Both the position numbers and the translations under genes were made by a program. The notes under the pieces were generated by a model. It worked only from the letters and a program-made list of their open reading frames with translations. It made no database searches and was not told where the DNA came from. This document shows positions 1 to 64,000 of a DNA stretch of 64,000 bases, one piece after another. Positions within the stretch are counted from its first letter, which is position 1, and each line of letters begins with the position of its first letter. The stretch is taken from contig NZ_WKKW01000006.1 of the NCBI RefSeq assembly GCF_009683175.1, forward strand, positions 62,001 to 126,000, read 5' to 3'. The stretch is from Bifidobacterium asteroides. GTDB taxonomy: Bacteria > Actinomycetota > Actinomycetes > Actinomycetales > Bifidobacteriaceae.

Positions 1-659
1 GTGGAACCGATTCGTTCAAGCTGGCCGTCCGTCCGATCCAGCTGGCCGATGATGTCCCCCAGGTCGCCCACCACCTGGCTGCGGCTCTGCTCGGCCGCGC
101 CCTGGGCATCGCCGGCGGTCTGCAGGACCTTCCCGGCCAGAGCATCGCTGACGGCCGAGACGAAGACCGTGTTGATCTCCTGGTCGATGGTGGATGCGCC
201 GGTGTCGGTCACCTTGGGGGCGATGGCGTTCTTCTTCTCATTGACGTAATATTTCAGAGCAGGCCTGTTCCCGGTCCCCTCGACGATGCCGACCAGGTCG
301 GCGCTGAACCGTTCAGGGATGATGATGGCCGCATAGCACTGGCCCGAGTGGACCTCGTCGATGGCCCTCTGGTCATCATCCATGAACTTCCAACCCAGGC
401 TTTTGTTGCCGCGCAGCTCCTGGATGACCGATCTGCCGGCGTTGATCCTGCCGGTTTCCGCGGATTGCGCCCCTCGGTCCATGCTGACGACGGCCACAGG
501 AAGGTTCTTGGCGTTGCTGTAGGGGTCCCAGAGGGCCATGATGTTGAACCAGGCATAGAGGGAGGGCAGCACGGCCACGCCGATGGTCACAACCAGGGCC
601 ACGGGATTGCGCAGTATCCGCCAGAGATCTCGCCTGAAGATGGCCAACACGGTCTTCAC
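1..659 (-). CDS. YhgE/Pip-type membrane protein, N-terminal part (runs off the left edge)
   Basis: The visible 219 codons begin at a GTG (659-657) preceded on the minus strand by GGAGG. The N terminus has a short basic stretch and one membrane segment (about residues 15-38), followed by SLYAWFNIMALWDPYSN and NLPVAVVSMDRGA. That pattern is the N-terminal signature of the YhgE/Pip family, which also includes ABC-2-like permeases and phage infection protein. After it comes an extracellular region that turns into a Gln/Asp-rich coiled coil near the window edge. Family members are usually 700-900 residues with several C-terminal membrane helices, so most of the gene is outside the window. The exact role is uncertain; related proteins are linked to ESX/T7SS-like secretion or peptide export. 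The 276 bp upstream of the start (660-935) hold no gene I can support. Confidence 0.8.
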   Translation of the reverse strand, partial: MKTVLAIFRRDLWRILRNPVALVVTIGVAVLPSLYAWFNIMALWDPYSNAKNLPVAVVSMDRGAQSAETGRINAGRSVIQELRGNKSLGWKFMDDDQRAIDEVHSGQCYAAIIIPERFSADLVGIVEGTGNRPALKYYVNEKKNAIAPKVTDTGASTIDQEINTVFVSAVSDALAGKVLQTAGDAQGAAEQSRSQVVGDLGDIIGQLDRTDGQLERIGS

Positions 660-935
660 CGCCAGGCACCTCCTTCTTGTCTGTCCGGGGGATCACGGCA
701 CTGGCCTGTTCCACGCGGATTGGCTGCATCCTCCCCGGACTTACGTCCGGCCTGAGTATAGCCACCCTTCCTTACTGGCCCGGACCGGTCAGCTGATTGT
801 GAATGCTCATGCAAGGCCGGATGCGGCAGGGCAGACACGCGACCAGTCTTGGTTTCATCGTATATGAGTAAGGACGGAATCTATCGGCATCGCGCAAGGC
901 CGGAGCATCAGGGCAACACGGACTCAGACGACGGT

Positions 936-2243
936 TTATGACTTGGCCACGAACAGACGTGAGACCGCCATCGACAGGGCCACAGCCAGACCCATGGGCA
1001 TAAAGGCCATGACCGGCAGGTGGCATACCTCCATGAGCATGGCCATGGCCATGAGCGGAGCCTGCTGGGAGGCGGCCAGCAGAGAGGCGGCGCCGATCAC
1101 GGCACACTGCCAGACCGGCAGTCCGGGCACAAGACAAGCCAACAACAGGCCCAGAACAGCGCCCATGGCGGATCCCAGGGCTATGGAAGGCGTCAGGGTG
1201 CCGCCGAAAGCCCCGGCACGGATGGTGGCTGTGGTCAGCAGGGCCTTGGCCAGCGCAAAGAGGGCCAGGAGGGCAAGCGACTGAGCCAACTGGAGCCCGG
1301 AGAACCCGGCAGACAGCCGCTGATCCATACCCATCTGTGCTAGAGCCCGGCCGTTGCCCATGACCTGGGGAACGGCCAGGGCCACCAGACCGGTCAACAG
1401 AGCAACCCCTGTCAGCTGCCAGATAGCCGCGGGACCGTTGGTCCTATGGGCCTCTGCCCAGGAGGTCATCCGCCGGAATCCGGCCCCCAACAGTCCCATG
1501 ACCGGTCCGATCAGGAGGACCACTGCCATGAGCCAGGGATGGAAGGGCTCGGAGCCGACCTTGTAGTAAGGGGCGAACCCCTTGATGGATCCGCCGACCA
1601 GGGTGGCCAGGGCCGACATGACCAGATTGACCGTCACCACTTCGGCATCCACCCGCCGCAGCAGCACCTCGATGCCGAAAAAAGCCCCGGTCAGAGGCGC
1701 AATGTAAATGCCGGCGAATCCCGCTCCTGCCGCCGAAGCCACAAGCAGCGGACCATCCTGATCACGCAGCCCCAGCCGTCGGCCCATCCTGGTCCAGAGA
1801 CCACCCAGAAGGGCCCCGGCCTCGCGAGGGGCCACCTCCCTGCCTATGGAGCCGCCGGCAGCAACAAAGAAAATCTGGGTGAGCACATGAACCACGGTCC
1901 GCCCCGGAGGCATGGGTGCACCCTTGACGGCCTGACCGACCGAGGGAACCAGCCTGGTCCTCGTCCGAAGCCAGGCCCAGACCAGACCGGCCACCAGTCC
2001 GGCCAGGGTCACCGAGGCCAGCCTCCTGATCGGGGGCACCGCCTCAGCCGTGGGAGTCCCTGGAGTCTCAGCGAAACCCAACAGGCCGACCTGGGTCAGC
2101 TCGAAGAACCTTGCCAGCAGGCCCGAGGAAAGTCCGACCAACAGGCCCAGGCAGAGCACCGAGACCGCCAGGCCCCAGCTGCGGGGAAGCCGGAATCCGC
2201 GATTGGACCCTGGAGTCCGGTCAGGCTTTCGTTGGATATGCAC
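936..2243 (-). CDS. ClC-family chloride channel/transporter
   Basis: A 435-residue polytopic membrane protein with about ten hydrophobic segments. Two ClC signature regions are visible: GGSIGREVAPREAG (helix F region, normally GREGP) and GAFGGTLTPS (helix N region, normally GxFxP). The family moves chloride through a homodimer, either as a channel or as a Cl-/H+ antiporter. The proton-gate glutamate in GREGP is kept here as the E of GRE. The expected GSGIP selectivity segment is not obvious near the N terminus, so ion selectivity is unclear. The start is a GTG (2243-2241) with GGGG just upstream. It lies 57 bp downstream of the S9 peptidase gene on the same strand, so the two may be co-transcribed. 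Confidence 0.8.
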   Translation of the reverse strand: MHIQRKPDRTPGSNRGFRLPRSWGLAVSVLCLGLLVGLSSGLLARFFELTQVGLLGFAETPGTPTAEAVPPIRRLASVTLAGLVAGLVWAWLRTRTRLVPSVGQAVKGAPMPPGRTVVHVLTQIFFVAAGGSIGREVAPREAGALLGGLWTRMGRRLGLRDQDGPLLVASAAGAGFAGIYIAPLTGAFFGIEVLLRRVDAEVVTVNLVMSALATLVGGSIKGFAPYYKVGSEPFHPWLMAVVLLIGPVMGLLGAGFRRMTSWAEAHRTNGPAAIWQLTGVALLTGLVALAVPQVMGNGRALAQMGMDQRLSAGFSGLQLAQSLALLALFALAKALLTTATIRAGAFGGTLTPSIALGSAMGAVLGLLLACLVPGLPVWQCAVIGAASLLAASQQAPLMAMAMLMEVCHLPVMAFMPMGLAVALSMAVSRLFVAKS

Positions 2244-2300
2244 AACCCCAATCTAGCGGAAGCAACCGCCAGCAGGGCGTCAGCCCAAGCAGCCCTTCCG

Positions 2301-4709
2301 TCAGTCCGTCTTGTTCTTGAGGGCCTCCCGCAGGAAGTCCCGCTGCAGAATAAGCAGGTTCTCGGCCACGGTCTCGTCGTTGGTCATGTGGGTTATGCCG
2401 GTCAGTGGCAGGACCGTATGGGGACGGCCGGCCGCCATCAGAGCACCGGAGAGCCTCAGGGTGTTGGCCACGGAGACGTTGTCATCCGCAAACCCGTGGA
2501 TCAGCATCAGCGGACGGCGCAGCGAGGGGGCATCATCGATGATCCCATTGCGGCGGTAGACGGCCGGGTCCAGACCCAGATAGCGCTCGGTGTAGTGAGT
2601 GTCGTAAAGAGTCCAGTCCGTGGGCGGGGCGCCAGCGCAGGCCGCATGGATCCGGTCGGGAGCCCGCAAAACCGACAGGGCCGACAGGAAGCCGCCATAG
2701 GACCAGCCGATCATGGCCACATGCCCCAGGTCGGCCTCGGGAGCGAAGTCCGGCAGGGCCTCCAGAGCCTCAAGCTGGTCATCCAGAGTCACCTGGGCCA
2801 TGTCCTCGAAGATGGCCCGATCCCAGGCAGGACCACGACCAGGCGTGCCCCGGCCGTCGGCGGTCAGGACCAGGAAGCCCTGATCAGCCCACCACTGGGA
2901 CTCCCAGTAGTAGGACTGGTTGAAGACCACCTGCTGGGCACCTGGCCCGCCATAGGGTTTGAGCAGGACGGGCAGGCTGTCGGCGCTGGCGTAGGGGCTG
3001 GATTCAGAGGGCCTGACGATGGCTGCGAACAGCTCGTGCTGGCCCATGCGCACGAAGTCCACGTTGGGGGTGAACCCGGGATCGCTGCTGGTGTCGGCCA
3101 GGACGGCGCTCATGGCTCCCTGGCTATTGATATGACCGGCGTCCACGGCCCGGCGATCAGGGCGATCCTGATGCTCCGGCCGCACAGGTTCGCCTGTCTG
3201 CCTAGCACTGCTGTCGGGGCGGGCTTCGCCCACCAGCCCCAGCCCTTCGGCACCCAGGCGGTCCAGATCCCCGTCAGCCCCCAGGTAGCAGTGGCGCACC
3301 TGTCCCTGCGCCGAAGCCATGGTCCGGCCGCTGACCACGATGCCATGGCCGGCTCGCGAGGCGGACCACACTCCAGGCAGACGGTTGAGCACATGGATGG
3401 AGCCGTCATAGCTCAGACGCATCAGGTCGAAGCTGCGGGGGTCGGTGGAGACTACCGCCAGCACATCGCGGTCCTCCACGGACAGCACCTGTCGAATCTG
3501 GCAGCCGGCTGGGGAGAAGACCTTTGCGTCCAGGCGCAGCCGAGTAGTGTCGGCTTCTGTGTCGATGAAGGCGTCCACCAGCCCGCCCTGGGGCCGGTAG
3601 GCCGGCAATCCGGGCACCAGGTCAATCCACTGGTCGTTGCCATGCTCCTGCAACACCCTGGTGGCCACCTTGGGCGCCGCCTCGGGATCAAGCAGGGTCA
3701 TATTCTGTCCCGACTCCAAGCCCTGACGGGTATCCGGCACCTGCACATCCAGGATCCTGTCCTCGGTCTGTCGACGGTTCTGTACCAGCAGCAGGGGCCG
3801 ATGCCCGTCCTGCCAGCGGACCGCGGCCAGGTACTCGAAGGCCTGATGGTCCCAATCCACCTCGCCCACCCAGGGATCGTCGTCATCCTGGCCCAGGAGG
3901 ACCAGACTCAGCCCGACGCGGGCGTTGGCGGTCAGAGCCTGGGGATACCGCCGGGCGCGCGGCCCGACCTGGGGATTGGCCGGATCGCTGATGTACCAGA
4001 TCGGCTCATCGGAGGAATCAGTGTGCTCGACCAGCAGTGCCTTGGAATCCGGCGACCACCAGAACCCCTGGTAGCGGTCCATCTCCTCGCCGGCCACGAA
4101 CTCGGCCAGCCCCAGCCGCATCCGATCATCGGTGCCTGGGCGCAGGGCCAGGACAGCCCTTTCTCGATCCTGCCCGGCATCCTGCCCAATGGTGACCACC
4201 ATCAGGCGGTCGCCAGTCGTATAGGCCACCATGGTGCCGTCCGGACTGATGGCAGGATTGAGCACAGGCGAATCGCTGTCTTCCAAACTCAGGACCCGCG
4301 TGGAGGCGGTGAGACCATCAGGGGCAATCAGCGAGAGCCAGAGCCGACCGCCCAAGGCAAAGACCACCCGATCCCCGGCACCATCCACGCTGTAATCGAC
4401 AATGCCCTCACCGCCCTCTCGCGAGCGCTCCCTGCGGGCCAGCTCGGCGGCCGGCACCTGCTCCTGGTCCGCATCTTCCAGCAGGAACCTGGGGTCGGCC
4501 AGGAGCACCTCATGGTGGCGGCCTTCCTGGTCAAAGACGGACAACCAGAGCCCGGTCACCAGATCTTCAGGTCCGTCGGAGCGCAGGAAGACGGCCCGTG
4601 AACCGTCCCCCACCGCCAGGGCCGACCGTGGCGCACCCAACGTAAACCGCAGGGTCCGGGCCTTGGCCCGCGGATATGCCTCCATCGCCCGATCCACCTC
4701 TTCGGCCAT
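2301..4709 (-). CDS. S9 family prolyl oligopeptidase / dipeptidyl-peptidase IV-like
   Basis: A cytosolic serine peptidase of 802 residues. The first roughly 550 residues have the degenerate WD-like repeats of a DPP IV beta-propeller, with phrases such as WSPDSKALLVEHTD. The C-terminal alpha/beta hydrolase domain carries the catalytic triad: Ser in GWSYGGF (about 669), Asp in HGFADDNVS (about 740) and His in THMT (about 772). GGPGAQQV is the typical oxyanion region. The family cleaves dipeptides or oligopeptides after proline or alanine. The chosen ATG (4709-4707) has GAGGAG five bases upstream. A longer reading frame extends 78 codons further but its translation looks non-coding and lacks a ribosome site. 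No signal peptide is seen. ClC lies downstream on the same strand. Confidence 0.85.
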   Translation of the reverse strand: MAEEVDRAMEAYPRAKARTLRFTLGAPRSALAVGDGSRAVFLRSDGPEDLVTGLWLSVFDQEGRHHEVLLADPRFLLEDADQEQVPAAELARRERSREGGEGIVDYSVDGAGDRVVFALGGRLWLSLIAPDGLTASTRVLSLEDSDSPVLNPAISPDGTMVAYTTGDRLMVVTIGQDAGQDRERAVLALRPGTDDRMRLGLAEFVAGEEMDRYQGFWWSPDSKALLVEHTDSSDEPIWYISDPANPQVGPRARRYPQALTANARVGLSLVLLGQDDDDPWVGEVDWDHQAFEYLAAVRWQDGHRPLLLVQNRRQTEDRILDVQVPDTRQGLESGQNMTLLDPEAAPKVATRVLQEHGNDQWIDLVPGLPAYRPQGGLVDAFIDTEADTTRLRLDAKVFSPAGCQIRQVLSVEDRDVLAVVSTDPRSFDLMRLSYDGSIHVLNRLPGVWSASRAGHGIVVSGRTMASAQGQVRHCYLGADGDLDRLGAEGLGLVGEARPDSSARQTGEPVRPEHQDRPDRRAVDAGHINSQGAMSAVLADTSSDPGFTPNVDFVRMGQHELFAAIVRPSESSPYASADSLPVLLKPYGGPGAQQVVFNQSYYWESQWWADQGFLVLTADGRGTPGRGPAWDRAIFEDMAQVTLDDQLEALEALPDFAPEADLGHVAMIGWSYGGFLSALSVLRAPDRIHAACAGAPPTDWTLYDTHYTERYLGLDPAVYRRNGIIDDAPSLRRPLMLIHGFADDNVSVANTLRLSGALMAAGRPHTVLPLTGITHMTNDETVAENLLILQRDFLREALKNKTD

Positions 4710-5048
4710 GCTCGCTCCTCGAATATCTCTGACATGATCCCCATGACCATGCGTCTGCCACGATGATAAGCGCCCAGATGCCAAAGGGGAATTCGAATAG
4801 CTCAACTGCGATGCGCCGCCCAGCCCGCAGCAGACGTTAATCGTTCTACATGAGAAACTTTTATCTTCAAATAAGACATATTTTCGAACCACGACCAGCC
4901 GATGACCATTCCGTGCGCTAGAATTGTAGCGTGTTGTCGCCAAAGATTGGTCGATGATGCCTGTTTCCCAGGGGTAGGAGTGTCAAGGCAGGACACCCCA
5001 TGAATGTATCTGGGGAGCAACCGACAATAGAGAAAATAGAGGTAACCA
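4710..5048. other. Divergent intergenic region
   Basis: This 339-bp gap separates the minus-strand S9 peptidase from the plus-strand surface protein. It is clearly more AT-rich than its surroundings. A TAGAAT that could be a -10 element lies at 4919-4924, about 120 bp before the surface-protein start, but no convincing -35 element is paired with it. Promoters for both flanking genes must lie here. I see no small gene or RNA. Confidence 0.5.
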
Positions 5049-5927
5049 ATGAATATCATGGTTCGTTTCAAACGCGCATGCGCAGTACTCGCTGCCGGCG
5101 CCACCCTGGCTGGCGGCTTAGCACTGCTGCCCACCGTGGCCCAGGCTGTGGAGAGCAAGAATGTCCAGACCAAGGCCGCTAGCTACAAAATCACATTCCA
5201 CGACCCCTATGGTCCTCGGGGGGATAAGGGGCAGGAGAAGACAACCACTCTGAACACCGACGACAGCGGCAAGCTGGATCCCAGCACGATTCCAGAGCCT
5301 ATAGTGCCCGATCAGAATACGAAAGCTGATGGCTGGTCTATCAATGGATCTGGTGGCCCAGCTGATGACCCAAATTCACAAAAAATCGACTTCAACACCC
5401 ATGTTTTCACCCAAGACGAGGATCTCTATCCTAACTTCGCCCAGATAAACCCCATCACTTACAACATCACTTTCGTCACTATGAATCCGGAAGATATCGA
5501 AGAATCCACCGCGGACGTGATGCAAACCAATAGTGAGGGAAAGCTATCTGAGGAACCCACGGTTCACAACTTCGATGGTTACACCTTCGACGGTTGGTTT
5601 AACGAAAATGGCGGGTCCCGTTACGTCCCCGGTGGCACCTACAACGCAGACACTACTTTCATGGCCAAGTACACCAAGGTGACCACTCCCAACGAGCCTA
5701 ACAAGCCTGGTCAGACCGCTCCGGTTGACAACAACACCAAGCAGCCTGCCAAGGACAACAACAAGGCTCCAGCCAAGGATCCGGCTAAGAAGGACGCCAA
5801 GAACAACAAGAACAACAACAATCTGGCCAAGACCGGCGCCGACGCCACGGCTCCTCTGGCCATCGCCGCTGGCCTCTGCCTGGCTGCCGGCATCACCCTG
5901 GGTCTGCGTCGCAAGCTGGCTCTGTGA
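5049..5927 (+). CDS. Cell-wall-anchored InlB-repeat surface protein (LAKTG)
   Basis: A secreted 292-residue protein. Residues 1-34 form a signal peptide with a basic start, a hydrophobic Ala/Leu core and a VAQA cleavage region. Two mixed beta-grasp modules of the InlB B-repeat (Flg_new) type follow; the second is clear, with YTFDGWFNENGGSRY and ADTTFMAKYT. Residues about 215-255 are a Pro/Lys/Asn-rich wall-spanning stretch. The C terminus is a sorting signal: LAKTGA, a hydrophobic helix, then RRKLAL. The LAxTG form fits class E sortases, and one is encoded at 15554-16669. GAGG lies seven bases before the first ATG; a second ATG is at 5058. It stands alone, with a likely terminator just downstream. 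Its ligand is unknown. Confidence 0.85.
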   Translation: MNIMVRFKRACAVLAAGATLAGGLALLPTVAQAVESKNVQTKAASYKITFHDPYGPRGDKGQEKTTTLNTDDSGKLDPSTIPEPIVPDQNTKADGWSINGSGGPADDPNSQKIDFNTHVFTQDEDLYPNFAQINPITYNITFVTMNPEDIEESTADVMQTNSEGKLSEEPTVHNFDGYTFDGWFNENGGSRYVPGGTYNADTTFMAKYTKVTTPNEPNKPGQTAPVDNNTKQPAKDNNKAPAKDPAKKDAKNNKNNNNLAKTGADATAPLAIAAGLCLAAGITLGLRRKLAL

Positions 5928-5967
5928 GTCCGCAGGCTTCGGCCTGACCTATGATGATTGAAGTTCA

Positions 5968-6000
5968 AAGGCCCCTGGTCCATTGTGGCCATGGGGCCTT
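5968..6000 (+). terminator. Hairpin after the surface protein gene
   Basis: An 8-bp perfect stem (5968-5975 with 5993-6000, AAGGCCCC/GGGGCCTT) lies 40 bp past the stop codon. There is no U-run, so this is a probable rather than a classic intrinsic terminator. It separates the surface gene from the fhaA operon. Confidence 0.5.
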
Positions 6001-6125
6001 ATCCATACCCGGCAGTCGCGGTCGTTCGAACCTGTTCATTGAAGAAATTGCAAGCATCCGACCGCCCATTACCCCCTTCCGGCAGGGTCACGTACTATGA
6101 AAGGGTTATATGGAAAGGGATGACT

Positions 6126-6830
6126 ATGAGCGTTCTCGATCGTTTCGAGAAGAGCGTGGAAGGCGCCGTTAACGGTGTCTTCTCGAAGTTCGGCTCCAAG
6201 GACCTACAGCCCGTCGACCTGTCGAGCGCCCTCGAGCGTGAGATAGACTCACAGGCCATGCCCGTCGGTCGCGACCGTACCGTGGCGCCCAACGAGTATC
6301 GATTCAGACTATCCACCCCAGACTTCGACCGCATTGAGCAGTGGGGTTCGGAGGCTCTGGCCAACGAGCTGGCAGACAACCTGACCAAGTACGCCGAAAG
6401 CCAGCACTATGCCTTCGTCGGCCCGGTCGTGGTCATCTTCGAGGAGGACCTCAACCTGAACAAGGGCGACTTCCACCTGTCTGCCGAGTCGGTCCAGGGC
6501 AACGCGGCACCCGTGACCACACCCGAAGAGTCCAAGGACTGCCCGGTGTTGGAAATCAACGGCCGCCAGTACCTGCTGACCGCCCCCATCACCACCATCG
6601 GCCGTGGATCCTCCTGTGACATCGTCATCGACGACGCAGGCATCTCCCGCCGACACCTGCAGATCGAGATCACCGACAAGGGCGTGGTAGCCCGCGATCT
6701 GGGGTCCACCAACGGCACCTATGTAGAGGGGCATCAGGTACCCGCAGCCACCCTGCTGGACGGCAATACCATCACCATCGGCCGTACCCGCATCCTCTAC
6801 TGGGCATCGTCGCAGGAACAGGATTCGTAA
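6126..6830 (+). CDS. fhaA: FhaA: DUF3662 plus FHA-domain protein
   Basis: First gene of the growth-signalling operon; 234 residues. Residues 1-120 match the DUF3662/FhaA N-terminal domain (start MSVLDRFEKSVEGAVNGVF). Residues about 145-225 form an FHA phosphothreonine-binding domain with GRGSSCDIVI, SRRHLQI and DLGSTNGTYV. In mycobacteria FhaA binds phosphorylated MviN/FtsW-type partners and restrains peptidoglycan synthesis at the pole. It is a substrate of PknB, which is encoded in the same operon here. A long Asp/Pro-rich linker found in mycobacterial FhaA is missing, so this is the compact form. ATG 6126 is preferred over 6120 because AAGGG then sits about seven bases upstream. A TACTAT at 6093-6098 could be the -10 of the operon promoter. 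Confidence 0.9.
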   Translation: MSVLDRFEKSVEGAVNGVFSKFGSKDLQPVDLSSALEREIDSQAMPVGRDRTVAPNEYRFRLSTPDFDRIEQWGSEALANELADNLTKYAESQHYAFVGPVVVIFEEDLNLNKGDFHLSAESVQGNAAPVTTPEESKDCPVLEINGRQYLLTAPITTIGRGSSCDIVIDDAGISRRHLQIEITDKGVVARDLGSTNGTYVEGHQVPAATLLDGNTITIGRTRILYWASSQEQDS

Positions 6831-6863
6831 GTCGCCCAGACCTTGAAGTAAGGTCGAATCATT

Positions 6864-7382
6864 ATGCTGACTGAACTGACATTCGCCATCCTCAAATACG
6901 GATTCCTGGCTCTGTTATGGGTATTCGTATGGCTGGCCATCCGTTCACTCCGCAAAGACATCGAAACCTTCAGCCCCAAGACTTCTCATACCCGCCGACG
7001 CAGTGAACGCGCAGCCCAGCGCAAGCTGCCGGCGGCCGCCAGATCCGTGCCTATCGCCCCGGTCAGCAAGACAGAGCCTGCAAGCGATGAACCCTCCCTG
7101 CTGGTGGTTATCGACGGACCTCTGGCCGGCTCCTCCACGCCGCTGTCCGGACGACCCATCACCCTGGGCCGCTCCTCCTCGAACACCCTGGTGCTGGACG
7201 ACGAGTTCGTCTCCGGCCATCATGCGCGGGTCTACCAGGATCCTGCATCGGGCCGATGGGCCATCGAGGATCTGGGGTCCACCAACGGCACCGTCGTCTC
7301 GGGACAGAAAATCACGGCGCCGACAATCCTACCGGCGGAGGTTCCCGTGCGCATCGGAGCCACCACCTTCGAGTTGAGGTAG
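6864..7382 (+). CDS. fhaB: FhaB/FipA: membrane-anchored FHA protein
   Basis: A 172-residue protein with one N-terminal membrane helix (about residues 8-27, ending AIRSLRKDIETF) and a C-terminal cytosolic FHA domain (about 85-165: LGRSSSNTLVL, SGHHARV, DLGSTNGTVV). In mycobacteria this protein (FipA) links division proteins to Ser/Thr kinase signalling. It begins 34 bp after fhaA and ends seven bases before pstP, so it is in the operon. The conserved Arg, Ser and His of the phosphothreonine pocket are all visible. Length and layout are normal for the family. Confidence 0.9.
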   Translation: MLTELTFAILKYGFLALLWVFVWLAIRSLRKDIETFSPKTSHTRRRSERAAQRKLPAAARSVPIAPVSKTEPASDEPSLLVVIDGPLAGSSTPLSGRPITLGRSSSNTLVLDDEFVSGHHARVYQDPASGRWAIEDLGSTNGTVVSGQKITAPTILPAEVPVRIGATTFELR

Positions 7383-7388
7383 CCGCCC

Positions 7389-8957
7389 ATGACCAGGAAC
7401 GATGCGAGCCAAAAGCTGTTCCTCTATTCCACGGCGGTTTCAGACGTGGGGTACGTGCGCAGCAACAACCAGGATTCCGCCTTCGCCGGTGAGCGCCTTG
7501 TGGCCATGTGCGACGGCATGGGCGGCCACGCAGGCGGGGATACGGCCTCGACCATAGCCATCCGATCCCTGGCCCACATCGAACGCGACGACCGGGAGCA
7601 GGACGTGCAGTCCCTGGCCCGGATGATGGAGACCTCGGTCATCGCGGCCCATGACGCCATCGTGGGCAAGGCCAAGCGCGAACATCGCCTGTCAGGCATG
7701 GGCACCACGGTCACGGCCCTGGCTCTGGCCGACGACTCCTGGGTATTGGCCCATATCGGCGACTCCCGGGCCTACCTGCTGCGGGAGGGCAAGCTGATCC
7801 GGATGACCCAGGACCACTCCTACGTGCAGCATCTGATCGACACCGGCCGCATCTCCCCGGCCGAAGCCCGCAACCACCCTCAGCGCAACGTGGTCATGCG
7901 GGTCCTGGGGGACTTCGACATCGACCCCCGCCCGGACATCTCCATCTCCAAGGCCCTGCCCGCAGACCGTTGGATGATCTGCTCGGACGGCCTCTGCGGC
8001 GTTCTGGAGGACTCGACCATCGCCGAGGTGCTGTCCTCGGTCTCGGACCAGGCGGAGTGCGCCCAGCAACTGGTCACCTTCGCCCTGAAGGCCGGCAGCA
8101 CCGACAACGTGACCGTGGTCATCGCCGATGCCACACTGGCCCTGGACGCCGATGCATTCGACCTGCCCCATCAGACCCCTCTGGTCGGCGGGGCAGCCAG
8201 CTCCAACCTGGAGGCCCTGGCCGACATCCTGGATGAGCCCGTAGCGGCCGCACCGCGCCTGCGCGACGAGTCCCGGGAGTCCCCCGCCAAACGGGCCGCC
8301 GACCTGACCCAGGACCGGGATGCCGACAAGCAGGAGGACGAGGACGACGAAGGCCGCACCGCCCAACCCTCGGCTGCCCGCGAGGAGAGCGGCGAACGGC
8401 ATGTGCCCGACACCAGCGAGATCCCCATCGTTCACAAGAAGGACGGCTCGGACTCAGCCGACCCCTACGACCCGGACGTGGCCGACGCCATCCACAAGGA
8501 GCACCTGGAGCAGCGCAAGCGCCAGCGCTCACGGCACCGGCGGATTCGGCTGATTCTGGCCGGCATCATCACCCTGGTGATCCTTGCCCTGGCCGGAGGC
8601 ACGGCGGCTGCCTACCACTGGAGCCAGGAACAGTACTACCTGGGCACGGACCAGGGCCGAGTGGCCATCTACCAGGGCGTGCCCACCAAGGCCTTCGCCC
8701 TCTCGCTGTCCCACCCGGTGCAGACCACGGACATCGCCGTCAAGGGACTGCCCCAGTCCTGGCGTGACCAGTTGGAAGAGGGCATCACCGTCTCCAGCAT
8801 GGACGACGCCAAGGAGCATGCCCGTCTGATCCGCAAGGAGGCCGGCGACCTCAAACGCGAGCAAGCCAAGGAGGCCAAGGACGAGTCCGACCAGGCATCG
8901 ACTTCTCCCTCAGCCTCGCCCTCACCGTCGGAAACCGACCAGAGCGGGCGGCAATAG
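7389..8957 (+). CDS. pstP: PP2C-type Ser/Thr protein phosphatase PstP
   Basis: The partner phosphatase of PknA and PknB; 522 residues. The catalytic PP2C domain occupies about residues 10-245 and shows the metal-binding motifs NNQDSAF, CDGMGGHAGGD, MGTTVTALAL, HIGDSRAYLL, CSDGLCGVL and STDNVTVVI. A charged linker rich in Asp/Glu (about 290-390) leads to one membrane helix (about 393-412). An extracellular tail of about 110 residues follows, ending in a Ser/Pro-rich stretch. This topology is that of mycobacterial PstP. It removes phosphates from the kinases and from FHA partners. The gene ends two bases before rodA, so translation is probably coupled. Confidence 0.92.
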   Translation: MTRNDASQKLFLYSTAVSDVGYVRSNNQDSAFAGERLVAMCDGMGGHAGGDTASTIAIRSLAHIERDDREQDVQSLARMMETSVIAAHDAIVGKAKREHRLSGMGTTVTALALADDSWVLAHIGDSRAYLLREGKLIRMTQDHSYVQHLIDTGRISPAEARNHPQRNVVMRVLGDFDIDPRPDISISKALPADRWMICSDGLCGVLEDSTIAEVLSSVSDQAECAQQLVTFALKAGSTDNVTVVIADATLALDADAFDLPHQTPLVGGAASSNLEALADILDEPVAAAPRLRDESRESPAKRAADLTQDRDADKQEDEDDEGRTAQPSAAREESGERHVPDTSEIPIVHKKDGSDSADPYDPDVADAIHKEHLEQRKRQRSRHRRIRLILAGIITLVILALAGGTAAAYHWSQEQYYLGTDQGRVAIYQGVPTKAFALSLSHPVQTTDIAVKGLPQSWRDQLEEGITVSSMDDAKEHARLIRKEAGDLKREQAKEAKDESDQASTSPSASPSPSETDQSGRQ

Positions 8958-8959
8958 TC

Positions 8960-10501
8960 ATGATCATCACCCGTCTGCGCCGCATAGGCCTTCTGCTCTT
9001 CTCCCTGCTGGTGGGATTCATCGGCTTCTTCCAGATGTTCGCCCGTGCGGCGGGCCGCTTCCCCGGGGATTACGCCGCCCTGCTGGTAGTCACCGCCGCC
9101 CTCTTCATCGCCCTCTGGGTCCTGTTGGAGATTTTCCAGCCCTATGGCAGCCAGGCCATCCTGCCCAGCATCGTCATCCTGAGCTCCCTGGGCATCACCC
9201 TTATCACCCGCATAGATCTGCGCAACGCCCGGATCGGCCAGCCCACTCGGGTGGGCTTCACCCAGCTGATCTGGCTGTGTCTGGCCCTGGTCCTGTGCGG
9301 GCTGCTGGTGGTGCTGCTCCGGGACTACAGGCTGCTGCGTCGCTTCTCCTATGTCAGCATGGTGGTGGGTCTGGTCCTGCTCCTCTCGCCCATGCTGCCC
9401 GGCATCGGCCGCGAAATCGGCGGCGCCCGCATCTGGATAGGCGTGGGGTCGCACACCCTGCAGCCCGGCGAATTCGCCAAGCTCTTCCTGGCCTTCTTCT
9501 TCGCCGCCTATCTGTTCGACCACCGGGACCAGCTGGCCGTGGGCGGCAAGAAGTTCCTGGGCATGCGGATGCCCCGGATCAAGGACTTTGGCCCCATTAT
9601 CATCGTCTGGCTTATTTCGCTGGCCGTCCTGGTCATCCAGCACGATCTGGGCACCTCGCTGATGTACTTCGCCATGTTCGTCTCCATGCTCTATGTGGCC
9701 ACCGGCCGCACCAGCTGGATCGCCATAGGTTCGGTCTTCTTCGTCATCGGAGCCGTGGCCGCATCCATGATCTTCGCCCATGTAGGCGCCCGTGTGGACG
9801 CCTGGCTGCACCCCTTCAGCGACGCTGAGTTCGGCAAGGCCTTCGGCGGGTCCGGCCAGCTGGTGCGCGGCATCTTCGGCCTGGCCGCCGGCGGGCTGAC
9901 AGGCACTGGCCTGGGCCAGGGACGCCCCTGGATCACCCCCCTGGCCAACTCCGACTTCATCTACACGTCGGTGGGTGAAGAGCTGGGGCTGAGCGGTCTG
10001 CTGGTGGTTCTGGCCCTCTACCTGGTCATCGTGGCCTCGGGCATGATCACGGCCATGAAGATCAAGGACGGTTTCGGCAAGCTCCTGGCCTCCGGTCTGG
10101 TCTTCACCATGGCCTTCCAGGTCTTCACCGTGGTGGGCGGCATCACCCTGGTCATCCCCCTGACCGGCCTGACCATGCCCTACATGGCGGCGGGCGGCTC
10201 CAGTCTGGTGGCCAACTGCATCCTGGCCGTCCTGCTGATCATCATCTCCAACGCGGCCAACAAGCCAGCACCGGAGGTCAGCTCGGACACCTTCAAGTAC
10301 GAGGCCCTGGCCGTGTTGCGTCAGCAAGAGACCAGCAAGCGCAGCGGACAGGACGATTCGGACTCCGGCTCAGGCTCTGACGACCAAGAATCCCACGGTC
10401 GTCATGCCGGGCCGACCGAGCCGACCGACCAGGATGAGGAGACCGACCTGCCAGCAACCGGCCGCATTCCCGTCCGCCAGGTACGAGGAGGTGGACAGTG
10501 A
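8960..10501 (+). CDS. rodA: FtsW/RodA/SpoVE-family peptidoglycan glycosyltransferase (RodA)
   Basis: A SEDS-family membrane glycosyltransferase of 513 residues with about twelve hydrophobic segments. It polymerises lipid II into glycan strands together with a class B PBP, here the pbpA product encoded directly downstream. Recognisable segments include GARIWIGVGSHTLQPGEFAK, QHDLGTSLMYF and ANSDFIYTSVGEELGLSG, the last holding the conserved loop before the late helices. The tail (about 455-513) is acidic and Ser/Asp-rich, likely cytosolic and a possible phosphorylation target. Position between pstP and pbpA is the conserved actinobacterial order and favours RodA over FtsW. Its stop overlaps the pbpA GTG. 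Confidence 0.92.
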   Translation: MIITRLRRIGLLLFSLLVGFIGFFQMFARAAGRFPGDYAALLVVTAALFIALWVLLEIFQPYGSQAILPSIVILSSLGITLITRIDLRNARIGQPTRVGFTQLIWLCLALVLCGLLVVLLRDYRLLRRFSYVSMVVGLVLLLSPMLPGIGREIGGARIWIGVGSHTLQPGEFAKLFLAFFFAAYLFDHRDQLAVGGKKFLGMRMPRIKDFGPIIIVWLISLAVLVIQHDLGTSLMYFAMFVSMLYVATGRTSWIAIGSVFFVIGAVAASMIFAHVGARVDAWLHPFSDAEFGKAFGGSGQLVRGIFGLAAGGLTGTGLGQGRPWITPLANSDFIYTSVGEELGLSGLLVVLALYLVIVASGMITAMKIKDGFGKLLASGLVFTMAFQVFTVVGGITLVIPLTGLTMPYMAAGGSSLVANCILAVLLIIISNAANKPAPEVSSDTFKYEALAVLRQQETSKRSGQDDSDSGSGSDDQESHGRHAGPTEPTDQDEETDLPATGRIPVRQVRGGGQ

Positions 10502-11961
10502 ACAAGGCCCTGCGTCAACTCTTTAACGCCGTCATCGTCCTCTTCGTCATCCTGGGGCTTTCCAGCTCAATCATCATGGTGATCCGGGCGGGCAGCCTTA
10601 ACTCTGACCCCCGCAATCTGCGCGCCCTCTACCACGAGTATGCGGCGCCCAGAGGGGCCATCCTGACATCGGATGGAGCCGTCATGGCCCAGTCCGACCC
10701 CATCAACGACTCCTTCCAGTACCAGCGGCACTACCACAAGGGAGCCGTCTACTCGCCTATCACCGGTTACTACTCCATCACCAGCCCGGCAGACCGGGGA
10801 ATCGAGGCCTCGCGCGACCGCCTGCTGAGCGGCCAATCGGACAGCCTGTGGATGGACCGGCTCAAGTCCCTCTTCACCGGTACCCAGAACAAGGGCGCCT
10901 CCATCGAGACCTCCATCAATCCCAAGATGCAGGAAGCCGCCTACGCCATGCTGGGCAACTTGTCCGGTTCGGTGGTGGCCATCGAGCCCTCCACAGGCCG
11001 CATCCTGACCATGGTCAGCACACCGAGCTACAACCCCGAAGACCTGACCGCCCACGACAGCGGCGATGCCTCCCAGGCCTACCAGAAGCTGGCCTCCCGT
11101 TCCGACAACCCCATGCTCAACCGGGCCACTTCGCAGCTGTATCCGCCCGGGTCCACCTTCAAGGTGATTGTGGCTGCCGCCGCCCTGGAGTCCGGCCAGT
11201 ATCACCCTGACAGCCAACTGCCGGCCGGAGCCTCATACACCCTGCCCGGCACCAACTACAAACTGACCAACTCCACTTCTGCGGCCAACGGGTCCAACGG
11301 CAAGATCAGCCTGGAGAACGCCCTGGCCTACTCGTCCAACACGGCCTTCTCCCAGCTGGGGGTCGCCTTGGGCGACAAGACACTGGCCGAGCAGGCCCGC
11401 AAGTTCGGCTACGGCTCCACCATCACCCTGGACGGGACCAACTCCACAGGACGGCCCATGAAGGCCGTGGCCTCCAAGTTCCCCGAGGACCAGTCCCAGG
11501 ACCGGCTGGCCTTGGCTTCCATCGGCCAGGGGGACACCCTGTCCACACCTCTGCAGGCTGCCATGACAGCTGCTGCCGTGGCCAACGGCGGCAAGCTCAT
11601 GCAGCCGACCCTGGTGGACCGGGTGCGCTCCAGCGATCTGAGCGTCATCAGCGAGACAACGCCCTCGGTTTACTCACAGGCCTTCTCTTCGGACACCGCC
11701 AAGGCCCTGACCACCATGATGGAGGCAGTGACCACCAAGAGCTACCCGAATCTGGCCATCCCAGGCATGCAGGTGGCCGCCAAGTCCGGCACGGCTCAAA
11801 TCGGTGCAGGCAATACGGCAAATGACGGGTGGATGATAGGATTCGCTCCGGCCGACAAGCCCAAGGTAGCCGTAGCCGTTGTAGTGCATGGAATCTCCTC
11901 CTACGGCATAGATGCCGCCGGGCCGATCATGAAACGCGTCATGCAGGAGGCTGCCAAGTGA
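10498..11961 (+). CDS. pbpA: PbpA: class B-type penicillin-binding transpeptidase
   Basis: A 487-residue single-pass protein. The membrane helix is at about 10-30. The transpeptidase domain shows the three penicillin-binding motifs: STFK with the active Ser at about 219, SSN at about 279-281, and KSGT at about 429. It crosslinks peptidoglycan outside the membrane and works with RodA. The start is a GTG overlapping the rodA stop (GTGA), and its own stop overlaps the pknA GTG in the same way, so the block is translationally coupled. Length matches actinobacterial PbpA (about 480-490). Confidence 0.93.
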   Translation: MNKALRQLFNAVIVLFVILGLSSSIIMVIRAGSLNSDPRNLRALYHEYAAPRGAILTSDGAVMAQSDPINDSFQYQRHYHKGAVYSPITGYYSITSPADRGIEASRDRLLSGQSDSLWMDRLKSLFTGTQNKGASIETSINPKMQEAAYAMLGNLSGSVVAIEPSTGRILTMVSTPSYNPEDLTAHDSGDASQAYQKLASRSDNPMLNRATSQLYPPGSTFKVIVAAAALESGQYHPDSQLPAGASYTLPGTNYKLTNSTSAANGSNGKISLENALAYSSNTAFSQLGVALGDKTLAEQARKFGYGSTITLDGTNSTGRPMKAVASKFPEDQSQDRLALASIGQGDTLSTPLQAAMTAAAVANGGKLMQPTLVDRVRSSDLSVISETTPSVYSQAFSSDTAKALTTMMEAVTTKSYPNLAIPGMQVAAKSGTAQIGAGNTANDGWMIGFAPADKPKVAVAVVVHGISSYGIDAAGPIMKRVMQEAAK

Positions 11962-12950
11962 AACTAGTACAGGGACAGCTCATCCATCGAAGGTACCGCC
12001 TGGACCGCCGCCTGGCCCAAGGGGGCATGGGCGAAGTCTGGAAGGGCTACGACATAGAACTGGGCCGCGTGGTGGCCATCAAGGCCCTGCGCGAGGACCT
12101 GACCAACGAGGAGTCCAAGCTGCTGCGGCTACGGGCCGAGGCGCACAATTCCGCCAACTTGGCCCACCCCAACATCGCCGCCCTCTTCGAGTACTACGAG
12201 CACGATGGCATCGGATTCCTGATCATGGAGTACGTGCCAAGCCAATCCCTGGCAGACATCTACCGGGAACGGGGCGCCCTGGACCCCATCGAGCTGCTGC
12301 CCATCCTGATACAGACGGCCCGGGGGCTCTACGTAGCGCACTCCCACGGGGTCATCCACCGGGACGTCAAGCCGGCCAACATCATGGTCTCCGACACCGG
12401 CGAGGTCAAGATCACCGACTTCGGGGTCTCCTACTCAACCAACCAGGGGCAGATCACCCAGGACGGCATGGTGGTGGGTACGGCCCAGTACATCTCGCCC
12501 GAGCAGGCCCAGGGCCTCCAGGCCACGCCCCAGTCCGACATCTACTCCCTGGGTGTGGTGGCCTATGAGGGGCTCTGCGGGCACCGACCCTTCACCGGCG
12601 CCACCCCTGTGGACATCGCCGCAGCACACGTCAACGACCCTGTGCCACCGTTGCCTAACTCGGTGGACAACCAACTCATGAACTTCGTCATGTCCATGCT
12701 GGCCAAGGACCCGCGAGACCGCCCGGCGAATGCCTTGGTGGTCTCGCACACACTGGCCAGAATCGAGCAACGGCTGCTGGACCAGCAGCTGGGCGAGACG
12801 GAGGTCATCGACCCGCGCGCACCCATGCCTCGACGCATTATGAGCAGGCCACACGCGGCAAAAGACATCTTCAGGCCCTTCTGGGGGCACTATGGAGAAG
12901 GAAGCGCACAGCGCGGCCTTGAAGCGACGAACGGAGGGGATACCCTATGA
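11958..12950 (+). CDS. pknA: PknA: Ser/Thr protein kinase
   Basis: A Hanks-type kinase of 330 residues. The glycine loop is LAQGGMGEVWKG, the ATP lysine is K42 (VVAIKAL), the catalytic loop HRDVKPAN has D136, and the metal-binding DFG starts at D154. The activation segment QDGMVVGTAQYISPEQA is typical. No clear membrane helix or extracellular sensor follows the kinase domain, which ends at about 265; the remaining 65 residues are a basic/Pro-rich tail. Mycobacterial PknA has a transmembrane helix, so this one may be soluble or held by partners. The GTG start overlaps the pbpA stop and the gene's TGA overlaps the pknB ATG. Confidence 0.9.
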   Translation: MKLVQGQLIHRRYRLDRRLAQGGMGEVWKGYDIELGRVVAIKALREDLTNEESKLLRLRAEAHNSANLAHPNIAALFEYYEHDGIGFLIMEYVPSQSLADIYRERGALDPIELLPILIQTARGLYVAHSHGVIHRDVKPANIMVSDTGEVKITDFGVSYSTNQGQITQDGMVVGTAQYISPEQAQGLQATPQSDIYSLGVVAYEGLCGHRPFTGATPVDIAAAHVNDPVPPLPNSVDNQLMNFVMSMLAKDPRDRPANALVVSHTLARIEQRLLDQQLGETEVIDPRAPMPRRIMSRPHAAKDIFRPFWGHYGEGSAQRGLEATNGGDTL

Positions 12951-15109
12951 GCATCACACTGCCGCCGTCCCTAGCGGACGGACGCTACCGTCTGGGACAG
13001 CTGATCGGACGCGGTGGCATGGCCGAGGTCCACAAGGCTGTGGACACACGTCTGGGAAGGACGGTCGCGGTCAAGATCATGCGGTCCGATCTGGCCAACG
13101 ACGAGGTCTTCCTGTCGCGGTTCCGGCGGGAGGCCCACTCGGTCGCGCTGCTCAACAATCCCAACATCGTCTCCATCTACGACTCGGGCGAGGAGATACT
13201 GACCGACGACCAGGGCAACCATGAACGGGTGCCCTATCTGGTCATGGAGTACGTCAAGGGCCAGACCCTGCGGTCCATCCTCAAGGAGAACGGGGCCCTG
13301 AGCCAACGCGACAGCGAGCAGGTCATGCTGGGCATGCTGAGCGCCCTGGACTACTCCCACCACATGGGCGTCATCCACCGGGACATCAAGCCCGGCAACA
13401 TCATGATCTCGGAGCAGGGCATCGTCAAGGTCATGGACTTCGGCATCGCCCGGGCCATGGACGATTCGGCCGCCACAATGACCCAGTCCCAGGGCGTGGT
13501 GGGCACCGCCCAGTACCTGAGCCCCGAGCAGGCCCGTGGCGAGAGCGTGGACATGCGCTCCGACCTCTACTCGGCCGGCTGCGTCCTCTACGAGATGCTG
13601 ACCGGACGGCCGCCCTTCAACGGGGATTCGGCTGTGGCCATCGCCTACCAGCACGTCACCGAGGTGGCCACCCCGCCCAGCACCATCGTGCCCGGCCTGC
13701 CGAAGATGTGGGATTCCATCTGCGCCAAGGCCATGGCCAAGGACCGCCAGAACAGGTACGCCACGGCGGCTGCCTTCAAGAGCGACATCCTGGCCTTCAT
13801 GAACGGCGGAACCCCGGTGGCCGCCGCCTTCAACCCGCTGACCGACCTGGCCAACGTCAAGGCCCGCAAGGATGCCGAGCAGGGGACCGAAACGGCCACC
13901 ATGCCGCTGACCGAAGAGGAGACGGCCGCCACCCAGGCCTTCAACCCTGTTCAGGATCCGCTCAATCCGGCTGCAGCCACCGATGTCGCCACAGCTGAGC
14001 GCACGGCCACCAAGGCGGCCCAGAAGAAGTCCAAACGGCGCAAGAAGATCATCATCGGCGCCATCGTGGCGGCTTTGGTCCTATTACTCGTCGGACTGGG
14101 CGCGTGGAATGTCCTAGGCCGAAATCGTCATCCGATGGCCGAGGTGCCTACCATCAACGCGCAGATGTCGCGGATTCTGGCACGTGAGAAGATCACCGCC
14201 GCAGGCTTCCACTACCAGGAGAAGGAAGACAACGACTCGGCCGAACCCAAGGGGACCTTCACCAAGCAGAGCCCCAAGGGCGGAAGCATGGCTCCCAAGG
14301 GCTCCACAGTGACCGTCTGGTTCTCCTCCGGACCCAAGGACACGGCCATCCCCGATGTCAAGGGCATGACCCAGCAGGAGGCCCGCAGTGCCCTGGAGAA
14401 GGCCGGATTCAAGGTCTCCCCCGCCGCCTCCGTGGAAGACAGCCAGGACGTGCCCAAGGACCATGTGACCCGCACGGATCCCGCCGCCGGCCAGAGCGTG
14501 GCCAAGGGGACCAGCATCCTGATCTACATCTCCTCGGGCATGACCAAGGTGCCCGATTTGTCTGGCAAGACCAAGGATGACGCAACCAAGACCCTACAGA
14601 GCCTGCACTTCAACATCACCATCCGCGAGCAGGCCTCCAACACTGTGGCCAAGGACATGGTGATCAGCACAGATCCTGCTGCCGGGTCCTCCATCCAGCA
14701 GGGAGCCATGATCACGGTCACCGTCAGCAATGGCATGCAACTGGGCAACTACGTCGGCATGACCCTGGGCGAGGCCAAACGCAACCTGGGCCAGGGGGTC
14801 AACATCACGGTCAACGGCCCCAACAACGACAACGCCGTGGTCACCGGCCAGGACCCGACCTCAGGTTCCTCCTTCGACAAGTCCAAGGACACCATCACCC
14901 TGACCACGGCCATCAGCATCCCGCCCTTCTCCCAGGGCGAGACCCTGGGCAGCTACCGGCAGAAGCTGACCAACAGCGGCGTCAGCGCCGACAGGATCAC
15001 TTCCGTCGGCAAGGACACGGACAAGGTGACCGCAGTCAGCCCCGGAGCCGGCAGCAGGGTGGACGACAGCACCCCCATCACGGTGACCACCGTCAGCTCC
15101 ACCAACTGA
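12947..15109 (+). CDS. pknB: PknB: PASTA-domain Ser/Thr protein kinase
   Basis: The operon's main sensor kinase; 720 residues. The kinase domain is at about 10-280 with K43, HRDIKPGN (D146) and DFGIARAM. After a juxtamembrane linker there is one membrane helix (about 367-389, IIIGAIVAALVLLLVG). Four to five extracellular PASTA repeats of about 65 residues follow. Repeats 2 and 3 are textbook (IPDVKGMTQQEA and VPDLSGKTKDDA); the last is degenerate. PASTA domains bind muropeptides or lipid II and tell the cell about wall synthesis. Targets in relatives include FhaA, MviN, Wag31 and PstP. A strong hairpin follows the stop, ending the operon. Confidence 0.95.
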   Translation: MSITLPPSLADGRYRLGQLIGRGGMAEVHKAVDTRLGRTVAVKIMRSDLANDEVFLSRFRREAHSVALLNNPNIVSIYDSGEEILTDDQGNHERVPYLVMEYVKGQTLRSILKENGALSQRDSEQVMLGMLSALDYSHHMGVIHRDIKPGNIMISEQGIVKVMDFGIARAMDDSAATMTQSQGVVGTAQYLSPEQARGESVDMRSDLYSAGCVLYEMLTGRPPFNGDSAVAIAYQHVTEVATPPSTIVPGLPKMWDSICAKAMAKDRQNRYATAAAFKSDILAFMNGGTPVAAAFNPLTDLANVKARKDAEQGTETATMPLTEEETAATQAFNPVQDPLNPAAATDVATAERTATKAAQKKSKRRKKIIIGAIVAALVLLLVGLGAWNVLGRNRHPMAEVPTINAQMSRILAREKITAAGFHYQEKEDNDSAEPKGTFTKQSPKGGSMAPKGSTVTVWFSSGPKDTAIPDVKGMTQQEARSALEKAGFKVSPAASVEDSQDVPKDHVTRTDPAAGQSVAKGTSILIYISSGMTKVPDLSGKTKDDATKTLQSLHFNITIREQASNTVAKDMVISTDPAAGSSIQQGAMITVTVSNGMQLGNYVGMTLGEAKRNLGQGVNITVNGPNNDNAVVTGQDPTSGSSFDKSKDTITLTTAISIPPFSQGETLGSYRQKLTNSGVSADRITSVGKDTDKVTAVSPGAGSRVDDSTPITVTTVSSTN

Positions 15110-15113
15110 CTCC

Positions 15114-15150
15114 TATGGCCCGGCTGCCACAGTCTTGCCGCCGGGCCATA
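15114..15150 (+). terminator. Hairpin ending the fhaA-pknB operon
   Basis: A perfect 11-bp stem (15114-15124 with 15140-15150, TATGGCCCGGC and its complement) with a 15-base loop, starting five bases after the pknB stop. The U-run is weak (ATCGTT), but position and stability make a terminator very likely. Confidence 0.7.
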
Positions 15151-15490
15151 TCGTTCTAGGCAGAGCGAATACGGTCTGGGACGGAGTAATGGCTATCATG
15201 CCACGCCGTTAGGCTGCGAACCGCGACTTCGCGTCCACAAATCCCGGTCATGACTTCGGCCAAGCTAAACGTCAGGGTCCAGCGACCGGTTCATAACGAC
15301 CAATGCACAACTTCCAGACTGGACCTTGCCAAGTCGCATCGCCACATCGCGACGAATCCGCCAAGGCCGCCAGACTGGCGTCATCTGTACTGCGACCAAA
15401 AATTCATGGCTATCAAACCATGGCCACAGAAGTGTCTTAGATAGACCTTGGACAGTCACTGCTAGCAGTCGGCAAAGTTGTGGCAACAAT
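15151..15490. other. Gene-free stretch between the pknB operon and the sortase gene
   Basis: About 340 bp between two terminator hairpins of convergent transcription units. Reading frames on both strands are short, lack ribosome sites and show no family resemblance. No tRNA-like or repeated structure was recognised. Confidence 0.5.
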
Positions 15491-15537
15491 GAGCGGCGGG
15501 GCCACGGATCACATTGAATCCTGCGGCCCCGCCGCTC
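15491..15537 (-). terminator. Hairpin ending the DUF881-sortase unit
   Basis: A perfect 13-bp GC-rich stem (15491-15503 with 15525-15537) and a 21-base loop, 17 bp past the sortase stop on the minus strand. The T-run is poor on both strands. It may serve both directions, with the pknB hairpin further left. Confidence 0.6.
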
Positions 15538-15553
15538 TTGCATGCCGCCTAGG

Positions 15554-16669
15554 TCAGAAGGTGGAGTAGTTGGACATCTGTCTGAGCATGGGTACGTTGC
15601 TGGCCAGCCACGGGAAGCCCCATTCCATCAGGGCGCAGGCCAGAGCCAACAGGAGCAGAATCAGCAGGAGCCACCGAATCGGAGCTATGCCGGACTGGTG
15701 CCGCAGCAGCCAGCCATAGAGGCTGATCATGGGCTGAGGCTTCTCGCCCTTGCGAATCTGCCGCAGCAAGGGGTAACGCCAGGCAGCCAGGGCCGCCAGG
15801 TAGATGATCAGATAGGCTGCTGCCAAAACCAGGAAGACCGGCTGCAGAGAACCCAGTCTGGCCATGACCGAGCCCTTGTCGTCTGCAAAGGCCACATCGC
15901 TGCCGCGGTCGCCCAGGAGTTCCTTGGGCACTCCGTCGGACACCTTGGCCCAGTAGTCGAATTCGCCCCAGCTGATCCAGCGGTGGGTGGCCGTGGTGTA
16001 CTTGGGCTCGCAGGTGGTCAGCGTGATCATTCGCCGGTCAGGAGCCTCTTTGGGCGAATAAGGGTTGGGAGCGATAACACTGACCTCGTTGGCAGCGACG
16101 ATCTTATAGCGGGTGTAGTGGTAGACGTACCAGTAATCCTTGGTGCGCAGGACGATGGCATCGCCCACCCGCAGCTCGTCCACATGTCCCAGCGGCTCAC
16201 CATAGCCGGCGCGGTGTCCGGCAATGGCCACGTTGCCCATCTCGCCCGGCATCTGCGTATTGGGGTAGTGTCCCAGCCCCGCGTAAGCCAGCTCTCGGGG
16301 CGACGTGCCCTGAACCACGTTACGCTCCCAATGCTGTCCAAAACGGGGAATGTAGGCCTGGGCAATCAGTTCACCCTCGGAGGCCTGCTTGGGCTGCACC
16401 GGCGGATCCCCCTTCTGAGGCTTGGCCACCTTGCGGGTGTCGCCCGATCCCGGGTTGCTCCAGGAGGTCGAGGCCCGGGCCTCCAACTGCTGATGCTCGG
16501 ACTGCACGCCGGTCCACCAGAGCTGCCAGACCACGTAGAGTGCGCAGACGACTGCCAGAGTGATCAGCAGCTCCCCTACGATTTCTGCAATGCCCACCAG
16601 CCAGGTTCGCCGCTTATCCGCCGGTTTGTCGACCGACGTTTTGTCGTTCTCCGAGTCCTCTGTCGTCAT
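15554..16669 (-). CDS. srtE: Class E sortase
   Basis: A membrane transpeptidase of 371 residues that would attach sorting-signal proteins to peptidoglycan. It has an N-terminal membrane helix (about 27-50), a Pro/Gln-rich linker, and the sortase barrel at about 100-260. The catalytic residues are His152 (GHRAG), Cys220 (LTTCEP) and an Arg near 230 (THRWISW). Two or three further hydrophobic segments make a long C-terminal membrane region, unusual for simple class E sortases but seen in bifidobacterial and actinomycete ones. Class E enzymes in actinobacteria prefer LAxTG; the protein at 5049-5927 ends in LAKTGA. The start ATG abuts the stop of the DUF881 gene, so the two are one transcript. 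Confidence 0.88.
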   Translation of the reverse strand: MTTEDSENDKTSVDKPADKRRTWLVGIAEIVGELLITLAVVCALYVVWQLWWTGVQSEHQQLEARASTSWSNPGSGDTRKVAKPQKGDPPVQPKQASEGELIAQAYIPRFGQHWERNVVQGTSPRELAYAGLGHYPNTQMPGEMGNVAIAGHRAGYGEPLGHVDELRVGDAIVLRTKDYWYVYHYTRYKIVAANEVSVIAPNPYSPKEAPDRRMITLTTCEPKYTTATHRWISWGEFDYWAKVSDGVPKELLGDRGSDVAFADDKGSVMARLGSLQPVFLVLAAAYLIIYLAALAAWRYPLLRQIRKGEKPQPMISLYGWLLRHQSGIAPIRWLLLILLLLALACALMEWGFPWLASNVPMLRQMSNYSTF

Positions 16670-17422
16670 TTACCGTGCCTTCTCATCTAGCGATGCGTAC
16701 TGGAGTGGCTGCAGGACAGCCGTCGTCTCAGGGAATCTCAGATTATCCGAAGATTCGACATTCCAACCCAGACCTACCGTATTCACATACTCCTTGTAAA
16801 TCCGGATGGATGGCGAAGCATTCAGGGACTTGGTCATCCTGTCGACTGGTCCTATGGCTGAAATCTTATATGGCGGCGAGTACTTTCGGCCGTGCAACAG
16901 CAAAACATTGCCTACGCATCGCACTGCTGTTGTGGGCAGAACCCGCTGATCCTGGATCCGCATGGACTCGGCTCCTCCGGCCCAGAGCGCGTTGACCACG
17001 CTCTCCACATCCTGCTGGTGGATGACGTAATCGTTGATGTTGGCCGTCGACCCGTCGGAACCCACCTTCTGCTGCCAGAGCGGGGAATCGTTGAGCGTCA
17101 CCGTCAGTCCCGGCCCCTGGACGGCCTTGAGCACCGTGCCCGAACCGGGATCCTCGCGGGCCTGGTCCGAGCTGCCCTTGTCGTCGGTCAGGGTCTTCAG
17201 CGCGTTGATCTGCGAGCTCATGTCATTGATGTCCTTGCGCAACTCAGCAGCCTTGTTCTCGCGCTCTTCCACCAGCCCGGCCGTGTCCGAGGTGACCGTG
17301 ACCGTCCTGTTGACGCGGATGTTGGTGGTCAGCATGAACCCGACCAGTGCCAGCACCACAGCCACGGACACTGTGCCGACCAGGGACCTGCGCGCACCGT
17401 GCCGTCCCGTCCGTCTGGTCAT
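16670..17422 (-). CDS. DUF881 family protein
   Basis: About 250 residues with an N-terminal membrane helix (about 15-37), a coiled coil (about 50-90) and a C-terminal DUF881 domain. Recognisable phrases are NDYVIHQQDVESVVNALW, GAESMRIQDQRV and SPPYKISAIG. The family is common in Gram-positives and sits near division genes; in Bacillus a relative (YlxW/X) is tied to septation. In actinobacteria it lies beside crgA, as here, so a role in division or wall control is likely but not shown. Two in-frame ATGs exist (17428 and 17422). The second has GAGGG at seven bases and is preferred. Confidence 0.82.
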   Translation of the reverse strand: MTRRTGRHGARRSLVGTVSVAVVLALVGFMLTTNIRVNRTVTVTSDTAGLVEERENKAAELRKDINDMSSQINALKTLTDDKGSSDQAREDPGSGTVLKAVQGPGLTVTLNDSPLWQQKVGSDGSTANINDYVIHQQDVESVVNALWAGGAESMRIQDQRVLPTTAVRCVGNVLLLHGRKYSPPYKISAIGPVDRMTKSLNASPSIRIYKEYVNTVGLGWNVESSDNLRFPETTAVLQPLQYASLDEKAR

Positions 17423-17484
17423 AGGCATACCCTCATCCTCGTCTGCGATAGTATTACGTTCGAGTCTAACCGCTACTATGGCTT

Positions 17485-17496
17485 AGTAGATCTACT
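17485..17496. promoter_or_regulatory. 12-bp palindrome in the crgA leader
   Basis: AGTAGATCTACT is a perfect palindrome lying between a possible -10 element (TACTAT, 17474-17479) and the crgA ribosome site (GAAGGAG, from 17497). Its position fits an operator or a transcript-start element, but there is no direct evidence of a binder. Confidence 0.3.
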
Positions 17497-17512
17497 GAAG
17501 GAGAATAACCTC

Positions 17513-17932
17513 ATGGCAGAGCATCAACTCCATGATGACGAGGACCAGGCGGTGGACAAGGCCAAGACCGCCGACACTGGCGAGGATGCCGAGGACGAGG
17601 AGTACGGCCTGTCCATGGACAAAGTAGAGGCCGTGCTCAACCAGAGCGTTGACAAAAGGAACATGACACCGCAGATGCGCCGCATCGTGCAGCGTCAGGA
17701 AGAGAACTCCCGCCGCGTGGAGGATACCATCAAGAACACCAAGGCCAATCCGCGCTGGTTTGTACCCCTCTTCGTCACGCTGATGCTGGTGGGCCTGATC
17801 TGGATCGTGGTTTACTACATCTCCTCCACCATGGGTAAGGTCTTCCCCATCCCCGGCATCGGCAACTGGAACCTTGCCGTCGGCTTCGGCATTCTGCTGA
17901 TCGGCTTCCTCATGACCATGTGGTGGCACTGA
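17513..17932 (+). CDS. crgA: CrgA: division-site membrane protein
   Basis: A 139-residue protein with an acidic, soluble N-terminal half and two C-terminal membrane helices (about 84-104 and 118-137). NPRWFVPLFVTLMLVGLIWI and IPGIGNWNLAVGFG are hallmarks of CrgA. It belongs to the actinobacterial divisome, binding FtsZ, FtsQ and PBPs and helping to recruit PBP/FtsI. The N-terminal extension of about 70 residues is longer than in most mycobacterial CrgA (93 residues). AAGGAG lies about ten bases before the ATG. The gene is divergent from the DUF881-sortase unit and followed by a hairpin. Confidence 0.92.
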   Translation: MAEHQLHDDEDQAVDKAKTADTGEDAEDEEYGLSMDKVEAVLNQSVDKRNMTPQMRRIVQRQEENSRRVEDTIKNTKANPRWFVPLFVTLMLVGLIWIVVYYISSTMGKVFPIPGIGNWNLAVGFGILLIGFLMTMWWH

Positions 17933-17953
17933 TCCAGCTGTATTGTCCTTCGG

Positions 17954-17992
17954 GAACCCCGCAACCGTCCAGGCACGGCTGTGGGGTTCTTT
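17954..17992 (+). terminator. Terminator after crgA
   Basis: A 15-bp stem with two non-Watson-Crick pairs (17954-17968 with 17975-17989), a six-base loop and a short TTT tail, starting 22 bp past the crgA stop. Confidence 0.7.
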
Positions 17993-18028
17993 GCATACCC
18001 ATCCACCGTTTCCAGCCTCAAGCTAAAG

Positions 18029-18195
18029 TTATCCACAATCGCCCGGATTCCTCGTGGATGGTCTATGACACTCGTCCACAACCCTACTGCTGATTGGATT
18101 CTTCCTTCACTTATCCACTTTTTACAGGTATATATGCACCAGTTCTGAATACTTATTCCCAGGTTATCCACACGATTGTCAACAAATGTGGATAG
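18029..18195. promoter_or_regulatory. Cluster of DnaA boxes in a convergent intergenic gap (possible oriC or DnaA-binding locus)
   Basis: The 374-bp gap between convergent crgA and the rhomboid gene holds two perfect TTATCCACA boxes (18029-18037 and 18164-18172). It also has four one-mismatch boxes: TCGTCCACA at 18072 (against TTGTCCACA), TTATCCACT at 18111, TTGTCAACA at 18176 and CTATCCACA on the minus strand at 18187-18195. AT-rich stretches lie between them (18119-18135), and a 7+2+7 inverted repeat follows at 18196-18211. Chance would give far less than one perfect box in this length. Genes end at this gap from both sides, so it is not a promoter. It could be the replication origin, since crgA and the pknB operon lie near oriC in relatives, or a DnaA-titrating site. 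dnaA is not in this window. Confidence 0.7.
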
Positions 18196-18306
18196 ATGAC
18201 ATCCATGTCATTTATCAATTACCAGACCCGACCCGGGGACGAAATCTGAAGGCCAGGCTGCAGGAAAGGAAATAATTGACAGACAAGAGCAGACCGATAC
18301 TGATTT

Positions 18307-19068
18307 TCAGCGCATGGGGTTGACCATGTTGCAGCCCAGAGCCAGCAGAACCAGGGCCGCCAGGAAGATCAGCGTGGGCAGCAGCCAGGAGAGCAGACCA
18401 TGCACCCGCGAGCCGGGCCGGCCCATGTGCAGCAGGGCCAGCATGAAGAGACCGCCGACGATGAACCCGCCAACGTGGTCCTGCCAGGCGATGCCGGGCA
18501 CGAACAGGGGCATGCAGAAGTTGATGCCCATCCAGACCACCAAGGAAAGGATGTCAATCCCCAGACGGCGGTAGACCACCAGGATGGCGGCGAAGAGTCC
18601 GAAGAGCGCGCCCGAGGCCCCGATGGCCGACGTACCCCATCCATTGGGCGCCAGGACAGCATAGACCATCAGACCCAGGTCTCCGCCCAGCCCGCTGATC
18701 ATGTAGAGGGCCAGGAAACGCCCATGCCCTATCAGATTTTCCAGCACCGGCCCCACAACCCAGAGGGTGATCATGTTGAAAAGGATGTGCGAGACATTGG
18801 TGGCGTGCAGGAATATATTGGTCACAAACATCCAGGGCTCATGAATGGCCGTAATCGGCACGAAGGCCCAGTAGCCCAGCAAAAGCCGCTGGTAGCGAAG
18901 CGGAGCCAGCAGGTACAGGGCCATCTGTATGACCCAGGCCACTATGCAGATCAGGGTGATGGCTATGGTCACCACCGGAGCATGGTCACCCCAGTACCGC
19001 CGGATCCATCCCAGCGGCCCCCGACCGTTTCCTCCGCCTGTGAAACCGGTGCCCGTGCCATTGACCAT
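18307..19068 (-). CDS. Rhomboid-family intramembrane serine protease
   Basis: A polytopic membrane protease of 253 residues with six to seven helices. The rhomboid signatures are present: HATNVSHILFNM (the His/Asn region of helix 2), GASGALFG with the active Ser at about 152, and DHVGG with the active His at about 198. It cuts membrane helices of other proteins; substrates are unknown. The family is often a neighbour of crgA in actinobacteria. A longer frame starts at 19140, but the ATG at 19068 follows an AAGG-rich leader and gives a normal N terminus (MVNGTGTGF, Gly-rich). Confidence 0.88.
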   Translation of the reverse strand: MVNGTGTGFTGGGNGRGPLGWIRRYWGDHAPVVTIAITLICIVAWVIQMALYLLAPLRYQRLLLGYWAFVPITAIHEPWMFVTNIFLHATNVSHILFNMITLWVVGPVLENLIGHGRFLALYMISGLGGDLGLMVYAVLAPNGWGTSAIGASGALFGLFAAILVVYRRLGIDILSLVVWMGINFCMPLFVPGIAWQDHVGGFIVGGLFMLALLHMGRPGSRVHGLLSWLLPTLIFLAALVLLALGCNMVNPMR

Positions 19069-19221
19069 GAACCTTACCTTACCTGACCGTCCGGCCGGGG
19101 TGTGCGGTTTCCGTGCCGCAATGGCACCGATGCGTCCCACAGTTCGCCGCTTTCTACTAGGATGTTGACTAGGTCGGTCGAAGTGGGCAGGACCGACGAA
19201 AGTCGTCGAAAGGAGCCAAAC

Positions 19222-19452
19222 ATGGAGAATTCATCTTCAAACGGCTGGAAGTTCTTTGCACTGCTCTTCGGCACGCTGCTGGCCGGCGTTGTCGCTCTGT
19301 TCGTATACAAGCAGCAGAACCCGGATTACGATCCCTGGGAGGAGCCCTGGGAGAACAGCTCATCGCCAGTCGACCTGGGCCTGGCCAAGGACGAGGAGGA
19401 CAAGGGATCCGAGGAGCCCGAGACCCCTCTGCAAGCGGGCGCACAGGCCTGA
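19222..19452 (+). CDS. Small single-pass membrane protein
   Basis: A 76-residue protein with one membrane helix (about 9-28, WKFFALLFGTLLAGVVALFV) and an acidic, Pro-rich C-terminal tail (DPWEEPWE). AAAGGAG lies eight bases before the ATG and a strong terminator follows, so the gene is real and monocistronic. I do not recognise a named family; short proteins of this build are common in bifidobacteria and other actinobacteria near division genes. The divergent neighbour is the rhomboid gene. Confidence 0.75.
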   Translation: MENSSSNGWKFFALLFGTLLAGVVALFVYKQQNPDYDPWEEPWENSSSPVDLGLAKDEEDKGSEEPETPLQAGAQA

Positions 19453-19466
19453 CCGTTCCGGTCGGG

Positions 19467-19516
19467 AAGGAATCCGACCCAGCGTCAAGGACGTGAGGGC
19501 AACGGATTCCTTTTTT
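19467..19516 (+). terminator. Rho-independent terminator
   Basis: A stem of GGAATCCG (19469-19476) with CGGATTCC (19503-19510), followed directly by six T. A smaller hairpin (ACCGTTCCGGT) precedes it. It ends the small membrane protein gene. Confidence 0.8.
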
Positions 19517-19585
19517 CATACCTGATTTAGGCTTGACAGCGGTCTGCTGGACACGCCTGTTGGGGCGGCGCGTCACAATGGAGCC

Positions 19586-20005
19586 ATGAGTGCCATACGG
19601 GAAGCAGACATTGAAGAAGGCCGCCGGGATTTTCTGGCCTGGCGCGATGCGGCCAAGGAGGCCGTGAATAATCTGGGCCCAGGGGGCGACCGCCTGTCAG
19701 TAGCCCCGCAGACAGATAGACGCAGCAAGGCCATGGCTGTCCGCTATTCCCTGCACATGCTGGAGATCAAGGCCCCCGGCCCCGGCGTAGAGGTCAGGGT
19801 GGCACCTTGGGGGGCCGTCAAGATTCTGGATGGGCCGGCATCCGACCCGCATAACCTGACCCCACCCGACGTAATCGAGCTGGACCCGGACGTCTGGCTG
19901 CGTCTGGCCGCCGGCATCACCAGCTGGAGTGAAGAAACCGCCGCCGGACACATCAGCGCCGTAGGCGAGCGAGACGATCTGCACGAACTGCTGCCCCTGG
20001 TATGA
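19586..20005 (+). CDS. Sterol-carrier-family (SCP-like) protein
   Basis: A 139-residue soluble protein matching the short actinobacterial sterol carrier family. Recognisable features are RYSLHMLEIKAPGPGVEVR, PWGAVKILDGP, PPDVIELDPDVWLRLAAG and a C-terminal SAVGERDDLHELLPL. Family members bind lipid-like molecules in a cavity but the ligand in bacteria is not known. The gene stands alone between a terminator and the convergent DUF3073 gene, whose stop lies six bases away. The ATG at 19586 has no strong ribosome site (weak GGAG-like sequence), so it may be weakly translated or leaderless. Confidence 0.78.
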   Translation: MSAIREADIEEGRRDFLAWRDAAKEAVNNLGPGGDRLSVAPQTDRRSKAMAVRYSLHMLEIKAPGPGVEVRVAPWGAVKILDGPASDPHNLTPPDVIELDPDVWLRLAAGITSWSEETAAGHISAVGERDDLHELLPLV

Positions 20006-20011
20006 GGCCGG

Positions 20012-20395
20012 CTACTTGCTCGACGATCCCTTGGCTGCGGTCTTCTGATCCTTGTGGTGTTTGAGCGCACTGGGCACGGGAATGGGTATGCGCTTATGCG
20101 GCTTGGGCGTGGTCGGCATCTCCCCAGAGGTGGCCTTGGCAGCGGCCTCAGCGGCCCACCGGGCGTAATCGTCCAGATCATCGTCCGTGGAGTCCTCGGG
20201 GTCCTGGCCCCCCGATTTGCGAGAATCCGGCTTGGAGTATTCCTCTTCAACCATTTTGAAGGGATCTTTGCCCCTGGTTCCGGGTTCCTTGCTGCTGAGC
20301 TCTTTGGCCAGCTCGTCGTAATCCGTGTCCGTTGTCAGATATTTGAGCTTCCGGGCTATTTTCGTCTGCTTAGCCTTCTGACGTCCGCGGCCCAT
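20012..20395 (-). CDS. DUF3073 family protein
   Basis: A 127-residue basic/acidic soluble protein. The start MGRGRQKAKQTKIARKLKY is the signature of the DUF3073 family, found throughout actinobacteria and without a known role. The N-terminal basic tail suggests nucleic acid binding (inference). The middle is acidic (DDDLDDYARWAAEAA) and the C terminus is Lys/Pro-rich. The chosen ATG (20395-20393) has GAAGGGGG four bases upstream; a 12-codon upstream extension lacks family similarity. It is divergent from trpS. Confidence 0.85.
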   Translation of the reverse strand: MGRGRQKAKQTKIARKLKYLTTDTDYDELAKELSSKEPGTRGKDPFKMVEEEYSKPDSRKSGGQDPEDSTDDDLDDYARWAAEAAAKATSGEMPTTPKPHKRIPIPVPSALKHHKDQKTAAKGSSSK

Positions 20396-20548
20396 CCGAC
20401 CCCCTTCGCCAGGTAACGTGCACTTAGGCAACTTGAATGTGAATTTGCATCATTTATGAGAGTACCACCTACGCATCTTGTCGGCTCGGACTTTTACCAT
20501 AAAAGCAATTCCCAGAAGGACATTCGGCACGACGACGAGGGTGGGACC

Positions 20549-21634
20549 ATGCAGGAAGAAGTCACAGCGGCAGGCAACGAGATCAGCGATAGCTTCAGAG
20601 CCGCCAAGCATCGGTCCGACCAGGTGCTGGCCGAGCTGGACAAGAATCCGAGCCGCTACACCATGCTGACCGGCGACCGCCCGACCGGCAGGCTCCATCT
20701 GGGCCATTACTTCGGTTCCATCCGCGAACGCGTCCAGATGCAGAATCGCGGCGTGCACACCAACATCGTCATCGCCGACTACCAGGTCATCACCGACCGG
20801 GACACCACGGAGCACATCCGCGACAACGTGCTCAACCTGGTGCTGGACTATCTGGCTGCGGGCATCGACCCCAAGAAGACCATGATCTTCACCCATTCGT
20901 CCACCCCTGCAGAGAACCAGCTGCTGCTGCCCTTCCTCTCCCTGGTGACCGAGGCCGAGCTTCACCGCAACCCCACCGTCAAGGCCGAGATGGAAGCCAG
21001 CGGCCACGCCCTGACCGGCCTGCTGCTGACCTACCCGGTCCACCAGGCCTGCGACATACTCTTCTGCAAGGCCAACGTGGTGCCCATCGGCAAGGACAAC
21101 CTGCCGCACGTGGAGCTGACCCGGACCATCGCCCGCCGCTTCGACGAGCGCTACCCCGGCCAGGCCCCGGTCTTCCCCGAACCTGATGCCATCCTGTCTG
21201 ACACCCCTGAGATTCCCGGTCTGGACGGCCGCAAGATGAGCAAGTCCTACGGCAACTCCATCATGCTGGGTGCCACTGCCGAGGAGACGGCCAAGCTGAT
21301 CCGCAAGTCCCCCACCGACTCCGAGCGCAAAATCACTTTCGACCCCGTGAACCGCCCCCAGGTCTCGGCCCTGCTGACCACGGCCGGCCTGGTGACCGAC
21401 CGGAAGCCCGAGGACATCGCCGAGGAGATCGGCAACGCCGGCTCGGGCGCCCTTAAGGCCTATGTGACCAAGTCGGTCAACGAGTTCCTGGCACCACACC
21501 GCGAGCGCCGTGCCGAGCTGGCCAAGGACATGGACACCGTGCGCGACATCCTGGTCGAGGGCAACAAGCGTGCCAACCAGATAGCCGAGGAGACCCTCGA
21601 TCAGGTCCGCTCGGCCATGGGCATGCGCTACTAG
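20549..21634 (+). CDS. trpS: Tryptophan-tRNA ligase
   Basis: A class I aminoacyl-tRNA synthetase of 361 residues that charges tRNA-Trp. The HIGH-type motif is HLGHYFGS (about residue 50), and KMSKSYGN lies near 230. The ATG at 20549 follows GAGGGTGGGACC; a frame starting at 20456 would add 31 residues that look unrelated. No T-box or Trp leader peptide is seen upstream. Its stop overlaps the convergent ThrE-type gene by four bases. Confidence 0.93.
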   Translation: MQEEVTAAGNEISDSFRAAKHRSDQVLAELDKNPSRYTMLTGDRPTGRLHLGHYFGSIRERVQMQNRGVHTNIVIADYQVITDRDTTEHIRDNVLNLVLDYLAAGIDPKKTMIFTHSSTPAENQLLLPFLSLVTEAELHRNPTVKAEMEASGHALTGLLLTYPVHQACDILFCKANVVPIGKDNLPHVELTRTIARRFDERYPGQAPVFPEPDAILSDTPEIPGLDGRKMSKSYGNSIMLGATAEETAKLIRKSPTDSERKITFDPVNRPQVSALLTTAGLVTDRKPEDIAEEIGNAGSGALKAYVTKSVNEFLAPHRERRAELAKDMDTVRDILVEGNKRANQIAEETLDQVRSAMGMRY

Positions 21635-23523
21635 ACGTCGTACCGCCAGGAGCGGTCGGTCAGCACCCGGGCCGTGACCAAGCCGATGGGCAGGCAGATG
21701 ATGACCATGAAGGCCCGGAAGGCCCAGTCCATAGCGTTGAGCGTATTGAACTGCCCCAGGTAGAACATGGCCCGGTACATATACAACCCAGGCACCATGA
21801 TGACGATGGATGGCACGGTCAGGCTGATTCTTGGATAGCCCAGGTGGGGCGGCAGCAGACCGTGACGGACCGAGGAGCGCCAGACCGTGGCCAGCATGCC
21901 GGCCAGGAAGGCGCCCAGGAAGGCGGCCATCTCCGGAGGGACGTGGAGCAGGTCCTGCATCTCCAGGCGCATGGTGTCGGTCAGGGCGCCGATGACAGCG
22001 GCCACCAGGGCCATGCGCTGGGGTGAGTTGAAGAGGACCGAGAAGCCCCAGACCCCGCAGAATGCTGCAATCATGCGCAGTCCGGCCATCAGCCAGGGGC
22101 TCAGATTCATTGGTTCAAAACCCTGCGGGTTGAGCATGACTATCCGCGCCACGGCCCAGCCACCCAGCGTGGCCACCAGGATGATCGAGAAGGCGTAGGT
22201 GATGCGCTGTACCCCTGAGGGGAAGTCCAGCTTGGCGATGTCCAGGCCGCCAGTGACCAGGGGGAAGCCGGGAATGACGAAGAGGATGGCGCCGATATAA
22301 GCCGTGTCGTGCTTCAGGGCCACCGGGTCGAAGATGCCCACAAGCCTCAGCGTGCCGACGCAGGCCAGGGCGGCGATGATGACTGCAACCCCGGTGGCGA
22401 AGAACTGGTTGATCCGCCTGCCCAGCATCTGACGGCGCACCCACTGGCCTATGCCAGCGCCGACGAAGGCTCCGGCCATGTCATAGGGGCCGCCGCCCAG
22501 CAGGAAGACGAAGGCTGCGCAGGCCACGGCCGAGGCGAAGCCCGAGAAGAGGGGCGAATAGAGGGGTTTGCGCCGCTCGATCAGGTCCAGGCGTTCGTGC
22601 GCCTGCCGGACTGTGATGCCACCCGTTGCCTGCGACTCCGGGGACGAGGACTTGTCGGAGGGGGCAGGCTCTTTGGAGTCTGTGGCCTCTTTGAAAGACG
22701 CAGACCTGTCGGGAGACACTGACTGTTCGGGGGACGCGGCGCCCTCGGAAGATCTGGCCTTCTCATGTGCTTCGCCTTGAGTTGACGCAGATTGTCCGGA
22801 CGCAGCCTTGGAATCCTTGGAATCCTCCGGCCGAGGCGTGGAGCCTACGGTGCCCAGACCGGCGGCCGTCCTGGTGTCCATGGCCGCCGCATCGATCCGG
22901 TTCTGGCTGATCTCGTCCTCGTTGTGTACGGCGGTGGCCACCGCATCCTTGAGCGCCTTGGCCGCATCCTGGTCCTGGGCCAGCACCTCCTTGACCGCCT
23001 TGCGGGCCGCCGCGTAGACATTCGGCTCGTCCAGGTTGTCCACCAGCTCCCGGGAGACCACCGTCACGGCGTGGTAGGTCCCCGCCTGCCCGCACTTGAC
23101 GCTGAGCCAGTCCGCGAAGTGCTCCAGCAGCCAGATCCGCTCGGTGTTGACCCCGGTGGTGGGCAGGTCCACCACCTCGGTGATGCGGGACACGCCATCC
23201 GTACAGGTGGCCTCGATGTCGGTCAGGTTCACATCGGCCCGCACATGCACACCCATGGGGTAGGCAATCCTGTGCATCATCTCGCGCACGCGGAAGCTTC
23301 CCGTGCCGGCCCCCAGCTCCAGCATGCCCACCCGCACAATCAGGCTGGTCTTGGCCGCGATGCAGGCCTCGACGATGGGCTTGTCGTAATCGCGTTCAAT
23401 ATCCTCCATGTCCAGCGGAATGGAGTGGGTGTGGTACTTGCTTACTCGTCTGACCTCGGCTGCGGTCCTGCCGCGATAGCCGTCCTTGGAACTCCTGCTC
23501 TTGAATTTCACACCCACATTCAT
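21631..23523 (-). CDS. ThrE-type threonine/serine exporter
   Basis: A 630-residue protein with the ThrE/DUF1212 layout: a cytosolic N-terminal domain (about 45-200, with ELGAGTGSFRVREMMHRIA) and about ten membrane helices in the C-terminal half (about 330-625). ThrE exports threonine and serine by the proton gradient. Between the two parts is a charged low-complexity linker of about 110 residues, rich in Ser/Ala/Glu/Asp with repeated SPE/SK units. The start ATG is poorly spaced from GGTGGAG; a GTG two codons later is better spaced and may be the true start. Substrate is inferred from family only. Confidence 0.82.
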   Translation of the reverse strand: MNVGVKFKSRSSKDGYRGRTAAEVRRVSKYHTHSIPLDMEDIERDYDKPIVEACIAAKTSLIVRVGMLELGAGTGSFRVREMMHRIAYPMGVHVRADVNLTDIEATCTDGVSRITEVVDLPTTGVNTERIWLLEHFADWLSVKCGQAGTYHAVTVVSRELVDNLDEPNVYAAARKAVKEVLAQDQDAAKALKDAVATAVHNEDEISQNRIDAAAMDTRTAAGLGTVGSTPRPEDSKDSKAASGQSASTQGEAHEKARSSEGAASPEQSVSPDRSASFKEATDSKEPAPSDKSSSPESQATGGITVRQAHERLDLIERRKPLYSPLFSGFASAVACAAFVFLLGGGPYDMAGAFVGAGIGQWVRRQMLGRRINQFFATGVAVIIAALACVGTLRLVGIFDPVALKHDTAYIGAILFVIPGFPLVTGGLDIAKLDFPSGVQRITYAFSIILVATLGGWAVARIVMLNPQGFEPMNLSPWLMAGLRMIAAFCGVWGFSVLFNSPQRMALVAAVIGALTDTMRLEMQDLLHVPPEMAAFLGAFLAGMLATVWRSSVRHGLLPPHLGYPRISLTVPSIVIMVPGLYMYRAMFYLGQFNTLNAMDWAFRAFMVIICLPIGLVTARVLTDRSWRYDV

Positions 23524-23715
23524 ACTCCACCGGGGTCACGTGCCCTTGCACCGGCGCACGGGACCATGAAACGTATTCGACCCGAAAGCGTCCTAGAATG
23601 GGCCGCGAGCCATCGAACCGAAGGCTGTGGGCCTGCAACGCCGACCACCAATAACCGCGGAGGAGCCGTGGAATGGTCGAAGACCGGGCAACCTGCGATT
23701 CGACAAGGAGGACTG

Positions 23716-26475
23716 ATGACAGATAGTAATCAGCAAATCACGGCTGCCGATGCGACCCTGGTCACATCCGGCACCGGGACCAAGGGGCCGGAGGAACGCA
23801 AGCTGCCTCAATCGTTGGATGAGGACATGGCCTTGTGCCTGCGGCTGCTCAGGGATGTGTTGGGGGAATTCGATCAACAGCTGCTCAAGCGGTTCGACTC
23901 CCTGCGCGAGGACGTGATGACGGCCAGCGCCGAGCACTTCAACCGCCACCCCTCGGACCCCGTGCCCGACGAGGACGGCCTGTCCAAGGCTGTGGCCCTG
24001 ATCGACGACACATCCGTCAAGGATTCCCAGCTGCTGGCCCGCGCCCTGACCACCTACTTTCACCTGGCCAACCTCTGCGAGGAGAACTACCGGGTGAAGG
24101 TCCTGCATGAGCGCGAGGGCAAGGTGGACCTGAAGGTCAAGGGCACCGACCCCATCAACGAGATGACCAGCGCCTACAGCCAGCTCCTTCAGGAGATGGG
24201 CCCGGCCAAGGCCTCGGAGCTGCTTGAGAAGCTGGAGTTCCACCCCGTCTTCACCGCCCACCCCACTGAGGCGCGGCGCAAGGCCGTGGAGGGCAAGATC
24301 CGGCGCATCGCCAACCTGCTGGCCGTTCGCCGCGGCCTGGGCGGTTCCGAGCTGGAGGAGAACGAGCGTCTGCTGCACAACGAGATCGACGCCCTCTTCC
24401 GCACCTCGCCCATCGCAGCCAAGAAGCCGACGCCCGTCGAAGAGGCCAACACCATTCTGGACATCTTCGACGCCACGCTCTTCGAGACCATTCCCAAGGT
24501 CTACCGCCGCTTCGACGACTGGATGCTGGGCAAGAAGGCCGGCATGGTCAAGCCCGTCTGCCCCGCCTTCTTCCACCCGGGCAGCTGGATCGGCTCCGAC
24601 CGCGACGGCAACCCCAACGTGACCGCCAAGGTCTCGCGCAAGGTGGCGCGCAAGTTCTCCGACCACATGCTCAAGGCCCTGGTCAAGGCCACCACCACCG
24701 TGGGCCGCAATATGACCATGGAGGTGACCACCACGCCGCCCAGCCCCGAGCTGAGGAGCCTGTGGAGCCACCAGAAGGAGATGAGCGAGCGCCTGACCGA
24801 CCGGGCCACCACCATCTCGCACAACGAGCTGCACCGGGCCGTGGTCCTGGTCATCGCCGACCGTCTGCAGGCCACCATCCAGCGTGATGCCGACCTCATG
24901 TATGCCGACTGCGACGACTTCATCGCCGACCTGCGCGTGGTCCAGGACTCCCTGGCCAAAGCGGGCGCGGTCCGTCAGGCCTACGGACCCCTGCAGGATC
25001 TGATCTGGCAGGCCCAGACCTTCGGCTTCCACATGGTCGAGATGGAGTTCCGCCAGCACTCACTGGTCCACGCCCGCGCCTTGGAGGACATCCGCGAGCA
25101 CGGCCTGCACGGCGAGCGCGGCGAGCTGCAGCCCATGACCCACGAGGTGCTCGACACCTTCCGGGCCCTGGGAGCCATCCAGAAGCGCAACGGCCAGAAG
25201 GCCGCCCGCCGCTACATCATCTCCTTCACCAAGTCGGCGCAGAACGTCAAGGACGTCTACGAACTCAACCGGCTGGCCTTCGAGCATGCCGAGGACGTGC
25301 CGGTCATCGACGTGATCCCCCTGTTCGAACAGCTGGAGGACCTGCAGAACTCGGTGGACGTGCTGGAGGAGATCATCAAGATCCCCGAGGTCCAGGCGCG
25401 GCTCAAGGAGACCGGCAACAAGATGGAGGTCATGCTGGGCTACTCCGACTCCTCCAAGGACGCTGGCCCCGTCTCGGCGACCCTGGCCCTGCACTCCGCC
25501 CAGGAGCGCATCGCCAAGTGGGCCGAGAGCCATGACATCGACCTGACCCTCTTCCACGGACGCGGCGGCGCCGTAGGCCGTGGCGGCGGCCCTGCCAACC
25601 GTGCCGTGCTGGCCCAGCCTGTGGGCTCGGTCAACTGCCGGTTCAAGCTGACCGAACAGGGCGAGGTCATCTTCGCCCGCTACGGCAACCCGGTCCTGGC
25701 CATCCGCCACATCGAGTCCGTGGCTGCGGCCACCCTGCTCCAGTCCGCGCCCAGCGTGGAGGAGCGCAACACCACCATGACCGAGAAGTACGCGGACATG
25801 GCCGACAAGCTGGACCAGGCCGCCCACGAGCGCTTCCTGGACCTGCTGCACACGCCGGACTTCGCCCCCTGGTTCTCCATCGTGACACCCCTGAACGAGA
25901 TCGGCCTGCTGCCCATCGGCTCCCGGCCCGCCAAGCGCGGCCTGGGCGCCAAGTCCCTGGACGATCTGCGGACCATACCCTGGGTCTTCTCCTGGGCGCA
26001 GGCCCGCATCAACCTGGCCGCCTGGTACGGCCTGGGCACCGCCTGCGAGAAGTTCGGCGACCTGGAGACCCTGCGTCAGGCCTACGAGGAATGGCCACTC
26101 TTCAGCACCTTCATCGACAACATCGAGATGAGCCTGGCCAAGACCGACGAGCGCATCGCCAAGATGTACCTCTCCCTGGGCGACCGGGACGACCTGAGCC
26201 AGAAGGTCCTCTCGGAGATGGAGCTGACCCGCAAGTGGGTTCTGCAGATCGTAGGCGACGAGTGGCCCCTGCAGCACCGCCACGTGCTGGGCCAGGCCAT
26301 CCGGATCCGCTCTCCCTATGTGGATGCCCTGTCGGTGACCCAGGTGCGCGCCCTGCGGGCCCTGCGTCGTCGCAACGACAAGGAGGAGCTCAGCAAGAGC
26401 CAACAGGCCGACTTCATCTACCTGATCCTCTGCACCGTTTCGGGAGTTGCCGCCGGCCTGCAGAACACCGGCTGA
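23716..26475 (+). CDS. ppc: Phosphoenolpyruvate carboxylase
   Basis: Converts PEP and bicarbonate to oxaloacetate, the main carbon-refilling step in bifidobacteria. The protein has 919 residues, the normal length. Active-site signatures are visible: HPTEARRK (about 182), SWIGSDRDGNPNV, MLGYSDSSKDAGP (about 573) and GRGGAVGRGGGP (about 615). The C terminus is QNTG, the conserved ending that takes part in regulation. AAGGAGGA lies six bases before the ATG at 23716; a long in-frame extension upstream is antisense to the ThrE-type gene and not coding. The gene is monocistronic with a hairpin after it. Confidence 0.96.
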   Translation: MTDSNQQITAADATLVTSGTGTKGPEERKLPQSLDEDMALCLRLLRDVLGEFDQQLLKRFDSLREDVMTASAEHFNRHPSDPVPDEDGLSKAVALIDDTSVKDSQLLARALTTYFHLANLCEENYRVKVLHEREGKVDLKVKGTDPINEMTSAYSQLLQEMGPAKASELLEKLEFHPVFTAHPTEARRKAVEGKIRRIANLLAVRRGLGGSELEENERLLHNEIDALFRTSPIAAKKPTPVEEANTILDIFDATLFETIPKVYRRFDDWMLGKKAGMVKPVCPAFFHPGSWIGSDRDGNPNVTAKVSRKVARKFSDHMLKALVKATTTVGRNMTMEVTTTPPSPELRSLWSHQKEMSERLTDRATTISHNELHRAVVLVIADRLQATIQRDADLMYADCDDFIADLRVVQDSLAKAGAVRQAYGPLQDLIWQAQTFGFHMVEMEFRQHSLVHARALEDIREHGLHGERGELQPMTHEVLDTFRALGAIQKRNGQKAARRYIISFTKSAQNVKDVYELNRLAFEHAEDVPVIDVIPLFEQLEDLQNSVDVLEEIIKIPEVQARLKETGNKMEVMLGYSDSSKDAGPVSATLALHSAQERIAKWAESHDIDLTLFHGRGGAVGRGGGPANRAVLAQPVGSVNCRFKLTEQGEVIFARYGNPVLAIRHIESVAAATLLQSAPSVEERNTTMTEKYADMADKLDQAAHERFLDLLHTPDFAPWFSIVTPLNEIGLLPIGSRPAKRGLGAKSLDDLRTIPWVFSWAQARINLAAWYGLGTACEKFGDLETLRQAYEEWPLFSTFIDNIEMSLAKTDERIAKMYLSLGDRDDLSQKVLSEMELTRKWVLQIVGDEWPLQHRHVLGQAIRIRSPYVDALSVTQVRALRALRRRNDKEELSKSQQADFIYLILCTVSGVAAGLQNTG

Positions 26476-26497
26476 TTGCCGCTTGGCGGCTTATGGA

Positions 26498-26539
26498 CGA
26501 GGCCCCGTTCTCTTGCAGATAGCAGGAGGCGGGGCCTCG
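26498..26539 (+). terminator. Hairpin after ppc
   Basis: A perfect 10-bp GC-rich stem (26498-26507 with 26530-26539) and a 22-base loop, 22 bp past the stop. There is no T-run, so the call rests on position and stability. Confidence 0.5.
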
Positions 26540-26738
26540 CCGTATCCAAGTGCCCCTGATGTGGTCGTGTGTTGTTTTCTGGCTAGGTGGTAGGGTGAAA
26601 AGCGGGGGGCGTCGAGAAGACGGCTGGCTTGCGCCATTGGCTCCTGCGATGTGATGCAGGGTTGGCGCTGGCAGGCAGAACTTGAGTAGACAAACGGTGT
26701 TGATTCCGTTTGGTGTTTGGTGAAGGGGTTTTGGTTTG

Positions 26739-29700
26739 ATGCATCTGGTTTCCCGTCTGCGCCGCATCCTGGCGACGATGACCGTCCTGCTGGGAATGCT
26801 GGCGGGCTTGGGCGTCGCATCCGCCCAGGCGGACGCTCCCATACTCACCGGGGGGGGGGGGTCGTCAGACCCCTCGCGTAGCTGACGGAACCTCCGGCAC
26901 TCTCCCCAGCAACGCAACCAGCACACCACTATCCACACCATCGCCAATTCAAACCACCACACCATTAAGCTCCGCAACGCCTAGTCCGGACACCCCGTCA
27001 TCGACAACAAAATCACCCGGCAGCGCAGACTCTACACCGGTTAAATCAGCCGAAAAAACAGATGATAAGGCTTCGCATACAGTGCGTTTCGACCCCGACG
27101 ACGGCAGCAAGCCCACTCAGTCAACCGTGAAAACCGGCACCCTCGCCACTCCCCCGGAAAAGAACCCGCAGCGTGAAAGCTTCCGCTTCGACGGATGGAC
27201 ATACGACGGCCAGCCCTTCGACTTCCAGATGCCCATCCTCCAGGACACGACCCTGAAAGCACACTGGTCGGAGACCACGGACTGGACGCTGAATCCGGAC
27301 CACGGGCCCGCCTCCGGCGCACGGCTGACAATCAGCCCTCCCGACAGGCAGGAACCTTACTACGTCAGTGTCCAAGCCGGAGGAGACCAGATTGTGAGCC
27401 TGACCGGCGACGGCCGCATCTACACACGGACGCAAAACGGCACCCCCAACCGGGTTCCCTCCCCCGCGCAGGCATCCGACGGGTTCCACTACCTGCAGGC
27501 CGCAGCCGGCAGCCGATGGCAGGCCGCGCTCGGATCCGACCAGCAGATATACACCTGGACCAGCCAACAGCCCGCGCCCACCATGCTCGACACCGGCCAG
27601 AACACTAAATTCACTAGCATCAGCATGAACGATGATCGGCTTCTAGCAGTGGACCAGCAAGGTCGGATCCACGCCTTCCAAGCCAGCCTGACAGGCAGCC
27701 AGAAACTGAACCCGAAGCCCCCCGAACAAGCCACGATCAGGCTGCCCGGGAAAACACAGGCCGTCACCGCCGTCGGCTCCAGCAACCGTACCCTCGTCCT
27801 GGACACAGACGGGCAAGCCTGGACTAGGGACACAGCCAGCACAGGAAAAGCCAAGACCACGCGCATCAGTCATGACCCGGACATGCATATCATCCAAGTC
27901 CAAGCCCTCAACCAAGGGTTCCTCCTCTTGGACGCGGACGGGCAGGCCTATTACATGGATGACGGCAAGACCGGCATCATAGCCGCTGGGCTTCCGGAAG
28001 GCATAAAAGCCAGCAGTATCGCCAGCAACAAGGACCAGGCCATGATTACCGACAAGGATGGCTGCCTCTGGATCTGGAAGCTCGGAGATACACCCGAGCG
28101 CGCAGACAACAAGGGACAGGCCTACACGCAGGCCACCGCTGCCGGCAGCAGGATCACCGCCATCAGCAGGCAGGGTAATGTGTTCATGTGGAGCCTGGAC
28201 GGGCAGGGCCAGCCCGGCAAACCGGCCAGACTCGACACCACCACAGCGCCCACCCTGGAATCAGCCAGCCTGGACAGCCAAGCATTGAAACTCAGTAAGA
28301 ACAACGGCTCATGGCAGGCGGACATGCCCGCCCGCAAGCCGGGACCAGCAGCCATCACCATCACCGGCAGGCAGGACGGCCAACCCTTCACCAGAAGCCT
28401 CACCTACACGGTCGACCAGCCACTGACACGAGCCGTCGAACCAAGATCCACGCTCACAGTCCACTTCGACACGGGCGGGGGGGAACCCGAACCAGCAGAC
28501 CAGAGTTTCACCACCCCGAACAGCAGGGTGAAGAGGCCCTCCCCCGATCCGTCGCGCCAAGGCTTCCTGTTCGACGGATGGTTCATCAACCAGGTCGCCT
28601 ACGATTTCAGCAAGCCAGTCACCAAGGACCTGACCCTGACCGCCCACTGGTCGCCGGCAAGCCGGAACAGCGGGTGGAGCATCAGCCCCGACAAGGGCAG
28701 CCAGCTGGGCAAGGAATCCACAACCGTCACCCCGCCAGACAGCGCCAGCCGGGGCATCAGGTTCAACCAGGTCAGCGCGTCAACATACGACTATAATGCT
28801 GATGGTTTTTCCTTGGCTGTGGGCAGCGACGGGAACGCATACTCCTGGGGAAGCAACAGCGATGGACAGCTCGGCGACGGGACGCAAACCATGCGGACTA
28901 CGCCGGTCATGGTGAAGAAGCCCACAGGTGCGCCTAAAGATTTCACCTACGTACAGGTCAGCGCCGGAACCGACCATTCACTGGCCCTGGGCAGCGACGG
29001 GAACGCATACTCCTGGGGAAGCAACAGCAGTGGACAGCTCGGCAACAACCAGTCGTACGCTACTAGTCTTACGCCGGCCATGGTGAAGAAGCCGGCAGAC
29101 GCGCCTGCGGATTTCACCTACGTACAGGTCAGCGCCGGAGACTCTTATTCGCTGGCCGTAGGCAGCGACGGATACGCGTACGCCTGGGGATACAACGGCA
29201 ATGGACAGCTCGGCAACAACACCAGCGGTTCCTATGTGCATTCGACTGTTCCTGTGCGCGTGCGCGACCCCGCCAACCCCACTGACACGAACAAAGGACT
29301 GCAAGCCGTACAGGTCAGCGCCGGAGACTCTTATTCGCTAGCCGTGGGCAGCGACGGGAACACCTACGCCTGGGGAAAGAACGCCGATGGCCAGCTCGGC
29401 GACGGGACCAGCTTCAGCCGGAATACGCCGGCCATGGTGAAGAAGCCTGAAGGCAAGCCCGCAGATTTCACCTACGTACAGGTCAGCGCCGGATACGCTC
29501 ATTCGCTGGCCGTAGGCAGCGACGGATACGCATACGCCTGGGGATACAACGGCTATGGCCAGCTCGGCAACAACAGCATCAGCGAGTCATTGGTTCCTGT
29601 GCGCGTGCGCGACCCTGCCAACCCCACTGACACGAACAAAGGACTGCAAGCCGTACAGGTCAGCGCCGGATACTTTCATTCGCTAGCCGTGGGCAGCAAT

Positions 29701-30312
29701 GGATACATCTACACCTGGGGATACAACAGCAATGGCCAGCTCGGCAATAAAACAGCGGATCCATCAGTTCCAGTGCTCACGCGCGACCCCGCCAACCCCA
29801 CTGACACGAACAAAGGACTGCAAGCCGTACAAGTCAGCGGCGGACAATTTCATTCCCTGGCGATCGGCACGGACGGGAGCGCCGAAGCATGGGGAAGCAA
29901 CGAATTTGGCCAGTTAGGCAACGACAGCATCCCCACTGGGAACTATACCAGCAGAGTTCTGACCCCTGTGCCGGTGGTGTTCAATCTGGCGCCAGTAATC
30001 ACCGGCGTCAAATTCGACAGCAATACCGCAACAGGATTGACGCGTGGTGATGGAGGTAGCGTGACAGTGCTCACGCCTGCACACCTGCCGGGTATGGTCA
30101 CGGTCAGCGTGGACTACACGCTGGGCGGCGCACCCCAAGCGCCGGACACCTCCCTCAGGTACACGTACCTGCCCGCAGGCGTGCTCCCACAGGCTGGAGG
30201 GGAAGGCATCCTGCTCGCCCTCGCCACGGGCATGACCGGCATGGGCGGGGTCCTGGCATCCCGCCGCCACCGGAGGGAACAACACCGACTGTCACACGCT
30301 TCGCACGAGTAA
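26739..30312 (+). CDS. Phase-variable RCC1/InlB-repeat surface protein, out of frame at a G12 tract (OFF)
   Basis: ATG 26739 (GAAGGGG ten bases upstream) opens a signal peptide of about 34 residues (basic start, hydrophobic core, ASAQA). After ILT the frame meets 12 G and, as sequenced, stops at 26883-26885, giving 48 residues. In the frame reached by 11 or 14 G, reading is open without a stop to 30310, giving 1190 residues. That frame begins with a Ser/Thr/Pro-rich stretch, as expected of a surface stalk. Then come an InlB-type repeat, a beta-propeller-like region, a second InlB-type repeat and seven RCC1-like repeats (xSLAVGSDGxxYxWGxNxxGQLG). The end is LPQAGG, a hydrophobic helix and RRHRRE: a sortase signal of LPxAG form. 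One homopolymer error could mimic this, so the state needs reads. Confidence 0.8.
26850..26861 (+). repeat. Poly-G tract of 12 bases (slippage switch)
   Basis: Twelve consecutive G lie just after the signal-peptide codons. With 12 G the frame stops eight codons after the tract; with 13 G it stops at a TAG in the third frame; with 11 or 14 G it is fully open. Runs this long are very rare in coding DNA and prone to slipped-strand change. Confidence 0.85.
28770..29935 (+). repeat. Seven tandem RCC1-encoding repeats
   Basis: Units of 168-186 bp share the core GTACAGGTCAGCGCCGGA at 28951, 29122, 29308, 29476 and 29653, and a variant at 29827. Two linker types recur between cores. One encodes PAMVKKP..AP.DFTYVQV; the other encodes VRVRDPANPTDTNKGLQAV. 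The near identity of copies suggests recent homogenisation or copy-number change by recombination. Confidence 0.85.
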
Positions 30313-30715
30313 GAGCGGCCGGGCGGCGTATCAATCCCCCCGCCCCCAGCCCACACAGGGGGAGCAGGGAGGAAACGTGTCACGTAAGGCTCAAACCCCA
30401 AGAGAGCCGACACTTCCCTCCCGCGCCCCCACCACACTTCTGCAGGCGGAAGCCGAGGGCAGGCATGCACGCCCCCGCCCCTACCTGGGAGAGAGGGAAA
30501 CACGGCCAAGCTGGCCACGGGCATACAACCCCAGCCAGCCTGGCCGCTGTTTACTCATTCCGCCTGCTTTGAGTTCCGCCAACACTGGATCAGGCTGTCA
30601 TAGTCATTGCGCGATGATAGGGTTGTATCACTGTACAAAGACGCAGAAACGGATGACATGTACCGTCTGTTGGGGAGACAGTCGGCAGAGTTCTTGGGAG
30701 GCTCTGTAAATGGAG
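30313..30715. other. Gene-free stretch after the surface protein gene
   Basis: About 400 bp with short, unconvincing frames. GC-rich C/G runs at 30339-30363 may form a terminator-like structure. The 15-mer CTTCGCACGAGTAAG, which contains the surface gene's stop region, recurs once downstream near 30739, a trace of a local duplication or rearrangement. Confidence 0.45.
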
Positions 30716-31185
30716 TTATCGAACATTCCCCACTGTACTTCGCACGAGTAAGGCCGGGTTCCCATCACTGCAATCCGGCGAACTGGCGGCTGTGCCCATC
30801 CCAACCGAGCACGGTCGCCATCTACTTTTAAACGGCGGAAAGATACCCGTCGTGCGCTCGGGCATGTCCGCGAACTCCAGGCCAGCCGGCTGATACCAGG
30901 AGTATCGGCGGCAGCCACCGTCGTCAGTCCAGATCTCAGGGCAGTCGTTGACCAGCCAGTCCGACGGAGTGGCATGGGTGCCCCCGGTTGAGGCCAGGGC
31001 CAAGGCCTACCTGAACTGGCTTTCCTGGTCGGCGGCCAGGCTCCGGTTGTAGAAGTGCCAGCCGTCCGGGCTGGGCGATGTCCTGGCGGATGTAGTCCAG
31101 GTCCTGCGAGCGCCGTCTCCCTGTCGGTTTCGGTGGTCAGTGTAATCCAGTCCAGCCCTTCCAGGCTAAAGCTGGCTGGGTTCAT
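30716..31185 (-). pseudogene. Frameshifted remnant of an unrecognised gene
   Basis: Protein-like text is split over minus-strand frames. A start MNPASFSLEGLDWITLTTET is followed in the next frame by DLDYIRQDIAQP, in the third by DGWHFYNRSLAADQESQFR and a stop, and later by WLVNDCPEIWTDDGG and SWYQPAGLEFADMPER. These pieces follow one another in order on the DNA, as expected for one gene broken by several frameshifts. I do not recognise the family. It lies downstream of the alpha-galactosidase-like fragment and may have been in its operon. Confidence 0.5.
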
Positions 31186-31230
31186 GATTCAGTGCTCTTT
31201 CATCCCTGCGGTATGACTGATGGCGGTGGG

Positions 31231-31512
31231 TCAGACCCGGACCAGGTCAATCAGGCAGACGGTATCGGGCTGGCAGCGAGGTATGCGGATGCCCACGCGC
31301 TCCGAATAGGTACCGGTGATCTCGGCGGTGCCCAGCGGATCCGTCGGATCCAAGTGCTCCAGGGATGCCCTGGGCTTGGCGGGGCCGGTCCAGGCCAGCC
31401 GATACCGGGCCTTGGGGTCCAGGTCGGGAATACGTAGATAAACACCACGATTATGCAGGGGTTCGTCCAACTGGACGTGGGCCAGGATGGCACGGCTGCG
31501 GCCGGGGGACAT
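31231..31512 (-). pseudogene. Fragment resembling the C terminus of a GH36 alpha-galactosidase
   Basis: The 93-residue frame (AHVQLDEPLHNRGVYLRIP, PKARYRLAWTGP, TYSERVGIRIPRCQPDTV, CLIDLVRV) resembles the C-terminal beta-sandwich of bifidobacterial alpha-galactosidases of family GH36. Upstream on the same strand (31513-31790) the sequence is broken by stops and no catalytic domain is left. The family call is from memory of the pattern and is tentative. With the neighbouring remnant it marks a lost sugar-use locus. Confidence 0.45.
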
Positions 31513-31790
31513 TACGCCATGAGCCAGGACCGAAAGGAGTGGTCTGGGTCGGAGGATTGGTCAGGATGTAGCAGGATAGAGCGTAATCATTCCATATTGT
31601 CGAGCCGATCATGATGACGACGGTCACCGCTTGCACCACGAAGGCGGCGGACTGTGTAGACCGTGGATAGCATCAGCAATTTTCCATCAACGTAATTCAG
31701 AGGCTTACACCAGAAAAGGCACCGACATCATCGCCACAAAGGCATTGACGTCAGCGCCTTCTCAGAATCTGTTCAGGCTCAGACCCAGGG

Positions 31791-33542
31791 TCAGGCTCCG
31801 ATTAGATCCAGCATTTCAGGAACGGACTTCTTGCCGAACTCCACGGTCTCCTGGCCGTCCTTGCGGATGACGATGCAGGGGACGCTCATGACCTGGTACT
31901 GGTCCTTCAGCTCGGGGAAGTGGGCCAGATCGTAGGCCTCGGCGCGCACCTTGCCGTTCTGGGCCGCCACCCGCTGGGCGGACAGGACCGTGGTCGGGCA
32001 CATGGTGCAGGTCAGGGAGACCAGCATCATCACGTCCACCTGGTCCTTGATGGCATCGATACGGTCCGAGGTGGGCTGATCCACCTGCTGGCCGGGGCCC
32101 GCCGCATTGTAGAGGGCCAGGACGAAGGAGTTGAACTCGTGGCCGCTGGGCACGCCGTGGAAGGCCAGCCCGGTCGGCTGGGAGACACCCTGGTCATCCA
32201 CGCGGCAGATGCGCACGCTGGGCCGGGCATCGGGCAGGTCGCCGGCGGGATCGTAGTCCTTGCCGTCTTCCTCCGTGCGGGAGTCGACCCTGGAGGTCAG
32301 CTTGCCATCGGAGAGCCCTACCAGCTCGTCCACGAAGGCTTCCAGCTCCTTGGAGACCTGGCTGCCGTCCAGATCCAGGGCCAACTCCAGCTTTCCGGTC
32401 ATCTTGCCGAAGACCATGTCCAGCTGCTTGCGGATGTCCGGCCCGAAGAAGCCGGAGGTCTTGGCCGGGGCCTGGTCGTGCTCCTGGGCCACAGGTGCGG
32501 GCGAGGTGCCTGAGGCCAGTGCGGAGTTCTCGGCCTGCCGCTCGGAGCGGGCGTAGGGGGAATCCTCGGGCCGCGGCGGCACCAGGCCGGTCTTGTCCGA
32601 CATGTTGGAGGCGTAGCGCTCCAGCTCCACGGCGGCCACAGCCCCATCGGCGGTGGCGGTGATGACCTGCCGCAGGTTCTTGACCCGCAGATCCCCGGCG
32701 GCGTAGATGCCGGGCACCGAGGTCTCCAGGTAGCCGTGGGTCAGCACGTAGCCGTGGTCGTCCAGATCCACCACGCCCTTGAGCATGCCGGTCTGGGGCA
32801 CGTAGCCAGCGAAGACGAAGACGCCGAAGGTGCCGCCGTCCTGGGGCTTCCAGGTGGTGGTCTGCCCGCTCTTGCGGTCCAAAATGGTGGCCTCGACCAG
32901 CCCGCCGGGGCCAGCGGAGACCCCCTTGAGCTCGGTGGAGTAGTGAATCTCAATCTTGTCGTTGTCCCGGGCCTCGTCAGCCACGGCGGCATCGCAGGTG
33001 AAGTCCTCCTCGCGCACCAGCAGGGTCACCTTGGTGGCGTACTTGGTCAGGAAGACGGATTCCTCAGCTGCCGCGAACCCGCCGCCGACCACCAGGACCT
33101 CACGCCCGGTGAAGAATTCGCCGTCGCAGGTGGCGCAGTAGGCCACACCGCGGCCCGCGTACTCCTGCTCGCCCTGGAAGCCTATCTTGCGGGGGCTGGC
33201 GCCGGTGGCGATCAGGATGCCGAAGGTGCGCAGGTCGCCCCGGGAGGTGTGGACCACCTTGATGTCGCCCTGGGCTTCGATACCCGTGGCCTCGGCGCTC
33301 ATGAACTCGGCTCCGAAGTTCTGGGCCTGCTGGCGCATGGTCTCGGTCAGCTTGCGGCCGTCGGTGCTGGCCACGCCCGGATAGTTGACCACGTCGGCCG
33401 TGATGGTGATCTGGCCGCCGAAGTCGTCCTTCTCCAGGATCAAAGTGCGATACCGCGCCCGGGCCAGGTAGAGTCCTGCGCTCAGGCCTGCAGGGCCGCC
33501 GCCGATGACGACCACGTCATAAAGATTCTTGTCTTCCGTCAT
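31791..33542 (-). CDS. AhpF-like NAD(P)H:peroxiredoxin reductase (thioredoxin reductase fused to thioredoxin-like domain)
   Basis: A 583-residue flavoprotein that would reduce AhpC, encoded just upstream on the strand. The N-terminal two thirds is a thioredoxin-reductase-like FAD/NAD(P)H module with GGGPAGLSAGLYLAR (FAD), CATC (C136, C139) and GGGFAAAEESVF (NADP side). The C-terminal part (about 390-583) is a double thioredoxin-like fold with CTMC (C512, C515). In enterobacterial AhpF the thioredoxin-like half comes first; here the order is swapped. A Pro/Ser/Ala linker (about 325-375) joins the parts. MTEDKNLYD begins at 33542 with an AGGCATTC-type weak ribosome site (GGAAGAGG further up). 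Confidence 0.85.
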   Translation of the reverse strand: MTEDKNLYDVVVIGGGPAGLSAGLYLARARYRTLILEKDDFGGQITITADVVNYPGVASTDGRKLTETMRQQAQNFGAEFMSAEATGIEAQGDIKVVHTSRGDLRTFGILIATGASPRKIGFQGEQEYAGRGVAYCATCDGEFFTGREVLVVGGGFAAAEESVFLTKYATKVTLLVREEDFTCDAAVADEARDNDKIEIHYSTELKGVSAGPGGLVEATILDRKSGQTTTWKPQDGGTFGVFVFAGYVPQTGMLKGVVDLDDHGYVLTHGYLETSVPGIYAAGDLRVKNLRQVITATADGAVAAVELERYASNMSDKTGLVPPRPEDSPYARSERQAENSALASGTSPAPVAQEHDQAPAKTSGFFGPDIRKQLDMVFGKMTGKLELALDLDGSQVSKELEAFVDELVGLSDGKLTSRVDSRTEEDGKDYDPAGDLPDARPSVRICRVDDQGVSQPTGLAFHGVPSGHEFNSFVLALYNAAGPGQQVDQPTSDRIDAIKDQVDVMMLVSLTCTMCPTTVLSAQRVAAQNGKVRAEAYDLAHFPELKDQYQVMSVPCIVIRKDGQETVEFGKKSVPEMLDLIGA

Positions 33543-33662
33543 GAATGCCTCTTCCGAAGGAATGCACGGATGTGCTGTTTTGGATGCTGGTCGTGAATAC
33601 AGAAAAGGGAACCCGCCCTGGTCGCTTCCGATCGGCGAGTTCCCGATGTTGGCAGCTGCGGA

Positions 33663-34226
33663 TCAGAGCTGGCCGACCAGATCCAGGCTGGGCTCGATGG
33701 TGTCCTCACCGGGCTCCCACTTGGCAGGGCAGACCTGATCGCCGTGCTCGTAGACGAACTGGGAGGCCTGGACGCGGCGCAGCAGCTCGTCGGCGTTGCG
33801 GCCCACGTTGGAGGAGATGACCTCGTAGGCCACAACCTTGCCCTCAGGAGTCAGAATGAAGTCGCCACGCTCGGCCTTGCCCTCGGCCTCGTTGTAGGTC
33901 TGCAGGTCCTTGGCCAGGGTTGCGGTCGGATCGGCCAGCATGGGGTACTGGACCTTGGCGATCTTCTCGTTGGCCTCGTGCCAGGCCTTGTGGACGAACT
34001 CGGTGTCGCAGGAGACGGAGTAGATCTCGCAGCCGATCTTCTTGAAGTCCTCGTACTTGCTGGCCAGATCCTCCAGCTCGGTGGGGCAGACGAAGCTGAA
34101 GTCCGCAGGGTAGAAGAAGAGCAGGGACCAGTGGCCCAGCAGATTCTTCTTGGAGACCGGGAAGGTCTTGTTATCCTGGTAGGCCTGCGTGGTGAACTCA
34201 GTCAATTCGTGCTGAAGCTGTGACAT
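33663..34226 (-). CDS. ahpC: AhpC: alkyl hydroperoxide reductase peroxiredoxin
   Basis: A two-Cys peroxiredoxin of 187 residues, the usual length. The peroxidatic Cys47 lies in FVCPTE and the resolving Cys166 in VCPAKW, the classic spacing. It reduces peroxides in the cytosol and is recycled by the AhpF-like protein encoded 120 bp downstream. The start ATG (34226-34224) has AAAGGA six bases upstream. The gap to the reductase gene holds an imperfect hairpin (GGGAAC..GTTCCC), which could damp expression of the second gene. Confidence 0.95.
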   Translation of the reverse strand: MSQLQHELTEFTTQAYQDNKTFPVSKKNLLGHWSLLFFYPADFSFVCPTELEDLASKYEDFKKIGCEIYSVSCDTEFVHKAWHEANEKIAKVQYPMLADPTATLAKDLQTYNEAEGKAERGDFILTPEGKVVAYEVISSNVGRNADELLRRVQASQFVYEHGDQVCPAKWEPGEDTIEPSLDLVGQL

Positions 34227-34382
34227 GAAAAATCCTTTCGGGAGCGTTGGGAATGTCGGCTTGAAGCCGAACCTGCTTCCGTGTTTCATGCTAGTCAGGT
34301 AGCGCTATATGGGGAAGACGGAGGTTCACCGCTGGGGTGTGACATAGGGCACATGGGGCGTCCATACCCTAGCATTGAAGGC

Positions 34383-35735
34383 ATGGCATTATGGCTGAAC
34401 ATCCTGCTCATTCTCTTCTTCCTCCTGCTCGGTTCCGTCTTCTCGGGGACTGAACTGGCGCTGGTCTCCCTGCGAGGCTCGCAGCTGGAGCAGATGGAGC
34501 AGCAGGACGCGCGCGGCGCCCGGGTGGCCCGCATCGCCCGCGATCCCAACACCTTTCTTTCCGCCGTGCAGATCGGCGTGACGCTGACCGGCTTCCTCTC
34601 GGCCTCCTTCGGCGCATCATCCATCGCCCCCTACGTGGTGCCCGTCCTGACCGGGTGGGGCGTACACGAGGGTCTGGCCAGCACCCTGACCACGGTGATT
34701 CTGACTCTGATCATCTCCTACTGCTCCATCGTCATCTCCGAGCTGGTGCCCAAGCGGATCGCCATGCAGCGCACCGAGGCCATCGCCAGGGCCGTCGTTC
34801 CGGCCATCGACGTCTTCACCACCTTGTGCAGGCCGCTGATCTGGCTGATCGGCAAGAACACCGACCTCATCGTGCGCATCCTGGGCTTCGACCCCCAGCA
34901 GACCGACACCGAGGTCAGCGACGACGAGCTGCGGATGCTGGTCTCCTCCAACACCAACCTGAGCAAGGACGAGCGGATGATCCTGGGCGACGTCTTCGAT
35001 GCCTCCGAGACCAGCGTGGCCGAGGTCATGCGCCCCAGGGCCGACGTGGTCTTCATCGCCGGGGACATGCCGCTGCAGGAGGCGGTCGAATTCGTGCACG
35101 ACGAGCCCTACTCGCGCTACCCGGTGACCGGACGCGACTTCGACGACGTGCTGGGCTTCGTCCATGTGCGCGACCTGATGGACGTGCGCAATCCCCAGGC
35201 CAAGACCGTGGCCGAAGTGACCAGGCCCGGCATCGCCCTGCCAGGCACCTCCAAGCTCCTGCCCAGCCTGGAGAAGCTGCGCAAGAAGGGCATCCACCTG
35301 GCCGTAGTCATCGACGAGTACGGGGGCACCGACGGCATCGTCACCCTGGAGGACATGACCGAGGAGCTGGTGGGCGACATCCGCGACGAGTACGACCTGC
35401 CAGAGGAGCAGAACCCGGCCCACCCCCAGGCGACCGCTTTTGTCAATGGGGTTGCCACGGTCGACGGCGGCATGACCATCGAAGACTTCGCCGACCTGAC
35501 CGGGATCGAGCTGGAGGATGGCCCCTACGAGACCCTGGCCGGCTACTTCCTGGCCCAGACCGGGCGGATGGGGCAGGTGGGCGACGTGGTCCACTCCGAC
35601 GACGGATATGACATGGTGGTGACCAAGGTGGACGGGCGGCGCATCGAGACCATCGAGGTCAGGCGGCGCCAGGAGGCCGAGGACCAGGCTGGCGATGATG
35701 ACGACAATGGAGACGACGCTACGACCGGAGCCTAG
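34383..35735 (+). CDS. CNNM/CBS-domain membrane protein (CorC/HlyC family)
   Basis: A 450-residue protein with an N-terminal CNNM domain of three to four helices (about 1-150, including FSGTELALVSLR and SELVPKRIAMQ). Two CBS domains (about 205-330, with VMRPRADVVFI and VVIDEYGGTDGIVTLEDM) and a C-terminal CorC_HlyC domain (about 350-430) follow. The family is linked to magnesium efflux or cation homeostasis; older names call it hemolysin-like. Only a poorly spaced AAGG precedes the ATG; TACCCT sits about 20 bases upstream and could be a -10, so the transcript may be near-leaderless. An in-frame ATG at 34353 is an alternative. Confidence 0.85.
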   Translation: MALWLNILLILFFLLLGSVFSGTELALVSLRGSQLEQMEQQDARGARVARIARDPNTFLSAVQIGVTLTGFLSASFGASSIAPYVVPVLTGWGVHEGLASTLTTVILTLIISYCSIVISELVPKRIAMQRTEAIARAVVPAIDVFTTLCRPLIWLIGKNTDLIVRILGFDPQQTDTEVSDDELRMLVSSNTNLSKDERMILGDVFDASETSVAEVMRPRADVVFIAGDMPLQEAVEFVHDEPYSRYPVTGRDFDDVLGFVHVRDLMDVRNPQAKTVAEVTRPGIALPGTSKLLPSLEKLRKKGIHLAVVIDEYGGTDGIVTLEDMTEELVGDIRDEYDLPEEQNPAHPQATAFVNGVATVDGGMTIEDFADLTGIELEDGPYETLAGYFLAQTGRMGQVGDVVHSDDGYDMVVTKVDGRRIETIEVRRRQEAEDQAGDDDDNGDDATTGA

Positions 35736-35899
35736 CTATCGTCCAACCGAATCCCAGCTGGCAGTCGGCCGGGGACCGTCCCACGCCAGTCAAGAAAATA
35801 TGACTGTCAGCGTAGCAGATGGTCCGTGAATGATTTCACTGGTTGATTCCCGCAAAATCCAAGCGTTTCTTTGCCTTTTCCTCTAGTCTGGAGATACAA

Positions 35900-35917
35900 G
35901 GTCGGGCTGACCCGACC
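35900..35917 (+). promoter_or_regulatory. Hairpin in the dps leader
   Basis: A perfect GGTCGGG-CTGA-CCCGACC stem-loop, 31 bp before the dps start. It may stabilise or regulate the dps mRNA or be a protein site. No sequence family recognised. Confidence 0.4.
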
Positions 35918-35948
35918 GCAGGCATAATTTCATATTTAAGGAGCGATT

Positions 35949-36428
35949 ATGGCATTGAACTTTACCGTACCGGGACTCGACGAAGCAACCAGCGAGAAGG
36001 TCATCGCCATCCTGCAGAGCCGTCTGAGCCAGGAACAGGAGACTGCCCTGATCCTCAAGCACGCCCATTGGAACATGAAGGGCAAGGAATTCATCGGCAT
36101 CCACGAGATGATGGACCCCGAGGTCGATTCGGTGCTGAACATGGCAGACGAGACCGCTGAGCGCATCGCGACCCTGGGCGGCTCCCCCGCCGGACGGCCC
36201 GACGACATCATGAAGAACCGCGACTGGGATGGCATCACCATGACCGGGCGCCAGGATGCCCTGGACTACCTGAAGGCCCTGGACACCTACTACACCACCT
36301 TCATCAAGCGCGACCGCGAGGCCATCGAGAAGCTGGACGACCTGGACATCGTCAGCTCCAACATCCTGCAGGACCATGTGCAGGAGCTGGAGCACTTCCA
36401 GTGGTTCATGCGCAGCCACCTGTTCTGA
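35949..36428 (+). CDS. dps: Dps: DNA-protecting ferritin-like protein
   Basis: A 159-residue Dps protein. It forms a 12-subunit shell that oxidises and stores iron and shields DNA in stress. The ferroxidase signature is KHAHWNMKGKEFIGIHEMMD, giving the conserved His, Trp, His and Asp; LQDHVQELEHFQWFMRSHL is the expected last helix. AAGGAG lies seven bases before the ATG. The gene is single with a strong hairpin in the leader and a terminator after it. With ahpC/ahpF nearby, this segment has an oxygen-defence flavour. Confidence 0.95.
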   Translation: MALNFTVPGLDEATSEKVIAILQSRLSQEQETALILKHAHWNMKGKEFIGIHEMMDPEVDSVLNMADETAERIATLGGSPAGRPDDIMKNRDWDGITMTGRQDALDYLKALDTYYTTFIKRDREAIEKLDDLDIVSSNILQDHVQELEHFQWFMRSHLF

Positions 36429-36486
36429 GTTACTGAGTTCTCGGTTTCTGAGCTCTAAGAGCTCATCGCCGCCCCCGATAGGCGGT

Positions 36487-36538
36487 ATGCCAGCGGCCCT
36501 GCATCGTAAAAGGTGCGGAGCCGCTGGCATTTTCTCTT
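36487..36538 (+). terminator. Terminator after dps
   Basis: A perfect 11-bp stem ATGCCAGCGGC/GCCGCTGGCAT (36487-36497 with 36520-36530), followed by TTTCTCTT. Confidence 0.8.
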
Positions 36539-36662
36539 ACCGAGATAGACTGTTGGACTTCAGGATAGAATTGGCACTTGGGAGACGGCCGGGCGCCGCC
36601 TCATGCCGGGAAGACTGGTCGGCCATGGAAGACCGAACCCTACCCGCCCGACCAGGAGCATC

Positions 36663-38276
36663 ATGCCACCCACGCCCACATTCCCAGCCTCTCAAATCAA
36701 TCCACGGTGTCAGAATTGTGACGATTCGAATTCGCAGCAGAATTCCAAACCTTTTGATCCCAGGCAGTCAGACCCCCGACCTACGGATTCCAAGCCATCG
36801 AATGCCCAGCCATCAAATCCGCAGCGTGGGCGGGGTGGATCTGACAGGGACCGGCACAACCGACTCCACCCTTCAAACTTCTTCGCCGCCCTGTCATCCT
36901 TAGCTGAAAATGATCGGATCACCGGGCTATTCATGATGGCCTGCGCCCTGGCCGGGCTGATCCTGGCCAATCTGCCAGAGAGCGGGCCGGGGCTGAACGC
37001 TCTTGCCGCTTGGATTCCTCTGGACCTGCCCGGTGGACTGAACCTGTCCCTGAAGGATTGGATACAGGACGGGCTGCTGACCATATTCTTCCTGACCATG
37101 GGCCTTGACCTGCGCCAGGAGGCTGCCACGGGCACTCTGCGCGACCACAGGCAGGTCCTGCTGCCCATGTTGGCCGCTCTGGGCGGTGTGGCCGTTCCGA
37201 TTCTGATCTACTGCCTGTTCAACCTGGGCTTCCCCGCCGGTTTGCGTGGCTGGGCTGTCCCAACGGCCACCGATGTGGCCTTCTCCCTGGCGGCTCTGCA
37301 ACTGCTCCTGCCCAAGGCCGGGCCCGCCCTGCAGGCCTTTTTGATGACTCTGGCCATCTTCGACGACCTGATCGGCGTCTTGCTGATCGCCCTGGGTTAC
37401 TCCAGCTTGGGGCAACCGAGCTGGCTGCTTGTCTGCCTGGCCGGCCTAGTGGTCTGGGCCCTGCTGATCCGAGCGGTGAGCCGTTCCGCTCAGATTTGGC
37501 GACCCCTGACACCTCTCTGCTTGTTGGGCGCCCTTGGGGGCGGTCTACTGGCCTGGTACAGCCTCTTCAAGGCCGGAATCCACCCTGTGCTGGCAGGAGT
37601 TGCGATGGGGCTATTGACTCCTGTCGCCAGGTCGAAGGCGGCTGAACCGGAAGCAACAGAAGCGGAAGGGTCTTCGGCCAGTGCCGCGCCGAATTTAACT
37701 GAGCCGACCGAGCATAGGCCAACCGATACAAAACCATCCGGTACCGAGCCGACCGAGACCCATCCACCAGGGACCAGTCAAGCTAATACCAAACCAGCTG
37801 GGTTTGAACCAACTGGGATTGAGCCAAACCGCAACCCGACGCCATCACCGGCTGAACGGCTGGACCACTTCCTGACCCCTTTGAGCGCCCTGGTGGTCCT
37901 GCCCGTGTTCGCCTTTTTCTCGCTGTCCATATCCCTGGATCAGCTGGGACCCGGACTGCTGACGGACCGGGTCTTTTGGGGCGCCACGCTAGGACTGGCC
38001 TTGGGCAAGCCCTTGGGGATCCTGACCATGCTGGTCCTGGCAGGTCATCTGGGACTGCGACGACCTGCCGGCTCCACGACCGGGAACTTGATCGGCCTCT
38101 GCCAGCTCTGCGGGATCGGCTTCACCATGTCCTTCCTGATCGCCAACCTGGCTTTCGCCGGATCCCCACACCTGGAGTCAGCCTTGCTGGGCGTGCTGGC
38201 AGGGTCGGTCCTGTCCGTGCTCGTCGTGGCTGTGGGCACCATCCCCGGTCGGCTACAATCCGCCAGGCACACATAG
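36663..38276 (+). CDS. nhaA: NhaA-type Na+/H+ antiporter with low-complexity inserts
   Basis: A 537-residue antiporter, against about 390 for typical NhaA. The core has the ion-binding Asp pair in LAIFDDLIGVL, PTATDVAFSLAAL, FFLTMGLDLRQEA near the N terminus, and GIGFTMSFLIANLAF near the C terminus. Two additions stand out. The first 70 residues are Ser/Pro/Asn/Gln-rich with no signal. An insert of about 75 residues (about 320-400) between the two halves is built of imperfect T/P/E/S units such as PTE, KPSGTEPTE and PAGFEP. The insert sits in a loop, so transport could be intact. AGGAG lies five bases before ATG 36663. Confidence 0.88.
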   Translation: MPPTPTFPASQINPRCQNCDDSNSQQNSKPFDPRQSDPRPTDSKPSNAQPSNPQRGRGGSDRDRHNRLHPSNFFAALSSLAENDRITGLFMMACALAGLILANLPESGPGLNALAAWIPLDLPGGLNLSLKDWIQDGLLTIFFLTMGLDLRQEAATGTLRDHRQVLLPMLAALGGVAVPILIYCLFNLGFPAGLRGWAVPTATDVAFSLAALQLLLPKAGPALQAFLMTLAIFDDLIGVLLIALGYSSLGQPSWLLVCLAGLVVWALLIRAVSRSAQIWRPLTPLCLLGALGGGLLAWYSLFKAGIHPVLAGVAMGLLTPVARSKAAEPEATEAEGSSASAAPNLTEPTEHRPTDTKPSGTEPTETHPPGTSQANTKPAGFEPTGIEPNRNPTPSPAERLDHFLTPLSALVVLPVFAFFSLSISLDQLGPGLLTDRVFWGATLGLALGKPLGILTMLVLAGHLGLRRPAGSTTGNLIGLCQLCGIGFTMSFLIANLAFAGSPHLESALLGVLAGSVLSVLVVAVGTIPGRLQSARHT

Positions 38277-38387
38277 GCTTCGCTGCCAAGACCCAACCTC
38301 CGCCAGACCCGGTTCCTGCCAGAATTAACCTGCCGAACTCAGTTTTTGACAGAATCAGTTTTTACCAGGATCGGTCCCTTACCAGAC

Positions 38388-39155
38388 TTAGCTGCGGCGG
38401 TAGAGCTTGGTGTATGAGCCTTCGGCACGAGGACGGACCACAATCTGGTCGATGTCCACAGTGTCTGGCTGCTCCAGGGCCCAGGTGACACATCCGGCGA
38501 TGTCGTCGGCGGTCAGCGGATCAGGCACTCCGGCATAGACCGCATCAGCCCGGTCACTATCGCCGCCAAACCGCTTCAGGGAGAATTCGTCGGTGTGGAC
38601 CAGGCCCGGGGCAATGTCGACCACGCGCACTGGCTCGCCGATCAGTTCCAGCCGTAGAATGCGGGCCATGACCCGTTCTGCCGCCTTGGAGGCGCAGTAT
38701 CCGCCGCCGCCCTCGTAGGGCTCAATGCCTGCCGTGGAGGAGATGACCAGAACCGTGCCCTCCGACTCTTTCAGGGCCGGAAGCAGCTTCTGGATGACCC
38801 GCAGAGTCCCGATGACGTTCAGCTCGTACATGCCGCGCCAATCGTCCAGGCTGGAGGTAGCCACCGGATCCTTGCCGAAGGCCGCACCGGCACAGTTGAC
38901 CAGAGCCTTGACCGGTCCACCCTTGAGCACAGCATTAACGGCCGCCTGGGTGGAGTCCTCGTCGGTCACATCGCAGACCTCATAGGTGAAATTCTGACCC
39001 AGCTGGACGGCCAGAGCCTTGAGCTTGTCCTCGCGCCGGGCCAGGCCGACCACTTTCCAGCCCTTGTCCACCAAGGCCCGCGCACTCGCCTGCCCGATGC
39101 CACTGGAGGCGCCGGTCACCACAGCACGCTTGATTGTCTTCTTGGATTCCGTCAT
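38388..39155 (-). CDS. SDR-family NAD(P)-dependent oxidoreductase
   Basis: A classical short-chain dehydrogenase of 255 residues. The cofactor motif is TGASSGIG, NCAGAAFG matches the NNAG motif, and the catalytic Ser and YxxxK are in VISSTAGIEPYE and YCASKAAERV. It reduces or oxidises a small carbonyl/alcohol; the substrate is unknown. Close relatives of this build include NADP-dependent 3-hydroxy acid dehydrogenases (YdfG). GGAG lies eight bases before the ATG at 39155. Monocistronic. Confidence 0.88.
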   Translation of the reverse strand: MTESKKTIKRAVVTGASSGIGQASARALVDKGWKVVGLARREDKLKALAVQLGQNFTYEVCDVTDEDSTQAAVNAVLKGGPVKALVNCAGAAFGKDPVATSSLDDWRGMYELNVIGTLRVIQKLLPALKESEGTVLVISSTAGIEPYEGGGGYCASKAAERVMARILRLELIGEPVRVVDIAPGLVHTDEFSLKRFGGDSDRADAVYAGVPDPLTADDIAGCVTWALEQPDTVDIDQIVVRPRAEGSYTKLYRRS

Positions 39156-39648
39156 CTCATCTACTCCTTCATGATTGATTGCCCCGGATCGGCTCCACAC
39201 GCACCTCCGAGTCGCAGGGAGCCTGCCTAACTGCAGCAGGATCGCCCCTCTTCCTCAACGCTAGCGCACCAGCATGGGTTGCGGCAGTCTTCCTTTGGTC
39301 TTGAATGACAAATGTGGTGCATTACACCAGACTTGAGTAGGGCCAGAACGAATCAATGGCAGATTAGTTGAGTCTGAATAGGTCAAAGCCAGATCGGGCT
39401 GAATCAGACTGCATAGTCAGGTTAGATCATGATAGACAGGACGATCAAAAACCAATCCAGCTTCGTGCCAGATGGCCCAGGAGGGGTTCGGTCACGAAAT
39501 CTTCAGCACGGATGATGCCGCGGGTTCGTAATTTACAAGCTCCCAGTCCACAAGTGCCGGACTCATGAGGAGTGTACGACTCCAAGAGTCATGAATCTAG
39601 AAGTCATGGATCTCGAAGTCATGACTTCAGACGTCTAAGCTTCGTGGG
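39156..39648. other. Intergenic region with a short tandem repeat
   Basis: Nearly 500 bp between two minus-strand genes. No coding frame is convincing. The left end carries the SDR promoter. The stretch 39340-39480 contains many loosely related TCAGA/GTCAG words but no clear fold. The right end has a 15-bp tandem repeat listed separately. Confidence 0.45.
39585..39628. repeat. Three 15-bp tandem units (AAGTCATGGATCT-like)
   Basis: GTCATG recurs at 39588, 39603 and 39618, an exact 15-bp period with related flanks. It lies just past the stop of the metallopeptidase gene on the minus strand. Function unknown. Confidence 0.55.
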
Positions 39649-40257
39649 TCACAAAGCCAGATAGCGGTTGAGCCGACGACGGCGCTCAGTCCAGTCAGGC
39701 ATATAGCGATCCATCCGCGCGCGGAAGCCGGGACCATGACCGTGCTCGTAGAGGTGAGTAAGCTCGTGAACCAGCACATACTCCAGCAGGTCGGGATCCA
39801 GCCAAGCCAGGTCGGTGTTGAGCCGGATGCTGGCAGTGGCTGGGGTGCAGGAGCCCCAGCGCGTTTTCATCTTCCGCAGACTGATGCGCTCAGGCCGACG
39901 GCCCACCACAGGGACCCACCGATCCAGCAGAGTCGGCAGCCTCTCCCGGAGAATTCTCTTGGCTTCGGCCTCGGACCGGCCCGGCGACAGCCGACCATCG
40001 GTTCCGGGTTGGGCGTAGACATCGCGCGAGCGGGCCAGACGTTCTCTAGTGGTTGCGATCCAGCGGCGCTTGCCGTCGATAAAGAGGCGAATCCGGTCAT
40101 CGCTCAAGGCCAGAGGCGCCGTCACTTCCAGATGGCCGTCAGGCGGTTTGACCCGCAGATAGACGTTGGCGATCCGCTTCCTGATGACCAGAACCGTCTC
40201 ACCACCGACCTCCAGCTGCTCCGACCGGACTGGTTCCGCACGCCGTTTCCGCCTCAT
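39649..40257 (-). CDS. YgjP/DUF45-type zinc metallopeptidase
   Basis: About 202 residues. The zinc-site motif HELTHLYEHGHGPGF gives HExxH and a third His, and MKTRWGSC is a hallmark of the YgjP-like (M48/DUF45) family. The first half is an RNA-like beta domain seen in the family (VRKR..RVKPPDGHLEV). The family is thought to include peptidases that act on stalled or damaged proteins but the substrate is unknown. Two starts are possible: ATG 40266 sits right on GGAAGA, while ATG 40257 has it at nine bases; the latter is used here. Confidence 0.8.
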   Translation of the reverse strand: MRRKRRAEPVRSEQLEVGGETVLVIRKRIANVYLRVKPPDGHLEVTAPLALSDDRIRLFIDGKRRWIATTRERLARSRDVYAQPGTDGRLSPGRSEAEAKRILRERLPTLLDRWVPVVGRRPERISLRKMKTRWGSCTPATASIRLNTDLAWLDPDLLEYVLVHELTHLYEHGHGPGFRARMDRYMPDWTERRRRLNRYLAL

Positions 40258-40361
40258 AACCACCATTCTTCCGCCAAGACGCGACGCGACGCCGCCGAGA
40301 TTGACTTGAGGGGACACTATGGTAAGCTATCCATTTGTGTGATTCTTCGGTCACACTGCAT

Positions 40362-40435
40362 GGGCCTGTAGCTCAGCTGGTTAGAGCGCATCCCTGATAA
40401 GGATGAGGTCGGAGGTTCAAGTCCTCCCAGGCCCA
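40362..40435 (+). tRNA. tRNA-Ile (GAT)
   Basis: A full 74-base cloverleaf. The acceptor stem GGGCCTG pairs with CAGGCCC, the D arm is GCTCAGCTGGTTAGAGC, the anticodon GAT is at 40396-40398, and the T arm is GGAGGTTCAAGTCCTCC. CCA is not encoded. Confidence 0.97.
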
Positions 40436-40472
40436 CGCATTCTTGCGTGGTTGAAGTTCTTTTCATATTTAT

Positions 40473-40545
40473 GGGGCTATGGCGCAGCTGGTAGCGCATC
40501 TGCTTTGCAAGCAGAGGGTCGCCGGTTCGAATCCGGCTAGCTCCA
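40473..40545 (+). tRNA. tRNA-Ala (TGC)
   Basis: A full 73-base cloverleaf with acceptor GGGGCTA pairing with TAGCTCC, anticodon TGC at 40506-40508 and T arm GCCGGTTCGAATCCGGC. It lies 37 bases after tRNA-Ile; the pair is a conserved actinobacterial neighbourhood. CCA is not encoded. Confidence 0.97.
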
Positions 40546-40876
40546 CAGGTAGAGAGTGTTGGACTAATCTTCTTCAGGAACAAGTTTGAGCTTGTTTATA
40601 GATTAAAGAGCGCAATGTAGGCACTCCTTTTCCGTTCTTATGGCCTAGAAGGCCTAAATTTGCCGTTTTAAGCTATTTTCAGCCCTTGGGCGCGAACGTC
40701 TCGTCATGCTGCCGCAGTCCGAGGCAACCGTAGGCACAGGGTTAAAGCGCTCCGCCGTCGCCGTGGACGGCCATGGCCAAGCAGCCAGAACTGTACGTGC
40801 GATGTGCGCCAAGGCGAGAACACCCGCCGGTCTGCCGTTCGAGCGGGTAAATCTGAAGTAGAACAAGACTGAGATG
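40546..40876. other. Spacer between tRNA-Ala and the restriction island
   Basis: About 330 bp without a convincing gene. A small hairpin AACAAG-TTTGAG-CTTGTT at 40579-40596 followed by TATAG may end the tRNA transcript. Base composition changes within this spacer, from GC-rich to the lower GC of the island. Two short minus-strand frames (about 60-70 residues, rich in Arg/Ala) are not supported by ribosome sites. Confidence 0.45.
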
Positions 40877-40913
40877 AGATACTCATTAGCTACTTGTTAG
40901 ATAATGAGTATCT
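40877..40913. promoter_or_regulatory. 12-bp inverted repeat, likely operator of the restriction operon
   Basis: AGATACTCATTA (40877-40888) and TAATGAGTATCT (40902-40913) are perfect inverted arms with a 13-base AT-rich centre, 30 bp before the ribbon-helix-helix gene. Position, symmetry and AT content fit a repressor site for that gene's product, as in antitoxin-like autoregulation. Confidence 0.55.
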
Positions 40914-40942
40914 GATGCAAGGCGGTAAAGAGGAGGCTGCAT

Positions 40943-41190
40943 ATGGCCAAGAAGCAGGATATAGCGGCTATGCTCGACCCATTCGAGGCTGATGCCGCCA
41001 AGAAGCACAGTTGGGAAGAAGCCGACGCGTTCGCTGGAACCACCGCGTGCGAAACGCGTGCCACATCACTGGTGTCCATGACGAAAAGCAGCAAGGAGCG
41101 CCTGACAGCTGCCGCGAAGGCTACGGGCTGAGCCTAAGCGCGTTCTTCAGTCTGGCGGCTGACGAGTACATCACGAACCATGAGTGGTAA
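40943..41190 (+). pseudogene. Frameshifted ribbon-helix-helix (CopG-like) regulator
   Basis: ATG 40943 has GAGGAGG six bases upstream. The frame encodes MAKKQDIAAMLDPFEADAAK and later SMTKSSKERLTAAAKA, then stops at TGA after ATG (62 residues). One frame over, from the same point, YGLSLSAFFSLAADEYITNH continues and ends EW at TAA 41188-41190. The joined text is a typical ribbon-helix-helix end (KERLxxAAKAxGLSLSAFxxxAxxEY). Loss of one base near 41126 (CTTAC to CTAC) explains the break. It could be a true mutation or an assembly error. It sits 20 bp before hsdR, so the intact protein probably controlled the restriction genes through the inverted repeat upstream. Confidence 0.7.
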
Positions 41191-41210
41191 GCAGGGAGGG
41201 AAACAGACAG

Positions 41211-44123
41211 ATGGCACACGTCTCCGAATACGATGCCGAAAACCTATTCATCGACAGGCTCGAGAAGATCGGTTATGAGTTTGTTCAGATGTATAACTAC
41301 GACGACGTCGTGGCGAATTTTCGCAAGCAGCTCGCGGCGTTCAATGCCGAGAAGCTGACCGAGGCGAAGGGCAAGGCAACGTTCTCAGATGCTGAGTTCG
41401 AACGTGTGATGATTCATGTCAACAACCACAGCGTCTACGAGTCTGCGAAAATCATTCGCGATAAGTACGTGCTAACGCTGGATAACGGGAAGACAGTGTA
41501 TTTGGCTTTCTTCAGCTCCGACATCGACCGGAACATCTATCAGGTGACGCATCAGGTAACGATGGACAAGGCACACAAGGACGATGTCGTCTATAAGAAC
41601 CGCTACGATGTGACGATTCTCATCAACGGCCTGCCAACGGTGCAAATCGAGCTGAAGCGCCCCGGTGTCGAAATTAACGAGGCGATCAACCAGATTAACC
41701 GCTATCGCAAGTTCTCGTTCAAGGGACTGTTTCATTATTTACAGCTGTTCGTGGTGTCGAATTCCGTGCAGACAAAGTACTTCTGCAACGAGAACGAGAT
41801 GGACGGCGGCTCCTACAATCCGATTCTGAAGAGCCTCGTGTTCTTCTGGACGGACGACAAAAACACGCGAATCAACAAATTGGACGAATTCACGGCAGAG
41901 TTCCTGCGCCGCTCGACGCTTACGGAGATGCTCGACAAGTACATGGTCGTCAAGACCACTGAACCTATCCTGATGGTCATGCGCCCGTATCAGATTTACG
42001 CGGTGAAGGCCGCGAAGCGCCGCGTGCTGGATTCCAACAAGAATGGCTATGTCTTCGCGTGCACGGGCTCGGGCAAGACGCTGACTTCGTTTAAGCTAGC
42101 CCAGCTTCTGCGTGACGAGCCGAGGGTGGACAAGGTCATCTTCCTAATTGACCGCAAGGATCTGGACGACCAGACCGTGGACGAGTACAACTCGTTTGAG
42201 AAAGACTGCGTGGACGGCTCCGATTCCACCGCCGTACTGGTCAGGCAGCTGAAGCAGGACGACCATAAGCTCATTGTGACGACGATTCAGAAGATGGCGA
42301 ACGCCATCAGGAACAAACGATATGAGTCGCTGATGGATTCGTACCGTGACAAGAAGGTTGTGTTTATCATCGACGAGTGCCATCGCAGCCAGTTTGGCAA
42401 GATGCACGGAGACATCGAGCGCCATTTCAACAATGCGAACTATATCGGCTTTACAGGCACGCCCATTTTTGAGGCGAATCGCGGCAGGGATGGCAAGACG
42501 ACCGCGGATGTGTTCTACGCTGGGCCCAAGCTAGATGCCTGCCTGCATCGCTACATGATTAAAGACGCGATTGCGGACGGAAACGTTTTGCGCTTCTCGG
42601 TCGAGTACCAACGTACGATTTTCGCCAAGCATATTGCCGCGAATGGCATCGATCCCGAGCAGCTGGGCGACCCTGATTATTGCCGACGCCACAACCTCGA
42701 TTTGGAGTCGCTGTATCACAACGATGAGCGTATCCACTTGGTGGCCGAGGACATCTTTGAGCATCACGAGCAGCATGCCCACCCGCAGGGCAAGGACGTA
42801 TACACGGCGCTGTTCGCGGTGGACACCATCAAGACGCTAGGCAAGTACTACGACGCGTTCAAGGCGCTGAATGAGATGAGAGATGACGACAAACGGTATC
42901 GCGTGGCCGCCATCTTCACGTATCAGCCCAACGGCGACATGGACGAGGGCGGCGACGAGCACTCGCAGGAGCTGCTGGAGCGCTGCATGAATGACTACAA
43001 CGCGATGTTCGGCACGGCATTCGGTCTGGATTCCTTCGATGCATACCGCAAGGACATCACGCGCCGCATGAAGCAGAAGGATCTGCCGCAGGTGGACATC
43101 CTGCTGGTGGTCAATATGATGCTGACGGGATTCGACGCGAAGCCGTTGAACACTCTTTATTTGGACAAGAACCTCATCTGGCACACCCTGGTGCAGGCGT
43201 ACAGCCGTACGAACCGAGTTGACAAGGTGACGAAGCAGTTCGGACAGATTGTTTCCTACCGCAATATCAAGCGTGCGCAGGACGATGCTCTGCGGCTGTT
43301 CTCCGGTGACGGCGACCCGAACGAGTATCTGCTCGAAAGCTATGAGTATTACATGAACAAGTGGATGAATCAGGTGCCCGTCCTCCGCAAGATCGCACAG
43401 ACCGTGGACGACGCGGGGCAGCTTCAAAGCGAGGATGACATCCGCCAGTTCATTCTCGCATTCCGCTCGCTTTCGGGCACACTAGCGACGCTGAAGACAT
43501 TCGGCAAGTTCGAGTGGGCGGATTTAGCTGTGGCTCTCGGCGAGGAGGAATACGAGGGCTTTAAAAGCTGGTATTTGTATTATTACGACGAGTCAAAGAA
43601 ACGCAACCCGAAGGTCCCCGTGCCCGTCGACGTGGATTTCGACGTGGAGCTGGTCCGCACCGACCGTATCAACGTGATGTACATCCTGAGCTTGCTGAAG
43701 TCGGCGCACAAAGCCCGCAAAAGCGAAGCGAACCTCAATCGCGACATCGACCTTGTTATGCGGGAGATCGAACGTTCGGACAACGACGCCCTACGCGCGA
43801 AGAAGGACATCATGGAGTCGTTCATCCGAACGCGCTTCTACGACTTGCCGGAAGACGCCGACGTTCAGCAGGCTTACGAGCAGTTCGAGTGTGAGAGCCT
43901 TAAGGCCGAAATCGAGACGTTCGCCCATGAAAACGGTCTTGAGGCGAAGGACGTACAGGACATCTTCTCGGAGTACACCTTCGACGGGAACTTCTCTGAG
44001 GAGGCCGTCCGCAAGAAGCTAACCGCATATCATTTAAGACTTCTGGAGATCACGACGATGACAAATATCATCAAGAGGTTCGTCATCGACACCTACAACC
44101 GCTATAGAGCGGAGGGAGAGTAA
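41211..44123 (+). CDS. hsdR: Type I restriction enzyme, HsdR subunit
   Basis: The 970-residue motor and nuclease subunit that cuts unmethylated DNA. The N-terminal nuclease shows a PD-(D/E)xK-like site with DVTILINGLPTVQIELKRPG (E147, K149). The superfamily 2 helicase follows: CTGSGKTLTS (Walker A, about 284), VIFLIDRKDLDDQT, IIDECHRSQFG (DEAD-like, about 386), YIGFTGTPIF, and TGFDAKPLNTLYLDK with AYSRTNRVD later. The C-terminal part (about 720-970) is helical and would dock to HsdM. GGGAGGG lies upstream of ATG 41211. Five bases separate it from hsdM. Codon use is less GC-biased than the host genes. Confidence 0.93.
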   Translation: MAHVSEYDAENLFIDRLEKIGYEFVQMYNYDDVVANFRKQLAAFNAEKLTEAKGKATFSDAEFERVMIHVNNHSVYESAKIIRDKYVLTLDNGKTVYLAFFSSDIDRNIYQVTHQVTMDKAHKDDVVYKNRYDVTILINGLPTVQIELKRPGVEINEAINQINRYRKFSFKGLFHYLQLFVVSNSVQTKYFCNENEMDGGSYNPILKSLVFFWTDDKNTRINKLDEFTAEFLRRSTLTEMLDKYMVVKTTEPILMVMRPYQIYAVKAAKRRVLDSNKNGYVFACTGSGKTLTSFKLAQLLRDEPRVDKVIFLIDRKDLDDQTVDEYNSFEKDCVDGSDSTAVLVRQLKQDDHKLIVTTIQKMANAIRNKRYESLMDSYRDKKVVFIIDECHRSQFGKMHGDIERHFNNANYIGFTGTPIFEANRGRDGKTTADVFYAGPKLDACLHRYMIKDAIADGNVLRFSVEYQRTIFAKHIAANGIDPEQLGDPDYCRRHNLDLESLYHNDERIHLVAEDIFEHHEQHAHPQGKDVYTALFAVDTIKTLGKYYDAFKALNEMRDDDKRYRVAAIFTYQPNGDMDEGGDEHSQELLERCMNDYNAMFGTAFGLDSFDAYRKDITRRMKQKDLPQVDILLVVNMMLTGFDAKPLNTLYLDKNLIWHTLVQAYSRTNRVDKVTKQFGQIVSYRNIKRAQDDALRLFSGDGDPNEYLLESYEYYMNKWMNQVPVLRKIAQTVDDAGQLQSEDDIRQFILAFRSLSGTLATLKTFGKFEWADLAVALGEEEYEGFKSWYLYYYDESKKRNPKVPVPVDVDFDVELVRTDRINVMYILSLLKSAHKARKSEANLNRDIDLVMREIERSDNDALRAKKDIMESFIRTRFYDLPEDADVQQAYEQFECESLKAEIETFAHENGLEAKDVQDIFSEYTFDGNFSEEAVRKKLTAYHLRLLEITTMTNIIKRFVIDTYNRYRAEGE

Positions 44124-44128
44124 GCGGG

Positions 44129-45703
44129 ATGATTGATTCCACAAAGTATCAGGCGCAGGCGAACGAGCTGTCCCAGAAGCTCTGGGCCATCGCGAACGAT
44201 TTGCGTGGAAACATGGATTCCACCAAGTTCCGTAACTACATCCTCGGGACGATTTTCTACAGCTACCTGTCGGAGCGCACCGAGGACTATATGCAGGAAA
44301 TCCTGAAGGAGGACGGCCTGAGCTACGAGCAGGCGTTCGCCAATGCGGACTACCGCCCTATCGTCGAGCAGTGGTCCATCGAGCATCTGGGCTACATCAT
44401 CAAGCCCGGGAACCTGTTCCGCGAGCTGGTCCGCAAGATCGTCCGTCCCGAGAACGACGCCGACAAGTTCAGCGTCGAGGATTACGAGCGTGCAGTGAAC
44501 GAGCTGACGGGCTCCACGATGGGCCAGGCGTCCGAGGCGGCATTCTCCGGCCTGTTCAACGATATGAAGCTGCAGGACCCCGATCTGGGCGATACCGTGG
44601 CTGACCGCACGGCGCTCATCGCGAAGGTCATCGTGAAGATCAGCGAAATCGATTTCAAGCTGTCCGAATCGCAGTTCGACGTGCTGGGCACGGCATACAT
44701 GATCCTCATTGGGCTGTTCGCCTCGGACGCCGGCAAAAAGAGCGGCGAGTTCTTCACACCAACGGGACCGTCGAAGCTGGTGGCGACGTTGGCGACCGTC
44801 GGCTTGGACGAGGCGAAAACGGTGGGCGACTGCACGTGCGGCTCGGCGTCCATGCTGCTCGAGGTGCAGAAGCACCTCACGACGGGACGCGTTGGGCACT
44901 TCTACGGGCAAGAGAACAACGCCACCACGTACAACCTCGCGCGCATGAACATGCTGATGCACGGCGTGGATTACCAGAACTTCGACATCTATAAGGGCGA
45001 TACGCTGCGCGAGGACAAGTACGGCGATGTGAAGATGACGGTGCAGGTCTGCAACCCGCCGTACTCGCTGAAGTACGACGGCAACCCCGCCTTGCTGGAT
45101 GATCCAAGGTATTCGGGCGCGGGCAAGCTGCCGCCGAAGTCCCACGCCGACTACGCCTTCGTCGAGCACATGATCTATCACATGGACGATGACGACGGGC
45201 GCGTGGCCGTCCTGCTGCCCCATGGCGTACTGTTCCGCGGCGGTGCCGAGGCGATCATCCGCAAGTACATTGTTCGCGACCTGAACCGTCTCGACGCCGT
45301 GATCGGCCTCGCGCCGAACCTGTTCCACGGCACGAGTATCCCCGTGTGCCTGCTGGTGCTGAAGTCCAAGCGCAACGGCAACAGCGGCAACGTGCTGTTC
45401 ATCGACGCGAGCAAAGAATTTACGCCCGGCAAGAACCAGAACACGCTTGAGGACGAGCACATCAAGAAGATCGTGGACGCCTACGTGAAGCGCGAGGACG
45501 TCGAGAAGTTCGCCCACGTGGCGGATATGGCCGAGATCGAGGCGAACGACTGGAACCTCAACATCCCGCGTTACGTGGATACGTACGAGGAAGAGGAGCC
45601 CGTCGATCTCGAGGCCGTACGAGATGACATCAAGCGTATCGAGGGCGAGAAGAAGGCCGCCGTCGACAAAGCGGAGTCGATGCTGCGCCAGCTGGGGCTG
45701 TGA
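44129..45703 (+). CDS. hsdM: Type I restriction-modification, HsdM methyltransferase
   Basis: An N6-adenine DNA methyltransferase of 524 residues. The N-terminal helical domain (STKFRNYILGTIFYSYLSE) is typical of HsdM. SGEFFTPTGPSKLV (about 206) and the catalytic NPPY (about 309-312, in CNPPYSLKY) are present, as is the SAM-binding CGSASMLLEV. The C-terminal helix (about 490-524) would join HsdS. With two HsdR, two HsdM and one HsdS it forms the complete type I enzyme. Start ATG is six bases after the hsdR stop, with GGAGGGAGAG just upstream. Confidence 0.94.
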   Translation: MIDSTKYQAQANELSQKLWAIANDLRGNMDSTKFRNYILGTIFYSYLSERTEDYMQEILKEDGLSYEQAFANADYRPIVEQWSIEHLGYIIKPGNLFRELVRKIVRPENDADKFSVEDYERAVNELTGSTMGQASEAAFSGLFNDMKLQDPDLGDTVADRTALIAKVIVKISEIDFKLSESQFDVLGTAYMILIGLFASDAGKKSGEFFTPTGPSKLVATLATVGLDEAKTVGDCTCGSASMLLEVQKHLTTGRVGHFYGQENNATTYNLARMNMLMHGVDYQNFDIYKGDTLREDKYGDVKMTVQVCNPPYSLKYDGNPALLDDPRYSGAGKLPPKSHADYAFVEHMIYHMDDDDGRVAVLLPHGVLFRGGAEAIIRKYIVRDLNRLDAVIGLAPNLFHGTSIPVCLLVLKSKRNGNSGNVLFIDASKEFTPGKNQNTLEDEHIKKIVDAYVKREDVEKFAHVADMAEIEANDWNLNIPRYVDTYEEEEPVDLEAVRDDIKRIEGEKKAAVDKAESMLRQLGL

Positions 45704-45717
45704 GAGAAGAGGCGTAA

Positions 45718-46581
45718 TTGACCTGTTCGGATTGGATAAGCATAATTTGCGCGTCGATTTCCCTTGTCGTAGCCATTGTGATTGCGGGCCTGCAGTTGTG
45801 GCAAAGCGGGCGCATGGCGAAATTCGAGCGGCGTCAGGACGAGCGTGACGAGCGACGTCACGCCGAGGAGGTAAAGTCGCAGGCGGTTTCCTTCATATCG
45901 AAGCATTATGCAGACCGTGGCTTGATTCCCTTGTGCGCTATGGCGGCGATGCATAACGACCTGCACTACTATTCGCGCGAGATGTATCGAGAGTTTTGCT
46001 GCATGACGCTCGAAGTCCAGAATCGTGTCCTCGAATACTGCGGACTGGATTTGCGCGTTGTGGAAGAAGAGGGACTCTTCGAGCGGTGCGTCGAAGCGGT
46101 GGCGGAAATTCTGCGCACACGTTTCCCTGGGGATGAGTCTCCGTTCTATGACAGCGGTAAGTACGTGTTGCGTAGCCTCGAGCATTATGGCGGCGAGAAG
46201 ATTCCGGCCGAACGAATCAATTATCGCTCGCCATGTGCGGCTAGTCCGCGCGTCGTCAACCTTGATGGCGCATCATCTTACGAAAGCCGTATCACGGACG
46301 TTTTGAGCGAATCATTCCGAGGCGAAGGCCCAGAACAGCCCATTTCCGTTCTTGAACGCAAGTACGGCTTCAATACAGTGTCAGAGATAGAGGCGTGCAA
46401 GTTTGCAACGGTTCTCGCGCAGTACATCGCGATTTACGGCAGCAAGGATGACGATTCGAGTAAAAAATACGGCGCGCCAGGTAGATATGCTGGAGAAACC
46501 ATAAGCACAATGGAAGATTTGTTCTTGCAGGCAGTGTTCGAGATATATATCCATCTGGTACTGCAGGAAAGGGAGGCGTGA
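45718..46581 (+). CDS. Unrecognised single-pass membrane protein inside the hsd operon
   Basis: A 287-residue protein. The best start is TTG 45718 with GAAGAGG five bases upstream; this start alone includes the membrane helix (about 6-27, ISIICASISLVVAIVIAGLQ). A highly charged stretch (FERRQDERDERRHAEEVKSQ) follows, then a helical soluble domain (about 60-287) with HYYSREMYREFCCM and PFYDSGKYVLRSLEHYGG. I do not recognise the family. It starts 14 bp after hsdM, and its TGA overlaps the GTG of the next frame, so it is co-translated with hsdS. A role in defence, for example membrane tethering, immune control or abortive infection, is inferred only from place. Confidence 0.75.
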   Translation: MTCSDWISIICASISLVVAIVIAGLQLWQSGRMAKFERRQDERDERRHAEEVKSQAVSFISKHYADRGLIPLCAMAAMHNDLHYYSREMYREFCCMTLEVQNRVLEYCGLDLRVVEEEGLFERCVEAVAEILRTRFPGDESPFYDSGKYVLRSLEHYGGEKIPAERINYRSPCAASPRVVNLDGASSYESRITDVLSESFRGEGPEQPISVLERKYGFNTVSEIEACKFATVLAQYIAIYGSKDDDSSKKYGAPGRYAGETISTMEDLFLQAVFEIYIHLVLQEREA

Positions 46582-46583
46582 AT

Positions 46584-47852
46584 ATGAGGATGCCTGTTTT
46601 GAGATTCAAAGCCGACGACGGAGCGGGCTTTCCGGATTGGAAAGAGAAGACTCTATCTGAGATTGCCAAGCGTGTGACGCGTAAAAACAAGGATAATCAG
46701 ACGGACATTCCCCTCACTATTTCATCGCTTGACGGCCTTGTTGATCAACGCGATTACTTTAAGAAGACAGTGGCAAGCAAGGACATGTCCGGATATTTCC
46801 TGTTGCAAAACGGGGAGTTTGCATATAATAAGAGCTATTCTGTCGGGTTTGACTATGGTTCGATCAAGCGATTGGACAAGTATCCTTGTGGTGCATTGTC
46901 TACGCTTTACATCTGTTTTGGTTTGAAGCCAAACGTCGGTATTGATTCGGATTATCTGACTCATTATTTTGACAGCCAGAAATGGAATCCCGAGGTTGCT
47001 GCAATTTGTGCGGAGGGTGCACGCAATCACGGACTTCTCAATGTTCCGACCGCAGATTTTTTCGATATTGGGATTGATGTCCCTTCCCTTCCCGAACAGC
47101 GCAAGATTGCTGACTTGCTCTCAACCGTCGACACTGTTATCGCTGCCCAGCAAGCCGAGGTGGACGCATGGGAACAGCGCAAGAAGGGTGCGATGCAGAA
47201 GCTGTTCAGTCAGAAGATCAGATTTAAGGCTGACGACGGGTCCGATTTTCCTGATTGGGAGAGCAAATCGTTCTCTGACGTTTTTACGGGTTTGAGCAAC
47301 AATACTTTATCGAGAGACTGTCTAAATAGCAAGCGCGGTCAGGCAAAGAATATTCATTATGGCGACGTGCTCATCAAGTACGGATCTGTGGTCGATATTC
47401 AGAATGATGGAGTTCCATTCGTTAATTCCAACATCGACTGTAAGCGTTGGGATTGTCTCCATGACGGGGACATTGTGATAGCTGATACGGCAGAGGACGA
47501 TACAGTTGGAAAAGTCGTTGAGATAATGAATGTCGGCTCTGATACACTTTTTTCCGGTCTTCATACGATTGCCTGTCGCCCAAGAGATGCCTTCGCGAGC
47601 AAATATCTTGGCTATTACATGAATTCCAACGCGTATCACGACCAATTACGTCCGTATATGCAGGGAATTAAAGTTACATCCGTAAGTAAGAGCAATATTT
47701 CTTCGACTCACATAGAGATTCCTTCCCTTCCCGAACAGCGCAAAATTGCCGACTGTCTGTCGTCAATTAACAACGTTGTCGTTAAGGCGAAAGCCGAGCT
47801 GGCAAAGTGGCGGGAGCTGAAGAAGGGCCTGCTTCAGCAGATGTTCGTATAG
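46584..47852 (+). CDS. hsdS: Type I restriction-modification, HsdS specificity subunit
   Basis: A 422-residue DNA-recognition subunit with two target-recognition domains (about 5-160 and 215-370). Each ends in a conserved helix with LPEQRKIADxLS. Each half opens with LRFKADDG or IRFKADDG followed by FPDWE/K, an internal duplication also visible in DNA (46602 and 47220; 47086 and 47728). Two different TRDs imply a bipartite recognition site that cannot be read from sequence. ATG 46584 has GGGAGG seven bases upstream; GTG 46578 is in frame too. No extra partial hsdS copy or inverted repeats suggest shuffling in this window, though the nearby decayed recombinase is noted. Confidence 0.92.
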   Translation: MRMPVLRFKADDGAGFPDWKEKTLSEIAKRVTRKNKDNQTDIPLTISSLDGLVDQRDYFKKTVASKDMSGYFLLQNGEFAYNKSYSVGFDYGSIKRLDKYPCGALSTLYICFGLKPNVGIDSDYLTHYFDSQKWNPEVAAICAEGARNHGLLNVPTADFFDIGIDVPSLPEQRKIADLLSTVDTVIAAQQAEVDAWEQRKKGAMQKLFSQKIRFKADDGSDFPDWESKSFSDVFTGLSNNTLSRDCLNSKRGQAKNIHYGDVLIKYGSVVDIQNDGVPFVNSNIDCKRWDCLHDGDIVIADTAEDDTVGKVVEIMNVGSDTLFSGLHTIACRPRDAFASKYLGYYMNSNAYHDQLRPYMQGIKVTSVSKSNISSTHIEIPSLPEQRKIADCLSSINNVVVKAKAELAKWRELKKGLLQQMFV

Positions 47853-47911
47853 ATTCAACCAAGCTCGTCGTCATCGTAGCGGCGGGCTTTATCAGGGGGA
47901 GGTTGAATAAT

Positions 47912-48560
47912 TTTGGCACGCAAGGAGAAAATCGAGCTGAACGACAACATAATCTCGCCGTAGCGTACTACCCGTTCTCGTCTCTCTCATAAGACGAGGT
48001 GAGTATCAAACAGCAGAAGGAGCTTGCACAAGCGTGGGCAGACACCAGCGGGTTAACATCATCAGGGAGTGTGAGAACGCGGCCATATCCGGCACCACGG
48101 ACGCCTACCCAGTGTTCCAGCTGATGCTGTCAGTAATTGCGCAAATTCGGCCTCATACGCTCATCATGTGGAAGGCAGACAGCGAAATACACCTGCGGCG
48201 GAGAACATCCCGACGGATTGTCCCGAGAGTACGCTCATCGAGGGCCCGATAGATACCAATGGCGAAGTACTACAGCTGGCAACTGTTATAACATCCAGAG
48301 TGTCATGAACTACAACGCCGAGCGCGCACTGTACAACAGCATAAAAGCTGTTCGGGCATGGGGTAAATAGGGCAACAAAGCAGTACGTCGTGGACACGGC
48401 ACTCTGCGTGCGGCAGATGTTAGACGAGTAGGCAGCAAGAAGGTCAATGCAGCGATAGCCGACAAACTGAATACCGAAGGGCAGCGTACAACAAGGGTGT
48501 TGAGACGCTGAACAAGATGCTCAAGAACCACGTCTACATTTGCGGAGTCAGCAGGAAAAA
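47912..48560 (+). pseudogene. Decayed large serine recombinase
   Basis: Pieces of a serine site-specific recombinase run in order through several frames. They begin with ARKEKIELNDNIIS and AVYYPFSSLS (resolvase start), then VSIKQQKELAQAWADTSG and NAAISGTTDAYPVFQLML, then RPHTLIMWKADSEI. Later come KQYVVDTALCVRQMLDE and KKVNAAIADKLNTEGQRTTR (recombinase domain), and NKMLKNHVYI. These match the layout of recombinases found in conjugative and restriction islands. Many stops and shifts make it inactive; the catalytic Ser stretch is broken too. It supports arrival of the hsd genes on a mobile element. Confidence 0.65.
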
Positions 48561-48682
48561 TCCGCCCCAGAATCTTTCATTAAATGTGCTAATACCGGTT
48601 TGAATTGTATCGACAAACCATAGCTGTGAGCAGTAATTCGAACCAGCACTATAAACTTGCATCTCATTCTTGATGCGGATGC

Positions 48683-50407
48683 TCACGCAAAGACTAGTAT
48701 GCCGTCCTGCAGCGTCAGCAGACGGTCAACCCTGGCAAGGACCGAGGGACGATGGGAGACGATCAGACAGGAACGGTCGCCCTTCCGCTCGATCAGCCTA
48801 GTCAGAACCCGGCCTTCGAGGAGGGCATCCATGTTGCTTGTAGGCTCATCCAAAAGCATGAATGGCGCCGAGCTCAAAAAGGCGCGAGCCAGGGCCACTC
48901 GTTGCCGCTGCCCCTCGGACAGATCCGAGCCGTTGTCAGCAAGCAGATGATCCAAGCCGTCAGGCAGCTGGTCGATCAAATCATCTAGGCAGGCATCATG
49001 AGCTGCCTTCTCAATATCCTCTCTGCTGGCATCGGGCCGGGCCAGAGCGATGTTATCTGCCAAAGTAAGGCTAAATATATAGGTATCTTGACTCACCAGA
49101 GTCTGCTGGGCACGCAGGTCGGCGGTGCGGATGGTCTCGATGGGCAGGCCGGAGACGGTCAGGTCCCCGCCGTTACGCTCCTGGAACCGCATCAGCAAAT
49201 CGATCAAGGTAGACTTGCCAACCCCGTTGGCGCCTTGGATGCCGATCAACTCGCCAGGTTTAATGGAAAGATCCAGACCGTCCAAAACCGAGATTCGGCC
49301 GCCATATTCACCAGAGTCAGTCTTGCCCGTGTCAGTCTTGCCAGCGTAGGAGAAGCAGACGGCTTTGGCCTCCTCTCCTGTGAACTCCGTCAGGTGATTC
49401 CCATGATCGGACTCCACCTCGCGCACAGGCGGCTCCTTGTCCAGAAGCGAGAAAACCCTTCGAGCGGCAGCCAGCGTGGGCTGCAGGCCGGCGCCTAGCC
49501 GGGCCACAGGTATCAGGGGGGCGAAGGAGGAGAGGAAACCGACCAGTCCAATCATCCCCCGGGCAGGATCCACCAACCCCTCAGAGCCAAGCCAACAGGC
49601 CATCAGCGTGAAGGCTCCGGCGCAGATCAGAGTGACCACATTGGTGACCATCTCGTTGGCGATGGTCCGCCCAGAGGTGCGCCCGCGGGCATCCAACATC
49701 CGGTCGGTGGCGACTCCCACTCGATGGCGGGTATTGCCAAGAGCCCCCAATCCAGCCAGTTCGGTGCGGCCCTGCAGGGTCTCCAGAAGCAGGGAATGCA
49801 GGCTGGCCTGGGCCGTCCGCTCCTGCATGGCCACCTTGAAAGTGGGCCTGGCGCTCAGGATGGGGATGAGCAGGCCGACGATCAGGTAGGAGACCAGGGC
49901 GGCAAGTCCCATCCAGGGTGAGAGCCAGGTGAGCAGGGCCAAATTGGCCAGAGAGGTCACCAGGGCGATGGCGATGGGCGAAAGCGTATGGGCGTAGAAG
50001 ATCTCGAGCAGCTCGATGTCGTTGGTGATCACTGTCACCATGTCTCCGCGCGCTTGGTCTCGCAAACCGGCCGGGGCCAGGGACCGCATCTTGTCGAAGA
50101 CCGTCGTGCGGATGTCCCGGAGCATGCTGAAGGCCATCTCGTGGTTGTAGTACTGCTCCCCATAAGCCATGACCCCACGGCTGAGAGCAGTCAGAACCGC
50201 CACCAGGGCCCAGACGACCCACTGGCCATTCAACGGAGGCCAGTCTGTAACCAGGCCAATCAGGGCCGCTGCGGCTGCCATCATGCTCCAGACCGCGAAG
50301 AGGTGGCCCAGGCTGCCGCAGAGGATGGCCTTGCCCTCAGTACCGGCCAGAGGCTTCATCAGCCGGGCCATACGGCGCATCATCGTCAGATTGCCGGTCG
50401 TCTGCAT
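48683..50407 (-). CDS. ABC exporter half, CydC-like (permease-ATPase)
   Basis: A 574-residue half-transporter with six membrane helices (about 25-310) and an ATPase domain (about 345-570). Motifs are GIQGANGVGKSTL (Walker A), LSEGQRQRVALARAFL (signature) and FMLLDEPTSNMD (Walker B). Pairing with the downstream-numbered partner and domain build match CydCD, which exports glutathione or cysteine for cytochrome bd assembly; a lipid or drug exporter is also possible. A short charged insert (KTDTGKTDSGEYGG) repeats just before the ATPase. Start ATG 50407 has GGGAG eight bases upstream and lies four bases past the partner's stop. Confidence 0.85.
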   Translation of the reverse strand: MQTTGNLTMMRRMARLMKPLAGTEGKAILCGSLGHLFAVWSMMAAAAALIGLVTDWPPLNGQWVVWALVAVLTALSRGVMAYGEQYYNHEMAFSMLRDIRTTVFDKMRSLAPAGLRDQARGDMVTVITNDIELLEIFYAHTLSPIAIALVTSLANLALLTWLSPWMGLAALVSYLIVGLLIPILSARPTFKVAMQERTAQASLHSLLLETLQGRTELAGLGALGNTRHRVGVATDRMLDARGRTSGRTIANEMVTNVVTLICAGAFTLMACWLGSEGLVDPARGMIGLVGFLSSFAPLIPVARLGAGLQPTLAAARRVFSLLDKEPPVREVESDHGNHLTEFTGEEAKAVCFSYAGKTDTGKTDSGEYGGRISVLDGLDLSIKPGELIGIQGANGVGKSTLIDLLMRFQERNGGDLTVSGLPIETIRTADLRAQQTLVSQDTYIFSLTLADNIALARPDASREDIEKAAHDACLDDLIDQLPDGLDHLLADNGSDLSEGQRQRVALARAFLSSAPFMLLDEPTSNMDALLEGRVLTRLIERKGDRSCLIVSHRPSVLARVDRLLTLQDGILVFA

Positions 50408-50411
50408 GTCG

Positions 50412-52463
50412 TCACTCCCCGTCCTCATACTGGGCCTGCTCCTTCCACTGAGCGGCAAATCCGCCCCCGGCATCCATCAGTTCATGGAAGCCGCCGCTTT
50501 CCATCAGACGACCCCCTTGCAAGAAGAGAATGGCATCGGCATTACGAACCCCGGCCAGGCGGTGGGTGATGGTCAGGACCAGGGACTCCTTGCCCAACGC
50601 ATCCATCAAAGCAGCCAGAGTGGCATCATGCTCGCGATCCACGGCGCTGGTGGCCTCGTCGAAGATATAGAAAGGAGAACGCCGCAAGAGCCCGCGGGCA
50701 ATGGACAGGCGCTGCCGCTGCCCTCCGGATAGGTTGCCTCCCTCGGGGTCGATAGGAGCGTCCAGTCCGCCCTTGCTCTGGACAAGACTGGTCAGGCCGA
50801 CCTGGTCCAGCGCATCCTGCAGCTCCCAATCCGAGTAGCCCAGTCCGGCCGGGTCCAGATTCGACCTGATGGTCCCGGTGAAGAGGTGATCGGTTCCCCG
50901 AACCACGGTCTGTAGGCCGACCAGATCCTCGCGCGACAGGTCGCTGATCTGGCGCCCGCCAATGGTCAGCTCTCCGGCATACCCCTGAAGGCGCCCGGAC
51001 AGCAGGCCCGCCAGGGTGCTCTTTCCGGAGCCCGAAGCGCCGACCAGACCCACATGTCCCTTGGCCGGGAGATTGAAGTTCAAATCGGTCAGAGCCTGGA
51101 AGCCGTCAGGATAGGTGTAGGTCAGAGCGCGAGCGCGGATGCCCAACGAATCGTCGTCAGACATATCCGCCTGATCTGCATGATCCGAGCCCGATTGCAC
51201 CGAACCAGCATTTTGTCCCATAGCATCGGCAGAACCTGATACAGGCATTTGGACAGCATCCGAAGCAGGTTTCAAAGCGGATTCCGATGCAGGTGCCAAT
51301 GTAGATTGCAAAGCAGGCTTCGAAGAAGGTTCCGATTCAGAATCCCGAACTGCTTCCCCAGAAGCCTCAAGACTCGCTTCCGGAGCCGCTTCCTCGGATG
51401 CTTCCGGAATCATTGCCGGAACCTCTTCCGGCGCCACTTTCTCGCGTGATTCAAGAGTCGTCCCTGGAGCCGCCGACTCCCCGTCGCCCCTCTGCCGCGC
51501 TTGGAGAATATCGTCAATGGCCTTGCCCTGCTTGATGGCGACCATGCCGGAATGCATCATGTAGACCAGCTGGCGCTCAGGTGCAAAGAGCCGGACCCCG
51601 GCCAAAGCGACGACCAGGCAGGACAGCATTCGAGAGGGCCCGCCCTGTCCGATCAGGACTGTGGCCGCGACCGCCAGGATGAGGCTGGTGTAGATGACCA
51701 CGTCGGCCTTGATCAGCGAGCGCAGCTGCCCGCTAAGGACCCCCATGGTTATCCGGCGAAACCCTTCGGACTCCTCGGCCAGGTCATCAGCCTGCCGCTG
51801 GTCTGCCCCGAAGATCTTCAAAGTGTTGAGCCCCCTCAGGGCATGCTCGAAGTGGACGCCGACCTTGTCATACTTGCGCAACTGGCCCAGCTGCACCTTG
51901 ATGTTCTCGCCCATGGTGGGCTTGGAGGCCAGGGGCAGAGCCACCATGCCGATCACGACGATTGCCGCAGCCAGGGGACTGACGGGCAGAAGGACGATCA
52001 GAGTCACGACCAGCATCAAGGCGGTTTGGACCAAGGCCGGAATGTAGGCCGTGAAGTAGGAGACGACCGATTTAACCCCCTCGGTCGAAAGCCTGGCCAG
52101 GGTCTGCGCCGGAACGCCCAGGTCGTCCTTCTGCGCATTGGGGTCGAACACGGACAGGTAGAGGGCCTGGGAGAGCGCCTTGCCCATCCCATCAGCCAGC
52201 CGGGCGCTGACGGACCTGGCGACCGCCTGGGTCAGAAGCCGAACCAGAATCAGCACGCCTATCAGCGCCGCCAAGGGTCCGGGCCGACCGGGCACCCAGG
52301 CAAGGGCATGGGGGACAGGCAGGCCAAGGGAACGGCCCACGGCCGCGATGGCCACCGGCAGGAGGAGGACCTCCGCCAACGCGCCGATCGTCTGCAGGAG
52401 GGCCAGCAGGAGGCTGGCGCCCATCCTGGCTCCCGGTAGATGAAGTAGTCGCTTGCTGATCAT
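50412..52463 (-). CDS. ABC exporter half, CydD-like, with long linker
   Basis: A 683-residue half-transporter; first gene of a two-gene operon with the CydC-like partner. Six helices lie in residues 1-300, and the ATPase domain is at about 440-660: GLVGASGSGKSTL (Walker A), LSGGQRQRLSIARGLL (signature) and FYIFDEATSAVD (Walker B). Between them is a low-complexity insert of about 110 residues (about 330-435), rich in Ala/Ser/Glu/Pro with SE/AS doublets. GGAGG lies six bases before the ATG at 52463. The pair probably exports a thiol or another small molecule; substrate not evident. Confidence 0.85.
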   Translation of the reverse strand: MISKRLLHLPGARMGASLLLALLQTIGALAEVLLLPVAIAAVGRSLGLPVPHALAWVPGRPGPLAALIGVLILVRLLTQAVARSVSARLADGMGKALSQALYLSVFDPNAQKDDLGVPAQTLARLSTEGVKSVVSYFTAYIPALVQTALMLVVTLIVLLPVSPLAAAIVVIGMVALPLASKPTMGENIKVQLGQLRKYDKVGVHFEHALRGLNTLKIFGADQRQADDLAEESEGFRRITMGVLSGQLRSLIKADVVIYTSLILAVAATVLIGQGGPSRMLSCLVVALAGVRLFAPERQLVYMMHSGMVAIKQGKAIDDILQARQRGDGESAAPGTTLESREKVAPEEVPAMIPEASEEAAPEASLEASGEAVRDSESEPSSKPALQSTLAPASESALKPASDAVQMPVSGSADAMGQNAGSVQSGSDHADQADMSDDDSLGIRARALTYTYPDGFQALTDLNFNLPAKGHVGLVGASGSGKSTLAGLLSGRLQGYAGELTIGGRQISDLSREDLVGLQTVVRGTDHLFTGTIRSNLDPAGLGYSDWELQDALDQVGLTSLVQSKGGLDAPIDPEGGNLSGGQRQRLSIARGLLRRSPFYIFDEATSAVDREHDATLAALMDALGKESLVLTITHRLAGVRNADAILFLQGGRLMESGGFHELMDAGGGFAAQWKEQAQYEDGE

Positions 52464-52657
52464 GCCTGTCCTCCGTGCCGCCTTTCTGATACGCCCCTCT
52501 CAGTGGACACTAACAAAATCCTCGCGCGGCGGGCAAGAGACATAAAAAAATATCATTTACTTTCCCTCCCGGCCCTCCTAAACTTGACGGCACAACCTGC
52601 AATCGGCGGATATGGCCTAGGGCCGAGCGACCGCCACCCAGATGGGAGCGATCCTTT

Positions 52658-53266
52658 ATGAAAGCACTGAAGACAAAAGACCTGGTCAACGTCGGCATTT
52701 TCACGGCCCTCTACTTCGTCAGCATGGCGGTGGGCAACTTCATCACCGTCTTCCTGGCTGGCCTGGTCATGCCCGGCCTGTCCTCCCTCTTCATCCCCGC
52801 TGTGGTGGGGCTGGTCTCCGGCCCGGTCTACATGCTGATGATCCGCCGGGTGCCCAGGTTCGGGGCCATCACCATCGTCGGCGTCATCATGGGCCTCTTC
52901 CTGCTGGTTTTCGGCCACTTCGCCCTGTCCTTCATCCCCTACGCCTTCTGCGGCCTGCTGGCTGATCTGGTTCAGTCCTCGCTCAGGGAGAGCCGTCCCA
53001 ACCTGGCCCGCTACCTGAGCTATGTCATCCTCACCTTCGGCTGCACCGGCCCCGTCCTGCCCCTCTGGTTCATGAAGGACGCCTACGTGGCCAGCCTGGT
53101 CCGCCGCGGCAAGAGCCAGGAGTACATCGACGGAGTCTTCGCGCCCATCACCGGAGCCACCTTCCTGGTCTGCATCCTGGCCACCCTGGTCGGCGCCCTG
53201 CTCGGGGCATGGATAGGCGCCCGGATCGTCGACCGGCATTTCAACCGGATACCCGCCAAGCAATGA
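52658..53266 (+). CDS. ECF transporter S component (MptD/TIGR02185-like)
   Basis: A 202-residue membrane protein with five to six helices. The build and phrases (NVGIFTALYFVSMAVGNFI, MPGLSSLFIPAVVGLVSGP) match the MptD-like putative substrate-binding component of energy-coupling-factor importers. It gives the transporter its specificity, which is unknown for this branch. Its TGA overlaps the EcfT ATG, and the operon continues with a fused double ATPase. GGAG sits nine bases before the ATG. The leader (about 52560-52657) shows no riboswitch that I recognise. Confidence 0.8.
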   Translation: MKALKTKDLVNVGIFTALYFVSMAVGNFITVFLAGLVMPGLSSLFIPAVVGLVSGPVYMLMIRRVPRFGAITIVGVIMGLFLLVFGHFALSFIPYAFCGLLADLVQSSLRESRPNLARYLSYVILTFGCTGPVLPLWFMKDAYVASLVRRGKSQEYIDGVFAPITGATFLVCILATLVGALLGAWIGARIVDRHFNRIPAKQ

Positions 53267-53961
53267 GGCCCATCTCCATCTACACCAGATTCCTGCTGGT
53301 CATCTTCGCCAACGCCCTGATCTTCGTCACCTTGCCCACCCCGCTGGTCCTGGCCATCAACATCTACTTCTGCAGCTTCCAGGTCATCGTGGGCAGAGTG
53401 AGGAAGGGCCAGGCCTGGCTGCTGGTCTGTCTGGTCTTCGCCCTGGGTGCCTCCCTGGCCATGGTCTTTCCCGAGAACCTGCCGGGGCATTACCTGCTCT
53501 TCCTCTTCGTCGGCGTGGGCAGGGTCCTCCCCCTGGTGCTGGTTGCAGCCTTCATGATGGGCACCACCAAGGTCTCGGAGCTGGTCTACCTGCTGCGCAA
53601 GATCCACGCCCCCCAGTGGCTGGTCATCCCCGTCAGCGTGCTCTTCCGCTTCTTCCCGACCGTCAGGCACGACTATGCCCAAATCAGACGGGCCATGAAG
53701 TTCAGGGGGATCGCGGTCACCACCGGTGACATGGTCCGGCATCCGATGCGGACCATGGAATACATCTACGTTCCCCTGCTCAACAACGCCACCAACGTGG
53801 CCTCCGACCTGACCTCGGCCGCCCTGACCCGAGGGATCGGCGACCCCGGGCCCAAGACCTCCATCCAACGGATTGCCTTCACCGGAATGGATGCGCTCAT
53901 GTGCGCCCTGGGCCTGGTCCTTATGGGATGTGGAGCCTATGTTGCAATGTTCCAGGCTTAG
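53263..53961 (+). CDS. ECF transporter T component (EcfT)
   Basis: A 232-residue membrane protein with four to six helices that couples the ATPases to the S component. The coupling helix region FFPTVRHDYAQIRRAMKFRG with its Ala-Arg type motif is visible. The ATG overlaps the S-component stop. The ATPase gene start lies inside the last 23 bases of this gene, so all three are coupled. Confidence 0.85.
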   Translation: MRPISIYTRFLLVIFANALIFVTLPTPLVLAINIYFCSFQVIVGRVRKGQAWLLVCLVFALGASLAMVFPENLPGHYLLFLFVGVGRVLPLVLVAAFMMGTTKVSELVYLLRKIHAPQWLVIPVSVLFRFFPTVRHDYAQIRRAMKFRGIAVTTGDMVRHPMRTMEYIYVPLLNNATNVASDLTSAALTRGIGDPGPKTSIQRIAFTGMDALMCALGLVLMGCGAYVAMFQA

Positions 53962-55390
53962 CTTCACCTACGAGGGCGCCAGCAAGCCATCCCTCAAGGA
54001 GGTCTCCTGCCAAATGGATCAGGGCCGGCTGACTGTGGTCACCGGGCCGAGCGGTTGCGGCAAGACCACCCTGTCCAGGGTCATCAACGGCCTGATTCCC
54101 GAACTCTACGAGGGCAAGCTGGAGGGAGAGTGCCTGATCGGGGGCGAGCCCACCACGGCCCGGCCCATTTACCGGCTTTCGGAGCAGGTGGGGTCGGTCT
54201 TCCAGAATCCGAAAACCCAGTTCTTCACCACCGATGTCCGCAGCGAGCTGGCCTTTCCCCTGGAGAACACCGGGGTCCAGCCGGAAGCCATCCGGGAGCG
54301 TATAGACCAGGTGGCGGACCTCTTCGGCATCACCCAGCTCTTGGATCGGGACATCTTTTCCCTGTCCGGGGGCGAGAAGCAGATGATCGCCATCGCCTCC
54401 TCCTGCATGATGGACCCGCAGATCCTGGTCCTGGACGAGCCCTCCGGCAATCTGGATGTCGAAGCTGTGGCCAGCCTGGCGCAGATCCTGGGCCGCTTGA
54501 AGGACCGGGGCCTAACCATGGTCCTGATCGAGCACCGCCTCTACTATCTGGACGGCCTTGCCGACGACTTTCTGGTCATGAAGGACGGCAGACTGGCGGA
54601 GCACCTATCCCCAGCCGCCATGAGAAGACTCGACGGCCCAAGTCGCCAGACCATGGGACTGCGGGCCCTGAACCTGGATGCGGACGAGGAGGCGAGTGCG
54701 CCTGCCAGGGTCATCAACGAGAAGACCCCCGACCTACTCCGGGTCAGGAATCTGACCTATGCCTACCACCACGACCAGGCTCCTGCCCTAAATGTGGACG
54801 ATCTGACCCTGTTCAGTGAGGACATCACCGGCATCATCGGCCGTAACGGAGCCGGCAAGAGCACCTTCGCCTCGGTCCTGACCGGACTGCTCAAACCTGG
54901 CGACAGGTCGGAGATCAGCCTGAACGGAACCAAGCAGACCGCCAGGGAGCGCGTCGAGGACTCCTACATGGTCTTTCAGGATGTCAACTACCAGCTCTTC
55001 AGCGAGACCGTGGAGGGCGAGATGCTCCTTGGGGCCAGACGGACCGACCTCTTTGAGGAGGTGGCACGAAAGCTGGACCTGGAGCGGCTCCTGGGCCGGC
55101 ACCCCAACACCCTCTCCGGCGGGGAGAAGCAACGGGTGGCCATCGCGGCCGCCATACTATCTGGCAAGCGCCTGGTGGTTCTGGACGAGCCCACCAGCGG
55201 CCTGGACCTGCTCCACATGAACCAGGTGACCGGGATGATCCGCTACATGCACTCCCTGGGGGTCATGGTGATCGTCATCTCGCACGACCAGGAGTTCCTG
55301 GCCCAGACCTGCCAACGGTTCATCACCTTCCGCCAGGGCAGACCGGTCAGGGACAGCCGCAAACTAGGCAACCTCCTGCAAGCCCTCTGA
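53939..55390 (+). CDS. ECF transporter ATPase, two ABC domains fused
   Basis: A 483-residue protein with two complete ABC domains in one chain, replacing the separate EcfA and EcfA'. Domain one: GPSGCGKTTLSRVI, LSGGEKQMIAIASS, ILVLDEPSGNLD. Domain two: GRNGAGKSTFASVL, LSGGEKQRVAIAAAIL, LVVLDEPTSGLD. It powers import through EcfT. The ATG at 53939 (MLQCSRLSF) overlaps the end of ecfT. A frame starting further up is antisense-like. Substrate unknown. Confidence 0.88.
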   Translation: MLQCSRLSFTYEGASKPSLKEVSCQMDQGRLTVVTGPSGCGKTTLSRVINGLIPELYEGKLEGECLIGGEPTTARPIYRLSEQVGSVFQNPKTQFFTTDVRSELAFPLENTGVQPEAIRERIDQVADLFGITQLLDRDIFSLSGGEKQMIAIASSCMMDPQILVLDEPSGNLDVEAVASLAQILGRLKDRGLTMVLIEHRLYYLDGLADDFLVMKDGRLAEHLSPAAMRRLDGPSRQTMGLRALNLDADEEASAPARVINEKTPDLLRVRNLTYAYHHDQAPALNVDDLTLFSEDITGIIGRNGAGKSTFASVLTGLLKPGDRSEISLNGTKQTARERVEDSYMVFQDVNYQLFSETVEGEMLLGARRTDLFEEVARKLDLERLLGRHPNTLSGGEKQRVAIAAAILSGKRLVVLDEPTSGLDLLHMNQVTGMIRYMHSLGVMVIVISHDQEFLAQTCQRFITFRQGRPVRDSRKLGNLLQAL

Positions 55391-55552
55391 GCCTCTGAGC
55401 CCTTACAGGGTGGGTGAATATGTCACCGCCCGGCAGGCGGGTCTCCTGTGCTCCGGACCCCGCGAACGTATACAGTAGTGGGGAAAAGAGCATCAGGGGC
55501 GTCCCTCGCGTCGGACGGCCCCGCCGCACAGCCAGGGTTACGAGAGGGCATG

Positions 55553-56254
55553 ATGGGCTATATCGACGTCATCGGAGAGACGAAACGGTATGTGACCGGC
55601 GAGACGACCATCGTGGCCAACAATGAGGTCACCTTCTCCATCGAGAAGGGCGAGCTGGTGGTCATCCTCGGCGCCTCGGGGGCTGGCAAATCGACCGTGC
55701 TGAACATTTTGGGCGGCATGGACACCTGTAACGAGGGCCAGGTGATCGTGGACGGAAAGGACATCGCCGGCTACGACGCCCGACAGCTGACCACCTACCG
55801 CCGCTATGACGTGGGCTTCGTCTTCCAGTTCTACAACCTGGTGGCCAACCTGACCGCCAGGGAGAACGTGGAGCTGGCCTCGGAGATCGTGGACGATGCC
55901 GCCGATCCGGTCCAGACCCTGATCGACGTGGGTCTGGGCGACCGGATCGACAACTTCCCCGCCCAGCTTTCCGGCGGCGAGCAGCAGCGTGTGGCCATCG
56001 CCCGGGCCGTGGCCAAGAACCCCAAGATCCTGCTCTGTGACGAACCCACCGGGGCCTTGGACTACCGGACCGGCAAACAGGTGCTGCGCATCCTCCAGGA
56101 CCAGTGCCGCAAGAAGGGCGCCACCGTGGTCATCGTCACCCACAACGCGGCCATCGCCCCCATCGCCGACAGGGTCATCCGCATGCACGACGCGCGGGTC
56201 CAGGCCGTGCAGACCAATGACAACCCCGAAGACATCGAAAACGTGGAGTGGTGA
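55553..56254 (+). CDS. LolD/MacB-type ABC ATPase
   Basis: A 233-residue ATPase with [16 protein letters not shown] (Walker A), the QFYNL Q-loop, [15 protein letters not shown] (signature) and [11 protein letters not shown] (Walker B). It fits the ATPases that pair with FtsX-type permeases; the permease gene starts two bases after its stop. Such systems often export peptides or lipids or work by mechanical pulling on wall factors. Start ATG 55553 has GAGAGGG four bases upstream; an ATG three bases earlier is also possible. Confidence 0.88.
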
Positions 56255-56256
56255 GG

Positions 56257-59200
56257 ATGCAGCCCGTCAGGAAGGTGCTCTGGCACGACATCCGGGTCTC
56301 CCTGCGCAAGTCCCTGGGACGGTTCATCTCCATCGTCTGCCTGGTGGCGCTGGGCTCCTTCGCCCTGGTCGGGTTGAGCGTGACCGGGCCGGACATGCGG
56401 CAGGCCGGCAACGCCTACCTGTCCGACCACCATCTGGCCGACCTGATGGTCATCAGCAGCTACGGACTCGACCAGGAGGATCGGGATGCCATCGACACCG
56501 CCCCCGGCAACTCGGGAATCGAATACGGGTATCTGAAGGACGTGGTGCTCAAGGGCACCGACAAGAGCCTGCGCATCTACTCCGCCCCCGACCGGATCTC
56601 GACCTATGAGCTGGTCGACGGGGCCATGCCGACCAGGTCGGACCAGATAGCGGTCGACACGGCCCTGGGTGAGAGCCACCCCATCGGCAGCAACATCCAG
56701 GTAGACGAGAAGGCCGACCAGCTGGGCAGGAAGGTCTTAAGGCACCACAAGCTGCGCGTAGTGGGCACGGTCAGGTCGACCGAGATCCTGAGCAAGGTCA
56801 ACATGGGCCCCTCCACAGCCGGATCCGGGTCCCTGGACTCCTACGCCGTAACCACGCCCAAGGCCTTCGACTCGGACGAGTACATGATCGCCCGCCTGAC
56901 CTTCAAGGACCTGGACCGGATCAGGGACCACTATTCCGACCAGTACATCCAGGCCCTGCAGACCCACAAGGACGACCTGAACAGGATCCTGTCGGGGCGC
57001 CCCACAGCGAGGCTGAACGCCATCAAGGCTCCACTGCAGAAGAAGCTGGACCAAGGACAGGACCAGGTGGACCAGTCCAGAGATGAACTCGAAGGGAACC
57101 GGCAGCAGCTGGACCAGGCCAGGAAGGATCTGGACCAGGGCGCCCAGAGCATCCAGTCCGCCAAGAACCAACTGGCCGCCAAGACGGTACAGGCCCAGGC
57201 GGCCATCGACCAAGGGCAGCAGGAGGTGGATCTGAGTTCGGCTGAGCTGGCCCGAAAGCAGAAGCAGTACCAGTCCTCCGCCAGCCAGGTGGCCCAGGGC
57301 AGGCAGCAGGCCGATCAGGGGCAGCAGGCCATCGACCAGGGACAGGCCAAGCTCGATGGTTCCCGCCAGCAGCTGGAGGGCGGCAAGGCCCAGGCCGACC
57401 AGGCTGTAGCCCAGGCCCAGGAAGCCCAGAAGCAATGCAGACAGGGCATCGCACAGGTCACCGGCCTCATTCAGACCATCGACGCCCAGCTGGCCGCCCC
57501 CGGGCTGACCCCCCAGCAGCAGGAGGAGCTCAACCGCCGAAAGACCGGGCTCCAGGCCCAACTGGCCGAGCTCAACCGGCAATCACCGCAGATCGATGCC
57601 TTGGCGGCCAAGGCCAAGGCGGGCCGCGATGCCTTCATGACCAACCAGTATGCCCCCGGCATGTCCCAGATTGCGGCCAACCAGCAGACCCTGGACGCAA
57701 AGCGCCGGGAGCTGACCCAGGCCAGGGCCAAGGTGAACGAAGGCGAGCGCCAACTGGCCCAGGGTAAGGTCCAGCTTGACCAGGCCTCCGCGCAGCTGGC
57801 CCAGGGCAGGACCAAACTGGCCCAGGCCCGGCGGCAGCTGGCCGGCAGCCGTGCCTCGGCCCAGGGGCAGATCGACCAGGCCCAGGCCACCCTGGATCAG
57901 AAAACCGCGGAATACCGGACCAAACTGGACAAGTTCAAGAGGGAGAGCCCGGACGCCCAGAAGAGGATCGACGACTCCCAGAAGAAGCTGAACAAGGCGG
58001 CTGACCAGCTGAGCCGACTGGAAAAGCCTGTCTACGCCCTGGACTCGCGCCGTGAAGCACCCGGCTCGGAGGGCTACAAGGTCTACGCCTCCGTCTCCTT
58101 CATCGTGGACTCGCTGGCCAAGGTCTTCCCCTACTTCATGTATCTGGTAGCTGCCCTGGTCACCTTCACCACCATGACGCGCTTTGTGGACGAGGAGCGG
58201 ATCAACGCCGGAACACTCAAGGCCCTGGGCTACAGGGACCAGGATGTCATGGCCAAGTTCCTGGTCTACGGCGGAGCAGCCTCGGCCCTGGGCGCCCTCC
58301 TGGGCATCATCGCCGGCCACACCCTCCTGCCCTGGATCGTCTACCAGGCCTATGTCCACGCCTTCGACATGCCGCCCATCCACTACGGCTTCCACCTGCC
58401 CATCACCCTCCTGGCCTGCCTGCTGGCCTTCCTGAGCGCCGTGGTTCCGGCCTTCCTGAGCGCCTGGCGGGAGCTGCGCGAGAAGCCGTCGGCCCTCCTC
58501 CTGCCCAAGCCGCCCAGCGCCGGATCGAAGATCTTCCTGGAGCGCATACCCCTGATCTGGAACCGGCTCAGCTTCACCCACAAGGTCACCGCCCGGAACA
58601 TCTTCCGCTACAAGCAGCGGATGTTGATGACCATCTTCGGGGTCTGCGGATCGGTGGCCCTCCTGATGGCCGGATTCGGCGTGCAGGGGTCCATCTCCGC
58701 CATCAACGAGCACCAGTTCGGCCAGGTGATCCGCTACGACCTGATCGCCGCCGAGAACAGCCAGGCCACATCCGACCAACGCCAATCCATCAAAAAACGG
58801 CTGGAAAAGCCCGATGTGAGCCGTTCCCTGAACGTGCGTTACGAGGAGATGAGCAAGACGGCCGGCCACAACGCCGACAAACAGTCCATCACCATGATCG
58901 CGCCGGCCAGCGCCGAGCACCTGGACGACTTCATCCGCATGGACACCCGGTCCGGGCACAAGCCCCTGAGTCTCAAGGGCGACGGCGTGATCCTCTCCGA
59001 ACGGATCGCCCAGCTGACGGGGACCAAGGTCGGCGACAGGATCACCTTGCAGGATTCAGGCGGCAGGGACAGGACCATGCGGGTGGACGGCATTTGCGAG
59101 ATGTACCTGGGGCACTTCGTCTTCATGAGCCCGTCGGCCTACAGGACCGTCTTCCATCAGGACTTCTCGCCCAACGCCCACCTGGTCACCTTCAAGGACT

Positions 59201-59715
59201 CCAGCGCGGAGAACACCAGAAGGCAGGCCGCCTCCTTCATACGGATCGACGGCATCCAGGGAGTGGTGCAGAACACGACCCTGATGAGCCAGATCGACAC
59301 CGTGGTCAAATCCTTGAACATGATCATGCAGGTGCTGATCATCGTGGCCACCCTGCTGGCCCTGGTCATCCTCTACAACCTGACCAACCTGAACGTGGAG
59401 GAGCGCATCCGCGAGCTGAGCACCATCAAGGTGCTGGGCTTCTACGACCGCGAGGTGACCATGTACATCTACCGGGAGACCATCCTCCTATCGGCCATCG
59501 GCGTCCTGGCCGGGTATGGGTTCGGGGCCTGGCTGCACCACTACATCATCACCACCGTTCCACCGGACAACGTCCTCTTTGACCCATCCATCAGCTGGGT
59601 GGCCTTCGTCGTGCCCCTGGTCATGATCACGGTCATCACGGCCGGCCTGGGCTGGATGGTCAACAACAAGCTCAAGCATGTGGACATGCTGGAGGCCCTC
59701 AAGTCGGTGGACTAG
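56257..59715 (+). CDS. FtsX-type ABC permease with a long Gln-rich coiled coil
   Basis: An 1152-residue permease. One helix is at about 20-42, an extracellular domain extends to about 260, and a coiled coil of about 320 residues (about 265-590) follows, rich in Gln/Ala/Asp/Leu with QGQQ, DQGQ and AQAQ units. A cluster of helices with an FtsX domain lies at about 620-760 and a second FtsX domain at about 1020-1150. This matches the family of large MacB-like permeases with a YhgE/coiled-coil outer arm. The arm probably reaches through the wall. It pairs with the ATPase just upstream. The substrate or target is unknown. Confidence 0.83.
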   Translation: MQPVRKVLWHDIRVSLRKSLGRFISIVCLVALGSFALVGLSVTGPDMRQAGNAYLSDHHLADLMVISSYGLDQEDRDAIDTAPGNSGIEYGYLKDVVLKGTDKSLRIYSAPDRISTYELVDGAMPTRSDQIAVDTALGESHPIGSNIQVDEKADQLGRKVLRHHKLRVVGTVRSTEILSKVNMGPSTAGSGSLDSYAVTTPKAFDSDEYMIARLTFKDLDRIRDHYSDQYIQALQTHKDDLNRILSGRPTARLNAIKAPLQKKLDQGQDQVDQSRDELEGNRQQLDQARKDLDQGAQSIQSAKNQLAAKTVQAQAAIDQGQQEVDLSSAELARKQKQYQSSASQVAQGRQQADQGQQAIDQGQAKLDGSRQQLEGGKAQADQAVAQAQEAQKQCRQGIAQVTGLIQTIDAQLAAPGLTPQQQEELNRRKTGLQAQLAELNRQSPQIDALAAKAKAGRDAFMTNQYAPGMSQIAANQQTLDAKRRELTQARAKVNEGERQLAQGKVQLDQASAQLAQGRTKLAQARRQLAGSRASAQGQIDQAQATLDQKTAEYRTKLDKFKRESPDAQKRIDDSQKKLNKAADQLSRLEKPVYALDSRREAPGSEGYKVYASVSFIVDSLAKVFPYFMYLVAALVTFTTMTRFVDEERINAGTLKALGYRDQDVMAKFLVYGGAASALGALLGIIAGHTLLPWIVYQAYVHAFDMPPIHYGFHLPITLLACLLAFLSAVVPAFLSAWRELREKPSALLLPKPPSAGSKIFLERIPLIWNRLSFTHKVTARNIFRYKQRMLMTIFGVCGSVALLMAGFGVQGSISAINEHQFGQVIRYDLIAAENSQATSDQRQSIKKRLEKPDVSRSLNVRYEEMSKTAGHNADKQSITMIAPASAEHLDDFIRMDTRSGHKPLSLKGDGVILSERIAQLTGTKVGDRITLQDSGGRDRTMRVDGICEMYLGHFVFMSPSAYRTVFHQDFSPNAHLVTFKDSSAENTRRQAASFIRIDGIQGVVQNTTLMSQIDTVVKSLNMIMQVLIIVATLLALVILYNLTNLNVEERIRELSTIKVLGFYDREVTMYIYRETILLSAIGVLAGYGFGAWLHHYIITTVPPDNVLFDPSISWVAFVVPLVMITVITAGLGWMVNNKLKHVDMLEALKSVD

Positions 59716-59819
59716 GCCATATCGGCATTTACCCATGCTGATGGCGTAAGCTGGCACTCCAAGAGTCCATAAGTCCATGCCATTAAAGCCATTGAGAATC
59801 CAGAAAGCGGAGGACGACG

Positions 59820-62657
59820 GTGCTGCAGATCGAACACATCTCCAAACAGTACAAAACGGGGGACTTCGTCCAGCAGGCCTTGAATGATGTCAGCGTCAAC
59901 CTGCGCGACAACGAGTTCGTGGCCATCCTGGGCCCCTCCGGCTCCGGCAAGACCACCCTGCTCAACATCATCGGCGGGTTGGACCGCTATGACCAGGGCG
60001 ACCTGATCATCAACGGCACCTCCACCAAGAAATACAAGGACAGGGACTGGGACTCCTATCGCAACCACACCGTGGGATTCGTCTTCCAGAGCTACAACCT
60101 GATTCCCCACCAGAGCATCCTGTCCAACGTGGAGCTGGCCCTGACCATCTCGGGCGTGCACCGGCAGGAGCGGCGGGAGCGTGCCAGGCAGGCCCTGGAG
60201 CAGGTGGGACTGGGTCAGCACGTGAACAAGCGGCCCAACCAGCTCTCGGGCGGGCAGATGCAGCGGGTGGCCATCGCCAGGGCACTGGTCAACAACCCCC
60301 GCATCCTCCTGGCCGACGAGCCCACCGGAGCCCTGGACTCAGAGACCTCCATCCAGATCATGGACCTGCTCAAGGAGGTGGCCCAGGACCGGCTGGTGGT
60401 CATGGTCACCCACAACCCAGAGCTGGCCCACCAGTACGCCACCAGGATTGTGGAGCTGCACGACGGATCGGTCATCAGCGACTCCGACCCCCTGCCCGAC
60501 GACCAGGTGCCCATCCGCCGGGCCCGCCACCGCACCTTCGGCAAGGCCTCCATGGGACTGCTGACTTCACTGTCGCTGAGCTTCAACAATCTTCGGACCA
60601 AGAAGGCCCGGACAGCCCTGACCTCCTTCGCCGGGTCCATCGGCATCATCGGCATCGCCCTGATCCTGTCGGTATCCACCGGGGTCAACCGCTACATCGA
60701 CAGGGTGCAGCGGGAGACCATGACCTCCTACCCCATCACCATTCAGGAGCAGTCCTTCGACCTGAACAAGATAGTGGACTCCGCCCAGGAATCGCAGAAG
60801 GAGGCCAAGGCCCACAAGGATCTCAAGGCCATCCAGCCGGACGACTCCAGCATCAAGGGGGCTTCCAGCCTGACCAGCAGCATCACCCAGAACAATCTGA
60901 CAGACTTCAAAAAATACTTGGATAATCCCAAGAGCGAGATCCATCAATACGTGGGTTCCGTAGGCATCCAGTACTCCTACGCCACCAAGTTCGCGGTCTT
61001 CGGGCACGACCCGGACGGTAAGCTGGTCTCTGCGGACAAGGTGACCATGAGCGGGCAGGACGAAGCCAGCTCCACCGCCAGCCAGATGGCCACGGCCAAC
61101 ACCGACAGCGACATGGGCGACATCCAGTCCATGCAGATGTCCTACCTGACTGGCAAGACCGAGAAGAACAAGGCTCCGGAGATCTTCGGCGAAATCATGC
61201 CGGGGGCCGATGCCAAGACCACCATCAGCAAGGTGGTGAACGACAACTACCAGGTGGTGAACGGCACCTGGCCCAAGGCCAAGGATCAGGTGGTCCTGGT
61301 GCTGGACAAGAACAACCAGATGCCCGTCACCAGCCTCTACAAGCTGGGCATCCTCCCCTCCAGCCAATACACCGATATGATGAACAAACTCAACAGCGGG
61401 CAGGAGGTCAAGGTCGACACCAAGCCCATCGAATACGCCAAGGCCATGGACCAGAAACTCTCCCTGGTGCCCGCTGCGGACCAGTATGCCAAGGGGACCG
61501 ACGGCCACTACCACTACATCGGCGACAGCACCGACCAGATGACCAAGGCCGCCGATCAGGGCCTGCAGCTGCACATCGTAGGCATAGTACGCCCCCACCA
61601 GGGAGCCAAGGCCACACCCCTCAAGGTAGGCGTCGGGTATACCCGCCAGCTGACCGACTATCTGATCGACCAGGCCAAGACCAGCCCCATCGTCACCGAC
61701 CAGGAGGCCGACCAGGGCCACAGCGTCCTCAACGGGATGGCCTTCGCCCCTGCCGACGATGCCGCCAAGGCCAACGACGCCAAGGCCTACATCGCTTCCC
61801 TGGGCGTCAGCCAGAAGGCCAGCATGGCCCAGGAGATCATGAAGGGCTCGGCAGCCATGGCCGGCCAGGACGGCCAAGGTCTGGGTCAGGGCCGGGCCGG
61901 AGCCGCTGCAAGAGCCCAAGGTTCTGCGGGCATCCCCACGGGGGCCTCAGCCGAACAGCAGACGGCCCAGGCCTTCGACCAGTACATCGCCACCGCCCCA
62001 CAGGACGCCCTGGTCGCCATCTACAACCAGTACGTCTCCACAGGCACCTACGCCGACAACCTGAGTGACTTCGGCCTGATCTCCCGGGACGCCCCCTCCC
62101 GCATCAGCATCTACACGGACAGCTTCGAGAACAAGAATTCCGTGGGCGACTCCATCAAGCACTACAACGACAAGGCCGCGGAGAAGAACAGGATCGTCTA
62201 TACCGACTACGTGGGCCTGATGATGAATTCGGTCACCACCATCATCAACGTCATCACCTACGTGCTGATAGCCTTCGTCGGGGTCTCGCTGGTGGTCTCC
62301 TCCATCATGATCGGCATCATCACCTACATATCGGTTCTGGAGCGGACCAAGGAGATCGGCATCCTGCGCGCCATGGGCGCCTCCAAGCGGAACGTCTCCA
62401 ACGTATTCAACGCCGAGACCGGCCTTATCGGACTTCTGGCGGGCCTGCTGGGGGTGGGCATCACTCTGCTGCTGATCGTTCCTGCCAACAGCATCATGCA
62501 CCACTTCATGGGCACCACCGAGGTGAATGCGGCCCTGCCTGCCTCGGGTGGCGTGGCTCTGGTCATCCTGAGCGTGATCCTGACCCTGATCGGCGGCCTG
62601 ATCCCCTCGCGGAAGGCAGCCAAGCAGGATCCCGCCACCGCCCTGCGCACCGAGTGA
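59820..62657 (+). CDS. MacB-like ABC transporter, ATPase fused to permease
   Basis: A 945-residue protein. Residues 1-225 form the ATPase: [41 protein letters not shown] membrane helix at about 265-287 starts the MacB permease. A large outer domain (about 290-790) with an Ala/Gly/Gln-rich loop (about 685-715) is followed by three C-terminal helices with the FtsX domain (about 800-945, ending DPATALRTE). Relatives in bifidobacteria and other Gram-positives export peptides or confer drug resistance. The start is GTG 59820 with GGAGG six bases upstream. It lies 104 bp after the previous permease and may share its promoter or have its own. Confidence 0.88.
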
Positions 62658-62735
62658 GGCTGGGGTGGCACCGGCAAAGAAGTGAATTCCCGCACAGTAG
62701 GGCCCTAAGGACGGTCTCTCTTTACTCGGGAATGT

Positions 62736-62741
62736 CATAAT
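62736..62741 (+). promoter_or_regulatory. Possible -10 element for a leaderless transcript
   Basis: CATAAT ends eight bases before the GTG start of the formate/nitrite transporter gene, and no ribosome site lies between. This layout is typical of actinobacterial leaderless mRNAs. No clear -35 element is paired. Confidence 0.4.
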
Positions 62742-62748
62742 AAACCCC

Positions 62749-63612
62749 GTGAATGAGCAATCCAATCAGATGACAGATCAACAGAAGAGACAGCCGCTCT
62801 TCCCCGGGCGGGCCTTCATCAGCACCGTCCTGGACGTGGTCGAGAGCAAGAAGACCATGAGCGGCGCCCTGACCGGCAAGTACATGCAGCGGGCCACCAT
62901 GGCCGGCCTCTTTGTGGGTATCTTCTTCACGGCCTTCTTCGTCATCATGGGCCAGGCCGGCCAGAACCCCGCCGACCACGGTCTGATCCTGGCAGGCCGG
63001 GTCCTGGCGGCGACCACCTTCGGCTGGGCCCTGGTCCTGATCTACTACACCAACTCCGAACTGCTGACCTCCAACATGATGGTGGTCACCATAGGCGCCT
63101 ATCACAAGCGTCTGGGCTGGCTGGCCTCCCTGCGGATCCTGGTCCTCTGCCTTCTGGGCAACCTGGCAGGAGCCCTGATCGTGGCCGTCATCCTGCGTTT
63201 CTCATCCATCGTCAGCGGTCCCACCCTGGACCAGATGCTGGCGGCTGCGGCGACCAAAACCGGCTACGTCTCCGGCGGTCCCATGGGCTTCGCCGACCTG
63301 TTCGTTCGCGGCATCCTGTGCAACTTCTGCATCAACATCGCCATGCTGATGGTCTATAACGGCAAGCTTTCCAACGACTTCACCAAGTGCATCATCATGG
63401 TCGTGGCCGTCTTCGTCTTCGCCTTCTGCGGATTCGAGCACTCGATAGCGGATTCGGCCCTCTTCCTCATCCTGGGTGTCTTCGGGCGGGTCAACGCCTG
63501 GAAGGCGATCCTGGTGGTCCTGGTGGCCATGCTGGGCAACTACATAGGCGGCGGCATCCTGATCGGTCTGAACTTCGCCACCATGAACGACGAGCGCCAC
63601 TTCAAGGCCTGA
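62749..63612 (+). CDS. Formate/nitrite transporter (FNT family)
   Basis: A 287-residue membrane channel/transporter with six helices. Typical FNT phrases are NSELLTSNMM, GNLAGALIVA and FVRGILCNFCINIAMLM. The family moves formate, nitrite or lactate with protons; a formate role (FocA) suits a bifidobacterium that makes formate by pyruvate formate-lyase, but this is inference. The start is GTG 62749, apparently without a leader, or an in-frame ATG seven codons later (62770). The gene is single. Confidence 0.9.
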   Translation: MNEQSNQMTDQQKRQPLFPGRAFISTVLDVVESKKTMSGALTGKYMQRATMAGLFVGIFFTAFFVIMGQAGQNPADHGLILAGRVLAATTFGWALVLIYYTNSELLTSNMMVVTIGAYHKRLGWLASLRILVLCLLGNLAGALIVAVILRFSSIVSGPTLDQMLAAAATKTGYVSGGPMGFADLFVRGILCNFCINIAMLMVYNGKLSNDFTKCIIMVVAVFVFAFCGFEHSIADSALFLILGVFGRVNAWKAILVVLVAMLGNYIGGGILIGLNFATMNDERHFKA

Positions 63613-63735
63613 TAGCCTTTCCGTAAGCCACCATCCACCTGCTCACCTTGGTCTCATGCACACTTACGAGCCTGAGCGAAGACACCCATCATAAAGAAAC
63701 CCGAAAGCTTGCGTACTGGCGGAAGACGAGGGTTC

Positions 63736-63855
63736 ATGATGAGCTTGAGTGAGACGGCAGCCAACAAGTCCCTGGTACAGGAGTTCTACGACCAGGTCTT
63801 CAGCCAGGGAGATACCAGCAGCCGCTCCAGGACAGGGATGTCTCTTTCAAACTGA
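63736..63855 (+). pseudogene. N-terminal fragment of a SnoaL-like protein
   Basis: ATG 63736 with GAGGG upstream opens SETAANKSLVQEFYDQVF and SQGDTSS, a typical start of SnoaL-like (NTF2-fold) proteins, but stops after 39 residues. Normal proteins have about 120-140. Sequence after 63856 to the window end has no matching continuation that I can see. It may be truncated by a rearrangement. The rest of 63613-64000 holds no gene I can support. Confidence 0.45.
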
Positions 63856-64000
63856 GTCCAAAATCCTCCTTGATCATCCAGTCACTTGCAGCGTCGATAT
63901 GGCCAGTCAAGATGGATTCGGCTGTTCCCATGTCGTTTTGCTGACCATATAATCGCGGTCTGCTCGGCAATCCGTCTGTGCGAAAGAAACCCGCGCCCGC

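Follow-up and report, generated by a model that had tools for sequence, protein, structure and literature searches.

A poly-G tract as the probable slipped-strand switch of a family of wall-anchored RCC1-repeat proteins in bifidobacteria, with the copy examined here OFF in its assembly

In the opa genes of Neisseria, each copy carries its own repeat, a pentamer, near the signal peptide. About 11 phase-variable opa copies have been described (PMC3745409). Among bifidobacteria, a tested precedent for such switching is provided by the sortase-dependent pili, for which the accessible text of PMC9187656 describes a switch that operates by replication slippage at a G-tract. There, tracts of 8–13 G are tabulated in the 5′ part of the gene for a secreted, anchored protein, and in B. 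breve UCC2003 the tract divides each of the two pilus genes into an upstream secretion-signal frame and a body frame; the same source warns that consensus homopolymer lengths can be wrong. A second body of work concerns RCC1-repeat proteins. The B. asteroides PRL2011 genome was reported to hold 19 nearly identical RCC1 copies of unassigned function (PMC3447821), and bee strains were found to carry 7–24 RCC1 genes each, mostly in tandem clusters and with List_Bact and LPxTG features, which evolve by duplication and diversifying selection (PMC4449606). The RCC1 family of bee-gut bifidobacteria and G-tract switching in bifidobacterial pili are, on these accessible texts, already known separately. 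The portions of PMC3447821 and PMC4449606 available to us make no mention of a G-tract, phase variation or a frameshift in RCC1 genes: among the frame and phase vocabulary checked, only ‘pseudogene’ occurs in PMC4449606, and PMC3447821 contains neither ‘frameshift’ nor ‘homopolymer’ and, in its accessible passages, speaks of ‘phase’ in relation to growth. Literature searches returned no link between the RCC1 family and phase variation among the best matches listed, in a literature that is mostly open access, and nothing that combines Bifidobacterium, RCC1 and sortase; of six papers that pair Bifidobacterium with RCC1, two deal with bee strains. The first-pass annotation of the locus described here had pointed to G-run slippage in bifidobacterial pilus genes, correctly in light of PMC9187656, and had considered an RCC1 protein under such control to be undescribed; the latter holds insofar as no paper joining family and switch was found among the best matches listed, while the RCC1 surface family itself is on record in the accessible text of PMC3447821 and PMC4449606.

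The gene in question lies in the window, by which we mean the whole 64-kb stretch of DNA that was analysed. Its coding sequence is distributed over two frames that meet at a run of 12 G (Table 1). The upstream frame opens with an ATG, encodes a signal peptide (signal-peptide calls throughout use a rule on hydrophobicity and not a trained predictor), enters the tract on a codon boundary, and ends at a TGA (26883–26885) after 48 residues, exactly as first annotated. The body lies in another frame, of which the listed open reading frame covers 27082–30312 (1076 codons); read from stop to stop, this frame extends over 1176 codons and reaches left of the tract, bearing out the earlier statement that it is open on both sides. 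The 1190 residues proposed for the re-registered protein fit these coordinates arithmetically. Directly 3′ of the tract, the body frame is rich in Ser, Thr and Pro, a composition that agrees with the stalk postulated there. The RCC1-repeat assignment was likewise upheld: Pfam places RCC1 repeats in seven stretches of the body and List_Bact_rpt (Flg_new) in two, so that both the RCC1 repeats and the upstream List_Bact repeat of the bee-bifidobacteria RCC1 family are present. The RCC1 domain is matched by WD40_RLD at E 5.6e-132 (best stretch, residues 537–843), and PDB sequence matches, to proteins of the RCC1 fold including UVR8, HERC2 and RCC1, extend to approximately residue 948. The protein ends in an LPQAG motif followed by a hydrophobic stretch and then a basic tail; the sortase anchor claimed at first pass is thus retained in its architecture, with the qualification that the motif is an LPxAG variant and the canonical LPxTG is absent. 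No promoter-like consensus match was detected in 26440–30620, for which 0.8 are expected in shuffles.

Table 1 Features of the RCC1-repeat gene and its surroundings in the window.
Feature	Coordinates	Strand	Basis
Possible ribosome-binding site 5′ of the ATG	26722..26728	+	By eye
Upstream frame: ATG, signal peptide and short dead end past the tract (48 codons and TGA)	26739..26885	+	Hydrophobicity rule
12-G tract, putative switch	26850..26861	+	0.0021 runs of ≥12 expected in the window
Conserved flank 3′ of the tract, both wrong frames closed by stops (TAG ending 26881, TGA ending 26885)	26862..26885	+	
Body frame, stop to stop, spanning the tract	26782 (approximate)..30312	+	Open reading frame reading
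Ser/Thr/Pro-rich stalk, body frame	26863..27081	+	Composition
First RCC1-like domain, degenerate	27364..28257	+	WD40_RLD, E 6e-13, bits under the curated cut-off
List_Bact_rpt (Flg_new)	28456..28647	+	PF09479, two stretches, best at residues 459–522
Other List_Bact_rpt, close to the body start, placed by eye		+	PF09479
RCC1 repeat domain, seven repeats, right edge approximate	28690..29931	+	PF00415 and PF13540, seven stretches each
C-terminal LPQAG, hydrophobic stretch, basic tail and stop	30184..30312	+	
Sortase domain, ~10 kb from the gene, one of the genome's two sortase matches	15962..16354	−	PF04203 (G000:C6:77962-78354)

The tract is not a chance run. It is the only G/C run of eight or more in the window, where the remaining long runs comprise ten of six and one of seven, and an order-3 model predicts 0.0021 runs of at least 12 for the 64-kb window and 0.07 genome-wide. 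The genome to which the window belongs (2.14 Mb in 17 contigs) holds 11 runs of at least 11 G, both strands counted, and seven of these lie in RCC1 genes, just past the signal peptide and on the coding strand. Elsewhere in the genus, runs of this length are abundant in some genomes (84 in G026, 47 in G002 and 45 in G017), which may reflect a broader contingency repertoire there. Six genomes with zero or one RCC1 match have three to five such runs and a further genome with one match (G009) has none; few were counted in G012 (5) and G021 (6) despite many RCC1 matches.

The first-pass annotation had described a switch in a single gene; the switch arrangement stands, but it proved to be family-wide. 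The window body matches 46 stretches in its own genome. Several ends of contigs C2, C3, C5 and C8 fall in or near RCC1 matches, as is expected for a repeat family, so the RCC1 copy number in this assembly is a lower bound. Seven RCC1 genes in the genome bear tracts (12, 12, 12, 12, 12, 15 and 11 G), and all seven are out of frame, shifted the same way; the six tract-less paralogues examined that have a readable 5′ end are all in frame, a scoring that left out one tract-less paralogue whose 5′ end is cut as well as short contig-end fragments. Relatives of the window gene at E 1e-30 or better occur in 22 of the 27 genomes of the genus that were compared. Across the bacterial family, where fewer candidates were scored per genome, 26 of 189 genomes have relatives, in two genera; a G-run followed by the conserved flank (up to three mismatches) was found in 11 of the 189, all in the genus of the window, with as many as 16 flank-bearing tracts in a single genome, and a reversed-pattern control returned none. 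A search of genome contigs for close relatives of the window gene yielded only two distant loci. Of the 65 long open frames examined, 63 contain the motif L[PA]x[AST]G within their last 80 residues, although in 29 of these the automatic hit is LAAAG or LATAG and probably lies inside the hydrophobic stretch; of the two frames that lack it, one belongs to a gene other than an RCC1 gene and the second (L044) ends in a changed frame.

Tract length and frame state were compared across loci whose 5′ ends came from the matches listed that reach the query start and from the larger clusters, after de-duplication. We dropped 34 non-RCC frames, four hand-checked false items and seven loci with a cut 5′ end before counting, and excluded two loci of another clade (L049 and L052) from the tract count. 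Among the matches listed, the main clade contains 81 tract loci in 11 genomes, with 19 in frame, 61 out of frame and one undetermined; this count, which includes one tract locus without a readable signal (L119), supersedes a count of 82 loci obtained with another de-duplication, of which 18 were in frame and 64 were not. Within the same set, runs range from 10 to 17 G with all three frames represented, and the out-of-frame loci divide into 52 shifted one way and nine the other. The lengths are not evenly spread, since 48 of the 80 loci of known state have exactly 12 G and share the same wrong frame. Tract-less members with a readable 5′ end, again among the matches listed, are in frame in 47 cases and out in three, and the difference from the tract loci (Fisher p 2.7e-16) is to be taken as a guide only because related sequences are not independent. 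None of the three is a clean exception: in L037 a 12-G tract lies immediately upstream and is joined by a further frameshift, L134 has a stop within the propeller, and the open frame of L051 begins 109 bases from a contig start. The tract-less rows include at least one doubtful family member (L138, at 8885).

Loci with altered tracts extend this comparison. Five with an interrupted tract and a retained flank (L083, L084, L088, L091 and L092) are all in frame. Two others (L117 and L122), counted as tract loci, in which a base near the tract's 5′ end is changed and an 11-G run remains, are out of frame, so an altered tract is not always an in-frame one. The ON share differs between genomes, from 7 of 12 in G018 to 0 of 16 in G020 (permutation p 0.01, likewise only a guide among related sequences), and this difference could be technical or culture-related. 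The dominance of 12 G and the uneven ON share may stem from slippage equilibrium, from selection in culture or from the sequencing method.

Both wrong frames are closed shortly past the tract. Among the matches listed, a TAG lies 20 nt past the tract in 78 of the 81 loci, at 19 nt in one, and only after 35 and 107 nt in the remaining two; in the other wrong frame, a TAA or TGA follows at 24 nt in 80 loci and at 23 nt in one, such that both frames are closed within 24 nt at 79 of the 81. The second stop is always TAA or TGA across the tract loci although its base varies. Identity of the 3′ flank to the consensus averages 0.96 over the first 15 columns and is ~0.7 beyond. Measured from a shared motif, both stops fall within 24 nt in 69 of 71 motif-bearing tract loci as against 5 of 47 tract-less members among the matches listed, with the motif found in 14 of these 47 and a fixed distance used for the remainder. 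All five tract-less members that possess both stops keep the motif, and four of them have an interrupted tract.

Matching loci of different genomes differ in tract length and state, with the closeness of the genomes judged from sequence identity only. In one pair, a 12-G locus that is OFF (L041) and an 11-G locus that is ON (L060) share 97.7% DNA identity over 6219 bases, and their bodies 97.9% protein identity; in another, an 11-G locus that is OFF (L151) and a 10-G locus that is ON (L152) are 91.4% identical over 4148 bases. At the site of the window gene itself, the upstream neighbour encodes phosphoenolpyruvate carboxylase (Pfam E 5.8e-220). A locus beside the same gene in another genome (L039) also carries 12 G and is OFF. 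Over the span 23602–30312, the neighbour gene is 98.3% identical between the two at the DNA level whereas the RCC1 body is 75.6% identical, and in two other genomes (L042 and L061) the site is occupied instead by a tract-less, in-frame member, with the neighbour gene 97–98% identical to that of the window in these comparisons. Given a near-identical neighbour next to a diverged or replaced RCC1 gene at one site, the family diverges and turns over rapidly.

The tract is also found at what, from its placement, looks like an additional site of the switch. Among L148–L158, from three other genomes of the genus, there are RCC1 genes in which 10 or 11 G fall within the signal peptide, at its hydrophobic end; L148, L149, L152 and L154 are in frame, and L150, which has a further stop ahead of the body, L151, L155, L157 and L158 are out. 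Together with a locus in a fourth genome that has 14 G after the signal peptide and is out of frame (L167), this set comprises ten tract loci, four in frame and six out. A tract of this kind is moreover borne by a gene unrelated to RCC1. On the minus strand of contig C2 of the window's own genome, a gene for an SBP_bac_1 solute-binding lipoprotein (L029, 1515-3061; G000:C2:312514-314060) has 14 G directly past the lipobox and is out of frame. The only two other genomes of the 27 with a match at 1e-150, G010 (13 G) and G022 (12 G), likewise have it out of frame, and this finding of three OFF copies in three is counted against the switch explanation.

Taken together, a model for the control of this family emerges, in which we place high confidence: the tract is very probably a contingency locus that operates by slipped-strand mispairing on a multigene, wall-anchored surface family, with the window copy captured OFF in the assembly. 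Replication slippage would alter the number of G that separate signal peptide from stalk in the gene for the RCC1-propeller protein. With the two frames in register, the protein is predicted to be made, exported and anchored; with the frames out of register, translation would end at one of the two stops, no more than 24 nt past the tract. As many paralogues bear this same cassette, a population could express different subsets of the family. The model takes its support from the observed tract, frames, stops and family, and from length and state differences among paralogues and matching loci. The contingency reading of the first-pass annotation gains from the relatives on three counts: i) their runs span 10 to 17 G, ii) they occupy all three frames, and iii) matching loci one G apart differ in state. 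Neither one fixed tract length nor a general lack of the G-run was found among them. Weighing against the model are the concentration of lengths at 12 G, the uneven ON share, the out-of-frame L117 and L122, and the possibility of wrong consensus homopolymer lengths. From this arrangement we infer slippage within a clone, presence of the protein on the cell and a binding role. That the protein acts as an adhesin is a guess from its location and architecture, and phage evasion or immune evasion would fit as well as adhesion.

The alternative that survives best, which we nevertheless consider improbable, is programmed slippage of RNA polymerase or the ribosome, whereby the tract would remain out of frame permanently, with recoding yielding a constant fraction of product. 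The dominance of one out-of-frame length and the conserved flank could be read in this way, as could a short predicted RNA hairpin in which the end of the tract pairs with a conserved C-run (26850–26877). That fold is unexceptional (z −1.59, with 15 of 200 shuffles equally good), 19 loci are plainly in frame, and recoding would be needless in the tract-less members; furthermore, near-identical loci of two genomes differ in both length and frame. Very unlikely is a homopolymer assembly or base-calling error in a gene that is always in frame. Homopolymers are error-prone, the ON share varies by genome, and four loci of G003 (L072, L116, L117 and L139) have odd extra bases beside their tracts that are possibly assembly errors of this type. 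We reject pure assembly error because it leaves unexplained the placement of long G-runs at the 5′ end of this RCC1 family and the stops in both wrong frames, and because the equivalent locus of another genome has the same out-of-frame tract. A decaying pseudogene, which we rate lower still, would account for the out-of-frame assembly and is rejected on the intact 1076-codon body, on the in-frame state of other tract-bearing members, and on a body dN/dS of ~0.41–0.53 for the window gene against nine family members, a range that argues against free decay. A pilus operon is dismissed, as no pilin family is among the nine Pfam matches of the body and no sortase is dedicated to the gene's own cluster, the nearest match lying ~10 kb away.

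Returning to the slipped-strand contingency model, its family-wide extension would be a combinatorial surface of the Opa type. Much of a diversifying family of wall-anchored propellers would be governed by one cassette, composed of signal peptide, G-tract and a stop in each wrong frame; with the usual tract length being an OFF length, few members would be displayed per cell, and the displayed set would shift by slippage while the genes exchange sequence. We regard this extension as an evenly balanced proposition. If true, what is probably a harmless bee-gut symbiont would possess a family-wide, independently switchable surface repertoire of a kind most familiar from mucosal pathogens. The upkeep and diversification of the RCC1 family, with its 19 copies in B. 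asteroides PRL2011, would become easier to understand, and natural ON and OFF clones could be compared against host tissue, phages and neighbouring bacteria. Reference genomes of the group may then list many RCC1 genes as OFF or split.

Compared with the described systems, the window family agrees with the bee-gut RCC1 family, so far as the accessible text portrays it, in its RCC1 repeats, List_Bact repeat, C-terminal anchor and many copies. With the pilus switch of PMC9187656, as available to us, it shares a 5′ G-tract in the gene for a secreted, anchored protein and the division into an upstream secretion-signal frame and a body frame. The pilus system differs in being a pilin operon with its own sortase and one or two tracts per genome in the table of that paper, whereas the family described here consists of single genes with propeller domains and reaches 16 flank-bearing tracts per genome. 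In this multiplicity it resembles the opa genes of Neisseria, with many copies of a surface protein spread across the chromosome and a repeat in each; opa differs in its pentamer repeat, its outer-membrane product and its Gram-negative host.
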